64,000 bases of DNA. It comes from Bdellovibrionales bacterium RIFOXYA1_FULL_36_14. GTDB taxonomy: Bacteria; Bdellovibrionota; Bacteriovoracia; Bacteriovoracales; Bacteriovoracaceae. A program made the translations under genes and the position numbers. Location: contig MEPW01000054.1 in the NCBI GenBank assembly GCA_001769975.1, forward strand, positions 21,099 to 85,098, written 5' to 3'. This document shows positions 1 to 64,000 of this stretch, one piece after another (the first letter of the stretch is position 1; each line of letters starts with the position of its first letter). Under the pieces are notes generated by a model. It was not told the origin of the DNA. It did no database searches and saw only the letters and a list, made by a program, of their open reading frames with translations.

Positions 1-33
1 ATTTTATGTAATTGGAAAGGAATATTTGGGAAC

Positions 34-1254
34 ATGAAGTTTAATATTTCTAAACTTTCTATTTTAATTATTTTTGTATCTTCTACTTGCTTGGGAAGTT
101 TCTTTTTTTTAAAAAATATAAAAGAGGATTCCCTTTTCAAACTACACGAGGGTTTACTAGCTAAAAATCTGTCCAAAGCACTTGAAAATGAAACTCAAGG
201 TTGGCCAGATACTATGACCAATGAAGATGATGAATACAAAATCATCTATACCTTTAACAATGAGCTTACTCAATATATTCAAAAACTAATCAAGGAAAAA
301 GCGGCAGATTATACGATTGTTACAGTTATTGATAATAATTCTGGAAATGTTTTATCGGCAGTCGGTTATGAGCGAGAAGGAAAAAGATTTTTATCTCATT
401 TACCATTTACCTCAACTCATCCCTCAGCAAGCTTGATAAAAATTGTTACGGCAGCAGAATTACTGGAAAAAGGGAAAATTGATACAGAAAGTATGTTTGC
501 AGTAAATGGTAGTGGATCAACACTTTATAAATACCAGCTAAAAGATAAAATAAATAGATGGACCAAATTTTTGACATTTAAACATGCCTTTGCTCTTTCA
601 AATAATGTTGTGTTTGGTAAAGCTGCGGTTGATTACTTGTCCGGTAATGGTATTTCTAAGATGGCAAAATTCTTCGGATTTAATACTGAACTTTTTAGGG
701 AAGTAAAAATGGCAAAGTCAGTTTTTAACATGCCTGAAAACCAGTATAATCTGGCTGAATATGCATCAGGTTTAAACCGAGATACTCAAATCAGCCCAAT
801 ACATGGTGCTTTGTTATCGACCATTATAGCTAATAAAGGGGTTTTGAAATATCCTAAATTTGTGAAAAAAATTGTTGATCCCAAAACGGGTGAAACAATT
901 TGGATGAATCCTAGCAAGCAAGAGCGAGCAATTAGCAACGAAACTGCGCTAGATTTAGAACATTTGATGTCTTATACTGCCCGGAAAGGAACTGCTCGAA
1001 GTGTCTGGGATAAAATGCAGCGGAATTTAAAAGACACACTTATTGTGGGCGGTAAAACTGGCAGTATAACAGGTGGATTACCTTACGGAAAAAGAGATTG
1101 GTTTACAGCCTTTGCGATTCCAGAAAATGAAAGCGACAAAGGGATTTCGGTTTGTGTAATGAATATTAATAAGGAAAAGTGGTATATAAAATCAACCTAT
1201 CTGGTTAGAAAAATAATTGAATTTTATTATAATAAAGTAAGTCCAATTAATTAA
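34..1254 (+). CDS. Penicillin-binding protein, transpeptidase domain only
   Basis: N-terminal TM; SxxK-like SLIK, SNN and KTGS motifs in the expected order. Confidence 0.85.
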   Translation: MKFNISKLSILIIFVSSTCLGSFFFLKNIKEDSLFKLHEGLLAKNLSKALENETQGWPDTMTNEDDEYKIIYTFNNELTQYIQKLIKEKAADYTIVTVIDNNSGNVLSAVGYEREGKRFLSHLPFTSTHPSASLIKIVTAAELLEKGKIDTESMFAVNGSGSTLYKYQLKDKINRWTKFLTFKHAFALSNNVVFGKAAVDYLSGNGISKMAKFFGFNTELFREVKMAKSVFNMPENQYNLAEYASGLNRDTQISPIHGALLSTIIANKGVLKYPKFVKKIVDPKTGETIWMNPSKQERAISNETALDLEHLMSYTARKGTARSVWDKMQRNLKDTLIVGGKTGSITGGLPYGKRDWFTAFAIPENESDKGISVCVMNINKEKWYIKSTYLVRKIIEFYYNKVSPIN

Positions 1255-1273
1255 AAAAAGCTGGTGGAAAGCA

Positions 1274-2638
1274 GTGAATTGTGTTCAATCATGGTCGATA
1301 TTAAATGACTCAGTAAATGATTATAACCAGATTGCAGGTAAAGAGGTATCAAAACCGCAAATCCAAAAAATTTTTAGCAGTTTGCATTTTATTATTCTGG
1401 TTATCCGTTTTCCCGGGTTAACAAAGTATATTTATCTAGGTAGAGGAAAACGATTTGAAGGTATGTATTTATTTGATAAAAATGTTGAATCTAGATATAG
1501 GGCATCGGATAAGTTTTTAAGTTATATAAGAAAATATTTAGGTGACTCCAGAATTTTGGGAATTTCGTGTTTCAAGCAAGATCGGATTTTAACCATAGAG
1601 TACCATTCGGCTGAGCATCAAGGTTCATTCTCATTTTTCTGGAAGGGTAACAATTTGTTTTTTTCAAATATTTATAAGGTTGAAGGTGCATATCATTTGT
1701 TTAAATCTTGGAATCAAAAAACTTCATTAGTTGACAAATTTAGTTTGGATCACTTTGCAGAATTGGGTTTTTCCCAATTACCAGATAATTTTTTTTTAAA
1801 AAAAAGTGGAAAGGAAGTTACTTATCAATCGTATGTTGATTTTCTTTCGGAGATTTATAGCGGTGCAAAGTTACAAAAAAAAGTTCACCAAAAGTTAGAA
1901 AGAAAAAAAAGTAAAATTTTAAGTGATCTAGAGAAAAATTTAAAATGGACAAAATTTAAGGAAATCTTGGAAACGCCCAACTTGGATTTGACTCAATTTC
2001 AAAACCTTATAGTAGATGATATTACGATAAAATTTTTTGAAAACCAAAGTCATTATCAAAGATTAGATCTAGTTTATAAAAAAATTAAAAAGCTTAAAAA
2101 GGGTTACGAGATACAATTACAAAGATTGAAAAATGTTGAAAGCGAAGAACAAAAAACTAAATTAATTATAAGAAGTGAGGCACCTTATGCACCCATTCCT
2201 CCGGTGTGGAAAAGTGGAAATATCAAAAATATAAATGAAAAAAAAGAAAAAACTGATATTGATTATTATTTAATGGATAGCATTCAATTAGGGATAGGGT
2301 ATAGCGCCAAGGGTAATGATCAACTACGAATACTGTGGGCCAACCCTAAGGATCTGTGGTTTCACATTGAGGGGCAACCCAGCGCCCACTTGGTAGTTAA
2401 AGTGGGTAGTTTGGAAAATTTGACATCTAAACAACTTGAGCTGATTGGTTCGTTACTGAAGGACTATTCTTCCTACAAGGATGAAAAAGTACCAATGGTA
2501 TATAGTTCTGTTAAGAATCTTAAGGGAGTAAAAGGTTCTCCAGGAAAAGTTATTTGTAAAAAAACAAAATTTGTTACAATATGGTATGATAAGGATTACA
2601 AGCAAAAAATGGTTTTGATTCAGGGGAGCGAAACATGA
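1274..2638 (+). CDS. NFACT-family (RqcH/FbpA-like) RNA-binding protein
   Basis: C-terminal NFACT-R-like block 'YLMDSIQLGIGYSAKGNDQLRILWANPKDLWFHIEGQPSAHLVVK' preceded by a coiled coil. Confidence 0.75.
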   Translation: MNCVQSWSILNDSVNDYNQIAGKEVSKPQIQKIFSSLHFIILVIRFPGLTKYIYLGRGKRFEGMYLFDKNVESRYRASDKFLSYIRKYLGDSRILGISCFKQDRILTIEYHSAEHQGSFSFFWKGNNLFFSNIYKVEGAYHLFKSWNQKTSLVDKFSLDHFAELGFSQLPDNFFLKKSGKEVTYQSYVDFLSEIYSGAKLQKKVHQKLERKKSKILSDLEKNLKWTKFKEILETPNLDLTQFQNLIVDDITIKFFENQSHYQRLDLVYKKIKKLKKGYEIQLQRLKNVESEEQKTKLIIRSEAPYAPIPPVWKSGNIKNINEKKEKTDIDYYLMDSIQLGIGYSAKGNDQLRILWANPKDLWFHIEGQPSAHLVVKVGSLENLTSKQLELIGSLLKDYSSYKDEKVPMVYSSVKNLKGVKGSPGKVICKKTKFVTIWYDKDYKQKMVLIQGSET

Positions 2639-3459
2639 CAAGTGGCAAATTTAAAAAAATATTTTTATTGTTTGGATTGTGCCTATCTTTTAGCGCTTTT
2701 TCAGATATTCAAAAAATAGAATATTTCGATAACCAATATTATCATCCCGAAGAATTTGGTCTAAGAGACTTGGTATTTAAAGTTAAAATATCCGGTCTAG
2801 AAGAAGAATTAACCAACGAAAAAATATTTGGAAAGATTGAAAATTTATATTTCCAAGTTTTTTGGATGTACCCAGGGAAATTCAAAATAGAGGTTAACGG
2901 AATACCCAAGGGTTTTGATAATAGAGTAGAAATGTTACGCCAAATGATTAAAACCAGAATGGATTTTGTTATTCCTCAGAGGTTAGCTCCTCAAATGAGA
3001 GTATATACGTTTACTTCTAAAGTTGAGCAAAATCAAAAGATATTTAATGGAGAAGATAAAACCGGAAAAACTCCACAAAGAGAGCTTCAACTAATATTTG
3101 ACAATAAAGATAGATTAATAAGCATAAAAAACATGGGTAGTTTGGGGGTTAACATATCGAAGCTTAAAATGGATAAGAAAACCTGGAGCAAGGGTAAGTG
3201 GGTACTGGATGAATTAAACACTGAAGTAACCAACTTAAATAACGTAACGACGACTATGAATCACAAGATTAAATATTTGGAGGAAAATGGTTTAGGACTG
3301 CCCGAGACCATAATTATCAATACAAATTATAAAGCACCAGGCGTTGATGTTAAAACTAAAAATATAGAAAGCATTTATACTTTTAGTGATTATCAGATTA
3401 ATACCCAGAGAGCGAAGCAAACGATTGAGACAGCAGAAAAGGGTCTTTTGAAAAAGTAA
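2635..3459 (+). CDS. Secreted protein of unknown function
   Basis: Signal peptide-like N-terminus; 4-bp overlap with the upstream gene. Confidence 0.6.
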   Translation: MTSGKFKKIFLLFGLCLSFSAFSDIQKIEYFDNQYYHPEEFGLRDLVFKVKISGLEEELTNEKIFGKIENLYFQVFWMYPGKFKIEVNGIPKGFDNRVEMLRQMIKTRMDFVIPQRLAPQMRVYTFTSKVEQNQKIFNGEDKTGKTPQRELQLIFDNKDRLISIKNMGSLGVNISKLKMDKKTWSKGKWVLDELNTEVTNLNNVTTTMNHKIKYLEENGLGLPETIIINTNYKAPGVDVKTKNIESIYTFSDYQINTQRAKQTIETAEKGLLKK

Positions 3460-3609
3460 TAACCGCAAAATACCGCATTTTTCTAATTATTTATTTGATT
3501 TAGTGATATGCAAAAATAGCACTAAGTTGATCGTTCAAAGTCACTTAAATTTCTTGGTAAAAGAATAAATAGCGTTTAAAATTGATTATAATAAATAACT
3601 GGTATAAAA

Positions 3610-4818
3610 ATGCAAAATTTGAAACTAAAGAAAAATATCAATGTGTCTTTTTTTCGGTCTGGAAGAATCCTTGTTGAAAAAGATTTTACATATTTGCCAT
3701 CATCACTAATTCCGGGTGAGTGGGTTTTTTATGAATGCCCAGACGGTTTGAAATTTTTAGGGTTTATTAATACTAGAACTTCCAAAGGGGTAGTTGCTTA
3801 TATCATTAAACCAATTTTAGATTCACATTTAAATTCATTTACCGAAGAACAAATTGCTAAAAAAGTAATCGAAGAAAATTTAAATAGATCTATTCAACTT
3901 CGAAAAAAATTTTACAAAGAAAAAGATAATTATCGGTTAATCTATGGTTTTAATGATGCCTTGCCGGGGCTTATAGCTGATTGCTATCTAAATTGCATTT
4001 TAATCCAAATACAAACAGCGGGTCTGGATAGATTCAGAGATTATATAAAACAATATTTAGAACAGACATGTAAAAAACAAGTTTTAATTATTGATAAAAT
4101 TGAAAATCGAAAAAATGAAGTCTTGCCTAATTTCAATACCAATGAAACTATTTCCCAAATTGAAGTTATTGATAATGGTTTTTCATTTACACTTCCATTT
4201 AACATAATCCAAAAAAACGGTTTCTATTTTGATCATGCTCACAATAGGACCAAAATGGAAACTTTCTTAAGTAAATATCACGGAAATAAAAATCATGGTT
4301 TAGACCTTTTTTGCTACACAGGTAGTTGGGGCATGCACCTGAAGAGAGCTGGATTTGACAATGTCACTTTTGTAGATCAAGGAGACTATGAAAGCATATT
4401 AATTGATTGTGCAAAAAAAAACAATCTTGAAAAAGGAATTGAATACATTCGAGGTGATGTATTTGATAGCCTTGATAAATTAAATATTCAAAATAAAAAA
4501 TATGATATGGTGGTTTGTGACCCACCGGCATTTAGTAAAGATATAAAAAATCTTAATAGCGCACTTAAGGGGTATCGCAAATTATATAAAAAAATAATTC
4601 CAGTGTTGAATCCTCAAGCGCTATTAGTGTGTGCTAGCTGTACGTTTGGCGTTTCTCTTAATGACTTATCCACCATTGTTAATGAAAATGCAGCCAACCA
4701 AAATAAAAGGTGTGTACTGGCGGATTTAGGAACCCAAGGATGTGATCATAATATAAATGATTTTGATAATAAGGGTTATTATTTAAAATATCTTTTATTT
4801 TATTTAGAAGACAATTAA
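3610..4818 (+). CDS. Class I SAM-dependent rRNA (cytosine-C5) methyltransferase, RlmI/YccW-like
   Basis: 'GLDLFCYTGSWGMHLKRAG', 'VVCDPPAFSK', 'ASCTFGV' motifs. Confidence 0.85.
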   Translation: MQNLKLKKNINVSFFRSGRILVEKDFTYLPSSLIPGEWVFYECPDGLKFLGFINTRTSKGVVAYIIKPILDSHLNSFTEEQIAKKVIEENLNRSIQLRKKFYKEKDNYRLIYGFNDALPGLIADCYLNCILIQIQTAGLDRFRDYIKQYLEQTCKKQVLIIDKIENRKNEVLPNFNTNETISQIEVIDNGFSFTLPFNIIQKNGFYFDHAHNRTKMETFLSKYHGNKNHGLDLFCYTGSWGMHLKRAGFDNVTFVDQGDYESILIDCAKKNNLEKGIEYIRGDVFDSLDKLNIQNKKYDMVVCDPPAFSKDIKNLNSALKGYRKLYKKIIPVLNPQALLVCASCTFGVSLNDLSTIVNENAANQNKRCVLADLGTQGCDHNINDFDNKGYYLKYLLFYLEDN

Positions 4819-4831
4819 CCAGAGGAATAAA

Positions 4832-5782
4832 ATGGCTTTTGATGCAAGAGAAAAAATTGATAGTGTATTAAAAAATGCAAGTAAAATGGTTTTTGGACAA
4901 GACTGGATGTTAGAATCCATCATGGCGGGGCTTATTTGTGAAGGTCATTTATTAATTGAAGGCATGCCAGGTTTGGGTAAAACATTGGCGGTTTCGGTCA
5001 TGAGTAAACTTTGTGATCTTTCTTTTAAAAGAGTGCAATTTACTCCGGACTTACTACCATCGGATTTAATTGGTACTATGATTTATAGTCAAAAAAGTGA
5101 AACCTTTACCACTAAATTTGGCCCACTATTCACACAAATACTTTTAGCTGATGAAATTAACCGTTCGCCGGCGAAAGTGCAGGCAGCCTTACTAGAGGGG
5201 ATGGCCGAACGTCAAGTGACTATTGGGGAAACTACGTATCCATTAACTAGACCTTTTGTGGTGTTGGCTACCCAAAATCCAATTGATCAAGAAGGTACTT
5301 ATCCACTTCCAGAAGCTCAACTTGATCGCTTTATGATGAAAATAAAAGTTGATTATCCAAGTTTAGAAGCCGAACTTAAAATCCTTGATTTAAAAAAAGA
5401 GACTATAGATCAAACTCAAAATATTTTAAACCCGACAGATATTGGGAAAATTGCAGAAGTTGTGGATGGTATTTATGTCGATCCTAAAATTAAAAATCTG
5501 ATTGTTAAGTTAGTACATTCTACCAGACCGGATTGTCCGACTTTTCCGAAAAGGTTGCAGGGAGCGGTACTTGCAGGAGCATCTCCGCGAGCATCTATAT
5601 GGCTCTATAAAATTGGAAAGTTTATGGCTTTTATGGATGGCAAAGACTTTGTCAGCCCCGATCATTTATTTAAAATTATTCCTAGTGTTTTAGGCCATCG
5701 TATTATTCTTACCTATGAAGCGACGGTAGATAATTTGCAAAGCGGCAAGGTAGCCTTGGAAATTGCTTCATCATTGGTTTAA
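4832..5782 (+). CDS. MoxR-family AAA+ ATPase
   Basis: 'EGMPGLGKT' Walker A, 'LLADEINRSPAKVQAALLEGMAERQVT', 'ATQNPIDQEGTYPLPEAQLDRF'. Confidence 0.95.
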   Translation: MAFDAREKIDSVLKNASKMVFGQDWMLESIMAGLICEGHLLIEGMPGLGKTLAVSVMSKLCDLSFKRVQFTPDLLPSDLIGTMIYSQKSETFTTKFGPLFTQILLADEINRSPAKVQAALLEGMAERQVTIGETTYPLTRPFVVLATQNPIDQEGTYPLPEAQLDRFMMKIKVDYPSLEAELKILDLKKETIDQTQNILNPTDIGKIAEVVDGIYVDPKIKNLIVKLVHSTRPDCPTFPKRLQGAVLAGASPRASIWLYKIGKFMAFMDGKDFVSPDHLFKIIPSVLGHRIILTYEATVDNLQSGKVALEIASSLV

Positions 5783-5785
5783 AGA

Positions 5786-6631
5786 ATGGATTTATTAAGT
5801 TTAAAAAAAACTGTTTCCAGATTAAAAACCCAGTTGTTTAAAAACTCTAATAGCTTTTCAGTAGGAATGTTAAAATCTCATTTTAAAGGAAGTGGTTTGC
5901 AGTTTAAGGAACATCGGGTGTATTGTCCGGGAGATGATGTACGTTTTATTGATTGGAAAATTATTGCTAAAACCAATGGCGCTTATGTTAAAACATTTGA
6001 TGAGGAAAGAAATGTGGAAATAGTGGTAATTTTAGATGCATCAGCTACCATGCTTTCAGGTATTAATAATATTTCCAAACTGCAAGCAGGCATTGAGATT
6101 TGTTCTTTACTTTACTTACTAGCTAAAGAAACCAACGACAAGGTGCACGCCATAGTAATATCAGATAGTATAATCAGTTTGCCCAAACTGTCTGGGGAAG
6201 AGGGAGTGGTTGCATTAATTAGCACTTTACAAAAAAATAATATTTTAAGGGAAAATGGCCAGGTAAATATTCACTATAAGCATACACGTGATGTTACTTT
6301 TAGGGAGAAGGCGTCAGTATTGATGAAATATTTGCATAAAAAAAAGGAAGTAGTGATACTTTCAGATTTTAACGATTTTTTTGATAAAGATACATTAAAC
6401 AGAATAGTTTCTAAGCGTAATATTCATTGCTTTCAATTAGTATCACCGCTAGATTCTGCACAAAAATTACCTTATTTGTTATATTGCAGTGAAGGGGTAA
6501 ATAAAAAAAACAGAAGTGGAGTGGTGCATTTTTATGACAAAGATGAATTGAAAGGAAGCTTAGGAAAAAAAATTAAAAAGTTAATTATTAGTGAAAGATA
6601 TCTGGAGGATTTTGTTAAGGAAATGTTGTGA
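5786..6631 (+). CDS. DUF58 domain protein
   Basis: 'GSGLQFKEHRVYCPGDDVRFIDWKIIAKTNGAYVKTFDEER' DUF58 signature; downstream of moxR. Confidence 0.9.
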   Translation: MDLLSLKKTVSRLKTQLFKNSNSFSVGMLKSHFKGSGLQFKEHRVYCPGDDVRFIDWKIIAKTNGAYVKTFDEERNVEIVVILDASATMLSGINNISKLQAGIEICSLLYLLAKETNDKVHAIVISDSIISLPKLSGEEGVVALISTLQKNNILRENGQVNIHYKHTRDVTFREKASVLMKYLHKKKEVVILSDFNDFFDKDTLNRIVSKRNIHCFQLVSPLDSAQKLPYLLYCSEGVNKKNRSGVVHFYDKDELKGSLGKKIKKLIISERYLEDFVKEML

Positions 6632-7422
6632 TGATAAGATTTTTGCAATTAGTACTGTTATCAATGTTTTTATCAAACACCTGGAGTGACGATGGTACTA
6701 TTTCTGGAAAAATTATTAGTTTGACAGGAAAAAGAGAGTTGGTCTTTGAAGGGGATATTTTTGAAGCAAAAATATTAATTTGGCCTTTTATAAATCAATT
6801 TGAATATCATAAAGAAGCATTAAAAAGTTTTAATTTAGAAGGTTGTATAAAACTTTTGAAAATAAACAAAATGGAATTTTCTAAAAACAATAGTGATCTT
6901 TTGGAAATTTTTGGGTTATTTGTTTTAATTAAAAAACCACTCACCAGTAGTTTAATTTGGAAAAATAAAGATATAGCTATTGATTTTAAAATAGATACAT
7001 TTGCTTTTAATCAAACGCAAGGACGTTTAAGTGAGCATATTGTTTTGTCTCAACGAAAAGATGGCAAGATACATGTTAATTATATAATTACTGGACTGGT
7101 TATTTCGTTGAGCTTGCTAGGAATTGGTTATGTTATTTTGCGAAGGAAAAAACAAAAGAAAGTATTGAATCTAAATGACGAAAAAAAATTCTATATGGAT
7201 AATTTTGATCATTTGGATACTCGAGAGAAAATTGAGCAAATATATCAAGAAAAAAGGAAATGGGAGAAGTATATATACAATCTAGATGTATATAATGAAT
7301 ATTTAAATTGCATAAATCAAATCCAGTATAAAAAAAATTGGACTAGCCATGATCTGGATGTGGCGGTCAATACAACCAAGAAGCTCAAGGAATCTTTCAT
7401 GGAGAGTAGTCGTGTTGTATAG
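6628..7422 (+). CDS. Membrane protein of the Bat operon, unknown function
   Basis: Signal peptide, one central TM, 4-bp overlap with the DUF58 gene. Confidence 0.65.
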   Translation: MMIRFLQLVLLSMFLSNTWSDDGTISGKIISLTGKRELVFEGDIFEAKILIWPFINQFEYHKEALKSFNLEGCIKLLKINKMEFSKNNSDLLEIFGLFVLIKKPLTSSLIWKNKDIAIDFKIDTFAFNQTQGRLSEHIVLSQRKDGKIHVNYIITGLVISLSLLGIGYVILRRKKQKKVLNLNDEKKFYMDNFDHLDTREKIEQIYQEKRKWEKYIYNLDVYNEYLNCINQIQYKKNWTSHDLDVAVNTTKKLKESFMESSRVV

Positions 7423-8386
7423 AAATCCAGAATTGATATATTGGGGGTTGGTTTGTGCATTCATTTGGAGTGTTGCTTATTTTAAAATATTTAAAAAAGC
7501 ACAGCTGGTAATACCCAAGAGGTTTATTGGCAAAAAAAGGATTTGGCGTAGAAGTTTTATTTTTTTAATTGGCATTGTTGGCTGGATATTTTTAACCATA
7601 TCAATCATGGGTCCACGTAAACCTTTAGCAGGAGTGGAAAATGAGATTGATGTGATTGATATTTTTTTTATTGTTGATGTTTCTAATTCTATGCAAGCAA
7701 TCGATTTTAAGCCTAATCGGTTGGAGGTAGCTAAGGCAAAAATCAAGCAATTTATGCATGATAGGAAAGAAGATCGGATTGCTATTATAGTTTTTGCTGA
7801 GAGTGCTTTTACTCTGTTACCATTAACCACAGATTTTAATTTGGTTATCAAGATGGTGGATAAAATTGGAGAAATAAATTTAAGTAGTGGAACTAATATT
7901 GGTGATGCCATTGGGCTCACTGCCGGAAGGGCCGGTATGTCCATGGCCAAAAACAAGATAGCTATCTTACTTACGGATGGAGTGAACAATGTCGGAAGCA
8001 TGACCCCTATAGAGGCTGCAGAAGAAGCTAGGAAGCAAAATCTTAAAATATATACTATCGGTATTGGTAGCGATAAAAATGCACTTTTACCTCAAAAAAA
8101 TAAAGCAACCGGAGTGGTTACGCTTATTCCTTTGCCGGGAGGAAGTGTTGATTTGAAAACTCTTCAAGAAATAGCAAAAATTACGGGTGGTCATCACTTC
8201 TATGCGGACGATGAAAACAACTTGAAAAAAATATTTTCATCTATCCAAAATATTGAAAAATCAAAAATTAAAACTTACGGAAAAATTATTTATGACGAAT
8301 TTTATATAAAGTATTTAATTATGGGAGTTATATTGATGATAATGTGTGAATTAAGTAGGCGATGGATTACCAGAGAGGGTGCTTGA
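7412..8386 (+). CDS. BatA-like von Willebrand factor A (MIDAS) membrane protein
   Basis: 'IVDVSNSMQAIDFKPNRLEVAKAKI', 'LTDGVNNVG'; GTG at 7412 preceded by GGAG chosen over the upstream track start 7349. Confidence 0.85.
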   Translation: MLYRNPELIYWGLVCAFIWSVAYFKIFKKAQLVIPKRFIGKKRIWRRSFIFLIGIVGWIFLTISIMGPRKPLAGVENEIDVIDIFFIVDVSNSMQAIDFKPNRLEVAKAKIKQFMHDRKEDRIAIIVFAESAFTLLPLTTDFNLVIKMVDKIGEINLSSGTNIGDAIGLTAGRAGMSMAKNKIAILLTDGVNNVGSMTPIEAAEEARKQNLKIYTIGIGSDKNALLPQKNKATGVVTLIPLPGGSVDLKTLQEIAKITGGHHFYADDENNLKKIFSSIQNIEKSKIKTYGKIIYDEFYIKYLIMGVILMIMCELSRRWITREGA

Positions 8387-10134
8387 GTTTTTTATATATA
8401 GCTTATGTAAAATATGTGATCGCCATAATGCTGGTGTTTGTTGTTGCCATTTTGTGGTATGAAAAAAAATACTTCCAATGGGTTAGAAAATATTGGTTTT
8501 TTGGCAGATCTTTAAAAAGTTATTTGGTTACTTTTTGTTTATTATTAGGATATATGGGATTGATCTTTTCTACTATGGATCTTAGGGGTCCGGTAGAAGA
8601 TGCCAAGGTTTCCATCAAGGATCAACAAACAATTATTATGATAGATATGTCACTCAGTATGATGGCAGAGGATATTCGTCCCAACCGATTAGAAAAATCC
8701 ATTGTATTGGCGAGGCATTTTATAAAAAAAGCTTTAGGCCATCAAATTTCCATTGTGGCTTTTTCTGATACTCAAAGACAAATTATTCCATTTACTGATG
8801 ACGTTGAGTTACTTGATTCCAGGTTGTCTTCCTTGCTTCAGGTTAAAAATATCTCAGGCGGAAGCAATATCAAGCGCTCAGTTGTGGAAGCGGCTAATTA
8901 TTTCCCACATTCAATCAAGGGAAGCCAGGGTAATATGCTAATCTTTTCGGATTTTGAAAATCAAGAGAGATTTAACCTGACTATTCCTGAAAATATTGTA
9001 TTGGGTTTGGTGGGGGTGGGTACTAAAGAAGGGGCACCTATACCTATCAGAAGTCCTGAGGGTAATTTTTATAGATATAAAACGTACCATAACGACAAGG
9101 TAATAACTAAATTAGATTCCAATTTTATAGAGTTTTTGAGCAAAGAAGTGTTAGATGCCAAAATTTGGCTGGTAGGAACAATGGATCTTCCCACAGAAGA
9201 AATTGTTGATTATTTCTCAAAAAATTATGAAAAAAAACTAGCAGATAAAAACGTGCAAGTTCGACCAGTTTTGGGGCATTACGTAGTTATCGGGGGAATT
9301 ACATTAATAGCATTAGCTTCACTTTTAAGCATGGGCAAGACGTTTTCTATGAAAGTTTTTATTATGTGCTTGATGATATTTACCAATATTACACAGGCTG
9401 CAGATAATCTACTTAAACAAAAACTATTAGATGAAATGAAACAAGGTTCAATTTCTAAAATTAATAAATTAAAAATTGCAGAGTTGTTTATTAACGAAAA
9501 AAATTATGACTATTCTGAAAAGCTATACAAGGAAGTTGGAGCTGAAAACTTCACTCAGGAGAATGAAATTTATTTCAACTATATTACAGCTTTAATGGCA
9601 AATAATAAATTAGAGGAAGGGACCTTGGAAGCATTATATTTAGGCAAGCGACTCAGCCAGCATGCTGATGTTAAGTCCCAGGACATGCTAATTAAGCTAA
9701 GAAAAAATATTTTGTTTTTTATGTCAAAGATAGATGAAAAAAATAATCAAAATAATAAGGGAGATGACAAAAAAGAAAAAAAAGAAGGTCAAAAAAACCA
9801 GTCAAATAAATTAAACCCGGAAGATAATAAAAAAGAGAACGATAAACAAAATGCTGGCAATGATCAAGGACAGGGACAACAAAAATCTGACAATCAGATG
9901 AAAAACCCAAATAAGGAAAATAAAGATCAAAAAAAATCTGATGATAATTCTAATAAAAATAAAGAAAATCAAAATTTAAAAGAAAAAGAAGGGCAGATTG
10001 ACCAACAAAGAAAAATGATAAGCATTCCAACTGTTTTAAAACAAATAATGGATAAAGATAAAAAAATGCAAGAAGGTTTTGTGAAAACTGATATAAAGAG
10101 TACTTATACCAAAGAAAGCAAGAGGGATTGGTGA
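8362..10134 (+). CDS. BatB-like VWA protein with C-terminal TPR/BatC-like region and K/N/Q/E-rich tail
   Basis: 'MIDMSLSMMAEDIRPNRLEKS' MIDAS; TPR-like helices; low-complexity NKENKDQKKS tail. TTG at 8383 preceded by AGAGAGGG is an alternative start. Confidence 0.8.
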   Translation: MDYQRGCLSFLYIAYVKYVIAIMLVFVVAILWYEKKYFQWVRKYWFFGRSLKSYLVTFCLLLGYMGLIFSTMDLRGPVEDAKVSIKDQQTIIMIDMSLSMMAEDIRPNRLEKSIVLARHFIKKALGHQISIVAFSDTQRQIIPFTDDVELLDSRLSSLLQVKNISGGSNIKRSVVEAANYFPHSIKGSQGNMLIFSDFENQERFNLTIPENIVLGLVGVGTKEGAPIPIRSPEGNFYRYKTYHNDKVITKLDSNFIEFLSKEVLDAKIWLVGTMDLPTEEIVDYFSKNYEKKLADKNVQVRPVLGHYVVIGGITLIALASLLSMGKTFSMKVFIMCLMIFTNITQAADNLLKQKLLDEMKQGSISKINKLKIAELFINEKNYDYSEKLYKEVGAENFTQENEIYFNYITALMANNKLEEGTLEALYLGKRLSQHADVKSQDMLIKLRKNILFFMSKIDEKNNQNNKGDDKKEKKEGQKNQSNKLNPEDNKKENDKQNAGNDQGQGQQKSDNQMKNPNKENKDQKKSDDNSNKNKENQNLKEKEGQIDQQRKMISIPTVLKQIMDKDKKMQEGFVKTDIKSTYTKESKRDW

Positions 10135-11825
10135 TGTTTAAATATTTAACATTTTTTATGATGTGGTCACTTATAATAGGAAATCTTTCCGCTACGGAAG
10201 TTACTTACGAACTTAATCCTTCTAAAGTTAGTGAAAATCAAAATTTTAAACTCACATTTACCATTAAAACTTTTTCGGAATTGGAACCATTTTTGACCTT
10301 CATACCGATCAATTTAAAAATTTTAAAAAAAGAAGTGAGTAAGAGCGGTGAATCTTACAACGTAAACGGCAAGTTGAAAATCCGCACAAATTACAACATA
10401 GCTTACACAATATTTTCAGGTACTCACGGTATAAAAAGAATTGAGCAAATTAAAGTAGATGCCGGTGAAGGGGAGCAGTCTGTACAAAGCATTAATATTG
10501 AAGTGGCGAGTAAGCCCGCAAGGCCTTCAAAGATTTTTGTGGAAGCAGTCGTTGATAAAGAGAAGGTATACAAAGGAGAAGGGCTTAATGTGGACTACTA
10601 TGTTTATATCTCAGAAGAGGTAGAGGCAATTGCAAACGGAGTTGATATTCGTGAGTATCCTAAACTGAACAATTTTATAAAGAGATATATCAAAAAGCCC
10701 ATGTTTGTTGAAAATGTAAAATATGATGGATACATGCTTAAACGTAGCATTCTTTATTCAGCAAGAATTTATCCCCAGAAAACCGGTACCTTGAAAATTG
10801 ATGCTATAGATATTTCAGTAGAGTATATGAGTTATCAGCTTGGAAGCGGTAGGACCCGGGTGGTTGATAGATTTAGAAGTAAGCAGCTTTCATTGGAAGT
10901 AATTGATTTACCCAACGATAATAAGAATAAAAATTTTCTTGGCCTGATTGGCAAACATCAGTTTAAATTGACAGCAAAAAAAGAGAAATATTTTGTGAAC
11001 GAGCCTGTAGAAGTTACGCTGGAGGTGACAGGTCCTGGCGAATTAGAACAATTAGCTGCACCCAAGTTATTTAGTGGAAGCAATTTGGAAGAATTCGAAG
11101 TCAAAGCGGATCTACAAGAGCTAAATGAACAAAATGCGAAAAAAATATTTGAATATGTATTTCTTGCCAGAAACGAAATGACATTACCTGAAAGTAATTT
11201 AGATGTTTCATATTTTTTACCCGCAGAAAATAAATATGAATATTTTTCTTTGGCAATTCCACGATTGATAATCTTGGGAAAATCTAATAATTCTATGTTG
11301 GAGGTAAATAACGTCCCTGACCAATCCTTGCATCCAGATGATACGAAACAAGTTAAACAGGCGCCGGTATCCAACTTAGATGATTGGTCTGGATTGATTT
11401 ATCCCGGGGAAAGTAGTTGGGTAAGCTTAAAATTGATATTAATTATTTTCTTGGGTTTGATTAATATTGTTATGTTGATTTTAGTTTTCAAATATTGGTT
11501 TAATCAGTCCACCAATAAAGATGACATTGATTTATTAATATTGAAAATAAAAAATACCGGAATAAATTATTCCGATTTACATAAGTTATTTAGCCTGACT
11601 GAAAAAAACAATTCTGCGAGTCATCTAGAAGATATGGTTAAAAAATGTGACATCAACGATGAATCAAGAAGATATTTTTTACAGGTTATAGAAGAATGTG
11701 TTAGAAGAACGTATGGGAATTATGAAGAATTTAAGGATATTAATTTTAATAAAAAATATTTTGAAGAATTAAAACAATCGATAAAAAATGGAAATATTAA
11801 AGAGTCTGGATCAAATATCAAATGA
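10134..11825 (+). CDS. BatD-like (oxygen tolerance) protein
   Basis: Signal peptide, beta-rich repeats with '...KIFVEAVVDKEKVYKGEGLNVDYYVYIS', C-terminal TM; operon position. ATG at 10134 preferred over track start 10128. Confidence 0.8.
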   Translation: MFKYLTFFMMWSLIIGNLSATEVTYELNPSKVSENQNFKLTFTIKTFSELEPFLTFIPINLKILKKEVSKSGESYNVNGKLKIRTNYNIAYTIFSGTHGIKRIEQIKVDAGEGEQSVQSINIEVASKPARPSKIFVEAVVDKEKVYKGEGLNVDYYVYISEEVEAIANGVDIREYPKLNNFIKRYIKKPMFVENVKYDGYMLKRSILYSARIYPQKTGTLKIDAIDISVEYMSYQLGSGRTRVVDRFRSKQLSLEVIDLPNDNKNKNFLGLIGKHQFKLTAKKEKYFVNEPVEVTLEVTGPGELEQLAAPKLFSGSNLEEFEVKADLQELNEQNAKKIFEYVFLARNEMTLPESNLDVSYFLPAENKYEYFSLAIPRLIILGKSNNSMLEVNNVPDQSLHPDDTKQVKQAPVSNLDDWSGLIYPGESSWVSLKLILIIFLGLINIVMLILVFKYWFNQSTNKDDIDLLILKIKNTGINYSDLHKLFSLTEKNNSASHLEDMVKKCDINDESRRYFLQVIEECVRRTYGNYEEFKDINFNKKYFEELKQSIKNGNIKESGSNIK

Positions 11826-12708
11826 TAATTTTTACCTTTCAATAGGTAATTTTGATGGTGTTCATCTCGGACACCAGTACATTTTAGATTATATAAAAAG
11901 ACAGTGTGGGAAAAATCAAACCAAGTTAGCGGTCATCACTTTTATCCCTCATCCTAAAGAAATATTAGAAGGCAAACAAAGATTTCTTCTTTGTGATTAT
12001 GAAAGCCGACGACTTTATTTGGAAAAGATCGGAGTGGATTACGCCGTGGAAATTAATTTTCATAGGGATTTTAGTACTATTGGCCCAGAAACCTTCTTGC
12101 AAAATGATATTTTTTGTACAACTCGGTTAAGAAAAATATTTTTGGGTCATGATTTCGCTTTTGGAAAGAACAAATCAGGTGATCAAAATATTGTTATTGC
12201 TGAATGTAAAAAAAGGAATATAGAAGTAGAAATCATGAAAAGATTTTCTGTAAACCAACAGAAAGTTTCTTCAAGCATAATCAGGCAATATCTAAGTGAT
12301 GGTAATATTAAAAAAGCCAACTTGCTTTTAGGGCGTGCATACGAAATCACCGGTAATGTTATTAAGGGTGCTATGAGGGGGCGTACACTCGGGTTTCCTA
12401 CTGCCAACTTGCAAGTTCAAGATGTAATCCAAATTCCTGCTGGTGGTGTTTATATTACAAAAACATATTATAATGATCAAGAATATTTATCTTTGACAAA
12501 TATAGGTTATAACCCAACTTTTAATACCGATAAAAAAGATCAGACAATTGAGGTCTATCTTTTAAATTTTGATAAAGATATCTATGGTGAAACACTTAAT
12601 ATACATTTTATTAGTAAAATCAGGGATGAAATCAAGTTTAAATCAAAAGAAGATTTAATTACTCAGATGAAAAGTGATGTAATGTATTTGCATAAATATT
12701 TTTCATAA
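11788..12708 (+). CDS. ribF: Bifunctional riboflavin kinase/FAD synthetase
   Basis: 'SIGNFDGVHLGHQYIL', 'GHDFAFGKNKSGD', 'RGRTLGFPTANL'. Confidence 0.95.
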   Translation: MEILKSLDQISNDNFYLSIGNFDGVHLGHQYILDYIKRQCGKNQTKLAVITFIPHPKEILEGKQRFLLCDYESRRLYLEKIGVDYAVEINFHRDFSTIGPETFLQNDIFCTTRLRKIFLGHDFAFGKNKSGDQNIVIAECKKRNIEVEIMKRFSVNQQKVSSSIIRQYLSDGNIKKANLLLGRAYEITGNVIKGAMRGRTLGFPTANLQVQDVIQIPAGGVYITKTYYNDQEYLSLTNIGYNPTFNTDKKDQTIEVYLLNFDKDIYGETLNIHFISKIRDEIKFKSKEDLITQMKSDVMYLHKYFS

Positions 12709-12801
12709 TCATTTTTATATTCTTTAATGTTAATAAAATTTAAGTAATTCCGATAGGATACTCATCTAAATAACAAAATTTGAAAGGTAATAATGTAATT
12801 T

Positions 12802-14478
12802 ATGTTTAGAAAAGAATTTGCAGAAGTTATAACCAATACAGGTATGGTACCCCTAAAGGATATTAGGGATTTTCTAAATGATAGGGATGAACTTAATGTT
12901 GCTGAATTTGGTCTTCTTAAATTAAGTTATTTCAATGATACTAAGTTTGCAAAAGTTATTTCAGAAAAATACAAATTAACATTCATTGATTTATATAATG
13001 CTAAAATTCCCCAAGCAACCTTGGAACTTATTAAGAAAAAAGATGTTTTGAAATATCGAATTCTTCCCATACAAAAAAAATCAGGAACGGTTACTCTGGC
13101 AGTTTTTGATCCTTCGTTACAATCCTTGAAACCGGAGTTGCAAGCTCTTTTTCAAGCTAATGTTGAGATAATCTTAACTAATATTTCTTCGTGGAAGAAA
13201 ATATATGAAAGGGTTAATGAAACGATTGATGAATTGGTTCATTCAATAAAGGAAGTGATCCAAGATGCCACGACGGAAGAAAAGCAGGTTAAGGAAGAGG
13301 ATATAGGTGAAGAGATTATTCTCTATGTGAATAAAATATTGGCAGATGCGTTTGTCAAGAAGGCAAGTGATATTCATGTTGAGCCTTATGAAAAAAGATT
13401 TCGTATAAGACTTAGAATAGATGGACAATTGCTGGCACTAAAAGATCCGCCTCCTCATTATATGCTACCGATAATTTCCAGATTAAAAATTATGGCCCAG
13501 TTGGATATTGCAGAAAGAAGGAAACCACAAGATGGTAGAATCAAACTTAGAATGGGGGGTAAGACTATAGATTACCGGGTTTCATGTTTGCCTACTTTAT
13601 TTGGCGAAAAAGTGGTTTTACGTCTATTAGATCAATCAACTCTTGAAACAGATATGACTAAACTGGGATTTGAACAAAGACAATTAGATGTTTTTAAAGA
13701 TGCAATTTATCAACCTTATGGGATGTGTTTGGTTACTGGACCTACCGGTTCAGGTAAAACCACTACGCTTTATTCGGCAATCACTGAACTAAACCGGGTA
13801 AACAAGAATATTTCTACAGCCGAAGATCCTGTCGAATTTAACTTAGAAGGTATTAACCAGGTTAACATAAAAAAAGAAGTTGGATTGACTTTTGCAAGTG
13901 CTTTGAAAGCCTTTCTACGGCAAGATCCAGATATTATAATGGTTGGTGAAATAAGAGATTTAGAGGTCGGAGAAATTGCAGTGGAAGCCGCTCTTACGGG
14001 GCACTTGGTGCTTTCAACCCTTCACACGAACGACGCACCTTCTACGGTTACCAGATTATTGAATATGGGAATTGAACCATTTTTAGTCACGGGTTGTTTG
14101 AATGTTGTGGTAGCACAGCGATTGTGTAGAAGAATTTGTAGCCAGTGCAAGGAAATTCAAAAAGAAATTACTCCTGAGCAGTTAGTAATGTGCGGAATTG
14201 CACCAGTTTCTGCCAAGGAGATGAAGGTTTATCATGGCAAGGGATGCCCCTATTGTAATAATAGTGGTTACAAGGGAAGGGTGGCCATATATGAAGTGAT
14301 GGGAATGTCACCTATCATAAAAGAAATTGTTTTAAGAAATGGTTCGGCAGATGAAATAAAAAAACAAGCGATTAAAGAAGGAATGAAAACGTTGCGTATG
14401 TCAGCTTTAACAAAAGTTGCTCAGGGTGCAACAACCATCGATGAAGCGCTTAGTAATTCTAGTAGTGATAAATTTTGA
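12802..14478 (+). CDS. pilB: Type IV pilus assembly ATPase PilB
   Basis: GspE/PilB Walker A 'GPTGSGKTTTLYSA', 'RQDPDIIMVGEIRD', tetracysteine 'CRRICSQC...CPYCNNSGYKGR'. Confidence 0.95.
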   Translation: MFRKEFAEVITNTGMVPLKDIRDFLNDRDELNVAEFGLLKLSYFNDTKFAKVISEKYKLTFIDLYNAKIPQATLELIKKKDVLKYRILPIQKKSGTVTLAVFDPSLQSLKPELQALFQANVEIILTNISSWKKIYERVNETIDELVHSIKEVIQDATTEEKQVKEEDIGEEIILYVNKILADAFVKKASDIHVEPYEKRFRIRLRIDGQLLALKDPPPHYMLPIISRLKIMAQLDIAERRKPQDGRIKLRMGGKTIDYRVSCLPTLFGEKVVLRLLDQSTLETDMTKLGFEQRQLDVFKDAIYQPYGMCLVTGPTGSGKTTTLYSAITELNRVNKNISTAEDPVEFNLEGINQVNIKKEVGLTFASALKAFLRQDPDIIMVGEIRDLEVGEIAVEAALTGHLVLSTLHTNDAPSTVTRLLNMGIEPFLVTGCLNVVVAQRLCRRICSQCKEIQKEITPEQLVMCGIAPVSAKEMKVYHGKGCPYCNNSGYKGRVAIYEVMGMSPIIKEIVLRNGSADEIKKQAIKEGMKTLRMSALTKVAQGATTIDEALSNSSSDKF

Positions 14479-14486
14479 GGTAAATT

Positions 14487-15683
14487 ATGAGTAATTCAGA
14501 TTCAGGCGATAACAGTAAAACAAATGTGGAAAATACCCAAAAAACTGAAAGTATTTACACACGAAAAACCAAAACTAAAGATCAGGATGACCAAAATGCT
14601 GATTTAAAAATTCAGCAGTTATTTAAATTGATGGTGGAAAACGGTGCATCTGATCTACATATTACGGCTGGAGTTGCCCCGGCGCTTCGAGTGAATGGTG
14701 AGATAGTAAGAGTAAAAATTCCACCGCTTACGCCTAATGATACTAAAAGAATCGTATATCAAATACTATCAGAAGATCAAAAAAATGAATTTGAAAAAAA
14801 ACTTGAGTTGGATCTTTCTTTTGGGATAAAGGGACTGGCGCGATTTAGAAGTAACGTTTTTTATTCCAAGGGAGCCATTGCAGCTGCTTTCAGGTTGGTT
14901 CCAACGATTATACCGGATTTTAAATCTTTGAAGCTACCCTCTATTTTGTTATCAATGACTGATATTGATAGTGGACTTATATTGGTCACCGGTCCTACGG
15001 GTTCAGGAAAATCTACCACCCTGGCTTCACTACTTGATAGACTCAATGAAAAGGAGCTGGCACACATTGTAACTGTGGAAGATCCGATTGAATTTGTTCA
15101 TACTCACAAAAAATGTATTGTTAATCAAAGAGAAGTAGGGAGTGATACTAACGATTTTTCAGATGCCATGAGGAGTTTGCTCAGGCAAGATCCAGATATT
15201 ATTTTAATTGGAGAACTTCGAGATAAGGAAACCGTTGAAGCTGCTATAAAAATTGCAGAAACTGGACATTTGGTGTTTGGAACTCTACATACCAACTCAT
15301 GTGTGCAAACGATCAACCGGCTAGTTAACGTTTTTCCCGCCGATCAACAAGATCAAATAAGAACTCTATTGTCGTTTGTATTACAGGGGATTGTTTCACA
15401 GAGGTTAATAAAAAAGAGTTTTGAACCTGGGAGGGTTGTCTCTATAGAGTTAATGATGCCCAATATTGGAATAAGAAATTTAATAAGAGAAAACAAAATT
15501 CACCAACTATATTCGCAAATGCAAACAGGACAGGAACGTTCTGGTATGATAACCATGAATCAAAGTCTGTTCAAGCTGGTTGAAGCAGGTATTATTACAG
15601 CGGAAGTAGCTTTGCTCAATACGACAGTCCCCGAGGAGTTAAAACAGATGTTGGGGATTAAAGAAAAAGATGGCTACGAATAA
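14487..15683 (+). CDS. pilT: Type IV pilus retraction ATPase PilT
   Basis: 'ASDLHITAGVAPALRVNGEIV', 'GPTGSGKSTTLASL', 'LLRQDPDIILIGELRD'. Confidence 0.95.
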   Translation: MSNSDSGDNSKTNVENTQKTESIYTRKTKTKDQDDQNADLKIQQLFKLMVENGASDLHITAGVAPALRVNGEIVRVKIPPLTPNDTKRIVYQILSEDQKNEFEKKLELDLSFGIKGLARFRSNVFYSKGAIAAAFRLVPTIIPDFKSLKLPSILLSMTDIDSGLILVTGPTGSGKSTTLASLLDRLNEKELAHIVTVEDPIEFVHTHKKCIVNQREVGSDTNDFSDAMRSLLRQDPDIILIGELRDKETVEAAIKIAETGHLVFGTLHTNSCVQTINRLVNVFPADQQDQIRTLLSFVLQGIVSQRLIKKSFEPGRVVSIELMMPNIGIRNLIRENKIHQLYSQMQTGQERSGMITMNQSLFKLVEAGIITAEVALLNTTVPEELKQMLGIKEKDGYE

Positions 15684-15700
15684 AATGATATAGGTTAATT

Positions 15701-16921
15701 ATGGGAAGATGGAAATGGGAAGGAACTGATAAAGCTGGCAAAAAAATGTCAGGTTCTATGCAAGCTAGAAGTGAACGCGAAGTTCGTAAAGTTTTAAGGG
15801 CAAAGAGCATTAGAACCAGAAAAGTTATTCCACCGAGCATTCTTGAGTTTGATTTGACCGAGTGGATGGTTGATAAAGGCTTAGCCAAGTCGTTTGGCAC
15901 ATTTGAATTATGTAGTTTTACTAAACAGTTGGCCATTATGATTGATGCGGGTGTTCCTATTTTACAGTGTTTTGAAATATTATATAAGTCTGAAAAAAAT
16001 ATGGTTTTAAAAAAGACTATTCAAGATATTGCGATAAGTGTTGGTGAAGGGAAAACTATTGCCGATTCCATGGAAAAACAAAGTGGTTTTAATAAGCTTT
16101 ATTGTAGTTTGGTTCGGGCCGGTGAAGTCGGCGGTATTCTTGACCAGATTTTAAGAAAACTGGCTGAGCATATGGATCGGCAACAGAAAATAAGATCTCA
16201 AATTAAATCTGCCATGACGTACCCAGCAATTGTAGTATTGATTGGATTTTTAGTTATTTATGGGATGATGGTTTTTGTAGTACCCAAATTTTTAGAAATG
16301 CTTCAAGATAGCAAACAAGAAGTTCCCTTTGTTACGCAAATGGTAGTAGATATATCGAATTTTTTTCAAAGTTTCGCTTTACACATTGTGGGGGTATTAA
16401 TATTTGCTTTCGTTTTATTAAAATCCTATATAAAAACACCCGGTGGAAAAGTGGTGTATGACAAATTAACCATGAATGTTCCAATTTTTGGTGGAATTAT
16501 TATTAAGGGAAACCTTGCCTCTTTGACCAGGACGCTTTCAACCATGTTAAGTGCTGGTGTTGCCTTGGTTGATGCTTTAAATATATGTATAGATACTATT
16601 GATAATAAAGTTATTGCACAAGATATTGTGGTAGTAAGAAAAGCAGTAATTGAGGGTAAAACTTTAACAGAACCCTTGTCTAAGATAGAATATTTTCCTG
16701 ATATGGTTGCTCAGATGATTAAAGTTGGGGAACAAACCGGAAACCTTGATCAAATGCTATTAAAAATTGCCGATGTTTTTGAAGAGCAAGTTAATGTGCT
16801 GGTTAATAACATGACTAAATTAATTGAGCCAATTATCATCGTGGTTTTGGGTGGAATAGTTGCGGTTATAATGATTGCTATGTACTTGCCAATTTTTATG
16901 CAAGCTGGCGGCGACGATTAA
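15701..16921 (+). CDS. pilC: Type IV pilus inner membrane platform protein PilC
   Basis: Two GspF repeats ('FTKQLAIMIDAGVPILQCFEIL', 'LTRTLSTMLSAGVALVDAL'). Confidence 0.95.
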   Translation: MGRWKWEGTDKAGKKMSGSMQARSEREVRKVLRAKSIRTRKVIPPSILEFDLTEWMVDKGLAKSFGTFELCSFTKQLAIMIDAGVPILQCFEILYKSEKNMVLKKTIQDIAISVGEGKTIADSMEKQSGFNKLYCSLVRAGEVGGILDQILRKLAEHMDRQQKIRSQIKSAMTYPAIVVLIGFLVIYGMMVFVVPKFLEMLQDSKQEVPFVTQMVVDISNFFQSFALHIVGVLIFAFVLLKSYIKTPGGKVVYDKLTMNVPIFGGIIIKGNLASLTRTLSTMLSAGVALVDALNICIDTIDNKVIAQDIVVVRKAVIEGKTLTEPLSKIEYFPDMVAQMIKVGEQTGNLDQMLLKIADVFEEQVNVLVNNMTKLIEPIIIVVLGGIVAVIMIAMYLPIFMQAGGDD

Positions 16922-16933
16922 AAATATTTACAA

Positions 16934-17755
16934 TCAGAGATTTCGTTGAGATCTGTTTTTAAGCCGGTAAGGTTTCCATTTTTGCGCGGCTTGATAGAAA
17001 CCTTTTTGATAAATATACGGTTGGTTATTGAAATCATTGGTGGCGCAGTCTGATCTTTTTTGATTTAAACATTTTAGATCAATCTCCGCCTTTAATGCGT
17101 AGGCGTTTTGGTGTAGTTTTTCCTTTAAAGCACTATTTTCCTGAGCATTTTTGTAAGTATCATTGATTATCAGATATGCGGTTTCCAAATCACCCGTGCA
17201 AGCCTTGGCCCTAGCAACTAGTGAAGGCAGGTAAAAAACATTTTGTAAGGCGGATGGAAGACTTAAAATTCTATTAAAAATTGTATAAGCAGATTGGCAA
17301 TCACCTAGCTCCCAATAATAATGAAAACCTGCATAGAAATTAAGCCAAAAATTATTAGGAAAAATGCGGATGCCTTTTTCGTAAATGTCCTTGGCGCCAT
17401 GAATATCATCTTTGATAACAGAAAGATATTGTCCTCCCCACAAATAGGCCCACTCAAAATCAGGATCAAGGGTGGTGATGGAAATAATCCGATGATAGAT
17501 CCAAGAATTTCCATCGGCTTTTTTATATTGTTCAATATCAGATTCAATGATGGTTTGCACCCAAATATAGCTGGAAATAAAACGTTTAAGACCAAAATTA
17601 AAATTCTTGAGAAAGGTAGATTTAAAATTTAATGCAGAGTCTTCTTTCGAAATATTAAGGATTGGTTTGTTGACCGATGAATTAAAAAAATTAGCAGAAG
17701 CTAATAAAACAATCATAAGAAAAAGAATAGGTAAAATATGTTTGTAACTGTTCAT
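16934..17755 (-). CDS. TPR-like membrane-anchored protein
   Basis: N-terminal TM; 'FEWAYLWGGQYLSVIKDDIHGAKDIYEKGIRIFPNNFWLNFYAGFHYYWELGD' TPR-like repeats. Confidence 0.6.
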   Translation of the reverse strand: MNSYKHILPILFLMIVLLASANFFNSSVNKPILNISKEDSALNFKSTFLKNFNFGLKRFISSYIWVQTIIESDIEQYKKADGNSWIYHRIISITTLDPDFEWAYLWGGQYLSVIKDDIHGAKDIYEKGIRIFPNNFWLNFYAGFHYYWELGDCQSAYTIFNRILSLPSALQNVFYLPSLVARAKACTGDLETAYLIINDTYKNAQENSALKEKLHQNAYALKAEIDLKCLNQKRSDCATNDFNNQPYIYQKGFYQAAQKWKPYRLKNRSQRNL

Positions 17756-17803
17756 TTATTTCTAATTCTAGTATATAATTTTGTTAATTGGAACGGGAGA
17801 AAT

Positions 17804-18715
17804 ATGTTTAGATTCAATAATATTTCAAAGGAATATAAGGGTCATTTTTGGGAAAAAAAATTTGTCGCCTTGGATAATGTTTCTCTTAACGTTGACGAAG
17901 GTGAGGTGGTCGGCTTTTTAGGAGCCAATGGAGCTGGTAAAACTACTTCTATTAAAATCATTATGAATTTTATTTCTCCTACCAGCGGAGAAGTTGAATT
18001 TGATAAAAAATTAGGTAAAAACTCAGTGGAGCGCTTTTCCAATATTGGTTTTTTTCCTGAACGACCTTATTTTTACCCACATTTGACCGGAAGGGAATTT
18101 ATTGGCTATCTGGGGCAAATAAATAAGGTGGAGAGAAGCATAGTAGAAAAAAGGTTGAAGTTTTGGTCCGAAAAATTACGACTGACCTTCGCTCTTGACC
18201 GAAAAATTAGAAGTTATTCAAAAGGCATGCTGCAAAGATTGGGATTTATTTCAGCAAATATTCATGATCCCAAGCTTATTATTTTGGATGAACCGTTATC
18301 TGGGTTAGATCCTATTGGTAGAAAAGAATTTAAGGATACGCTAAAATATTTATCGGAAAGTGGGAAAACTATTTTTTTTAGCAGCCATATTGTTGCAGAT
18401 ATAGAGGAAGTTTGTAAAAAAGTTATTGTGCTGGAAAGTGGAAAGCTGATGTATCAAGGCAGTATATCAGAATTGATTGAGAAGGATAGCCATACATATG
18501 TGACTATTAGGGTAAAGACCAGGCTTCAACCTGATAAGGATTTATATTTAAAATCTCAGATTGTTGATCGCAGTCAGGACGTGTATGAATATGAAGTGGA
18601 AAAAAAATTACAGGATAAATTTTTGAATGAAATTTTAAAGCTTGGTGGAAATATATTGTTTTTAGGTGTGATTAATCCGACTTTAGAGGAAATAATCTAT
18701 AAAATTAAAAATTAA
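17804..18715 (+). CDS. ABC transporter ATP-binding protein (PilH-like position)
   Basis: Walker A 'GANGAGKTT', signature 'YSKGMLQRLG', Walker B 'LIILDEPLSGLDPIG'; ATG at 17804. Confidence 0.9.
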   Translation: MFRFNNISKEYKGHFWEKKFVALDNVSLNVDEGEVVGFLGANGAGKTTSIKIIMNFISPTSGEVEFDKKLGKNSVERFSNIGFFPERPYFYPHLTGREFIGYLGQINKVERSIVEKRLKFWSEKLRLTFALDRKIRSYSKGMLQRLGFISANIHDPKLIILDEPLSGLDPIGRKEFKDTLKYLSESGKTIFFSSHIVADIEEVCKKVIVLESGKLMYQGSISELIEKDSHTYVTIRVKTRLQPDKDLYLKSQIVDRSQDVYEYEVEKKLQDKFLNEILKLGGNILFLGVINPTLEEIIYKIKN

Positions 18716-18726
18716 GAGGTTGCTGT

Positions 18727-19494
18727 TTGAAAAATATTTTGATCGTTTCCAAATATACATTTGTTGAAGTTTATAAAAGTAAAATTTTACTTAATATAAT
18801 TTTACTTGGTTTTACATTAATCTTAATTTCTTATATTGCCTCGGAGTTTAGCCACGGAGTTCAGGCAAGAGTAGCGCTGGATTTTGGAATGGGATCAATG
18901 TATTTAGTTATTATGGGAATAGCTATTTTTATCGGCGTTTCGCTTTTGTCCAAGGAGGTGGAAAACCGCACTGCTTATATGATTTTATCAAGACCTATTA
19001 GGAGATGGCACTTTTTGGCAGGAAAATTTTTGGGGATGTCTGCTATATTATTTATTAATGTATTCTTACTGGGAATTATTATTCTGGCATTTTATTTTTT
19101 TCTGGGGGGAGGTATTTCCTCGTTAATGTGGTGGGCACTTTTGTTTAATTTGTTAGAGTCACAAATAATCTTGTTAGTAGTTATTTTCTTTTCGCTAATA
19201 ACCAATGTTACTATGGCCGTAATTTACACAATTTGTATTTTTCTATTAGGACATATTTTAAGTGCAACTTTAATGATAAATTTTATTAAGGGTCATATTA
19301 TTTGGATCAATCTTTTGACCCTGGCCAAATGGATAATTCCCGATTTTGATAAATTGAATCTTCGGGATTATATAATTTATAATCAATCGATGCCGCTTAA
19401 TTATTTAATGGGTTCTTTAGGTTATGCAATTTTATACATAGGTTTTATGTTATTATTAAACATAATCGTTTTCGAGAGAAAAGAACTTGATTGA
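18727..19494 (+). CDS. ABC transporter permease (PilI-like position)
   Basis: Six predicted TMs; 'LLSKEVENRTAYMILSRPIRRWHFLAGKFLG' ABC-2 permease motif; TTG start. Confidence 0.85.
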   Translation: MKNILIVSKYTFVEVYKSKILLNIILLGFTLILISYIASEFSHGVQARVALDFGMGSMYLVIMGIAIFIGVSLLSKEVENRTAYMILSRPIRRWHFLAGKFLGMSAILFINVFLLGIIILAFYFFLGGGISSLMWWALLFNLLESQIILLVVIFFSLITNVTMAVIYTICIFLLGHILSATLMINFIKGHIIWINLLTLAKWIIPDFDKLNLRDYIIYNQSMPLNYLMGSLGYAILYIGFMLLLNIIVFERKELD

Positions 19495-20269
19495 TCAAAT
19501 ATCAATTATATTAAAAATATTTTTTTTTACATTTGGTGTTTTAATAGGAAGCTTTTTAAATGTATTAATATACAGGTTACCAAGAGATTTAAATATTGTG
19601 TTACCCCGCTCCAGTTGTCCTAATTGCAATAAAATGATTCGCTGGTACGAAAATATTCCAATTATAAGTTTTATCAAGCTGGGGGGAAGATGTAGTGGTT
19701 GTGGTGAATCAATAAGCTATTTATACCCAATTGTAGAGTTGTTAACTGGTTGTATATCTCTTTGGCTTGCTCCTGAATATTTATCTTACGAGCATCTGCT
19801 TAATTATTTATTTTTATTTACCATTATGTGCATTTTTTTAGTGCATTTTATTGTGGATTTAAAACACAAAATACTACCTGACTCCCTTAATTTGCTTCTA
19901 TTTCTGCTTATGTTATCTCATGGATGGCTATTTTATAAATGGACTTTTTGGTTGTCAGGTTTATTGGTAGGCTTTTTTGTTCCTTTTTCAGTAACTTGGT
20001 TGTTTTATCTTATAACTAAGAAAATAGGTATGGGTGGAGGGGATTTAAAATTGTATGGGTGTTTGGGCCTATATTTGGGACCAATTGGTATCATCTATAA
20101 TATCTCACTAAGTTGTATGTTAGGAGCGGTTGTAGGTGGACTTTGGCTGTTGGTTGCAAAAAAAAATAAAAATGAGCCTATCCCTTTTGGCCCATTTATT
20201 ATTGTTGTATCATTTTTTCAAATTTATTATTTTGATTTTTTTTGTCGTTACTTTCCATGCTATCGATAG
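19487..20269 (+). CDS. pilD: Prepilin peptidase PilD
   Basis: 'GSFLNVLIYRLPR', 'CPNCNKMIRWYENIPIISFIKLGGRCSGC', 'GMGGGDLKLYG'. Confidence 0.95.
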   Translation: MIDQISIILKIFFFTFGVLIGSFLNVLIYRLPRDLNIVLPRSSCPNCNKMIRWYENIPIISFIKLGGRCSGCGESISYLYPIVELLTGCISLWLAPEYLSYEHLLNYLFLFTIMCIFLVHFIVDLKHKILPDSLNLLLFLLMLSHGWLFYKWTFWLSGLLVGFFVPFSVTWLFYLITKKIGMGGGDLKLYGCLGLYLGPIGIIYNISLSCMLGAVVGGLWLLVAKKNKNEPIPFGPFIIVVSFFQIYYFDFFCRYFPCYR

Positions 20270-20390
20270 AAGATCAAAAAGCTTTGGTATTTACGCAGGG
20301 TGCATTAATTCCTTGATATTAAATATTTTAAAAGGTTATACTTATAATGATGAGTTTTGCATGCACTAATCTCATTTTGTGGGTCATTAA

Positions 20391-21497
20391 ATGATAGATA
20401 AGACTATAATTAACAATCTGGTTTATAAAATTAAAGATGCTTTAAAGCTTGGCTCTTCAAGTGTTGTGGGAATAGATATTGGATTAAGTGCAGTGAAAGT
20501 TGCAGAAATAATTGAAACCAAACCAGGTACCTACAAATTAGTTAAATATGCCTCGGTACCTCTTTCTGAGGGAGCCTTGATTGAGGATGAAATTCAAAAG
20601 GAAGATGAGATTATTGAGGCGTTGCAGTCAGCAGTTATTGAAGCCAATATTGATACTACTAACGCATGCATATCAATTTCCGGTCCTAATACAATTGTGC
20701 GTAAACTTCAATTAGCAGGTGGTACGGACGAAGAAATCGAAGATCAGGTATTATGGGAAGCAGAACAATATCTTCCCTTTGATATAGACAGTTCCACGGT
20801 CTCTTATCATTTATTCGGAGAGAATATTGGTGGTGGCGTGGATGTGTTAATGGTTGGTGCTAAAAATGATGTTATTTATCGTTACAAGGATTTAGTTGAA
20901 CATAGCGGGATGCGAGTGAAAGTAGTTGATGTTGATGCCGTTGCTATCACTAATGTTTTTGAGCATCTGTATCTAGAAGAAATGGAAGACCCAAATTTTT
21001 CCAGAATAATAATGGATATCGGAGCACAAAAGACTTCATTTATCATTCACAAAAAAGGAATTTTAGCATTTTGCAAAGAGATTAATATTGGTGGTTCTAT
21101 GATCACTGAAGAAATTCAAAGGCAGCTGGGTTTAAATTTCTTGGAGGCTGAAGGCCTTAAGACCCAATCTGACGCAAATGGAAACCTTCCTGAAGAAGTT
21201 CTCCAAGTTATTGAAGACGTTCTGGAGATTTTTTTTAAAGAAATTAAAAAGACAATTGATTTTTATATTACTGCTATGAGTGATGAGGATTTTTCTGAGT
21301 GCTGGGTGACTGGTGGAGGGGCTTTAACCCCGAATCTCATTGAAGGACTTGAATCAATTTTAAAATTACCAGTAAAGTTTATCAATCCATTCGAAAAAAT
21401 TACCTATGATAGTAAATTCTCAGAAAGCGATATTGACTCGATTACCTATACAGGAGTTACGGCGATTGGATTAGCCATGAGGAAGATAGACGAATGA
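20391..21497 (+). CDS. pilM: Type IV pilus assembly protein PilM
   Basis: Actin-like: 'VGIDIGLSAVKVAEI', 'EIEDQVLWEAEQYLPFDI', 'VTGGGALTPNL'. Confidence 0.95.
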   Translation: MIDKTIINNLVYKIKDALKLGSSSVVGIDIGLSAVKVAEIIETKPGTYKLVKYASVPLSEGALIEDEIQKEDEIIEALQSAVIEANIDTTNACISISGPNTIVRKLQLAGGTDEEIEDQVLWEAEQYLPFDIDSSTVSYHLFGENIGGGVDVLMVGAKNDVIYRYKDLVEHSGMRVKVVDVDAVAITNVFEHLYLEEMEDPNFSRIIMDIGAQKTSFIIHKKGILAFCKEINIGGSMITEEIQRQLGLNFLEAEGLKTQSDANGNLPEEVLQVIEDVLEIFFKEIKKTIDFYITAMSDEDFSECWVTGGGALTPNLIEGLESILKLPVKFINPFEKITYDSKFSESDIDSITYTGVTAIGLAMRKIDE

Positions 21498-22102
21498 TTA
21501 AAATAAATCTTCTTGGTGTTAAAAAGGAAAAAATCAATATTCCAATTGTAATGGGAATGGATTTTCGTGCTATTAGTTGGACCGGGGTGATTTTATCAAT
21601 AATTATTTATTTCGGAGTGCAAGAATCAATAAATATATATTACAACCAAGAGATAGATAAAATAAAAGAAAAGACCAGGTTAGAGGAACTAAAATTTAAA
21701 AAAATTAAAAAGGATATTTCAAATCATGAGCGGATAAAAAATATGCTTAATGAGTTTGAAGTAAAGAAAGAACAACTAAAAACTAAAACTCAGCATGTTA
21801 GTCAGATTTTGGAAAATAAGTCAAATCCAAGGAAAATTTTAGAAAGACTGGCTCGGGATATTGGTAATGATCTATGGTTTAATGTTATTAGAGTCCAAAA
21901 TGATCAAATAAATATCTCGGGAACAGCGTATAATTATCACAGTATCGGAGGATTCATTGCCAGGGCAAATGAATCAAAATTTTTTGGTGGGTCTTTTAAG
22001 ATTTTAAATGAAGAAGTGAAGACAGAATCAATAATGGTTAAAGGGAAGGCGACGAACGTTGAACACTTTGAAGCTGAAGGCAAAATAATAAGTTATGAGT
22101 AG
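21494..22102 (+). CDS. pilN: Type IV pilus assembly protein PilN
   Basis: 'MIKINLLGVKKEK' start, single TM and coiled coil, between pilM and pilO. Confidence 0.85.
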   Translation: MIKINLLGVKKEKINIPIVMGMDFRAISWTGVILSIIIYFGVQESINIYYNQEIDKIKEKTRLEELKFKKIKKDISNHERIKNMLNEFEVKKEQLKTKTQHVSQILENKSNPRKILERLARDIGNDLWFNVIRVQNDQINISGTAYNYHSIGGFIARANESKFFGGSFKILNEEVKTESIMVKGKATNVEHFEAEGKIISYE

Positions 22103-22108
22103 AACCAA

Positions 22109-22834
22109 ATGAAAAAACTGTTGAAACATATTTATATTTTGATTTTAGCCTACACTGCATATGTTGGATATGAAATGTGGGGAGAAAAGGAAATAGAATT
22201 AGCTAATGAGATAAATGTATTGGATCAGATAATTACTAAAGTTAAGGAGAAAGAAGAGGAATTGAAGTCATTGGAAGCATATTATAAAGATGTGGATCTA
22301 GCGATAGAAAACATAAAACTAGTGATGCTTCAAGTTAAGGATTTGCAAAGCAAATTACCATCAAAAAATGATGATCTTACCAATTTTCAAACGATTAAAA
22401 ATATAGGTAGTCAGATTAATATGCAAAGCATGGAGTTAAGTTCGAGCAAAGAAGAGCCAAAAGATTTTTATTTTGTGACAAGATATAACTTGAAAGCGAC
22501 GGGGACTTATTTACAATTTTTGTTATTGTTGGAACAGATTTCCAAAGGACAACGGATGCTTAATATACCAGCAATAGAATTGAAGGAAAAAGCTACCAGA
22601 CAAAAAGGTCGATATGTTTTGGTCGATGGTAATGTAACGATTGAGTCTTACCGATATAATTCGAAATATGCAGAATCGGATGATGTAGTAGGAGATATTT
22701 TAAGTAAATACTCTGATATTATTGAAAGAAGAAATAGACTAAATAAAAAAGCAAATAATGATGAAACTAATGATGAAAATATAGATAACAAAGAGATGGA
22801 TAAAAAAATTGAAAAAGCAGTTGATGAGCAATAG
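22109..22834 (+). CDS. pilO: Type IV pilus assembly protein PilO
   Basis: TM plus coiled coil, 'LPSKNDDLTNFQTIKNIGSQINM', 'GTYLQFLLLLEQIS'. Confidence 0.85.
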   Translation: MKKLLKHIYILILAYTAYVGYEMWGEKEIELANEINVLDQIITKVKEKEEELKSLEAYYKDVDLAIENIKLVMLQVKDLQSKLPSKNDDLTNFQTIKNIGSQINMQSMELSSSKEEPKDFYFVTRYNLKATGTYLQFLLLLEQISKGQRMLNIPAIELKEKATRQKGRYVLVDGNVTIESYRYNSKYAESDDVVGDILSKYSDIIERRNRLNKKANNDETNDENIDNKEMDKKIEKAVDEQ

Positions 22835-22845
22835 AAATAGCACCC

Positions 22846-23631
22846 TTGGTGATTATGATTAAAAAATTTTTTAAATGGATCATAGCTATGTACTCTCTCA
22901 GAATTATTATAATAATTTTTATTTTGACGAGCGTAAGTTTAGGTCAAGAAGATAATGAAACTTCACAATCTATAGTCACAACCGATACCCAGATCGTCGA
23001 AGATGCAACCAAGTCGCTTGAATCAACTGAAGTCAAAGCAACTGAGGAATCCATCAAGACCATCGATACACTTGAATCAAAGACAATCGAGGAAACTATC
23101 AGTACCACAGAAGCTTTAGTACCCATTAATGGCCCTATAGAGGAGCCAACCCCGGTTATTCAGAATTCAGAAAAAAGTAAAGCAAAAGAGTTTGGTATTA
23201 AAGAACGTACGCTGCCAATTTTAGAAAATATCACTACCAATATTGAAAACCCCATAGATCTTCGAGATCCATTTAAAATGCCTGATATTGAGGAATCGAA
23301 AAAACAAAATCTTATCCAAAATCGACCTTATTGGGTGACTGATGGAGTTATCACCAATATTGGAGGAGATTTGGACCCTAGCACAGTGAATATAGATAAT
23401 TTGCAAATAACCGGTATCTTACTGGGACCAGAAAGAAGGGCAACTGTAAAAATTGGTGAAAACAAAATAGTTCTTAAAGAAGGTATGTTGTTTGGACCAC
23501 AAAAAGATATCGAACTTAAGGCAATTATGCCAGCAGGTGTAGTTTTTGTTGAAAAGATTAAAAATGTCTATAATCAGGACGAGTATATTGAGACCATAAT
23601 TCCGGTCAGGGAAAACGCTCCCAACAAATAG
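22846..23631 (+). CDS. pilP: Type IV pilus assembly protein PilP
   Basis: 'LRDPFKMP...', 'LQITGILLGPERRATVKIGENKIVLKEGM'; between pilO and pilQ. Confidence 0.8.
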   Translation: MVIMIKKFFKWIIAMYSLRIIIIIFILTSVSLGQEDNETSQSIVTTDTQIVEDATKSLESTEVKATEESIKTIDTLESKTIEETISTTEALVPINGPIEEPTPVIQNSEKSKAKEFGIKERTLPILENITTNIENPIDLRDPFKMPDIEESKKQNLIQNRPYWVTDGVITNIGGDLDPSTVNIDNLQITGILLGPERRATVKIGENKIVLKEGMLFGPQKDIELKAIMPAGVVFVEKIKNVYNQDEYIETIIPVRENAPNK

Positions 23632-23732
23632 ATTGTTACTTTCAAATTATTAGCGCTAAAAAAAATTTTTGTTTTGAAACATATAATGATAGAATTATTA
23701 TATGTATATAATACTCTTATGGATGAGGTTTT

Positions 23733-25550
23733 ATGGGGAAAGGATTTTTTCAATTTTATAGGATTGTATTTTCTTTATTGTTTATTGCAGCCGCCTCTGT
23801 TTTTTCGCAAGAGGATCAATCTCAAATTAAAAAGCTTAACGGAATTAGATTTTTTCAAGATGGAGAATTATCTAAGCTAGAATTTGAATTTGATCGAACG
23901 GTGGAGGATGTTAAAAAGTTCCATGTGGTAGAAGACAAACAAATTATTTTGGAACTCAAAAATACCGAGGCTACCGAGCGTGTAATGCGGGCATTTGATA
24001 CATCAGAATTTTCTGGAAGTATTGTATTTGTATCAGCATATAAAAAAGCCAACGCATATAATGATCTGAGAGTTGTGGTTCAGTTAAGAGATAACGTACG
24101 CTCAATTTTACAAAGACAAAATAATAAAATGTTTTTGATTATGGAAAATCGGTTTGGAGTTTTTTCTAAACGTGAAGTTGATGAACAAAAAATTGCTGCC
24201 GCTGACAAGTTGGAAGAAGAGGAAATGAGTGATTTACATGTTCCAAAGTCGGCGTCAATCAATGACATTTTAGAAAACTTGACTCTTTCGGGAAAGAAAA
24301 AATATATAGGCTCAAGGTTCTCTTTTAATGTAAAGGAGATGCCGGTTGAAGATTTGCTTAAAATGATTGCGGACGCTTCAGGATTTAATATTATAACCGA
24401 TCCAGCAATTAAAGCGTTAGCCCCGATGACACTAAAACTAACGAATGTTCCCTGGGATCATAGTTTGGATTTGATAATGGATTTGAATAGTTTAGTAGCC
24501 CGAAAAAAAGGTTCTATACTTTTTATCACGACGGCAGCCAAGGCTGCTGAGGAAGAGTCTGAAAAGATCAAAGCTAAAGCAGCGGCACAGAGCCAAGAGC
24601 CATTAGTTACCAAAATTTTCCCCATCAGCTACGCTCAGTTGGGAGATATTCAAAAGATTACTAACGAATATCTTACTCCTACTCGCGGAAAAATATCGCC
24701 AGATGAAAGAACTAATTCATTAATTGTAAAAGACACTGCTGAAGTTATTGAAAAACTAGTAAAGATTATAGATGCACTTGATACGCAAACACCGCAGGTA
24801 TTGATTGAGTCAAAACTGGTGGAGATTGAAGAAAGATATGCTAAAGAAATTGGACTGCGTAATGGGGTTAACTGGTCATATGATCCTATTAAAGATATGA
24901 GCAAAGTTGCCAACGTTGGTCCAGGATTTTCTTTAAGTACAGCTCCGGTGGAAAGTGGAGCATTGCTAGGCTTAAATGTTGGAATTTTTGGTAGAGTTGA
25001 AAAATTAAGGTTTGATTTGCAGTTGATGGAGTCAGAAAGCAAAGGTAAAATTATCTCTAGTCCTAAGATTATTACGCAAAATAAAAAGAAAGCCACGATC
25101 ACGGAAACTGAAGAAAAACCTTATGCACAATCGGTATCAACCGATGCCGGAACTACTACTGGATGGGCCTCAGTCTCGGCAGATTTAAAGTTGGATGTTA
25201 CTCCTCAAGTTACCAATGAAGGTTCTATCGTTATGCAAATTGACATTGAAAAAGGGTCTTTTGGTCCGCCTCCTGCGGCAGGGGCGATGCCACCTTCAAC
25301 CAAGAGAAAAATTTCAACCAATGTATTGGTCGACAATGGATCAACGATTGTTATTGGTGGTGTTTATACCTTTAGTACTAACGAGGCTCATAGCGGAATA
25401 CCCTTTTTGAAGGATTTGCCGTTAGTTGGATGGCTTTTTAGAACACTTTATAATCCATCAACAAGTAAAAAAGAAATGATTATTTTTTTAACACCAAGAA
25501 TAATCAATCAAGAAGAAGCCGGTCTGATTGAAGGAAACAAGGAATTATAG
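23733..25550 (+). CDS. pilQ: Type IV pilus secretin PilQ
   Basis: AMIN-like N-terminus, 'DVPVEDLLKMIADASGFNII'-type STN, 'PQVLIESKLVEI', secretin C-terminus 'GIPFLKDLPLVGWLFR'. Confidence 0.95.
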   Translation: MGKGFFQFYRIVFSLLFIAAASVFSQEDQSQIKKLNGIRFFQDGELSKLEFEFDRTVEDVKKFHVVEDKQIILELKNTEATERVMRAFDTSEFSGSIVFVSAYKKANAYNDLRVVVQLRDNVRSILQRQNNKMFLIMENRFGVFSKREVDEQKIAAADKLEEEEMSDLHVPKSASINDILENLTLSGKKKYIGSRFSFNVKEMPVEDLLKMIADASGFNIITDPAIKALAPMTLKLTNVPWDHSLDLIMDLNSLVARKKGSILFITTAAKAAEEESEKIKAKAAAQSQEPLVTKIFPISYAQLGDIQKITNEYLTPTRGKISPDERTNSLIVKDTAEVIEKLVKIIDALDTQTPQVLIESKLVEIEERYAKEIGLRNGVNWSYDPIKDMSKVANVGPGFSLSTAPVESGALLGLNVGIFGRVEKLRFDLQLMESESKGKIISSPKIITQNKKKATITETEEKPYAQSVSTDAGTTTGWASVSADLKLDVTPQVTNEGSIVMQIDIEKGSFGPPPAAGAMPPSTKRKISTNVLVDNGSTIVIGGVYTFSTNEAHSGIPFLKDLPLVGWLFRTLYNPSTSKKEMIIFLTPRIINQEEAGLIEGNKEL

Positions 25551-25565
25551 GTAGCGTTTATTTAT

Positions 25566-26684
25566 ATGAATACAGACTTGACTTCACCATTAATTGAGCG
25601 ATATCAGAAACACTATGAGAGGGATTCTTCTTCTAGAATTTTTGCTCCATTGGCTGAATCCTATCGAAAGCTTGGGCTTTTGCAAGAAGCTTTCGATATA
25701 TTAAATAAAGGGATAAAAAAACATCCAAATTATCCTATGGGTTATTTGGTGCTAGCTAATTGCTATTTTGATAAAAATAATTTTGACTTGGCATATAATA
25801 CCCTCCAGCCCTTAGTTGCCCAAAATCGAGATAATATCAGATTACAAAAATTATTCGGTGAAGTTTGCATAAAAACCAACCGGCTTACAGAGGCCTTAGA
25901 AACCTTCAAGTATTTACTGTTTATAAATCCAAAGGATAAGTACGTTGCTGAGAAAGTTGAACAACTTGAAAAAGAAGACACGCCTTTAATAGATGAACGA
26001 CAAGCAGTATTGAAAAAAAATCAACTTCAGCTTTTTGATCTTTCTAATATTGAATCAGGTCCTGGACCATCAAAATCGACTCCTGAAGATTGGATTCAAG
26101 TTGATCTTTCTGAACCCAAGGCTAATCTTGAAATTAATAATGAAAATAAGATTGAAAGTCAGGAAACGCCTTCCTCATGGCAAATAGATGATGTAGCTAG
26201 AATTTGGAAAAAAACCATAGATGCGAAAGAAAACAAAAAAATAAAAGTAAATTTAGATCTAGATGAAGAGAGCGAAACTAAAATTAAAAATGAGGAAAGT
26301 TTGGACTTTCCGATGATAACGCACACTTTAGTAGATTTATATTGCGAGCAAGGTTACTATCAGAAAGCTAGCGAGATTCTAAAAAAACTTCTAGAACTAG
26401 ATCCTCAAAATAAAAATACTCAGGAAAAAATCAAGCAAATAGAAAAATTAATCTCAGCGGCAACTGTTAAAGAAAAACCGAGTGAACAGATTGCAAAAAA
26501 AATTCCAGCAATCCGCCATCAAAAAATTGAAAATGAAGGCCGTGATAATTTAATGCAATGCTTAGATAATAAATTGAAAAAGAAAAAAAATATTGATATT
26601 GCCTTGTATGAAAGCCAGTTTTCAAAATTTTTAAAAGCGATAAAAGATAAAGCTCAAGATTTCAGGCTTCATACAGACCAATAA
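25566..26684 (+). CDS. TPR repeat protein
   Basis: Tandem TPRs ('YPMGYLVLANCYFDKNNFDLAYNTLQPLV...'). Confidence 0.8.
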   Translation: MNTDLTSPLIERYQKHYERDSSSRIFAPLAESYRKLGLLQEAFDILNKGIKKHPNYPMGYLVLANCYFDKNNFDLAYNTLQPLVAQNRDNIRLQKLFGEVCIKTNRLTEALETFKYLLFINPKDKYVAEKVEQLEKEDTPLIDERQAVLKKNQLQLFDLSNIESGPGPSKSTPEDWIQVDLSEPKANLEINNENKIESQETPSSWQIDDVARIWKKTIDAKENKKIKVNLDLDEESETKIKNEESLDFPMITHTLVDLYCEQGYYQKASEILKKLLELDPQNKNTQEKIKQIEKLISAATVKEKPSEQIAKKIPAIRHQKIENEGRDNLMQCLDNKLKKKKNIDIALYESQFSKFLKAIKDKAQDFRLHTDQ

Positions 26685-26702
26685 CATGGATATTAATAAT
26701 TT

Positions 26703-27146
26703 ATGAAAATATTGATTATAAACGGTCCCAATTTAAATATGTTGGGTAAAAGAGAACCCACTGTTTATGGTCCTCAGACACTTGATGAGTTAATTAAGAT
26801 TACTGAGGCAAAGATATCTGGATTACCCATTGATTTGGAATGGTATCAGTCTAATCATGAAGGTGAAATTATTGATAAATTACAAAAAGTTAGCCAATCG
26901 ACTATAGATGGATTGGTAATTAATCCGGGGGGCTATTCCCATAGCTCGGTGGCCATATTGGACGCCTTAAAGCTTGTAAAGTGCTTGAAAATCGAGGTTC
27001 ACCTTACCAATACCCACACTCGAGATGAATTTAGAAAAACTAGAATTACGGCGAGTGGAGTTGATTTTGTACTTGAAGGACTTAAAAGAGATACATATAC
27101 TGCTGCAATTCAGATTTTGTATCAAATGAAGGAGAATTTAAAATGA
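26703..27146 (+). CDS. aroQ: Type II 3-dehydroquinate dehydratase
   Basis: 'INGPNLNMLGKREPTVYG', 'QSNHEGEIID', 'INPGGYSHSSVAILDAL'. Confidence 0.97.
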   Translation: MKILIINGPNLNMLGKREPTVYGPQTLDELIKITEAKISGLPIDLEWYQSNHEGEIIDKLQKVSQSTIDGLVINPGGYSHSSVAILDALKLVKCLKIEVHLTNTHTRDEFRKTRITASGVDFVLEGLKRDTYTAAIQILYQMKENLK

Positions 27147-27712
27147 TTTCTACAACTGAGTTTAAAAAAGGCTTGAAGCTGGAAATAGAAGGTAAGCCTT
27201 ACGAAATTGTTTTTATACAGTTTGTAAATCCAGGAAAAGGATCGGCGTTCTATAAAACCAAATTAAGAAACTTGGAAACTGGATTGGTAATTGAGCGGAC
27301 TTTTAAATCAGGTGTAGATACAGGTGCTGTACAAGCAGATTTACATGACATCGAAATGGAGTATATGTATGGGGATCATAGTGGATTTCACTTTATGGAC
27401 CAAGCTACTTATGAATCCATATGTCTTACAGACGAGCAAGTTACTGACACCAAGGGGTTTTTTCAAGAAGGTATGCGCTTAAAAGTTTTATATTATAAGG
27501 GAAAACCTATTTCAGTAGATCTTCCAAATTTTGTAGTACTTAGGGTTAAAGAAACAGACCCAGGTCTTAAAGGTGATACTGCTTCTGGCGGTAGTAAAAA
27601 AGCAGTTATGGAAACTGGACTTCAAATCAATGTCCCACTTTTTGTTAAAGAGGGTGAGTTATTGAAAATTGATACTAGAACATGTGAGTATGTTGAAAGA
27701 GTTAAAGGCTAA
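27143..27712 (+). CDS. efp: Elongation factor P
   Basis: 'NPGKGSAFYKTKLRNLETGLVIERTFKSG'; KOW/OB pattern. Confidence 0.97.
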   Translation: MISTTEFKKGLKLEIEGKPYEIVFIQFVNPGKGSAFYKTKLRNLETGLVIERTFKSGVDTGAVQADLHDIEMEYMYGDHSGFHFMDQATYESICLTDEQVTDTKGFFQEGMRLKVLYYKGKPISVDLPNFVVLRVKETDPGLKGDTASGGSKKAVMETGLQINVPLFVKEGELLKIDTRTCEYVERVKG

Positions 27713-27873
27713 GCGTTTTTGTCAATTTCTTAAGATATTTCTAATTTAGGTGCTCTTGAAAATCATTTGAAAGGACTTAAGTATAGGGAAATTATTACGT
27801 TTCCTGCACCATTTTGCCAAAAGTAGTAAAATAAACACATAATGATGCTTTCGTAATTAGATGAGGAAATATC

Positions 27874-29547
27874 ATGGATGATATTTTACTGGGAAAGGAT
27901 TTGTTTAATCAAAATAAATTTGATGAATCCATCCAATGTTTTAATAAAGTACTAAAAGAAGATCAGGCTTCAGTTGTTGATCAGAATATTTGCTATGAAT
28001 ATCTTATAAAAATCAATGAATTACTTTGTCTAGATCAAGAATTAGATTTAGTTGAAAATCAGTATCTAGATTTTTTAAAAAAAGAAAAATTAGATATACT
28101 TCGGATAAAAATGTTGAAGAAAAAGCTTAATTCAAAGATTTGTAAAAACAAAACCACCAAACTTTTCGAACTATGGGAACTGCTAGAAACTAATGGGAAA
28201 CTCGGTCAAGCTAAGCAAGTAATTCGATTATTAATCGACTTGCTTAAGTCGCACAAAAATACCGGTAAGCTAAGTTTAGTATTGAAGAATTATCAACAAT
28301 CATATGGGGACGATGATTACTTTCAAACGACCCTTTTAGAAGTGCATTTACTGGAGGGAAAGTGGGAAGAGGTTGATGGATTTCTTGAGAAAAGCCTTAG
28401 TGAAAAATCAACTGAAGTATTAAATTTTTATCCCCGAACGTACAGAATTTTAGATGAATTTATTGAAGATGAAAATTTACTAATTGGAAAATATAAGTAC
28501 CTGGCTTTTTATTATATTTTCTCTCTTTTTGTACAATCTAATAAAGATTATAAAAAAATCCAAAAAGATGTCATCAATATTATTTATGAAGCCGTTGCTA
28601 TAAATGGCTTGTGTGACAGGATGTTGGTAATTATATTGGAATATATAAAAATTTATAAATCCTGGTCATTATTATGTAACGAAGATTATTTTGTTGAATA
28701 TGCTAAAAAGGTATGCACAAGCAATAAGGTGATACCTGTCATAATAAGTAAAATTGAAGAATTAAAGTCCTGTGCGCCAGTACAATCCTTATCGGAAAGT
28801 GTTAGGGAAAATGAAGATGAAGTTGATGATAACTTTGGTGAATTAATTAAGCAAAAACATCGCAACGAGCAAAAATCCACTGAAGTACAAAAGCTTGAAA
28901 GAGATATTTTGTTTTTAAGAAGTATTGGAAATAAAAAAAAGGTAAAAGAAAAACTGAAACAATTAAAGCAGCAAGATGGCAACAATACAATAATTGAAAA
29001 TACAAAGGAGAGTAGTAGGAAAGATAATACTCGGGATCCGCTTGGAGACTTGGAGGATATTTTACAAAAAATACATCTCCAAACTGATAATCGGAAAGAT
29101 ACTGCATCAAATAATATACGCCTAAATGAAGTAGCTTTTAAAAGATATCTTGAAACGTTAGACCAACAAATAACACAAAAATATTATGAGGATATCGTTG
29201 TTGCATTATTCGTAACCGGGATGAATGAAGCAGCTTTATTTTTTCTAGATAAAGTTAAGCGTGACCCCGTGATTAATTGCAATGATGTGGTTTATGTCAA
29301 AATAGAATATTTGAAAATCGCCATTTTGTTGGAAATGAATAAATGTGGTGACGTAATTATTGGCGTGGATGATATCGTCGGGAAAATGCCACTACGAATA
29401 AATGAAAAAATTGATTTTTTGTATCTTAAAGGAGAAGCATTACGTAAAACCGGTAACGTTAAAGAAGCTTTAGAAATATATAAATATATTGTAAAAAAAC
29501 AAAAGCACTACCGAATGGTTGAAGCTAGGATTAAAGAGCTTGAATAG
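27874..29547 (+). CDS. TPR-containing protein of unknown function
   Basis: TPR-like 'LGKDLFNQNKFDESIQCFNKVLKEDQ' and 'KGEALRKTGNVKEALEIYKYIV'. Confidence 0.7.
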   Translation: MDDILLGKDLFNQNKFDESIQCFNKVLKEDQASVVDQNICYEYLIKINELLCLDQELDLVENQYLDFLKKEKLDILRIKMLKKKLNSKICKNKTTKLFELWELLETNGKLGQAKQVIRLLIDLLKSHKNTGKLSLVLKNYQQSYGDDDYFQTTLLEVHLLEGKWEEVDGFLEKSLSEKSTEVLNFYPRTYRILDEFIEDENLLIGKYKYLAFYYIFSLFVQSNKDYKKIQKDVINIIYEAVAINGLCDRMLVIILEYIKIYKSWSLLCNEDYFVEYAKKVCTSNKVIPVIISKIEELKSCAPVQSLSESVRENEDEVDDNFGELIKQKHRNEQKSTEVQKLERDILFLRSIGNKKKVKEKLKQLKQQDGNNTIIENTKESSRKDNTRDPLGDLEDILQKIHLQTDNRKDTASNNIRLNEVAFKRYLETLDQQITQKYYEDIVVALFVTGMNEAALFFLDKVKRDPVINCNDVVYVKIEYLKIAILLEMNKCGDVIIGVDDIVGKMPLRINEKIDFLYLKGEALRKTGNVKEALEIYKYIVKKQKHYRMVEARIKELE

Positions 29548-32500
29548 ATTAAATAAATTGATACTTTTATTCTTGCTATTCATCGTGCTCGTTTCAGGAA
29601 TATTTTGGAAAATATTGCAAACAGAGTATCTGGGAAGCTTATTTTCTCAAAAAATTTCTTCTGAGCTGATGGACAAATATCGTATGAGTGTTAAGTTTAG
29701 TAAAATCAGCATTAACGTTTTTCCACCTTCGATATTGATGAAAGACGTCGAGATTAATAATTCCGACGAAATGAAAGAAATGAATCTAAGCATGCTTGTC
29801 GGAGAAATATATGTATATATAGGCTTAATTAATCTATTGTCGAATAAAGTTATAATTGAAAAAATTAAGTTAAATGATGGAAAAATAAAACTTCGCTTAG
29901 ATGAGTCAGCTCAAAACAATTCTGAAGATTTTACTAAAATAAATATTTCAAATTTTTTCGAAAAAAATATTTTTACTTTTTTTAAAAATCTTCCGGTTAT
30001 TATAAAAAAAATTGAAATTGTCAGTACTTCAATTGAGTTGAATAATCGAAGTGTCTGGATAGAAGAGTTCGTGTTGAAATTAGGTAAAAATATTTTAAGC
30101 TTGATTGCTAATTTTGAAAATATTTCAATAGATAGCATATCGGGTGTTAAACTTGAAAAAGTTGATAGTTTTAATCTAAAGGTTGATTATTCTCTGGGAA
30201 AACTGTCAGTTAAGGAATTAAAAATTTATAAAAATTATGAGAGATATGAACTTGGTGGGGAATTTTATAATGATTTAGAGTTTTTAAGTTTTGATGGTAC
30301 TTTGCATGTAGAAGGAAAGATTCAAGATTTATTAAATCGATTGAGGGTGAATTCACACAACGATATTGAAGGGGATGTAGAGCTTGATGTGCATTTTAGT
30401 AAATCAATATTAGATCCTAGCGTTGAGTTTTCATTGTCTGTAAATAATTTTATAAGCCCGTGGGCTAAATTGGAAAGAGTTAACTTAGAAGGTAAAAAAG
30501 ATAATAGTTTGCTTATTATTAACAAAATGTTTTGTGAGGATAAATTGGGAAAATTATCGCTAGCAAATTCATTTGCCATATATGATATCAAAAATAAAAA
30601 GAATATAGATAATAAAATAGTCGTCAATGCTCAAAATTTACACACGAATACTGCCCTTTATATTGTGAAAGAAAATCTAGATAAACTTAAAGGCTATATG
30701 AACGGAAGTGTGGAAGTGGAATTATCAAAAGATTTAAAAACGCTATCATTTAGGCCTCTTGATGGTTTTTACATATCTGAATTATTGCTGTTGGGACAAA
30801 CTAATCCAATTATAAAAAATGCAAAAGTATATCTTGAAACTGGGAGTTTTGATGTTGGTTTAAATGGTGAGGGCGTGGTAGATATAAATACTATAGTAAA
30901 ATTTAAAAATACTTCATTGCCGGTTAAAGGTACCATAGCTAATTCAATTGATTTAGAAGTGATCGATGGGGAAATTGATTTCAAGGAATTTGGTCCTATT
31001 GCAGGATTTCCCTTGAAAGGAAATGGCGATATCGATTTTAAAATAAATGGCGATAGCAAAAGTGTGATTTTTGATTTTAATATCGGATTATCAGAAGTGG
31101 TGGTGAATGACTATAACTTGGGAATTGTGGTAGGAAAAGTTAAACTTAATCTTAATAATTTACTATTATCAATAGATGCCAAAAACTGTAAATATCAATC
31201 AGTTCTGTATTCCGCCAAAGGTGATATTGATATTAGAAATCAAGGGGATTTAGATTTAGTGGTTGATGTTCAAACCGGTGGGGCAGCCGATTTGTTCAAA
31301 ATGATTTATCCTCTGACTCAAGGTATGAAAAACAATATTTTGCAATCAATAAATTTTGTAATGGGATCTAAAATTCAGATAAAAGGGAAGCCCGATGGTG
31401 ATAATTTAAATATTGTTGGCGCAATCAAGGGAAAAAACTTGCAATTTTTCACTGAAGAATTTGAAAAATTCAACCTTGATTTGGTCTTAAAAGATAACAT
31501 CATTCAGATCAAGAATTTTGTAATAAAAAAACATAGTTCATTTATAGACGGAAGATTTTCTTATGACCTGACTAATAATTTTATTGATTATGAAATAAAG
31601 CTGGCGAATTTGAAATTAAAAGATTTGAATATTTATAATGCTCTAAATCTGGGTTACGACGGGCAGGTCGATAGTACTTTTTATGGCAGTGGTTCAATGG
31701 ATGAATTGATAACCAGGTGTTCATTGATCATGTCTAATGCTTATATTGGTGATTTAGCTGTTAAAGGAACATCCATAAATATTTATTCCAATGGTAAAAG
31801 TTGGTATGTTAATGGGGAGGTTTTGGGTGATACTATTAAGTTGGATTCTTTTATAAATTTTGATAACACATCTAAAATAATGCCTCAGCCTTCTTACGTT
31901 AATCTAGATATTAAAACTAATAAAGTTAAAGAACTGGCAGGTATTTTGTCCGATCACAATATCAAAGATACCACGCTAGGAGGAGTAATTGAGGGCAATC
32001 TGCGCTCAACATTTAATATATTTGATTTGGAAAAATTAAATATTGCTTTAAACATAATAAAACTTAACTTATCAAAGGCAGGGAAACTTTACCGTATTCA
32101 AGCCGACAAAAACCAAATAATTATTAATAAAGGAAATATTGAAAAATGGGATATAGTAGTTGGCGGTGACAATGAATGGCTTAAGTCAAGCGGAACAGGA
32201 GACCAAAATCGAGGAGTTAAAATTCATACAGAATATCAAATCGATGCTGGTTTACTCGAGATGTTGTCTCGCAAGATTAAGAAAGCAGAAGGAAAAGTCA
32301 GGGGTAATGCCGAGTTGCTAGTTAATAAAAATGGACACGACTTGATTGTGATGTCTTCAGGCAAGGGTTTGGCAATCAAGATTGATGGATTACCTGGAAT
32401 GTTTGAAAAATTGAATTTTAATATTTTGCTAGAAAAAAATATTTTAGAATTAAAAAAACTTGAGAGCGTATATGGGGGAGGGAAAGTAAATGCATCCGGT

Positions 32501-33595
32501 GAGATTGTGTTACAAACTCCTTTCCCTAAAGTTAAAATTTGGGGTAAGTTTAATGACACAAATCTTTCCTTGTTGAAAAAAACTAACTTAACTGCTTCCG
32601 GGGAATTTGCTTTAACTGGTTCTCAACTACCATATTTACTGGAAGGAAAGATATTTTTAAGTAAGGCGGATATTTTTGATGAATTAGATGATTTGATTAA
32701 AAGTAAAAAAACTGTTTCCAATTCATATGACAGATATTTACCAAGCTTGGAGAATAAACGGAAATTGGTATTTTTAAATTATAAAATTATCATTCAGCCC
32801 ACTACCTTAATTTCAATTAAAAATGCACTTGCAGATGTTAAATTGGATGGCTTTGTTAATATTGATGGTAATTTTGACGACCCAGACATTTCTGGCGAGT
32901 TGAAAATTGCGCCTGCCTCTAGCAGGTTATTTTTCAAGGGTAATGAGTTTTTTATCAACGAAGGACGGATTATTCTGGCAGGGGAAAACATTGGAAGAAA
33001 ACCAGAAATTAATCTTTTAGGCCATGCTAAAGTTAATGAATATGATATCAAGCTGATTATAAATGGAAGTTTAGATAATATTAATATTAATTTAAGTTCT
33101 GAACCCGTTCTTTCTAGAGAAGATATAATATCATTGCTTGCGCTGGGATTCACCACAGAAACTTCAAAAAATTTACAACAGGGAGATCGCCAGGCAATGA
33201 CCTCGGTCGGCCTTGGAAGTCTACTTGTCGAACAATTAAAAATTAATCAAAGTCTTAATTCTTCGCTTGGTTTGAAACTTAGCATTGTACAGGAGTTTCA
33301 AGATACTGAAAATTCTTTAGTTGGAGGAACTTCTTCATCTGGCGAACATGGGACTACTAAAATAAGATCCGCCACTAAAGTTAAAGTGAAAAAGCAGTTA
33401 GGCAAAAAAGTGGATGCTTCAGTTTCTAGCGTGGTTGGAGGGTCGTTGGGTGAAAAGCAAGAAATGAATTTAAATTATAATTTTAATAAAAATTGGACCC
33501 TGCAAGGAGTGTATGAAATTAAAACAGATCCAGAAATTTCTTCGGAATCAAGTACTTCGGTGGGAGCAGATTTGAAATTGAGGTTATCGTTTTGA
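29519..33595 (+). CDS. TamB-like/AsmA-like (DUF490) translocation protein
   Basis: Signal anchor, very long beta-repeat protein, C-terminal TamB-type 'EPVLSREDIISLLALG...'; directly upstream of an Omp85 gene. Confidence 0.85.
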   Translation: MKLGLKSLNRLNKLILLFLLFIVLVSGIFWKILQTEYLGSLFSQKISSELMDKYRMSVKFSKISINVFPPSILMKDVEINNSDEMKEMNLSMLVGEIYVYIGLINLLSNKVIIEKIKLNDGKIKLRLDESAQNNSEDFTKINISNFFEKNIFTFFKNLPVIIKKIEIVSTSIELNNRSVWIEEFVLKLGKNILSLIANFENISIDSISGVKLEKVDSFNLKVDYSLGKLSVKELKIYKNYERYELGGEFYNDLEFLSFDGTLHVEGKIQDLLNRLRVNSHNDIEGDVELDVHFSKSILDPSVEFSLSVNNFISPWAKLERVNLEGKKDNSLLIINKMFCEDKLGKLSLANSFAIYDIKNKKNIDNKIVVNAQNLHTNTALYIVKENLDKLKGYMNGSVEVELSKDLKTLSFRPLDGFYISELLLLGQTNPIIKNAKVYLETGSFDVGLNGEGVVDINTIVKFKNTSLPVKGTIANSIDLEVIDGEIDFKEFGPIAGFPLKGNGDIDFKINGDSKSVIFDFNIGLSEVVVNDYNLGIVVGKVKLNLNNLLLSIDAKNCKYQSVLYSAKGDIDIRNQGDLDLVVDVQTGGAADLFKMIYPLTQGMKNNILQSINFVMGSKIQIKGKPDGDNLNIVGAIKGKNLQFFTEEFEKFNLDLVLKDNIIQIKNFVIKKHSSFIDGRFSYDLTNNFIDYEIKLANLKLKDLNIYNALNLGYDGQVDSTFYGSGSMDELITRCSLIMSNAYIGDLAVKGTSINIYSNGKSWYVNGEVLGDTIKLDSFINFDNTSKIMPQPSYVNLDIKTNKVKELAGILSDHNIKDTTLGGVIEGNLRSTFNIFDLEKLNIALNIIKLNLSKAGKLYRIQADKNQIIINKGNIEKWDIVVGGDNEWLKSSGTGDQNRGVKIHTEYQIDAGLLEMLSRKIKKAEGKVRGNAELLVNKNGHDLIVMSSGKGLAIKIDGLPGMFEKLNFNILLEKNILELKKLESVYGGGKVNASGEIVLQTPFPKVKIWGKFNDTNLSLLKKTNLTASGEFALTGSQLPYLLEGKIFLSKADIFDELDDLIKSKKTVSNSYDRYLPSLENKRKLVFLNYKIIIQPTTLISIKNALADVKLDGFVNIDGNFDDPDISGELKIAPASSRLFFKGNEFFINEGRIILAGENIGRKPEINLLGHAKVNEYDIKLIINGSLDNININLSSEPVLSREDIISLLALGFTTETSKNLQQGDRQAMTSVGLGSLLVEQLKINQSLNSSLGLKLSIVQEFQDTENSLVGGTSSSGEHGTTKIRSATKVKVKKQLGKKVDASVSSVVGGSLGEKQEMNLNYNFNKNWTLQGVYEIKTDPEISSESSTSVGADLKLRLSF

Positions 33596-36456
33596 TAAAA
33601 TTATTTATAACAATATTTTTAATTTTTATCAGTGCGTATAGTTATGCTCAAAAAGAATTTTATATTAAAGAGGTTATATTGGAGTGTTCTATTCCCAATG
33701 GATGTGAAAGATATAAAAATCGAATTTATGAATTAAAACAGCAAACATTAGAAATATCCAAAATTCAAGAGAAAACTAAAAACTTCTTGGCAGAAGGCTT
33801 ATTGAATGATTTAAGTTTGCAAATTTTTGAGATTAATGAAAATGAAGCAAAAATCATCATCAAGATGGATCCAAAAAGAAGAGTCGGTAAAATAACAATT
33901 GAATCAAATGTTCAGGATATAAATATTCAACAAATCTATAAAGCTTTTCCCTATAAAATGGATGATGTTTTTGACGCACAAACGGGAATAGATGCTAAAA
34001 AGGTATTGGAGAGTTATTTGTTACAGAAAAAAATAATTGTTGAAAAAATTACAATTACAAATTCGTATTATCGAGACAGGATTGATTTTAATATTCAATT
34101 AAACATAAAGAAAGTTATACGAGTTTTAGATATTACCATTAATTGTCAAGACAGTTTGATTAAAAAGAAGATCACCACATCATTTCATAAATTTAAAAAA
34201 GGCATATATGATCTGTCGGAAATAAAAATTGAATTAGAACAAATTATCAATGATTTTAAAAATAATGGTTATTACAATTTTCAAGCAGCGATAAGCGAAT
34301 ATTTTTCAGAAAGCGGGGATGTCAAAATTGTTTTATCTGTGGAAGCTGGTGAAATAATCAATTTTCATCTTCAAGGAAACTATATTCTTGATCGCCGAGA
34401 AGTTCTTGGTTTTATCAAATCTTTTGTAAGAAGCAACCAGGGTAAATTTACTTTTACAGAGCTTGAAAGAATGATTAACGAAAAGTACGAAGAATATGGA
34501 GTTTATAATACAAATGTCAAAACGAGAAATCAGACTGGCGTAAATAAACTGGGTAGAAAGTATACCAACTACTATCTCAAAATCAACGAAGGTAAAAAAG
34601 TTCCAATATTAACTTTTACATATTATGGAAACGAAAAATGGAGTGACCAAAAACTTAAAAAATTATATGAAAAAAAGGCAACCGCTATGGCGAGTCGAGG
34701 ATATGTTGATCGGAACTATCTTCAACAATTTAGTAATATTATCAAAGATGGTTATCTTAGAGAGGGCTACGTTTTTGCGGAAGTGACTGATCCGAAAGTG
34801 GTTTTTGCTGATAACTATCAAAGCGCAGGTGTAGAATATATCATTCGAGAAAAGCAGCAAGTTACGCTAGAAAAAATAAATCTCAATAATTTAGATACAG
34901 ATTTGGCTTTGAAGATTAAAGAAACTTTAATTAATAAGGCAGGTACCCCAGTTAATTTGGTTGAATTGCAAACTGACTTGCAAACAGTTTTAAATAAAGT
35001 TAGAAATGAGGGTTATTATTTTGCCGATATTGTTAATGTCGATGATCCAAAACTGCTTCAATTTGACCTTTCGCAAACTTCTGCCATCCTAAATATTGAT
35101 GTGAAAACTGGTAAAAAACTCATTTTTCACGAAGTAGTCGTGTCGGGAAATATTACTACTAAATCCGAAGTTATTTTACGTGAAGTTAATTTGAAAAAAG
35201 GAGATTTAATAAATAATGAGGTTATAGAAAAAATAAAAGATTATCTTTTGTCTACCGGATTATTTTCTAGTATTAAAATTTCGCCAGTCATTCAAATGCG
35301 TAAGGAAGATTCTGAGTTATATTACACTAACTTGTTTATTGAAATTCGCGAGAGAGATTTTGGTGCTTTAGAAGTAGCCCCTGGATATCGTACAGATATA
35401 GGCGTAAAACTAGCTACTTCAGTTACCTATAATAATTTATGGGGAATGAATAGGGCCTTAAGTTTAAAATTAGAAACCAACCAACGCTTAGATTTTGATA
35501 GTTTTGATGATAGAAGAAAACAGGAAGAAAAAAGGTTGTTTGAGTACAATGCTAAGCTGGGATATGAGGAACCTTATATGTTCAGCCTTCCTATTGCATT
35601 TGATGGTGAAGTCTCTCAGGTAAGGAGAAGGTATTATTCTTTCGATGCAGATATTTCTAGGATATCTACGCTTTTTACAAAACTGTTTTTTTCCCGAAAA
35701 TTGTCCACTTCATTACGTTATAAATTGGAAGAGATAAAACCGTTTGATGTAACTGATTTAAAAGATCAAGATGATTATAGAATAGGTAGTATTACTCCTG
35801 TTGTTACTCTGGATTTTCGTGATCGAAACATAAATCCTCGGAAAGGATCTCACTTAATGTTGTCATGTGAATATGCTCATCCAGCATTTTTGTCACAAAA
35901 AACTAGCGAACTTGAAATTAACTTTATGAAAATGGTAAGTAGAAATAAATTTTATTATACTATAGGTGAGGTTACCATTGCTGCTTTTATATCTATGGGA
36001 TTTCAACAAAATTTAGCATCTGATACGGATAAGATCATTGCCTCTGAAGGTCGTGCCCGAGGCTTTATCCCAAGTCGAGAAGTTTTTCGTTTGGATGGTA
36101 CAGATACAGTTAGGGGATTTGATGATACAGAAATAAATCGCTTAAATGATCCCCAGGATTTAGATATTGCAGAATATGTAGTTGGAAATAAAGCATTTTT
36201 TGCAAATTACAAAATTGAGCCAAGATTTGTCGTCGCAGAAAATATAATGGTGGGAACTTTTTTTGATGCTGGACGGGTTTATGTAAATCGCTTTGATCCA
36301 TTAAAAGTGCGTACCGCCGTAGGGCTTAGTTTGAAAATATTGACTCCAGTTGGAACGTTAGACTTTGACTATGGGGTAAAACTAAAAAGAGAAAGCTATT
36401 CAGATGGTGAGCGAGATAGCTTTGGTAGATTTCATCTTTCAATTGGATATTTTTAA
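33592..36456 (+). CDS. Omp85-family outer membrane protein (BamA/TamA-like)
   Basis: POTRA repeats, 'VAPGYRTDIGVKLATSVTYNNLWGMNRALSL', 'VRGFDDTEINRL', C-terminal 'GRFHLSIGYF' beta signal. Confidence 0.9.
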   Translation: MIKLFITIFLIFISAYSYAQKEFYIKEVILECSIPNGCERYKNRIYELKQQTLEISKIQEKTKNFLAEGLLNDLSLQIFEINENEAKIIIKMDPKRRVGKITIESNVQDINIQQIYKAFPYKMDDVFDAQTGIDAKKVLESYLLQKKIIVEKITITNSYYRDRIDFNIQLNIKKVIRVLDITINCQDSLIKKKITTSFHKFKKGIYDLSEIKIELEQIINDFKNNGYYNFQAAISEYFSESGDVKIVLSVEAGEIINFHLQGNYILDRREVLGFIKSFVRSNQGKFTFTELERMINEKYEEYGVYNTNVKTRNQTGVNKLGRKYTNYYLKINEGKKVPILTFTYYGNEKWSDQKLKKLYEKKATAMASRGYVDRNYLQQFSNIIKDGYLREGYVFAEVTDPKVVFADNYQSAGVEYIIREKQQVTLEKINLNNLDTDLALKIKETLINKAGTPVNLVELQTDLQTVLNKVRNEGYYFADIVNVDDPKLLQFDLSQTSAILNIDVKTGKKLIFHEVVVSGNITTKSEVILREVNLKKGDLINNEVIEKIKDYLLSTGLFSSIKISPVIQMRKEDSELYYTNLFIEIRERDFGALEVAPGYRTDIGVKLATSVTYNNLWGMNRALSLKLETNQRLDFDSFDDRRKQEEKRLFEYNAKLGYEEPYMFSLPIAFDGEVSQVRRRYYSFDADISRISTLFTKLFFSRKLSTSLRYKLEEIKPFDVTDLKDQDDYRIGSITPVVTLDFRDRNINPRKGSHLMLSCEYAHPAFLSQKTSELEINFMKMVSRNKFYYTIGEVTIAAFISMGFQQNLASDTDKIIASEGRARGFIPSREVFRLDGTDTVRGFDDTEINRLNDPQDLDIAEYVVGNKAFFANYKIEPRFVVAENIMVGTFFDAGRVYVNRFDPLKVRTAVGLSLKILTPVGTLDFDYGVKLKRESYSDGERDSFGRFHLSIGYF

Positions 36457-36486
36457 TGATTTTATAATGAAAATTCTTTAGGGTGC

Positions 36487-36515
36487 TTGACTTGTTGGCC
36501 AATATTACCTATAAG
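36487..36515 (+). promoter_or_regulatory. Sigma70-type promoter for rplM-rpsI: TTGACT-N17-TATAAG
   Basis: Near-consensus -35 and -10 hexamers with 17-bp spacer upstream of rplM. Confidence 0.75.
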
Positions 36516-36532
36516 AAAAGTCATTACGGATC

Positions 36533-36558
36533 AATTTATTTGTTTTTGTAAATAAATT
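36533..36558 (+). promoter_or_regulatory. Leader hairpin AATTTATTT-GTTTTTGT-AAATAAATT upstream of rplM
   Basis: Perfect 9-bp inverted repeat with 8-nt loop between promoter and start codon. Confidence 0.5.
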
Positions 36559-36583
36559 TTGTTTTTCAAAGAGAGTGTTGCTT

Positions 36584-37030
36584 ATGTTTACTCAGAAGTC
36601 TTTTGTTTTGAAACCGGCTGATGCAAATAAGAAATGGTTTCTGGTGGATGGTGAAAATAAAGTTGTTGGTCGTTTGGCTACCGAAGTAGCGGATCTGCTT
36701 CGTGGTAAAAATAGTCCTTGCTATACACCTAATGTTGATTCAGGTGATTACGTAGTAATAGTTAATGCAGAAAAAATTAAACTTACTGGTAATAAAATTG
36801 ATAAAAAGTTGTATTATTGGCATTCCAATTTTATTGGTGGATTAAAACAAAGAACGGCGAAAGAGCAGTTAGTAAAAAATCCTCAGAAAGTAATTATGGA
36901 AGCCGTGAAGGGTATGTTGCCTAAAAATGCTTTAGGAAGAAAACAGTTGAAAAAACTTAAACTGGTAGTTGGTAGTGAACATACTTATCAAGCTCAAAAA
37001 CCAGAAGTTTATGAAATAAAAGAGGGTTAG
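36584..37030 (+). CDS. rplM: 50S ribosomal protein L13
   Basis: 'WFLVDGENKVVGRLATEVADLLRGKNSPCYTPNVDSGDYVVIVNA'; ATG at 36584. Confidence 0.98.
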   Translation: MFTQKSFVLKPADANKKWFLVDGENKVVGRLATEVADLLRGKNSPCYTPNVDSGDYVVIVNAEKIKLTGNKIDKKLYYWHSNFIGGLKQRTAKEQLVKNPQKVIMEAVKGMLPKNALGRKQLKKLKLVVGSEHTYQAQKPEVYEIKEG

Positions 37031-37033
37031 AAT

Positions 37034-37438
37034 ATGTCATCAAAAAGTAAAACGTGGGATGTTTGCGCTGTTGGTAGAAGAAAGTCATCTGTTGCAAGGG
37101 TTTATCTAGCTGAAGGTTCAGGCCAGATCACAATTAACAGAAGAGAGTTAAGAGAGTATTTTACCAAAGGTACAAGTCAATATATTATCAATCAACCCTT
37201 GGCTCTTTTAAAATTAAATAACAAATATGATATTTTAGTGAATGTAAATGGCGGCGGTTTAACTGGTCAAGCTGGTGCTATCAGACTTGGAATTGCACGA
37301 GCTTTAATGAAAGTTGATCCAACTGTGCACAGTGAACTTCGAAAAGCAGGATTCTTAACTAGAGACGCTAGAAAAGTTGAAAGAAAAAAATATGGCTTAT
37401 CTGGTGCAAGAAGAGCGTATCAATTCTCAAAACGTTAA
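37034..37438 (+). CDS. rpsI: 30S ribosomal protein S9
   Basis: '[14 protein letters not shown]', '[28 protein letters not shown]'-type C-terminus. Confidence 0.98.
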
Positions 37439-37460
37439 TATTATCTATACAATACTTTAT

Positions 37461-37490
37461 AAAAAAGGGGCTCTCAAGGCCCCTTTTTTT
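37461..37490 (+). terminator. Intrinsic terminator after rpsI
   Basis: AAAAAA-GGGGC-TCTCAAG-GCCCC-TTTTTTT. Confidence 0.9.
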
Positions 37491-37602
37491 ATGTAATCTA
37501 TCCTGCTAAATAAAATAAATTTAATATCCGACGTAAAAGATAAAGTATTTCCACCATTCAACCGAGAAGGACTCTGGATAGTCTTTTGCGGGAGAGCTCT
37601 AT

Positions 37603-38310
37603 ATGAAATACTTCTTTTTCCTTTATTTGTTATTATGTTTTCTTGGTCAAGCTGTTGCCATGAGCTATATGCCGATCCCGTTTGAAAAACAACTGGAGGA
37701 GTCGGATGGTGTCATCGAGGGCATCTATCTATCACATGAGTTCAAAAAAACTAATGATAAAATTGTAACTATTTATACATTTTCAGTAAGCAAGTTTGTA
37801 GGGTTTTCTAGCAACGAAATATATAATCAAAATAATTTTCAGATTCTGATTCCAGGTGGTACTTGGCATAATGAATCATATCATGTCGAAGGAGTTCCAC
37901 ATTTTTCTAAGGATGAACAGGTTGTCTTGTTAATAAAAAAGGCTGAACGAGGGTATCAGTTGACCAATTTGGGATTGGGTAAATACGTCGTTCAAACTGT
38001 TGATAGAAAGAAGGTGATTTCCTCTGCAATATTTGCCAATCATAATCAGCTTAGTAATATCGATTATAATGAGTACATCCGGCTTGTTAATAAAGTATTT
38101 AATAAAAGATTTGCCGGATTTAGTAACGGAAAAAACGTTTATTTACAAAGTGAATTGGTCTTAGAAAAAAAAGCTAACAGAGAACCGGCTGCAATTAATG
38201 AAAAAACGAAAAATAGTGGCAATGATAATTCTATGAACATTTTCTGGATATTGCTTCTTTTGGCCTTGCTTGGTAGTGCCAGTAGAATTTATTCGAAAAA
38301 AAATAAATAA
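37603..38310 (+). CDS. Secreted/membrane-anchored protein, partner of the downstream metalloprotease
   Basis: Signal peptide; 'VEGVPHFSKDEQVVLLIKKAERGYQLTNLGLGKYVV'; C-terminal TM with basic tail. Confidence 0.65.
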   Translation: MKYFFFLYLLLCFLGQAVAMSYMPIPFEKQLEESDGVIEGIYLSHEFKKTNDKIVTIYTFSVSKFVGFSSNEIYNQNNFQILIPGGTWHNESYHVEGVPHFSKDEQVVLLIKKAERGYQLTNLGLGKYVVQTVDRKKVISSAIFANHNQLSNIDYNEYIRLVNKVFNKRFAGFSNGKNVYLQSELVLEKKANREPAAINEKTKNSGNDNSMNIFWILLLLALLGSASRIYSKKNK

Positions 38311-38335
38311 AATAAAAGGACCGGGGATTAATTTT

Positions 38336-40165
38336 TTGAAAAAGAACTTATTAATCATACTTTTTTTTATTATGTCAACGTGGTCCTTTGGCTATGTTTT
38401 GACCAAAAATAATTTAGGTCAGACAGTGAAATGGGGTCGCGAAAACATGAAATTATCTTTGCACTCCAATCTAAGTGGAGTCTCTCAACAAATTTTTAGT
38501 GATGCTGTGGCACAGTGGAACAGTAATTCACAGTTAGTGTTACTGATAAAAGGTCCCAAAAGCGATAATTATAATAATTGGTCTGGAAATGGTTACAATG
38601 ATATTGGCTATTCTAAACAATCAGTCTATTTCAATAGTTCATGCGCGGTATTAGGGGTTACTACTTTGGTTTACAATAATGACGGAGATATAACTGAGGC
38701 AGATGTACTACTTAATGGTTATAGTGAATGTTTTTCAACTAATATTTATAGTGATAATTTTTTGGGAAACGTTATTACTCATGAGCTAGGACATTTGGTT
38801 GGACTAGCTCATAACGAAGTTATGCATTCATCCATGTATTACACCGCAGGTATTGGTCAATATATTTTATCTTCAGATGAAAAAGCAGGTGCGCATACGT
38901 TATATCCAAGCAATTCCAAAGGGGGAGTACGAGGGAAAATTATTGGTGGGAATTCATTGGTTGGGATTTTTGGGGTAAATGTTATGCTTATTTCTATCAA
39001 AAGCGGAAAAATATTGGCTGCCAGTTTGTCGGAGCCAGATGGCACATTTAGTATATCTGGTGTTGATATTAAAAAAGATGATCGTTATTATATCTATGTT
39101 TCTCCGGTTAAAAATAAAGATGTTTTACCGAGCTATTATTATAGTATCCGCAATAATTTCTGCCATTCAAATGCACCTTATCGGGGAGCATTTTTTCAAA
39201 GTTGTGGAAATAGTCTAGCCGGCTACCCCTATAGTTTTAAAGCGACGGTTGATAATCAAATTTTGGAGTCTGGCAATATATCAATAAGATGTAATATAGA
39301 TATTCCGGATGATTATTTTTATGAAAAAAATGAAGATTTTCATGAATTAGATATTATTGGTGATGGAAACAATATTGGGGAAACGTTTGTAGGATATTTT
39401 GACAAAAAATATAACTACGAAAGTGATGCGCTTTCCTCTATTGAATTGGAAGGAATTGATCGAATAAAAATTAATTTAAGTAATTTTAATTTTACTGATT
39501 GGGGCGAAGTTGATGAGACGATATATTTGGAGTATCGTATTATTAGCCAAGACATTTATTCTAAATTAATTTCCAAAGTAAAAATTAATGGAATTGAGCA
39601 AAACTATATTTTTTCAGATAGTGATTATTCTATAATTTATAATCAAAAAGGTAGAGTACCAATTAGCAAATCCAATTTTGAAAGTAATGTATTTGAATTT
39701 ACCATTGAACCCTTAAATAAGTGGGGGAAATGCTCGGATAGCCTAGTGTTAGATATTAGCCAAATGTGCCCGATTAATGGTTACCAGGAAAATCAGTTGT
39801 TTTATATGGATGATGGTATGTATGATCCATTATTTATTTATCTTTTAGATTTTCATATCAGTAAGAAGAAAAATACATTACCAGACAATATTGATAATTA
39901 CGCAATAATTGCCCATAAAATATTTGATATTAATCAAGGTAATGATAGTTGTCCTGATGCGCCTAATTCTTATCAAGTATCTGCCAATATCCCAGAGTTT
40001 TTTAGTGGACTAATAGGCAAAAAAAAATCCGATAGTGACCCCATGGCTTGTGGTTCAATAGATACGTCTAATCCCGGTGGACCTTTTAATAATTTTCTAA
40101 GTACGTTGTTGGGAATTTTATCGGTCTTGATTTTTTTTCGACAAAAAAGAGTCCAGAATTATTGA
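38336..40165 (+). CDS. Secreted matrixin-like zinc metalloprotease
   Basis: 'THELGHLVGLAHNEVMHSSMYY' (HExxHxxGxxH plus Met-turn); signal peptide from TTG 38336; C-terminal TM plus basic tail. Confidence 0.85.
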   Translation: MKKNLLIILFFIMSTWSFGYVLTKNNLGQTVKWGRENMKLSLHSNLSGVSQQIFSDAVAQWNSNSQLVLLIKGPKSDNYNNWSGNGYNDIGYSKQSVYFNSSCAVLGVTTLVYNNDGDITEADVLLNGYSECFSTNIYSDNFLGNVITHELGHLVGLAHNEVMHSSMYYTAGIGQYILSSDEKAGAHTLYPSNSKGGVRGKIIGGNSLVGIFGVNVMLISIKSGKILAASLSEPDGTFSISGVDIKKDDRYYIYVSPVKNKDVLPSYYYSIRNNFCHSNAPYRGAFFQSCGNSLAGYPYSFKATVDNQILESGNISIRCNIDIPDDYFYEKNEDFHELDIIGDGNNIGETFVGYFDKKYNYESDALSSIELEGIDRIKINLSNFNFTDWGEVDETIYLEYRIISQDIYSKLISKVKINGIEQNYIFSDSDYSIIYNQKGRVPISKSNFESNVFEFTIEPLNKWGKCSDSLVLDISQMCPINGYQENQLFYMDDGMYDPLFIYLLDFHISKKKNTLPDNIDNYAIIAHKIFDINQGNDSCPDAPNSYQVSANIPEFFSGLIGKKKSDSDPMACGSIDTSNPGGPFNNFLSTLLGILSVLIFFRQKRVQNY

Positions 40166-40247
40166 TTTTATTGTTCCTTTTAAACCAGAGTGATATCATT
40201 AAGTATCGCTATCTTTAGATAGTGGACATTATCAAGGATATGAAAAA

Positions 40248-40721
40248 ATGAAATGGATTTTAATTCTTATGGTTTGTTTGTGGTTGCCCAATATATTATG
40301 GGGCCAAGATTTATTTTCAGAAAGAATTAGGAAAATTGTTTGCAACAAAACTTCGGCATTTGTGAAACAAGGAATATTCTATAACCAGGGCGATAAAAAA
40401 CCATTCAAGTTAAATGCCTTGAGACATTCCTATACTAAAAGTAATGGCTACGAAAGAATAGTTTTTGATTTTGATTCCAGTGATATTCCGAGAATTTATG
40501 GCCATATAAAATCACAGGACAATAAATTATATATAGATTTATTTAACACTGAATTGAAAGCTGGGATTAAGTCATTTGGAACCAGTAAATATGTTAAAGA
40601 TGTTAAGGTGTTTCCTGTCTCAAACGATATGTTGACCATGGAATTTGGATTAAAACAAAATGTTGAATTTGACATATTTTGTTTAAAATCGCCTGGAAGA
40701 TTGGTGATTGATATTAAGTAA
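40248..40721 (+). CDS. AMIN-like domain secreted protein
   Basis: Signal peptide; 'RIVFDFDSSDIPRIYGHIKSQDNKLYIDLFNT...PGRLVIDI'. Confidence 0.6.
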   Translation: MKWILILMVCLWLPNILWGQDLFSERIRKIVCNKTSAFVKQGIFYNQGDKKPFKLNALRHSYTKSNGYERIVFDFDSSDIPRIYGHIKSQDNKLYIDLFNTELKAGIKSFGTSKYVKDVKVFPVSNDMLTMEFGLKQNVEFDIFCLKSPGRLVIDIK

Positions 40722-40726
40722 TTCAT

Positions 40727-43240
40727 GTGGGAGAAAATATTGTGGAAGAAGACAAAGGATATCAAGTGCAAATAAAAACTGACCCATCCAATGAAAGGCA
40801 TTTTCCCAAAGAAGTTGTGATTATATCAATTATGAATAGCCCGATTTTCCCGGGAATGATTGCCCCTATTATATTAACTGAAGAAAAATTCACACCAGAA
40901 CTTGAAAGTTTTATTCAAAAATCGGGCTATGTTGCCTTAAATTTGGTGAAGTATAAAGAGCTGCAAAAAACTATTGATTTGTCAGAAAATGCTTCAGAAG
41001 AGACGATGGAAGAAGCCATGGATGGCATCAAGATATCTTCTCATGACATTTATCGAGTAGGAGTTTTGTGCAAAGTTGTAAAAAAGCTAAAATTGCCAGA
41101 TGGTTCAGTTAATATTTTGGTTCACGGAATAAAAAGATTCAGGGCCAGTAAAATAATCCAAGAAGAGCCCTTGTTAGTATCTACAGTAGAGGTATTTGAG
41201 GATATTATTGAAACAGATGAAGAGTTAGATGCTTACACCAGATCAATTATTAATCAAGTTAAAAAGTTAAGTGAAATTAATCCTTATTTTAATGAGGAAA
41301 TGAAACTTGCCATGCTTAATTCACCTTCGCCAGGTGCTTTGGCAGATTTAGTGGCATTTGCAATTTCATTGGATATTCCAGAAGCACAGGATTTTTTAGA
41401 AACTCTGGTGGTAAAAAAACGATTTGCCAAACTACTGGTCTATTTAAAAAGAGAAAAAGATGTCGCAGATATTCAGAAGAAAATTTCGGATGAAGTTAAC
41501 GACAAAGTAAATAAATATCAACGGGAATATTTTTTAAGAGAGCAATTAAAAGTTATTCGAACTGAGCTTGGGATGGATGATGATACGAAATCTCGCGATC
41601 TTAAAAGAATTAGTGATGCGATTAAAGAAATTGGTTTACCTGAAGAAGTTAAACAATCTGCTGATGAAGAGTTGGAAAGACTTGAAGTAATTCCTGATAG
41701 TAGCCCTGAGTATAATGTTTCCAGAAGTTATTTAAACTGGATAGTTGATTTACCCTGGAATAAATCCACTGAAGATAAAGTAGATATTCAGCAATCTCAA
41801 AAAATATTGGAAGATGATCATTTCGGGCTGGAAAAACCTAAGGAACGAATCCTTGAGTTTTTAGCCGTAAGAAAATTAAAGCCTCAATATGATGGAACCA
41901 TTTTATGTTTAACTGGCCCTCCAGGTACTGGTAAAACTTCTCTGGGAAAAAGTATAGCTCGAGCACTGGGGAGAAAGTTCTATCGGTTTAGTCTTGGTGG
42001 CATGCGAGATGAAGCTGAAATTAAAGGACATCGACGAACCTATATTGGCGCTATGCCTGGTCGAATTATCCAAGCTCTCAAAAGAGTTCAAGTGAATAAT
42101 CCGGTGATTATGTTGGATGAAATTGATAAATTGGGCAAATCTTTTCAAGGTGATCCTGCATCGGCATTGCTAGAAGTATTAGATCCAGAACAAAATAGTA
42201 AATTCATAGATAACTATTTAGATGTTCCGTTCGATTTATCAAAAGTTCTTTTTATTGCTACGGCAAACTTTATGGCTGATATTCCTACACCACTTTTAGA
42301 TAGGATGGAAGTGATTGAGTTATCTGGTTATTCACTGGAAGAGAAGCTTTCGATTGCTCAAAAATGGGTTATTCCAAAACAATTAAAGAAACATGGTTTA
42401 ACCCGAGCCCACTTTAAACTTTCAATCGCAGTAATTAAGAAATTAATATACGACTACGCCAGGGAACCTGGGGTTCGAGTAATGGAGCAAAATATTGCTA
42501 AGCTATGCAGAAAAGCAGCACTTTTAAAGGTTAGCAAAAAAACTAGAAAAATTTTTGAACCTGAAGTAAAAGATCTTGAAACTCATTTGGGGCCGATTAG
42601 ATTTCAAAGTGAATTGGCAGGAAAAAATAATCAACCAGGGGTTGTGACAGGTTTAGCTTGGACAGCGTATGGCGGAGAAATTCTATTTATTGAAACCATT
42701 CCTCTTGAAGGAAAGGGTTTTAAATTGACGGGGCAATTGGGAGAAGTGATGAATGAATCGGCTACTTTGGCCCATAGTTATGTCAGGAAGCAATTGCAGC
42801 AAGATAATCAGTTGAAAAAGAAAGTAAACGTAGCGAAAGGAAAAGCTAAAGAAAACACTGAGAACAAGGACGGCGATGATTTCCTTTCTACCCATGATAT
42901 TCATTTGCATTTGCCGGCAGGTGCAGTTCCTAAGGATGGGCCTAGCGCCGGAATCACAATGGCAGTTGCTCTATATAGCCTGGCTAACGATATTCGAGTC
43001 CGATCATCCTTAGCGATGACAGGTGAGTTATCTTTAACAGGACGAGTGATGCCAGTGGGTGGAATTAAAGAAAAAGTGTTAGCAGCTCGAAGAGCTGGAA
43101 TAAAAGAAATAATATTGCCTAAAGAAAATGAGAAAGATTTAGTAGAGGTACCTGAATTGCACAGGAAGGGATTGGTTTTCCATCCCGTCTCAACTTTCGA
43201 TGAGGTGATAAAAATTGCATTTTCTAAAGCGAAAGATTAA
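40727..43240 (+). CDS. lon: ATP-dependent protease La (Lon)
   Basis: 'GPPGTGKTSLGKSIARALGRKFYRFSLGGMRDEAEIKGHRRTYIGAMPGRIIQ', 'DGPSAGITM' catalytic Ser; GTG starts at 40727 or 40742. Confidence 0.97.
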   Translation: MGENIVEEDKGYQVQIKTDPSNERHFPKEVVIISIMNSPIFPGMIAPIILTEEKFTPELESFIQKSGYVALNLVKYKELQKTIDLSENASEETMEEAMDGIKISSHDIYRVGVLCKVVKKLKLPDGSVNILVHGIKRFRASKIIQEEPLLVSTVEVFEDIIETDEELDAYTRSIINQVKKLSEINPYFNEEMKLAMLNSPSPGALADLVAFAISLDIPEAQDFLETLVVKKRFAKLLVYLKREKDVADIQKKISDEVNDKVNKYQREYFLREQLKVIRTELGMDDDTKSRDLKRISDAIKEIGLPEEVKQSADEELERLEVIPDSSPEYNVSRSYLNWIVDLPWNKSTEDKVDIQQSQKILEDDHFGLEKPKERILEFLAVRKLKPQYDGTILCLTGPPGTGKTSLGKSIARALGRKFYRFSLGGMRDEAEIKGHRRTYIGAMPGRIIQALKRVQVNNPVIMLDEIDKLGKSFQGDPASALLEVLDPEQNSKFIDNYLDVPFDLSKVLFIATANFMADIPTPLLDRMEVIELSGYSLEEKLSIAQKWVIPKQLKKHGLTRAHFKLSIAVIKKLIYDYAREPGVRVMEQNIAKLCRKAALLKVSKKTRKIFEPEVKDLETHLGPIRFQSELAGKNNQPGVVTGLAWTAYGGEILFIETIPLEGKGFKLTGQLGEVMNESATLAHSYVRKQLQQDNQLKKKVNVAKGKAKENTENKDGDDFLSTHDIHLHLPAGAVPKDGPSAGITMAVALYSLANDIRVRSSLAMTGELSLTGRVMPVGGIKEKVLAARRAGIKEIILPKENEKDLVEVPELHRKGLVFHPVSTFDEVIKIAFSKAKD

Positions 43241-43252
43241 ATAGTAAGATAT

Positions 43253-43465
43253 CTAGAATTCGTCTGAATCGTATTCGCTGATGGGGGCGTGTTTAATTTT
43301 GCCAGCAGCAACTTCTCGTAGTGCCATTACGATATCTTTATTTTTTGCCTTTACCAAATACTCAGCACCTTCTCGTAACTGCTTTACTCTTTTGGTAGCA
43401 AGATGAACTAGCTCATATCTGTTTTCAACTCTTTCTAAACAATCTTCAATTGTGATTCTTGCCAT
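43253..43465 (-). CDS. rpoZ: RNA polymerase omega subunit
   Basis: 'MARITIEDCLERVENRYELVHLATKRVKQL'. Confidence 0.95.
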   Translation of the reverse strand: MARITIEDCLERVENRYELVHLATKRVKQLREGAEYLVKAKNKDIVMALREVAAGKIKHAPISEYDSDEF

Positions 43466-43548
43466 TAAGTAGCTCCTTCATTAATAATAAAAGATAATCG
43501 GGACATGTATATATATTTTAAGTTACATACAATGTCAAAAGCAATGGG

Positions 43549-45360
43549 TTAACCTATTGTGTTATAAAGTTTGTCAATTTCATCCTTATATTTTTCCAGG
43601 ATAACTTTTTTCTTAAGCTTCATTGAAGGGGTGAGTGTGCCATTTTCAATGCTAAATTCTTCGGGTGCAATAAAAAAATCTTTAATTGTTTCAAATCGGG
43701 CCAGTTCCTTGTTCACTTGTTCTATGTCTTTCCTAATAAGTTCTCTTACATGCGAATTAGCAGCTAAATCTTTTATGGATAAACCGGGAAACTCGTCCTT
43801 GAAGCTATCTTTTTCTATGCCAACAATGCCAGTGAGATAATTTTTCCTATCACCTACTACTAAGAATTGAGTGATATATTTTTTTAGTTTCATTTTATTT
43901 TCAATAGGTTGGGACGCAATGTTTTTTCCTCCCGAAGTGATGATAATATCTTTTTTTCGATCAGTGATAACTAGATAACCTTGTTCGTTAAGTCTTCCTA
44001 TATCTCCTGTATGAAGCCAGCCATTTTGAAGGGATTCGTCGGTAGCCTCGAGGTTTTTAAAGTATCCTTTGAACATCGCTTCCGTTTTTATGAGAATTTC
44101 ACTATCTTCCGCAAATTTTATTTCTACCCCTTTAAGTGGCAAGCCTACTGAGCCTGGGATTTGTTTATATGCAGGATTGACAACGCATGGAGCGATAGTT
44201 TCTGTTAAACCATAGCCTTCAAGAATTTTTAGATTAGCATTTCTTAAAAATAAAATTATCTCCCTAGAGATTGGTGCACCACCAGAAACAAAGTATCTGA
44301 CTTTTCCACCAAACCTTTTATATATTTTTGAAAAAACCAGTGCATAAGCAATCTTTCTTTTTATATTTTGAAAAAGACTGGGTTGCTTATCTTGGTCAAG
44401 CAAGCTAAAAAAATCGCTGGAAACTTTTTTTGCCCAGTTAAAGATAAATCTCGATATAGAAGATCCGTCAGCAACTTTTTGGTTTATTTTCTCATAAATT
44501 TTCTCAAAAATTCTTGGCACTGCAAGTAGCACCGTTGGTTTCGCTAAATTGATATTATCAATCACTTTATCAATGCCTTCGGCATAAACTCCACATAGAC
44601 CAAAAGCTAAATTAAGCATGGAATCGCATCTTCCCAATACATGTGAAGTTGGAAGGAAGACAAGGGTCTTGTCTTTTGAGCTAAAGGCGTAATTTAAAGT
44701 TTCAAAGAGATTCATTAGCATAGAGGCAAAGGCGTGCTGGGTAATAACGGCTCCTTTTGGCTCTCCGGTGGTACCAGAAGTATAAATAATGGAAGCGATG
44801 TCACTACCTTCCTGGGATTCTATCATCTTTCGAATAATATTATTATTGGCGATTTTAAGATCTCTACCTTTTTCCATGATCTGAATATAATTATGGGTTT
44901 GAATGTTGGAGTTAGACATTTTATTGATAAGCGCTGTTTCTAGAGAATCAATGGAAATGATGTGCCTAACTTTTGGTATTTCGTTTTGAATTTGAATTAT
45001 TTTCTCAAATTGTTCGGCATTTTCAACCACTAGAATTTTTGAGTCAGAATGATTAATAATAAACTTAATTTCGTGAGACAAGTAATTGGGATAGATTGGA
45101 ACAACAATAGATCTGCAAGACATGGTAGCATGATCAAAAAAATTCCACTCTTTTCTGGTGTGAGATAGAATAGTTAGCTTATCTTGAACTTCAATTCCCA
45201 AATCAGTAAGCACTAACGCTAAGGTTTCAATTACTTCAAAATACTCTTTGAAGGTATAATATAAAATCTGGTTTTTTTCTATCCAACCAAGGGCCAAATT
45301 AGAAGGGTGGCGATCGACTTTCTCGAGTAGTAGCTTTCCGAGGGTCTTGTTATTTTGCAT
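43549..45360 (-). CDS. Long-chain acyl-CoA synthetase (AMP-forming)
   Basis: 'IIYTSGTTGEPKGAV', 'EGYGLTETIAPC', 'GWLHTGDIG', 'DRKKDIIITSGGKNIASQPIE'. Confidence 0.95.
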   Translation of the reverse strand: MQNNKTLGKLLLEKVDRHPSNLALGWIEKNQILYYTFKEYFEVIETLALVLTDLGIEVQDKLTILSHTRKEWNFFDHATMSCRSIVVPIYPNYLSHEIKFIINHSDSKILVVENAEQFEKIIQIQNEIPKVRHIISIDSLETALINKMSNSNIQTHNYIQIMEKGRDLKIANNNIIRKMIESQEGSDIASIIYTSGTTGEPKGAVITQHAFASMLMNLFETLNYAFSSKDKTLVFLPTSHVLGRCDSMLNLAFGLCGVYAEGIDKVIDNINLAKPTVLLAVPRIFEKIYEKINQKVADGSSISRFIFNWAKKVSSDFFSLLDQDKQPSLFQNIKRKIAYALVFSKIYKRFGGKVRYFVSGGAPISREIILFLRNANLKILEGYGLTETIAPCVVNPAYKQIPGSVGLPLKGVEIKFAEDSEILIKTEAMFKGYFKNLEATDESLQNGWLHTGDIGRLNEQGYLVITDRKKDIIITSGGKNIASQPIENKMKLKKYITQFLVVGDRKNYLTGIVGIEKDSFKDEFPGLSIKDLAANSHVRELIRKDIEQVNKELARFETIKDFFIAPEEFSIENGTLTPSMKLKKKVILEKYKDEIDKLYNTIG

Positions 45361-45534
45361 GTGTTTTCCCGTAGTTATAGTAAAAAGGTATAGCTTTAAT
45401 TAGCAAAAAAATTTTGTTTGTCCAATTTTTTTATTTGATCAATATAAAGATTATATATTTTAACTAATTATAATTAGTTAAATTACCAATTAATTGAACT
45501 TCTTGGAAGAAACATAAAAAAAAGAGAGCCAAAA

Positions 45535-45768
45535 ATGAGATTTTTAGCTATTTCAAGATGTTTAAAAAAAAACCAAATAAATCAAGAATACATAATAACC
45601 TTTCATTTTAAGGGTTATTATTATGGTAAACGTATTAAAAATATAAAAGTTCTGACTCAGAAAAATATTTTTACGCTAGGATTGGACTATATTTTAACTT
45701 TAGACACCGTTAAAATTGAAAATGAAGATTTATGGTGTAAACTATTTAAGTATCAAAAATTATTTTAA
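45535..45768 (+). CDS. Small protein of unknown function
   Basis: 77-aa ORF in a tandem pair with 45783..46013; weak. Confidence 0.4.
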   Translation: MRFLAISRCLKKNQINQEYIITFHFKGYYYGKRIKNIKVLTQKNIFTLGLDYILTLDTVKIENEDLWCKLFKYQKLF

Positions 45769-45782
45769 ATTTAGGGATTTTT

Positions 45783-46013
45783 ATGAATAAGGAATTTGAA
45801 GATTACATACTGGCAGAAAGAGAATTTTTGCATGATATCAGTAATCATCTTGTTGTTATTTCAGGTATGACCAGTTTTGTACAAAGTAAATTAGAAGAAA
45901 ATCAAAGCATCGATCCCAAATACCTTGAAAAGCTTGGCAAAGCCGTTAAAGCTTGTGAAAAATTGTCCCAGGCAGTAATTGAGCGAAGGTCAAAAATCAA
46001 GTCTATTCAATAG
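45783..46013 (+). CDS. Small protein resembling an isolated HisKA/DHp helix
   Basis: 'AEREFLHDISNHLVVISGMTSFVQSKLEE' resembles histidine-kinase H-box; no catalytic ATPase domain. Confidence 0.5.
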   Translation: MNKEFEDYILAEREFLHDISNHLVVISGMTSFVQSKLEENQSIDPKYLEKLGKAVKACEKLSQAVIERRSKIKSIQ

Positions 46014-46015
46014 TT

Positions 46016-46429
46016 TTAATTGGTTTTGGTTTTTATCCCGTGAATATTAACCTCATCACCAATCATAAAAGCATTAATTTCATATAGGAGATTATTATCT
46101 TTTTCAAAATTTTTAAGCATGGCGATCGAAGCGTTTTCTTCAGAATGCAAAACTTCTAGTTCTCCAATTTTTATTTTAAAATAATATCGGGTTTTATCTG
46201 AGTATGGGTCAAGTCTTGAAATATTTCGGTATACATCAAGGGTTGCTCCCGGACTAATTCCTTGAAGTTGACCTATATTTAAATAATAATTCTTTTTAAT
46301 TTTTTCATTTTCAACTCCCATAGGAATTTCTTCAGCAATGCTAAATATCACAAAATCCTTTGGTAAGGCGGGAGATATTTTGATTAGAAAAATAATTAGG
46401 GGTATTAGGACAAGATATGCAATTTTCAT
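46016..46429 (-). CDS. Secreted protein with FlgT C-terminal-like domain
   Basis: Signal peptide; 'NIGQLQGISPGATLDVYRNI...KIGELEVLHSEENASIAML' pattern. Confidence 0.5.
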   Translation of the reverse strand: MKIAYLVLIPLIIFLIKISPALPKDFVIFSIAEEIPMGVENEKIKKNYYLNIGQLQGISPGATLDVYRNISRLDPYSDKTRYYFKIKIGELEVLHSEENASIAMLKNFEKDNNLLYEINAFMIGDEVNIHGIKTKTN

Positions 46430-46619
46430 TTTTCATGGCCTTATGCTTAAAAGGAATCTTCCAAATATCCTGATAAACAAGAGGTTATGTAACTCTCATC
46501 CATGATCATTACTGCTCTTTTCTAGGCAAGTAATCGTCATTATTTTGGATTGTATTTAATAAATGTTTGCTTAATAAAAAAAATGGAAAAATATTCCGTT
46601 TTAAAGTATTGATAGAGTA

Positions 46620-48350
46620 CTACTGTCTTTCAAGCCGAAGGTATTTCATAGAATTAGAAACAATTCCGGATTGCCTGAAGTTTTTAAGCTCATTATGAAA
46701 TAAATAGTAATCTCGCGAATAAAAAAGCATTATCCAAGGTAAGTCGTCTAGAATAATGTCTTCCATTCGATGAAGGATTTTGACCCTGGTTTCTTGATCA
46801 TTTGTATCGTTAATTTGGGTGAAAAGTTCATCAATTTTTTTATTTGAATAGAACGTGACGTTTGGTCCAGGAGGGTGATTTTTAGTAATCAGAAGTTGAA
46901 GTACATTTTCCGCATCTGGATAATCAAGGTTCCAGCCATCTTGCCAAAATTGAAGTTTGCCAGCATAGAATTTTTTTAAGAAATCAGGAAATGAGTTAAG
47001 TTTAGCGTTTACTTTAACATTAATTTTTTTTAATTCATCTGTAATGAATTGGGCATGGTTTACAGCTGTTTGGTTTTCTCCACGAAGTTCGAAAGTAATA
47101 GGTGGAAGATTTTTTCCTTCAGGATAGCCGGCTTCACTTAAGTACTCTTTAGCTTTATTTATATCATAGCTGTAGGGCAGTTCCCGGGTCGGGCTGTAAC
47201 CCACTACACCAGGAGGATAAATTGAATTAGCTTTCAGTCCTATGCCTGAGAAAACACGAATGTATTTATTGATATCAATGGCGTGGGCAATAGCCTTTCT
47301 TAGTTTTTTGTTTTTACCCCAAATTGGATCTTGCATGTTAAATGACAACCACCAATAAGTTAGTGCCGGTGAGAGCTGTAAAGAAATATTCTTGCTGGTA
47401 AGGTTAGGTGATAATTCACCCCGGGAGTTAATTGCATTATCATAATAGTCTTGCGGAAGAATCATGTAATCAATTTTCTTATCAAGAAAACTATTCCATC
47501 GTCCTTCGGTTTCAGGCATTACATAAAAGTTAATTGCATCGAGAAAAGGGATTTTTTTACCAGCATCTTTTAATAAGTTTAACTCGTAAGATTTTCGATC
47601 TCCTTCAGTTGGATATAAGGCGGTTCGATAGTGCTCAAATTTTTCAAGGCGGATATTTTTTTCTTTTATCGTTTCAGTTAGTTTGAAAGGTCCAGTTCCG
47701 ATAATTTGTTGATGAAATGAGTTATTGTAATATCTAATTGCTTCTTCAGGGATAGGAGATGTAAAAGACATGGCGAGAGTATAGAGGAATTGAGGTTGTG
47801 GCTCATTTAGTTCAATTATTAAAGTGTAGTCATCAAAGGCCTTAAGTCCTGATACTTCCAAACTAAAAAATTTATCCAGGCTATTGCCAGCATCCTTTCG
47901 AAATTTATTTAATCCTTTTATTTTTTTATCAAATAGCCACCATCCCACGCTTTGGGTTGGTACAAAAGCAAGTCGTTTGAATTGATTAATAAAATCTTGA
48001 GCTTTGACAAAACGGGGTTGATTATTGAAAGCGAGATTATCGTGATATCTAATATTCTTTTTAATTTTAATTGTGTATTTGGTATTTCCATTTTCAATCT
48101 TGGGCATTTCATCTGCTAAAAGTGGGATAAGTGAGTATGGTCGTTTTAAGTAGTGATACTCATAAAGAGTTTCATAAGCTTGATCCATTACAGTCGCGGA
48201 GACTGTATCGTAAGTAGAGCTTGGGTCAAAAGAATCAATGTGACTGGTGAGCGCCACGTTTAAAGTATTGCTGTCTTTGGAATTATAAAGAGTTTTTCGG
48301 CATGAAAAAAAAAGTAAGGGTAGTAAAAATATAACAAAAAATTTTCTCAT
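46620..48350 (-). CDS. Peptide ABC transporter substrate-binding lipoprotein (SBP family 5, OppA-like)
   Basis: Lipobox 'LLFFSC'; SBP_bac_5 features ('GTGPFKL', 'NKKLRKAIAHAIDINKYI', 'YPEGKNLPPI'). Confidence 0.9.
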   Translation of the reverse strand: MRKFFVIFLLPLLFFSCRKTLYNSKDSNTLNVALTSHIDSFDPSSTYDTVSATVMDQAYETLYEYHYLKRPYSLIPLLADEMPKIENGNTKYTIKIKKNIRYHDNLAFNNQPRFVKAQDFINQFKRLAFVPTQSVGWWLFDKKIKGLNKFRKDAGNSLDKFFSLEVSGLKAFDDYTLIIELNEPQPQFLYTLAMSFTSPIPEEAIRYYNNSFHQQIIGTGPFKLTETIKEKNIRLEKFEHYRTALYPTEGDRKSYELNLLKDAGKKIPFLDAINFYVMPETEGRWNSFLDKKIDYMILPQDYYDNAINSRGELSPNLTSKNISLQLSPALTYWWLSFNMQDPIWGKNKKLRKAIAHAIDINKYIRVFSGIGLKANSIYPPGVVGYSPTRELPYSYDINKAKEYLSEAGYPEGKNLPPITFELRGENQTAVNHAQFITDELKKINVKVNAKLNSFPDFLKKFYAGKLQFWQDGWNLDYPDAENVLQLLITKNHPPGPNVTFYSNKKIDELFTQINDTNDQETRVKILHRMEDIILDDLPWIMLFYSRDYYLFHNELKNFRQSGIVSNSMKYLRLERQ

Positions 48351-48362
48351 TAATTGATCCAG

Positions 48363-50978
48363 CTATAATTTTTTTTCTAAAGCTTCGCTAAGCTTTTTGC
48401 CGACTGATCCTACCTCAAATTTGTCACAAGCTCCTTGCGCCATATCAGGCCGACCTCCGGATTTTCCGCCAAATTCCATTATAATGCTATTTAAAATATC
48501 TGGGCAGGTTATTTTGGGTGCTTTGCTTCCGGCTCTAAGTAAGACTGACATTTTATCGTTTTTGTTTTGTGCAATAAAAATAAACCCATTTTGGAATTTA
48601 GAGATAAAACCATCTGAAAGTTTGCGAAGATCAGCATTATCTGGAGCTAAAATGGATTTGAAGGGATAGAGATTTTTTAGCAATTCGGGCTGATCAAAAA
48701 GGTTTTTATTTTCGATTGATTGGATTTTTTCCTTTAAAGACTGAATTTCCTTAAACTGAGTTTTTATCTCCTTAATTTGTTTTTCAATTTGCGGGTAAAC
48801 ATCTTCAGCTCTAGTTCTAAGCATAAGTTCAATTTTTCCAAACTCTTTGGAACGATGCTGAAGATACTTAAAAGCAAAAGTGGAGGTTAACGCTTCAATT
48901 CTTCGGATTCCTGTACTTAGAGCACCTTCGGAGACAATGACAAAAAGTCCAATTTCAGACGTATTTTTAATATGAGTTCCGCCACAGAGTTCGATTGAAA
49001 CAGGAGGTTCATTTTCGTTTTTAATGCTAATTACACGGACGTGTTCGCCGTATTTTTCGCCAAAAAGAGCTTTAGCTCCACTTGCAGTTGCTTCTTTGGT
49101 GCTCATTTTTTTGGTTATTACTGAAACCTGATTTTCTATAATCTTATTAATTATAGATGTTACTTGGTCTAATTCCTCAGGGCTTAATCCTTTGGGGTGA
49201 GTAAAATCAAAGCGTAAACGTTCAGCGGTTACGAGGGAGCCTGCTTGGTTGATATGATCACCCAGCACTTGTCCAAGGGCTGCATGTAGAAGATGAGTTG
49301 CAGTATGGTTTCGAGCGGTTAGATTTCTTTGATATGCATTTACTTTTAAAACATATGATTCTTTAACATTTAATTTGTTATTAGTCGGTACAATCGATAC
49401 GGTAAAGTCGTCTATTGGTTTAATAGTATTGAGTACTTGGGCAATTTCCACATTGTCTTTTGTTAAAATAGTTCCACCATCTCCCGCCTGACCACCAGAT
49501 TCACCATAGAAGGGGGTGTAATCAAAAATAAGTAAATCATGATCCCCTAAGGCTCTCTTTTCTAACAGTTTTGCCTCTAGGGTTAACTGATCATAAGAAA
49601 AATGGTTGTTGCCATGTTTTTCTTTTAATTCGTAAAAAATTTTGTCATCAATATTCAAGTTACCTTTCCAAGATTTCTTTGATAAATTTCGCTGTTCTTC
49701 CATTTTTTGATTAAAACCATCATGATCAACAGAAAGATTTTTTTCTTTTAAAATTGTTTCGGTTAAATCAAAGGGGAAGCCAAAGGTATCATATAATTTG
49801 AAAATAGTTTCTCCTGATAATGTTTTATTAAACAGATTGTTTGATAATTCCTGGTTTAAAAACTTTAAGCCGTTTTCAAGGGTCTCGTGGAATTTTTCTT
49901 CTTCTAATTTAATAAATTTTTCAGCTAAAGATATGTTTTTGGCGTTTTCGGGATATGCTTCTTTAATAGATTCAAAAAAAGTGGGAGCCAATTTATAAAA
50001 TGAACCGCAGGGGGCATCAAGTTCCCGTAAATGTCTCACAGCTCTTCTGATTATTCTTCTTAAAACGTATCCCCTTCCTTCATTAGAAGGAATGACTCCG
50101 TCTGTAATAAGCATGGAAGTGGATCTGATATGATCGGATACAACGCGGATGTGTCCACTAAAGCGATTGTCTTTATAATCTTTTCCCGTCAGATCTTGAA
50201 TTTTAGAAATAATAGGAGCAAAAATATCTGTATCATAATTCCAATATTTTCCCTGTAAAGCAGCAGCTATTCGTTCAAGTCCTGCACCGGTGTCTATGGA
50301 GGGTTTAGGTAAAGGGAATCTGCCATCTTTATTTTTTTCATATTGCATGAAAACTAGATTCCAGATTTCTACGTAGCGTTGCTCATCATCTAAAATACTT
50401 TGGTTTTTTCCAGGTTTAAAGCCTGGTGTGCTTTGTTTTTCTCCGTGGTCAAAAAATATTTCGCTGCAAGGTCCACATGGTCCGAATTCACCCATTTCCC
50501 AGAAATTATCTTTATCGCCTTTTTTGAAAATACGATCTTTGTCGATGCCAGCAATTTTGGGCCATAACAAAGCGGCTTCTTCATCACTTTCATGAACTGT
50601 TATATATAGTTTGTCTTTGGGAAATTGAAGTGTTTTAGTTAAAAATTCCCATGCAAAAAAAATAGCGTCTTCCTTGAAATAGTCTCCGAAAGAAAAGTTA
50701 CCAAGCATTTCAAAAAAAGTGTGGTGGCGAGCAGTAAAGCCGACGTTGTCTAAATCGTTGTGTTTGCCTCCAGCACGAACGCATTTTTGGATAGTGACGG
50801 CTCTTTTGTTTACAGCGGTCGTCTTACCAGTAAAATAGTCTTTGAACTGATTCATTCCGGCGTTGGCAAAAAGTAAGGTTGGATCATTGATAGGAACTAA
50901 TGAAGAGGAAGGCATATGTTTGTGATTTTTGCCCTGGAAGTATTTAATAAAATTATTACGAATGTCAGCACTTTTCAT
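48363..50978 (-). CDS. alaS: Alanyl-tRNA synthetase
   Basis: 'NDPTLLFANAGMNQFKDYF', 'NHTATHLLHAAL', 'CGGTHIKNTSEIG'. Confidence 0.97.
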   Translation of the reverse strand: MKSADIRNNFIKYFQGKNHKHMPSSSLVPINDPTLLFANAGMNQFKDYFTGKTTAVNKRAVTIQKCVRAGGKHNDLDNVGFTARHHTFFEMLGNFSFGDYFKEDAIFFAWEFLTKTLQFPKDKLYITVHESDEEAALLWPKIAGIDKDRIFKKGDKDNFWEMGEFGPCGPCSEIFFDHGEKQSTPGFKPGKNQSILDDEQRYVEIWNLVFMQYEKNKDGRFPLPKPSIDTGAGLERIAAALQGKYWNYDTDIFAPIISKIQDLTGKDYKDNRFSGHIRVVSDHIRSTSMLITDGVIPSNEGRGYVLRRIIRRAVRHLRELDAPCGSFYKLAPTFFESIKEAYPENAKNISLAEKFIKLEEEKFHETLENGLKFLNQELSNNLFNKTLSGETIFKLYDTFGFPFDLTETILKEKNLSVDHDGFNQKMEEQRNLSKKSWKGNLNIDDKIFYELKEKHGNNHFSYDQLTLEAKLLEKRALGDHDLLIFDYTPFYGESGGQAGDGGTILTKDNVEIAQVLNTIKPIDDFTVSIVPTNNKLNVKESYVLKVNAYQRNLTARNHTATHLLHAALGQVLGDHINQAGSLVTAERLRFDFTHPKGLSPEELDQVTSIINKIIENQVSVITKKMSTKEATASGAKALFGEKYGEHVRVISIKNENEPPVSIELCGGTHIKNTSEIGLFVIVSEGALSTGIRRIEALTSTFAFKYLQHRSKEFGKIELMLRTRAEDVYPQIEKQIKEIKTQFKEIQSLKEKIQSIENKNLFDQPELLKNLYPFKSILAPDNADLRKLSDGFISKFQNGFIFIAQNKNDKMSVLLRAGSKAPKITCPDILNSIIMEFGGKSGGRPDMAQGACDKFEVGSVGKKLSEALEKKL

Positions 50979-51034
50979 ATTTCTCTCGATTAAAAAGACA
51001 ACAACAGTTTAAGCTAACATAAATAGTATAAAAA

Positions 51035-51517
51035 TTAAATCTCTGATAATTTCTTGGTCAGCAAGGTCTTTATTTTTTGATAATTATGGCCTTTGGAGTG
51101 CAAATAAGAAAATAGCTTCTTTTGAATTTCGTATTTTTCCTCTTTACTTAGAGATTCATTGGCAAATTTTCTGATTTTTTTATCAATCAAACTGTTAAGT
51201 TGATCTTCTTCTGAGATAGCTTCTTTTATGAACATGGAGTCAATATCTTCATTTTCAAATGATAAATCTTCGTTTTTTAGAAATCTTTGAATATGAGCTT
51301 TAGAATAGTTTCTTTTAGCTAACGATCTTATTTTGGAGTCCATATAGCGTTTTTCGTCAAAAATACCTTGGTCGGTAATCTGTTCTAAAACAGTATCAAT
51401 GATTTCCTTGGAATATCCCTTTTGGTTTAATTTTTTTTGCAATTTACTCTTAGAATAGTCTTGCCTGGAAATAAGAAATAAAATGTAATTATACGCTTTT
51501 TTGGTTTCTTCATTCAT
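51035..51517 (-). CDS. recX: Regulatory protein RecX
   Basis: 'LISRQDYSKSKLQKKLNQKGYSKEIIDTVLEQITDQGIFDEKRYMDS'; downstream of recA. ATG at 51517 preferred over TTG in the terminator stem (51532). Confidence 0.85.
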   Translation of the reverse strand: MNEETKKAYNYILFLISRQDYSKSKLQKKLNQKGYSKEIIDTVLEQITDQGIFDEKRYMDSKIRSLAKRNYSKAHIQRFLKNEDLSFENEDIDSMFIKEAISEEDQLNSLIDKKIRKFANESLSKEEKYEIQKKLFSYLHSKGHNYQKIKTLLTKKLSEI

Positions 51518-51542
51518 AAAAAAAGCGGCCAATTATGGCCGC
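51518..51542 (-). terminator. Intrinsic terminator/attenuator between recA and recX
   Basis: Minus strand GCGGCC-ATAATT-GGCCGC-TTTTTTT: perfect 6-bp GC stem, 6-nt loop, T7 tract. Confidence 0.85.
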
Positions 51543-51555
51543 CTCTGCTGGTAAG

Positions 51556-52671
51556 TTATTGTAAATCAGTCTTTGGTTTTTTAGCTTTAGCTTTACTGTC
51601 ATCAGAAGAGATCTCTCCGGTCACAGGATCTATTTTTTCACTTTTACCTGCAAGTCCGTGTTTATCAAGAATTAGCGTTCTGATTTCGTTCATTATGGCC
51701 GGATTTTCTCTAAAATAATTTTTGGAATTTTCCCTACCTTGTCCAATCTTTATATTGTTGTAAGAGAACCAAGCGCCGGCTTTTTCAACAATTTTTTCTT
51801 CTACGGCGATATCAAGGATATCTCCTTCACGGGAAATTCCTTCTCCAAACATAATATCAAATTCAACACTTTTAAAAGGAGGAGCCACTTTATTTTTAAC
51901 AACTTTGACTTTAGTTCGATTGCCAATATATTCTTCTCCATCTTTTATGGAGGAAACTTTTCTTATATCTAATCGAACTGAAGCATAAAATTTAAGAGCA
52001 TTTCCACCAGTGGTTGTTTCTGGATTGCCAAACATAACTCCAATTTTCATTCTTAGTTGGTTAATAAAAACAACGGTAGTATTTGATCTAGAGATTGACC
52101 CTGTTAATTTTCTCAAAGCTTGACTCATTAGTCTCGCTTGCAATCCCATATGAGAATCACCCATGTCACCTTCTAGTTCTGCTTTTGGGGTGAGAGCCGC
52201 AACGGAGTCAATGATCAATAGGCTCACAGCACCAGATCTAACAAGCATGTCGCTAATTTCAAGCGCTTGTTCGCCACTATCTGGCTGTGAGATAAGTAAA
52301 TTGGAAACATCAATTCCAAGCTTGGAAGCATAACTAGTGTCGAGAGCGTGTTCTGCATCAATAAAAGCAACCGTACCACCAACTTTTTGGCATTCTGCTG
52401 CCAGATGGAGAGTTAGAGTTGTTTTACCTGAAGACTCAGGTCCATAAATTTCAATAATTCTACCTTGAGGGATTCCACCTACGCCAAGAGCTAAATCAAG
52501 ACCTAGGCAGCCAGTAGAAATAGCTGGAATTTTTTCGTGTATTTCGTTGTCACCGAGTTTCATGATGGCACCTTTTCCAAATTGTTTTTCAATTGAAGCA
52601 AGGGCCAGGTCGAGAGCTTTCGTCTTGTTTGCTTTATCCATAACGGTTGTCTGATTCATTGTTTTCTCCAT
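51556..52671 (-). CDS. recA: Recombinase A
   Basis: '[20 protein letters not shown]', '[35 protein letters not shown]'. Confidence 0.98.
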
Positions 52672-52828
52672 GGGGCAAAGGGTTATAAAATAAATACCAT
52701 TTTCTCTAAACTACGACATCTAAAACTTATGCAAATCAGTCAGGTTTTCTTTTTTTTATCACTTCAAAATTACTCAAAGTTTTTTACCGGTCGTTCAAAA
52801 ATTGACCTGCAACCTGTTTGTATATAAA

Positions 52829-52857
52829 AGGGTATGCGTAACTATTGCGCAAGTCAA
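52829..52857 (-). promoter_or_regulatory. Candidate recA promoter TTGACT-N17-TACCCT
   Basis: Good -35, weak -10, minus strand upstream of recA. Confidence 0.4.
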
Positions 52858-52878
52858 GCGTAAAATGTGCGTAAGTAT
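52835..52878 (+). repeat. Four 7-bp TGCGTAA-type direct repeats at exact 11-bp period
   Basis: TGCGTAACTAT / TGCGCAAGTCA / AGCGTAAAATG / TGCGTAAGTAT at 52835, 52846, 52857, 52868. Confidence 0.85.
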
Positions 52879-52952
52879 ATTTAAATTTTAAATCACCAAA
52901 ATTTTAAACTGACTGGTTATTTTATTAATCGCTTGCCTTCACCTTAACTAAA

Positions 52953-55709
52953 TTAATTGTTAACTAGAATAACTTCCAGAGGGTTATCCGGTGTATTCGC
53001 TGAAAAAGTAATATTCTTGTTAGTATAATGGTCTATGACAATTGCGTGATTTGTGTGAATGACTTTCGTACCAGGGTTGGTGCCGGTTTTAGTGAAAGTA
53101 TATTTCACAATCTCTACTTTTATCCTCCCTAATGAGTCAGTCACACCATTAAATGATTTTCCATAGCTATCTGATATATCCACTACTTGATTGGCGATGA
53201 CCTGATGAGCACTATCTTTAATCACAAGATACATAGAATCACCTACGGAAAAATCGATATTTCCAGTGCCACTAACACCAAAATCATCAAAATTGGCCCC
53301 GCTTTCCAACTTGGTATCAATGAATAGATTTCCTATGCTATTCCAATTCCAGAAGCCGATTCGAATTGTTTTATAATTGGGGTTGTTTCCCAGTTTTACA
53401 AATTTAGAATTTCTAAATTGGTGATTACCTCCCATGCCATAACTATCCCCAAATTGAATGATACCGTAGTTTGATAGGAAGGTGTTGTCATTGTAGTATA
53501 TGGGTAGTTGGTCAGCATAACGCTCGCTCAAGCCCTGACCGACAACGCAAAATGCATCTTTGGTTTTGTCATCGTCGGCAAAGGTTTTCACAGTATTATT
53601 TCTAAATATAAGATTTTTTACATATGGATCTGAAAAAAATTGAACGCCCCTAATCGAGGTTGAACCTTCCCTTCCTCTAATTATAATGGCATTATTTTCA
53701 TATAGATTATTTTCGTATGGCTTAGTACCACCACCATATTGAGTTAAACGGATTCCGTTAACTGAGGCCATAGCACCATACTCACTTGAACGGTTATTTG
53801 GAGCATCTCCTTGTAAAAATATAAAATTATTTCTAACAACAATTCCATTTCTCCAGCTGATGCCATTAACATGATATCCAGTTCCAAATATTTTATTATC
53901 TCTGGTTAACATAGTTGGCTGAATCGCAAACGAGTTAGTGTCCCAACTATCAATATAAACTTCGTTATTATGCAGGACTGGTACAGTTTCGCTGATCATA
54001 ATCCCCTGGTGTCGGGCCCTTACAATCAGGTTGTTATTAACAGACTTGGAACCACTTACCCAAAGAGCTTTAACCCCTTGATGTCTATTATCTATACCGG
54101 TGCCTTTATCCTTTATAACATTATGATGAATAAAGTGATCGCCATACCTGGCCATAATTCCGCCAACACTATGACCACCATATTCAACTGTTATACCTGC
54201 AATTTCTGTTAGACCATCAACGTGAATTGGGTTGAATCCTAAACCGATGCTGCCTTGGCTGTTATGGGAACCTTGTTTAATTGTTCCATTTAGAATTTTT
54301 GATCCTTGTTTATTACCGCTTGAAAATATCCCAAAACTAGAGACGGTGCTATAGACGTAATCGTTCCACTGAGCATTTTCTACTAATGGCACTCCGTTAT
54401 CATACACCAAGGTATGCCCATTTAAATCGAGAGTTATATTATTGGCAGCAATTGTAAAGCCGCGAGTATTTGTAATAATATCTTGTGTGAGGAGATAAAT
54501 TGTATTTTCTTTATTTAATATATAAGGTGGATTACCTAAGCTTCCAGGAATCAACACAACGTTGCTCAGACTTTTGGTGGTGAATGTTTTATCACCAGAC
54601 ACGACTTTGATTCCTCTTTCATCGGTGGTCACAATTCGGTAATGATAAGTAGTATTTGCTTCTAAATTTTTTAAGTAGTGCAGATGTTGGAAAAAATTTC
54701 GATCGGGGTACTCCGTGCTATTGCCGTAACCAGTGGTTTTACCATATTCAATTTTAGAAAGAGCTGGTAAAGAAGTATGAAATGATATTGCAGCCGAATT
54801 GACTGAGATATGAGACCAACTTTGTGATTCGATTATCGTTAATGAGTTACCAAAAAAGGCATAATATTGCTCTTCACGCTCGGCCCTAAAATAGGTTTTT
54901 GCGAAATTATTAAATTTAGTGTATTCATCTTCAGTTCCTGTTATTAGAGCACACTGCGCAAAAGAGTAGTTATTAGGAGCCCAATTTCCACAAATGGCAT
55001 TTTCACAGATCATTTGCTGAGTTTCTGATTTACATGTAACGCCCGCATTTACCAGACTACTTTCATATCGCACTCTTGAAATCACACATTTTGGCTGAGT
55101 ATAGGTTCCAGACCAACTACCCAATTGTCCATTGGTACATAATCGATTTTGAATTTCTGATATACAATTTTGTCCTTCATTTACTGCGGCAGCTTGATAC
55201 ATAGTTCGTAGTTCAAAGGTTCCAGATGCAATAGTTCCGCAAGCGCTCGCCGCTTGTACGCTACAAGTTAAATATTGGTAAGTTCCACTCCATGCAGACC
55301 AAGTTCCGTTATTACAAGTTCTAATTTGAGTTTGAGAAATATTGGCGCAGCTTTGTCCGTAAACCACTGAACTGGCACTGTAAGCAATTCTTGATTGGGT
55401 ACCGTTATGAGGAGTCGATCCACAACTAAGTTTGGGTGCAATCGTTGGAGTTGGGGTAGGGGTGGAAGTTGGTACAACAGTAGGAAGAGGAGTTGGTACA
55501 ATAGTAGGCAGAGGAGTCGGAATAATAGTAGGCGAGGCAGTTGGAACAATTGACGGGGTTGGTGATGCGTCTACAACTGGTTGTTCAGTTACCACGCAAA
55601 GTCCATTTACGAGGACTTGATTTTCTTTACATTTTTTACTGGCCTCTGGAACACAGGAAGTCAGAAATAAAAAAATTATTAAATTTGCTATGATTGTAAA
55701 ATGTTTCAT
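52953..55709 (-). CDS. Secreted lipoprotein: PT-rich linker, three Cys modules, Fn3-like domain, right-handed beta-helix
   Basis: Lipobox 'FLTSC'; three ~50-aa Cys repeats; 'SLPALSKIEYGKTTGYG...YHYRIVTTDERG' Fn3-like; beta-helix rungs ('NNLIVRARHQGIMISETVPVLHNNEVYI'). Confidence 0.75.
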   Translation of the reverse strand: MKHFTIIANLIIFLFLTSCVPEASKKCKENQVLVNGLCVVTEQPVVDASPTPSIVPTASPTIIPTPLPTIVPTPLPTVVPTSTPTPTPTIAPKLSCGSTPHNGTQSRIAYSASSVVYGQSCANISQTQIRTCNNGTWSAWSGTYQYLTCSVQAASACGTIASGTFELRTMYQAAAVNEGQNCISEIQNRLCTNGQLGSWSGTYTQPKCVISRVRYESSLVNAGVTCKSETQQMICENAICGNWAPNNYSFAQCALITGTEDEYTKFNNFAKTYFRAEREEQYYAFFGNSLTIIESQSWSHISVNSAAISFHTSLPALSKIEYGKTTGYGNSTEYPDRNFFQHLHYLKNLEANTTYHYRIVTTDERGIKVVSGDKTFTTKSLSNVVLIPGSLGNPPYILNKENTIYLLTQDIITNTRGFTIAANNITLDLNGHTLVYDNGVPLVENAQWNDYVYSTVSSFGIFSSGNKQGSKILNGTIKQGSHNSQGSIGLGFNPIHVDGLTEIAGITVEYGGHSVGGIMARYGDHFIHHNVIKDKGTGIDNRHQGVKALWVSGSKSVNNNLIVRARHQGIMISETVPVLHNNEVYIDSWDTNSFAIQPTMLTRDNKIFGTGYHVNGISWRNGIVVRNNFIFLQGDAPNNRSSEYGAMASVNGIRLTQYGGGTKPYENNLYENNAIIIRGREGSTSIRGVQFFSDPYVKNLIFRNNTVKTFADDDKTKDAFCVVGQGLSERYADQLPIYYNDNTFLSNYGIIQFGDSYGMGGNHQFRNSKFVKLGNNPNYKTIRIGFWNWNSIGNLFIDTKLESGANFDDFGVSGTGNIDFSVGDSMYLVIKDSAHQVIANQVVDISDSYGKSFNGVTDSLGRIKVEIVKYTFTKTGTNPGTKVIHTNHAIVIDHYTNKNITFSANTPDNPLEVILVNN
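54972..55640. repeat. Long direct repeat, copy 1 (N-terminal cassette of the lipoprotein pair)
   Basis: Near-identical DNA to 57637..58250. Confidence 0.85.
55440..55570 (-). repeat. Pro-Thr linker tandem repeat (PTPLPT(I/V)V units)
   Basis: Repeated 'gtaggaagaggagttggtacaa'-type units encoding SPTPSIVPTASPTIIPTPLPTIVPTPLPTVVPTSTPTPTPT. Confidence 0.8.
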
Positions 55710-55770
55710 GTTGCCCTCTTATGTTAAAAATCTTAATCATAATTTTTTGATTCTGAAGCTTGAAGTCTAA

Positions 55771-58323
55771 TTATAATCCAGAAAGGATGTTACCAATAGC
55801 CTGTCTGGTTTCTAAAAAGTTAGTAGGGTTCATATTTAAATTCCAATAAGCATGATCAATATTCGAATTTGTAAAAGCATGATCCAAAACAGAAAAAGTA
55901 GCATTTTTCCCAACCTTGGCCTTAGCCATATGCACATATTCCCAGTCTTCTATGGCATCTCTTATATGTTTCATTCGGATGCTTTCAATAGGAATATCGT
56001 GAACTCCACCAATAATCGGGGTGCTTGTTGGAAGCGTTCTTCCAGCTCCGTTTGCAACGCCTGGATAAACTAATTGTCCATCACCATTTGAACCGAAATA
56101 CCAAAGGTTTTCGTATGGAGCACCGGTTGCATAATAATTATCTACCGTCGTACCCCAATAGATTGTCCCAGTTAGTTCATATTTTGCCCAAATAAAACCA
56201 GGAAATCTGTTGTATAAGGCTTTGGCGTCTGCCGTCCAATCTATTTGTCCTGAATATGCTGAACTTCCTGTAATCCAACATCCGTTATTGTCACAGGCAA
56301 GGTAACCCCACATCTCGTCGTTTGGGTAACCTGGGTATGTGTTGCGAGATATTTTCGTTCCTCCAGAGGAGCAAGTTCTATCCCATCCGGGACAAACTAG
56401 TGAATAAGAATTGGCGCTATAAAAACCATAATTTCCAAAGTCTTCCAATCCTTCACGTCTTTTGGAGTTTGCGTATACATTGCGAAAAGGTCCAAGCCCA
56501 CCAGTGTTGATCGCACTTGCGTCTTGTGCTTGATCAATTACGACATTGCAATCTGACATGGTGACTCCCCGCCAAGTTGAGGTTTTGTCACAGCGAGGTT
56601 CATCTTTAACACCTACAAAAAGATATTTCATGGGTTCCCACCCTTCTTCTGTAAATTTATCCCAGACATGCTGTAGATATTGTCTTGCGGCAGTTTCTTT
56701 GTCCACGATAGCAATATCAGTTCTAGTGGTTGAATCAGCCGGCCATTCAGCAGGAGATCTTTTAGTTGGCATCTTGCCTCCAGCATATGGCCCGGACACT
56801 ATAGCGGTTCCTGAATAAGTGTCTTTAACTATGGAGTACCATGGTTCCCACGTGTTTACAGTGAGTTTTTTTGTTGAATTATTCCATGGTAAGTAACTTG
56901 ATCCAACTAATGATTTACCACCGGTTGGGGCAATTCCCATTCGATGGTAGAGAAACATTTTCATATATGTTTTGGCAAGATCAGTTGCGATTGGTGTTCC
57001 ACTCCAGGCAGCGGATTGTCCAAAGCCGTGTCCATGTGTCATCATCGATTGTTCAAATACAAAGTGGGAATGAAATGGGGAAGTTGAAGGCAAGTTAAAA
57101 TTCCAAACAGTAACGCTAATATTACGAACAATAGGCGTTTTTCCCTTGGCAGTTACGGTTACTGTCCCGGTATATGTTCCCGCTACGGTGTTTACAGTAG
57201 TTCCGATGTCAACCCATACTCCTTGAACTTTTCCCGCCATAACGGCGAATGGAAAAGTATTACGGGTTTCTCCAAAATATCTATCAATTTTAGGTAATAA
57301 AGCATCAGGGTAGCTTCCAAGAGGATACTCAATTCTTGATTGATTTATTGTTTTTAAATAATGTTGTTTATATATAAAGATATTATTAATCGAATCATTG
57401 CCTTTAGTAAGAGGTGATATATTGACGTCTACTTCGGATAATGGTTCATTGCCAGAATATAACATCACCTGAAATGATTCAAATTCATTCTTAGCCATGT
57501 TTATTGAAAGATAGGTTTCACCGTTGGTTCCGTCTTCCCCGTCTTGTCTGTATTTTGTCAAAGTATTATCGAGCCAAACGTTGTAAGCGGTTTGCGTGGA
57601 TTGTTGAGGTGAACAAGTTGCATAAGTATAATAGTTAGGAGTCCAACTTCCACAGATGGCATTTTCGCAGATCATTTGTTGAGTTTCTGATTTACAAGTA
57701 ACGCCCGCATTTACCAGACTACTTTCATATCGCACTCTTGAAATCACACATTTTGGCTGAGTGTAGGTTCCAGACCAACTACCCAATTGTCCATTGGTGC
57801 ATAATCGATTTTGAATTTCTGATATACAATTTTGTCCTTCATTTATAGCAGCAGCTTGATACATAGTTCGTAACTCAAAGGCACCAGATGCAATAGTTCC
57901 GCAGGCGCTCGCTGATTGTACGCTACAAGTTAAATATTGATAGGTGCCACTCCATGCAGACCAAGTTCCGTTATTGCAAGTTCTAATTTGAGTTTGAGAA
58001 ATATTAGCGCAGCTTTGTCCGTAAACCACTGAACTGGCACTGTAAGCAATTCTTGATTGGGTACCGTTATGAGGAGTCGATCCACAACTAAGTTTGGGTG
58101 CAATAGTTGGAGTTGGGGTAGGGGTGGAAGTTGGTACAACAGTAGGAAGAGGAGTTGGAATAATTGTCGGGGTTGGTGATGCGGCCACTACTGGTTGTTC
58201 ATTTATCACGCAAAATCCATTTACCATGACTTGATTTTCTTTACATTTTTTATTGGTCTCTGGGACGCAAGCTGTAATAAGTAAAATAAAAAACAGCGAA
58301 ACAAAAATTAGTAAGCACCTCAC
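55771..58323 (-). CDS. Secreted lipoprotein: PT-rich linker, three Cys modules, DUF4091-type glycoside hydrolase-like domain
   Basis: Lipobox 'LLITAC'; same N-terminal cassette; 'AKNEFESFQVMLYSG', 'GTYTGTVTVTAKGKTPIVRNISVTVWNFNLP', C-terminal 'MKHIRDAIEDWEYVHMA' as in DUF4091. GTG at 58323 preferred over track TTG 58365. Confidence 0.75.
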   Translation of the reverse strand: MRCLLIFVSLFFILLITACVPETNKKCKENQVMVNGFCVINEQPVVAASPTPTIIPTPLPTVVPTSTPTPTPTIAPKLSCGSTPHNGTQSRIAYSASSVVYGQSCANISQTQIRTCNNGTWSAWSGTYQYLTCSVQSASACGTIASGAFELRTMYQAAAINEGQNCISEIQNRLCTNGQLGSWSGTYTQPKCVISRVRYESSLVNAGVTCKSETQQMICENAICGSWTPNYYTYATCSPQQSTQTAYNVWLDNTLTKYRQDGEDGTNGETYLSINMAKNEFESFQVMLYSGNEPLSEVDVNISPLTKGNDSINNIFIYKQHYLKTINQSRIEYPLGSYPDALLPKIDRYFGETRNTFPFAVMAGKVQGVWVDIGTTVNTVAGTYTGTVTVTAKGKTPIVRNISVTVWNFNLPSTSPFHSHFVFEQSMMTHGHGFGQSAAWSGTPIATDLAKTYMKMFLYHRMGIAPTGGKSLVGSSYLPWNNSTKKLTVNTWEPWYSIVKDTYSGTAIVSGPYAGGKMPTKRSPAEWPADSTTRTDIAIVDKETAARQYLQHVWDKFTEEGWEPMKYLFVGVKDEPRCDKTSTWRGVTMSDCNVVIDQAQDASAINTGGLGPFRNVYANSKRREGLEDFGNYGFYSANSYSLVCPGWDRTCSSGGTKISRNTYPGYPNDEMWGYLACDNNGCWITGSSAYSGQIDWTADAKALYNRFPGFIWAKYELTGTIYWGTTVDNYYATGAPYENLWYFGSNGDGQLVYPGVANGAGRTLPTSTPIIGGVHDIPIESIRMKHIRDAIEDWEYVHMAKAKVGKNATFSVLDHAFTNSNIDHAYWNLNMNPTNFLETRQAIGNILSGL
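57637..58250. repeat. Long direct repeat, copy 2
   Basis: Near-identical DNA to 54972..55640. Confidence 0.85.
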
Positions 58324-58479
58324 GTATAACTCCAAGTATATGAAAAGCGTTTTTTTTGGAATCAAAGTCTAATTATATCCCATTTATGAATATAAGGGAC
58401 ATATTGGATGTAACTAATTGATTTTAATAGTAATATTCAGATATACATGTACTTTTTAGTGCCCAAAAAAGTAGGAAAT

Positions 58480-58980
58480 TTAAAATAAAAATGAGGTGTG
58501 TGGATGAATTAGGAAAAGATAGACCCCTCCGGCCATAAGTCCACTGACTAGATCATCAAGAATTATTCCTATACCGTGTTTGACTTTTTTATCAAAGTAG
58601 CTTGCCGGCCAAATTTTTATAATGTCAAAAAAACGAAATAAAATAAAAACTATTATGATATGGAGAAAACTGGTTTTAGAAATAAAAGGGTAGGTGATCA
58701 TTAGTCCTAAAAATTCGTCAATCACAATCCATGAGGGATCATGCGTTTCATATTTTTTTTGGGCTTGGTGGGAAAAATAAATGGCAATGATTGATATAAA
58801 AATAAACGCAGGAATAAACTCATAAAAACTAAGATTAAGTTTTAATAATAAATATAAGAAAGGGATGGTGGCGATTGAAGCTAGCGTGCCGGGTGCGTAT
58901 GGGGAAAAACCAATTCCCAGCAGGGATAAAAACAAAACTTCAGGGGAAGTAATTTTGGGTCGTCGCATTATTTGCCGCAC
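58480..58980 (-). CDS. pgpA: Phosphatidylglycerophosphatase A
   Basis: 'GIGFSPYAPGTLASIATIP', 'DPSWIVIDEFLGLMI', 'HGIGIILDDLVSGLMAG'. Confidence 0.93.
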   Translation of the reverse strand: MRQIMRRPKITSPEVLFLSLLGIGFSPYAPGTLASIATIPFLYLLLKLNLSFYEFIPAFIFISIIAIYFSHQAQKKYETHDPSWIVIDEFLGLMITYPFISKTSFLHIIIVFILFRFFDIIKIWPASYFDKKVKHGIGIILDDLVSGLMAGGVYLFLIHPHTSFLF

Positions 58981-59033
58981 AGCTAAAGTTTAAAATCTAG
59001 AGTTTCAAAACATTTTAGTGTATTTAACCCTTT

Positions 59034-60284
59034 ATGCAAAGACCCGAGTACTTATCGAAATATTATTTTGATTGGGAGCTTTTTGACATCGCTATCAATG
59101 GAAAATCGGCGTTGGACACAAAGTTCTTTATCACTCCGATGAATTCCAAAGAACAAGTCGAGAAGTTTCTGATTGGCTACGGCCTTGACCCAAACGAAGT
59201 GGTGGGCAAAGCTGAACTTTTTGGTATTTTTCAGGAGTCTTTGCAGTTCATTAGAAGATATTTTTTAAAAGAGGGTAACCCTGATGGGTTAGATTTGAAT
59301 ATTCCAGATGCGCTGTATATGATTTCAGACATCACCGACTTGTTTTTAATGGCCACGGAAAACAATTTTCAAAAGAGAATTCAAAGATTGTGGGCCGAAA
59401 TTGTGCTTAAAATTATGCATGTTATTCTGCATGTAGATAAGGATTTAAGAACTAATTATTTTTCAATTATACAAACCCAAATTTTTGACCGCTTTTATAA
59501 ATATGTTTATAGAGACCAAGAGAATAATTTATTTCTCGGGGTTAAAGGTTCAGACGAGAAAATTGCCCTTTTTGATTTTCAAACGAAATCTAAAAAATCA
59601 AGAGACAGCGTTATTATTAAACTGCTTAATAAAGATGAAAGTGTTGCTGAAGAATTGTTTGATAGGGTCGGACTCCGCTTTGTAACCCATAACCCTTTTG
59701 ATAGCTTGCGAGTAATTAAGTTTTTGATGGAGCGAAATATTGTTATTCCACATAATATTAAACCCAGTCGATCAGTTAATTCGCTTATGGATATTAAAAA
59801 ATTTCGCAAGAGGTATTGGGTTATTTTAAAACAGGCTATAAGAGAGAACTATTCCCACGAAGAATTTGCCAAAGCACTAGAGATGGCATCTAAAGAATGT
59901 TCTTTTGAAAAAGCTATAGAGCTGGACAGGAACAAACATAGATCGAAACAATATAAGGCCATGCAATTTACTTCTATGCAGTTGATTATTTACAAGGATC
60001 CTTTTTTACAAGAATTTAACAAAATAAAACATTATGCGCGGGACCTGGATCAGCAAAATGTGCTCGCTAAAAAAGTGTTAGCTTTAGATACTTCCTTACT
60101 TGCAAGAGATATTCGTTTTTTCTATCCGTATGAAATTCAAATCATGGATAGAGATAGTTATAAAATCAATACTGATGGTGAAGCCTCCCATGAAGATTAC
60201 AAAAAATCTCAGATGAAATCTGCTATGAAAAGGGTATTTTGGGCCTTGCTAAAGAATCTCAATATTTCGATGGAAGAAACTTAA
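59034..60284 (+). CDS. Conserved-looking protein of unknown function, possible RelA/SpoT-like fold
   Basis: 'KSRDSVIIKLLNKDESVAEELFDRVGLRFVTHNPFDSLRVIKFLMERNIV' resembles the RSH synthetase core; no close named match recognised. Confidence 0.6.
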   Translation: MQRPEYLSKYYFDWELFDIAINGKSALDTKFFITPMNSKEQVEKFLIGYGLDPNEVVGKAELFGIFQESLQFIRRYFLKEGNPDGLDLNIPDALYMISDITDLFLMATENNFQKRIQRLWAEIVLKIMHVILHVDKDLRTNYFSIIQTQIFDRFYKYVYRDQENNLFLGVKGSDEKIALFDFQTKSKKSRDSVIIKLLNKDESVAEELFDRVGLRFVTHNPFDSLRVIKFLMERNIVIPHNIKPSRSVNSLMDIKKFRKRYWVILKQAIRENYSHEEFAKALEMASKECSFEKAIELDRNKHRSKQYKAMQFTSMQLIIYKDPFLQEFNKIKHYARDLDQQNVLAKKVLALDTSLLARDIRFFYPYEIQIMDRDSYKINTDGEASHEDYKKSQMKSAMKRVFWALLKNLNISMEET

Positions 60285-61154
60285 AACTCGTTTGTTAACT
60301 TTAACGGCAAATTCCATATGGGGCATATGGCTTCCTTCTTTCAGAATATAGATCTCGGACTTTTTAATTTTTTTATGTAAAATTCTTTGAAGGTAAGGGG
60401 GGATGATCTTATCTTTATTACCACCTACGATTAAAACTGGGATATTAACTCGGGAAAGATAGCTGTCAATCTTGTGATTATTCATTTCCTTAAAAAGTTG
60501 AAAAAACACTCCCGGAGCCAGTTCACCAATTTTTTTTAAATAGTGAACAATAACTTCTTCTGGGACAAGATCCTTGTTAAATCCTTGTTCAAGTGTGCTT
60601 TTTATCATAAGTGGATTGAAAAATAAGGTTCTCCAGATTGTGTTGAATAATCTTGGCAGTTTGTGTTGTATCATTTCAATAAAGGGAGCAACATAAGTTA
60701 TCAGATTAGTATCAAACATCACTTCTTTAGGAGGTTTAATGCTTCCAGAAATGAAAACGGCACCTACAGCTTTTTTAGGATATCTTTTCATGTATTCCAA
60801 ACAGACATTTACACCCATGCTATTTCCAAATAATATGACTTTTTTCGCTCCAATATGTTTGATAAGCTCGTTAATATCAGAAGCTATTTTTTTTATAGTA
60901 AGTTCTTTTAAATTTTTTCCAGAAGATGAGCGATGATGGAAACGATAGTCATGCAAGACTACTTGAAATCCTTCTTTTTGGAAAAAATCATATTGCTTGT
61001 CCCATTGAGTGGTATTGCAAACTAAGCCATAGTTGAAGATGATTACTGGTCTTTGCGGGTCAGCTTTTTTGAAGTTGCTTATAAAAAAGATTTTAATTCC
61101 ATCTTGAGTATCAAAGAATTGATGAAGCCTTCTTGGAGTTTTCTTACTGTTCAT
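60249..61154 (-). CDS. Alpha/beta hydrolase
   Basis: Nucleophile elbow 'LFGNSMGVNVCLEY', 'VPVLIVGGNKDKIIPP', 'EGSHMPHMEF'. Confidence 0.9.
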   Translation of the reverse strand: MNSKKTPRRLHQFFDTQDGIKIFFISNFKKADPQRPVIIFNYGLVCNTTQWDKQYDFFQKEGFQVVLHDYRFHHRSSSGKNLKELTIKKIASDINELIKHIGAKKVILFGNSMGVNVCLEYMKRYPKKAVGAVFISGSIKPPKEVMFDTNLITYVAPFIEMIQHKLPRLFNTIWRTLFFNPLMIKSTLEQGFNKDLVPEEVIVHYLKKIGELAPGVFFQLFKEMNNHKIDSYLSRVNIPVLIVGGNKDKIIPPYLQRILHKKIKKSEIYILKEGSHMPHMEFAVKVNKRVLSFFHRNIEIL

Positions 61155-61626
61155 TCTCGAAGGATTTAAAGGTAATGTTTTTTAATTCATGCTTAAGTTT
61201 TTCAAGCAGAAGTTTGAGAGAGGGGTTTTTGTGCTCCTGCTGTTTTTTAAGATATTTAAACTCAGTAATTTTATCCGGGTGTGTTTGGTGTTTATAGTGG
61301 ATAATTTTAAAAGTAGTTTTCCCAATAGTTATCTCATCATTTATATGATGTAGTTTTTTTCCAGAAACCTTTTTCTGATTCGAGAGATAATAATTATGTT
61401 TGTCGTTATTATCTACCCAGACACCGTCTTGATCCGTAGACAAAGTCATGGTGGAATTATTAATTTCTGGATCGGAAATGATTATGTTATGATTTCGCGT
61501 ACTCCCAACTGTAATTTTGCGCTGAAGCCTTTCGTATCGGCAGTTAAGAATATCTTCATCGGGTGATTTGGTAAATTCAATGGCAATCATATATCCGTCC
61601 TTGGTAATAATATATATTATACTCAA
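61144..61626 (-). CDS. FHA-domain protein
   Basis: 'ITVGSTRNHNIIISDPEINNSTMTL...GVWVDNNDKHNYYLSNQKKV...INDEITIGKTTFKI'. Confidence 0.7.
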   Translation of the reverse strand: MSIIYIITKDGYMIAIEFTKSPDEDILNCRYERLQRKITVGSTRNHNIIISDPEINNSTMTLSTDQDGVWVDNNDKHNYYLSNQKKVSGKKLHHINDEITIGKTTFKIIHYKHQTHPDKITEFKYLKKQQEHKNPSLKLLLEKLKHELKNITFKSFENEQ

Positions 61627-61633
61627 AAAAAAT

Positions 61634-63724
61634 TTAAATGGTACCCGTTACATGAATACTTTGTTGTTGAATTTGAATTAAATTAAGTATTTCAGGGTTT
61701 TTTAATTTAATAGATTCTTCTAAATCCTCTTTGGCGTGGTTTAAAAGATGGGAATGTAATATTATATTTGCCAGTCTGTATGGCTTTTGTGCACCTGATT
61801 GATCCACTCCAAAAAGATCCCCTTCTCCTCGAATTTTTAGATCTTCTTCGGCAATTTTAAAACCATCTAGATGATTTTCCAATATGTTAAGTCGCTTCAT
61901 ACTTTCTGCACCAATATTTTTATCGTTAATAAGAAAGAAAAAACCAGGTCGTCCACCTCGGCCAACTCTCCCACGAAGCTGATGAAGTGAACTTAAACCA
62001 AAGCGTTCTGGATTGATAATGGCCATGACGGTTGCGTTGGGAACATCAATTCCAACTTCAACAACGCTGGTAGCAATTAAAATATTTATTTCATTATTTT
62101 TAAATCGATTAAATACTTGAGCTTTTTCATCTGATTTCATTTGGCCATGCAAACCCTCAACTTGAAAACTAGAAAAAATTGAGGAAAATTTTTTAAGGAC
62201 AGTTTCCAAATTCATCATGTCCAAATTCTCGTTTTCCACGATAGCGGGAACTACAATATAAATTTGCTCATGCATGGATAGCCGAGTGTTAATAAAGGTT
62301 AAAAATTTTTTAAAGGTATCGGGAGTGATTATTTTGGTTTTAATTGGTTTTCTTCCTAAAGGCATTTGTGTAATGGTGGAAATGTCTAAATCACCGTACT
62401 GAGTAAGTCGTAAGGAGCGAGGAATGGGGGTGGCGGTCATAATTAGACAGTGTGTACCTAGATTATCTTTTAATAATTTAAGTCGTTGATTAACTCCAAA
62501 CTTATGTTGTTCGTCGATGATAAGTAAGCCAAGATCCAAAAATCTCACATTCTCTTGAATTAAGGAATGTGTTCCGATCATTAAATCAATTTTTCCTTGT
62601 TCCAAATCCTGGTAGAGAAGGTTTTTTTGTTTGGGAGAAGTGCTTCCCAAGAGTAATTCAATTTTGCATTGAGTATTTTTTAGAAGTGAGGTAATTGATT
62701 GGTAATGTTGCCAGGCTAACGTTTCGGTGGGGCACATGAATGCAACTTGTTTTTTTTCTTTTATAACCATGAGGGATGCTGCCACTGCAACTGCCGTTTT
62801 TCCGCACCCCACATCTCCTTGCAATAGCCTCATCATGGGGAAATCTTTCTGAAAGCTATATTGAATATCATTGAGAGCATTCATTTGACCCTCAGTCATC
62901 GTAAAAGGGAAGGAGTGGATGATCTCTTGATAATCACTACTTTTAACATTAATTTTCTTTGATTTGATGAGTTGGTTTTTTTCTCTGCGGCAAATGACCT
63001 TCACTTGTTCAGTGAAAAATTCTTCGTAGATAAGTCGCTCTTTGGCGCGGTCTTCGTTTTCTTTGGACCAGTCAGCCAACCCATGAATAATCATAATAGA
63101 GTTTTTTAATCCTAAGAGATTTCGTTTTTTAATTAAATCAATTGGCAGTGTTTCTAAAATTTCATCCCAGAGTGAGCCGGGTATTTTTTCAAAAATTTTT
63201 TTTATTATATTGCCATGAACTGTGTTTACTGTAGGGTATCTGATCGTGAGCCCTTGTTTATCGTCAGATTCAGAAAATTCTTCACTGCTTGCAATTTCTG
63301 GATTTACGATCTGTAGCTGATTTTTATAATTGTTAAGTGTACCCCAGAAAACTATCTCATTTAAATCCTGTAATTTCTTTTTTATTGATGGGTAAGTATT
63401 AAACCATTTCAAAACTAATATTTCTCTTGAAAGATTTTCCTCTACATACATGGTGATGTTTTGTAGTACTATCCCTTTTTTTCCTTTTGCCCAAAAATTT
63501 GGATTGGCTTTTATAGACTTGATGATCCCCGTACCTTTAAAAATTTCATTTTCCTTGGCTGTGTTTAAGCTTGAGATCGAGGGAAGTTTTAAAACTGAAT
63601 GTGGAAAAATCCAAAATATATCAAAAATTGAGGTGATCCCAGCTTCTTCAAGTTTGGTAATACTATCAGGAGCTTTTTTTAAATAGAGGTTTCTAAGGGG
63701 TGAAGAAAGTGATATTTTATTCAT
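61634..63724 (-). CDS. recG: ATP-dependent DNA helicase RecG
   Basis: 'RLLQGDVGCGKTAVAVAAS', 'IIDEQHKFGVNQR', 'MTATPIPRSL', 'HQLRGRVGRG'. Confidence 0.97.
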   Translation of the reverse strand: MNKISLSSPLRNLYLKKAPDSITKLEEAGITSIFDIFWIFPHSVLKLPSISSLNTAKENEIFKGTGIIKSIKANPNFWAKGKKGIVLQNITMYVEENLSREILVLKWFNTYPSIKKKLQDLNEIVFWGTLNNYKNQLQIVNPEIASSEEFSESDDKQGLTIRYPTVNTVHGNIIKKIFEKIPGSLWDEILETLPIDLIKKRNLLGLKNSIMIIHGLADWSKENEDRAKERLIYEEFFTEQVKVICRREKNQLIKSKKINVKSSDYQEIIHSFPFTMTEGQMNALNDIQYSFQKDFPMMRLLQGDVGCGKTAVAVAASLMVIKEKKQVAFMCPTETLAWQHYQSITSLLKNTQCKIELLLGSTSPKQKNLLYQDLEQGKIDLMIGTHSLIQENVRFLDLGLLIIDEQHKFGVNQRLKLLKDNLGTHCLIMTATPIPRSLRLTQYGDLDISTITQMPLGRKPIKTKIITPDTFKKFLTFINTRLSMHEQIYIVVPAIVENENLDMMNLETVLKKFSSIFSSFQVEGLHGQMKSDEKAQVFNRFKNNEINILIATSVVEVGIDVPNATVMAIINPERFGLSSLHQLRGRVGRGGRPGFFFLINDKNIGAESMKRLNILENHLDGFKIAEEDLKIRGEGDLFGVDQSGAQKPYRLANIILHSHLLNHAKEDLEESIKLKNPEILNLIQIQQQSIHVTGTI

Positions 63725-64000
63725 AAAAAAATGAATCTATTTCATACTCAATATCACCTCTCGGTGCTTTTACTAAAATGGATTCGCCTTCTTCTTTCCC
63801 AATTAAGGCTTTGGCAAGAGGACTATTTATGGAAATTTTTCCTTGGGTTGAGTCAGCTTCTTCGTGCCCTACAATTTGATATGTAGTGTAGAGATTTTTT
63901 TCAGGGTTATAGAGTTTAACGGTTGCTCCAAAAACAATTTTATTACTGGTGATTTTTGAAGTTTCAATGATTTCGCTGGTAGATAGGATATGTTGTAGTT
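63717..64000 (-). CDS. greA: Transcription elongation factor GreA (C-terminal part, runs off window)
   Basis: Reverse translation '...NKIVFGATVKLYNPEKNLYTTYQIVGHEEADSTQGKISINSPLAKALIGKEEGESILVKAPRGDIEYEIDSFFYE*'; overlaps recG start. Confidence 0.9.
   Translation of the reverse strand, partial: LQHILSTSEIIETSKITSNKIVFGATVKLYNPEKNLYTTYQIVGHEEADSTQGKISINSPLAKALIGKEEGESILVKAPRGDIEYEIDSFFYE

Follow-up and report, generated by a model that had tools for sequence, protein, structure and literature searches.

A putative outer-membrane lipoprotein family of a Bdellovibrionota genus, with a common anchor and stalk and exchanged C-terminal domains

In Bdellovibrio bacteriovorus, the mosaic adhesive trimer (MAT) fibres combine a conserved N-terminal part with exchanged C-terminal tips; they have a phage-tail relationship, one tip recognises a glycan, and two of them, Bd2133 and Bd1334, are 75% identical and then unrelated (PMC10769870). 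The proteins described here come from the same phylum and likewise have a conserved N-terminal part (the cassette), exchanged C-termini (the effectors), and a phage-tail relationship. However, MATs are trimeric beta-helix fibres, whereas the cassette proteins consist of a lipobox anchor and cysteine modules and carry at least one effector that is a predicted enzyme. No S74 family is among the Pfam matches of the two genes at the locus studied, A and B. Because tip swapping on conserved stalks is known in the phylum from the MATs (PMC10769870), the principle is known and its realisation here is new.

Two further groups of proteins invite comparison. The predicted enzyme, the effector of B, is remote in identity from the characterised GH123/DUF4091 enzymes, its best solved relative (PDB 8k2f) being an oligosaccharide-releasing enzyme; unlike these, it is attached to a lipoprotein stalk, and its closest relative found is phage-borne. 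The Sus-type surface glycosidases of Bacteroidota are glycan-acting enzymes anchored by lipid in the outer membrane, a location and activity that the cassette proteins would share. In contrast to the Sus type, no Sus-like transporter genes were noticed by eye beside the cassette genes looked at, and a near-identical stalk is reused on scattered single or paired genes rather than in a polysaccharide utilisation locus.

We consider it probable, at roughly 0.66, that the cassette genes encode a genus-specific family of outer-membrane lipoproteins composed of an anchor, a stalk, and an exchangeable glycan-acting or glycan-binding effector, the stalk being kept alike by gene conversion. In such a protein, a Pro/Thr-rich linker would connect the lipobox anchor to the stalk, in which at least three cysteine-rich beta modules follow one another, and the exchangeable effector at the C-terminus would bind glycans or act on them. 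The lipid anchor would keep the protein in the outer membrane, and linker and stalk would present the effector away from it. Effectors would come and go by lateral acquisition, with phage tail or phage-borne genes as one likely exchange partner, and gene conversion would keep the anchor-stalk parts within one genome alike and would also supply homology for new fusions.

The A/B locus and the cassette genes of the genus

Genes A and B are adjacent on the same strand of the window (the whole stretch of 64,000 nt that was analysed), with 61 nt between them, and share the N-terminal order of lipobox, short KKC..QVLVNG.CV segment, Pro/Thr linker, and three cysteine modules (Table 1). Modules 1 and 2 have four cysteines each, and module 3 has four that are placed differently. 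As read from the sequence, the lipobox of B is ITAC-VPE. The open reading frame of B is listed from a TTG at 58365, and the GTG at 58323 is the better, probable start. With one mismatch allowed, TATAATTAGACTT occurs twice in the window, both times exactly, against 0.39 occurrences expected; because it lies upstream of both A and B, gene B is bracketed by it. It may be a common -10 element or a duplication scar; a promoter scan gave no more matches than chance.

Table 1. Features of the A/B locus (positions of the window)
Feature	Position	Strand	Basis
Gene A, cassette lipoprotein, 918 aa, Fn3-like and repeat (probably beta-helix) C-terminus	52953..55709	-	ORF and Pfam
A lipobox cysteine, LTSC-VPE	55653..55655	-	Sequence and nine-anchor alignment
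A high-identity tract common to B, aa 21-246	54972..55649	-	Codon permutation and synonymous contrast
A three-module Cys cassette, aa 94-253	54951..55430	-	Sequence; AlphaFold2 pLDDT 95
A Fn3-like / purple acid phosphatase N-type domain, aa 298-378	54576..54818	-	E 5.5e-4, below cut-off
A effector region, aa 254-918, without orthologue in congener or family	52956..54950	-	
Gene B, lipoprotein with the cassette and a GH123-type C-terminus; listed length 864 aa, 850 aa from the GTG	55771..58365	-	
B three-module Cys cassette, aa 92-251	57613..58092	-	
B counterpart of the A/B high-identity tract	57634..58263	-	
B predicted GH123-type effector, aa 252-864	55774..57612	-	
B predicted catalytic DE motif, D588-E589 (KDEP)	56599..56604	-	Aligned DEP in phage relative
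13-bp exact repeat TATAATTAGACTT upstream of A, overlapping the B stop	55763..55775	-	
13-bp exact repeat TATAATTAGACTT upstream of B	58365..58377	-	
Insertion relative to congener, recA-pgpA interval	52886..58518	.	Locus comparison

The genus is represented by two draft genomes, that of the window (2.06 Mb in 58 contigs, 86% complete, a metagenome-type assembly) and that of the congener, Bdellovibrionales bacterium RIFOXYC1_FULL_37_79. Each contains six cassette genes: A, B, C40a, C40b, C18, and C38 in the window's genome and C28, C36, C32, C59, C9, and C31 in the congener. C40a and C40b form a second tandem pair. C40a is cut by a contig start, so that the last 19 residues of its cassette remain; C36 is also cut by a contig start, and C31 has a divergent anchor. 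Comparison of all C-termini against each other revealed two shared pairs only, C40a/C28 (86% over 450 aa) and C18/C36 (68% over 92 aa), and the 12 cassette genes thus carry ten unrelated C-termini. Reuse of the cassette with other C-termini, proposed in the first-pass annotation together with its confinement to A and B as the opposite outcome, is therefore borne out in both genomes. Because two contigs begin inside a cassette (C40 here, L010:1; C36 in the congener, L050:1), copies may be missing or cut by assembly.

Two observations concern individual cassette genes and their neighbours. A congener gene at L054:5856-7403 has four modules, a divergent anchor, and a 260-aa C-terminus with a Cys-rich end. 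In both genomes, a block of SDR, SRPBCC-like, and glyoxalase-like genes adjoins a cassette gene (L010:4114-5865 and L052:3468-5201), on opposite sides and next to unrelated effectors.

The anchor segment, with the consensus lipobox CVPEAxKKC..QVLVNG.CV, gave nine clear matches, all in this genus and all on cassette genes, and two marginal matches elsewhere. Read from the sequence, all nine anchors have a type II signal peptide with a lipobox (LTSC, ITAC, ITSC, LVSC, LISC, or LGAC) in which the Cys is invariant. Position +2 is occupied by Val or Ile and not by Asp; under the E. coli rule, a residue other than Asp here is consistent with sorting to the outer membrane. The cassette proteins would be outer-membrane lipoproteins, presumably exposed on the cell surface.

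Breadth and predicted fold of the cysteine module

Single modules were found in 14 of 129 family genomes, with the same number in an order-level search, and, phylum-wide at E 1e-6, in 47 of 369 genomes; the weaker matches in the phylum are of a related FNGQT-AHG type. Partners of the module in the phylum include a pectate-lyase-like domain (PDB 9buj, E 2.5e-36), BNR repeats (below the cut-off), DUF1592/1588 cytochrome proteins, astacin proteases, alpha-galactosidase, DUF4214, and a TSP1 domain. The last of these lies beside a module relative in L113:1-1971 (minus strand; by Pfam) and, by eye, in L114, and the C-terminal region of L113 resembles heparinase or alginate lyase. A weak module relative is present on an Allochromatium plasmid, and no cassette was found in viral contigs.

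No Pfam or NCBIfam family matched the module, the few matches to the cassette region being at chance level, and no description of this cassette was found in the literature. An AlphaFold2 model of the cassette, computed from 21 aligned rows (the window and related loci), has a pLDDT of 95 and a pTM of 0.63 and consists mainly of beta modules in a row, whereas a single-sequence model was poor (pLDDT 51). Foldseek returned nothing for the model (best E 0.72 against the PDB and 0.92 against viral models), small tandem modules being a hard case. The model thus provides a lead toward a new fold, and a module family that has no Pfam or PDB model offers a handle for finding secreted effectors across Bdellovibrionota. 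The thrombospondin type 1 repeat, which the WSxWSG motif brought to mind, resembles the module in its small tandem Cys units, WxxW, and conserved Arg. However, no Pfam TSP1 match was obtained at E 1 and no thrombospondin repeat was in the Foldseek PDB list, and this candidate was rejected.

The C-terminal domains and their phage relatives

The C-terminus of B had been assigned to a DUF4091-type hydrolase, and this assignment is supported by several lines of evidence. Two GH123 N-terminal domains exceed their Pfam cut-offs (PF22680, 30.9 bits against 27; PF19543, 27.8 against 22), while the GH123 catalytic family PF13320 (formerly DUF4091) gives 14 bits against a cut-off of 23.1 (E 0.033). The best solved relative, PDB 8k2f, is a beta-N-acetylgalactosaminidase (E 1.2e-20), and GH123-type enzymes in the PDB match both the N-terminal and the C-terminal parts of the effector. 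D588-E589 of B align with the DEP of a phage relative; in the more distant relatives of B, WDEP was matched by motif, the automatic alignment being shifted. In the DE motif, which 94% of DUF4091 sequences retain, the Asp stabilises the acetamido group and the Glu serves as the acid-base residue (PMC11087588). The effector of B is thus a predicted GH123-type beta-N-acetylgalactosaminidase, and it may remove beta-linked GalNAc from polysaccharides or glycoproteins that belong to prey, to neighbours, or to the cell itself.

For A, the C-terminus had been described as Fn3-like followed by a beta-helix. The former has weak support (PF16656 at E 5.5e-4, which falls short of the curated cut-off), and the latter is based on inspection, with no Pfam match. 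The effectors of A, C40a, and C40b gave nothing convincing against solved structures. Those of A, C40b, C59, and C31 could be placed in no family, so that action on glycans may not extend to all effectors. The C-terminus of C38 combines an Ig-like He_PIG domain with a probable beta-helix, and it recurs free of the cassette, directly after a signal peptide, at L011:3779-5323 (37% over 490 aa). No orthologue of the A or B effector was found in the family genomes searched, and the matches in the phylum's other families cover only part of the effectors, at 28 to 42% identity.

Within the phylum, where its bacterial relatives were searched, and in the viral collections, the closest relative found for the B effector is a 756-aa protein found on two contigs of IMG/VR (36.9 kb and 68.4 kb), the identity being 64% across the main block of 529 aa and 57% across the first 92 residues; it has a signal-peptide-like start and an endolysin-type gene nearby. 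The plasmid collection gave no match. The C40a effector matches phrog_34846 (E 3e-37) and proteins of mycobacteriophages, one of which carries the annotation minor tail protein. It also matches a protein of 759 aa whose contig encodes a major head protein. The effectors of A, C40b, C38, C59, and C9 yielded no phage or viral relative in the collections that each was compared with, not each effector in every collection. Effectors may have passed from phage to bacterium, although the signal-peptide-like start of the phage GH123 copy would also suit a gene of bacterial origin that a phage acquired.

These relatives link phage-borne glycan-acting genes to bacterial lipoproteins. As a more far-reaching and tentative reading, which we hold possible but doubtful, the family may be a Bdellovibrionota lipoprotein socket, in which a uniform anchor and Cys modules of a new fold, both homogenised by conversion, would repeatedly capture phage-borne glycan-acting domains, among them a GH123 enzyme and a tail-protein domain. 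If true, this would provide a changeable set of surface enzymes against the polysaccharides of prey or neighbours.

Borders of the A/B identity and history of the cassette

A and B align in BLASTP across 280 aa (E 7e-131), and the 160-aa three-module part is 94% identical at the protein level. In 60-nt windows, DNA identity is 48% in the signal peptide, 87 to 100% over aa 21-236, and 75% over the last 17 cassette residues, after which the similarity ends. Thus, the near-identity claimed earlier for lipobox, linker, and modules applies to the modules and to the linker, where B has a 48-nt (16-aa) gap, but not to the signal peptide. Similarly, the abrupt divergence reported past 'ICG(N/S)W' is a real stop that lies somewhat further on, because weak homology with 33% DNA differences runs as far as the final cysteine of the modules (residue 253 in A and 251 in B) and is then gone.

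The best low-divergence segment, A aa 21-246, differs by 6.2% inside against 49% outside, and its score was matched by 0 of 300 codon permutations. Silent differences amount to 23.5 of 137.5 sites (about 17%) inside (aa 19-51 and 75-241) and to 14.5 of 19.4 sites (about 75%) outside, in the signal peptide and the module-3 end (Fisher p 1.6e-7, with counts rounded for the test). The gene-conversion tract suspected at 54972-55640 and 57637-58250 was thereby recovered almost to the base. Gene conversion fits this two-border pattern better than plain tandem duplication, and we infer that both borders arose by gene conversion or by recombinational transfer of anchor and stalk rather than by a single whole-gene duplication.

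Cassette DNA trees unite pairs from the same genome, namely A and B (support 100), C28 and C9 (99), and C36 and C32 (100), and the effectors within each pair are unrelated. Conversely, C18 and C36 have orthologous effectors, yet their cassettes are not paired. The C40b cassette is nearest to those of A and B by identity (78 to 79%), with weak support for the tree grouping (41). All three pairs show a sharp drop in identity no later than the end of module 3, which was reached in none of 300 permutations per pair; for C36/C32 the identity is 88% in modules 1 and 2 versus 52% in module 3. Because the genus sample comprises two genomes, it is difficult in every case to tell conversion from a fresh duplication in which the effector was replaced.

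An ordinary tandem duplication of the whole gene, after which one C-terminus was replaced or diverged beyond recognition, would require no special system and would account for the adjacency of A and B on one strand, their common upstream repeat, and the existence of a second tandem pair. We regard it as improbable, since silent sites are near saturation on both sides of a stretch that differs at about 17% of them, and the ten further genes that carry the cassette with other C-termini largely refute it; moreover, divergence alone is no explanation for A and B effectors that lack detectable similarity. That the effectors are only seemingly swapped, through reads misjoined at repeated cassettes, would be in keeping with a draft, metagenome-type assembly in which the C40 contig, like that of C36, begins inside a cassette. 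However, exact matches reach at most 98 nt between A and B and 9 to 51 nt among other copies, the A/B core differs at 22 sites, and an independent assembly contains two of the fusions as orthologues (C40a/C28 and C18/C36), all of which makes such an artefact very improbable.

A different view of the proteins takes the modules, as a glycan-binding, lectin-like array, to be the functional conserved unit and the C-termini to be accessory. It is favoured by aromatic and glycine positions that do not vary (WSxWSGTY), by tandem arrays that reach ten or more modules, and by the L117 and L121 proteins, which are almost only modules, but neither the fold nor the sequence matches a known lectin or carbohydrate-binding module, and in the genus the effector makes up most of the length of each protein. 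We consider a lectin array unlikely, if worth bearing in mind, and favour modules that serve as a stalk for exchangeable effectors.

Exchange of effectors on a fixed stalk appears to have been caught in action here, given the tract borders, an effector found with and without stalk, and an empty site. In the congener, pgpA and recA are neighbours with about 0.9 kb between them, and the flanks are 87 to 88% identical in DNA; in three more distant relatives, their spacing is about 0.2 to 0.3 kb. Judged by this comparison, the A/B locus is an insertion, and loss in the other lineages, although formally possible, would need more steps. Because an unrelated, secreted-looking 170-aa ORF (L161:5911-6423) occupies this interval in the congener, the interval may be a place where insertions occur. 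The GC3 of the effectors (0.31 to 0.36) is close to the window background (0.283, standard deviation 0.027), and composition thus gives no clear sign of recent transfer.

In a separate observation, modules 1 and 2 of C38 share an 87-nt exact repeat (L012:6896-7165), a sign of recent homogenisation inside one gene.
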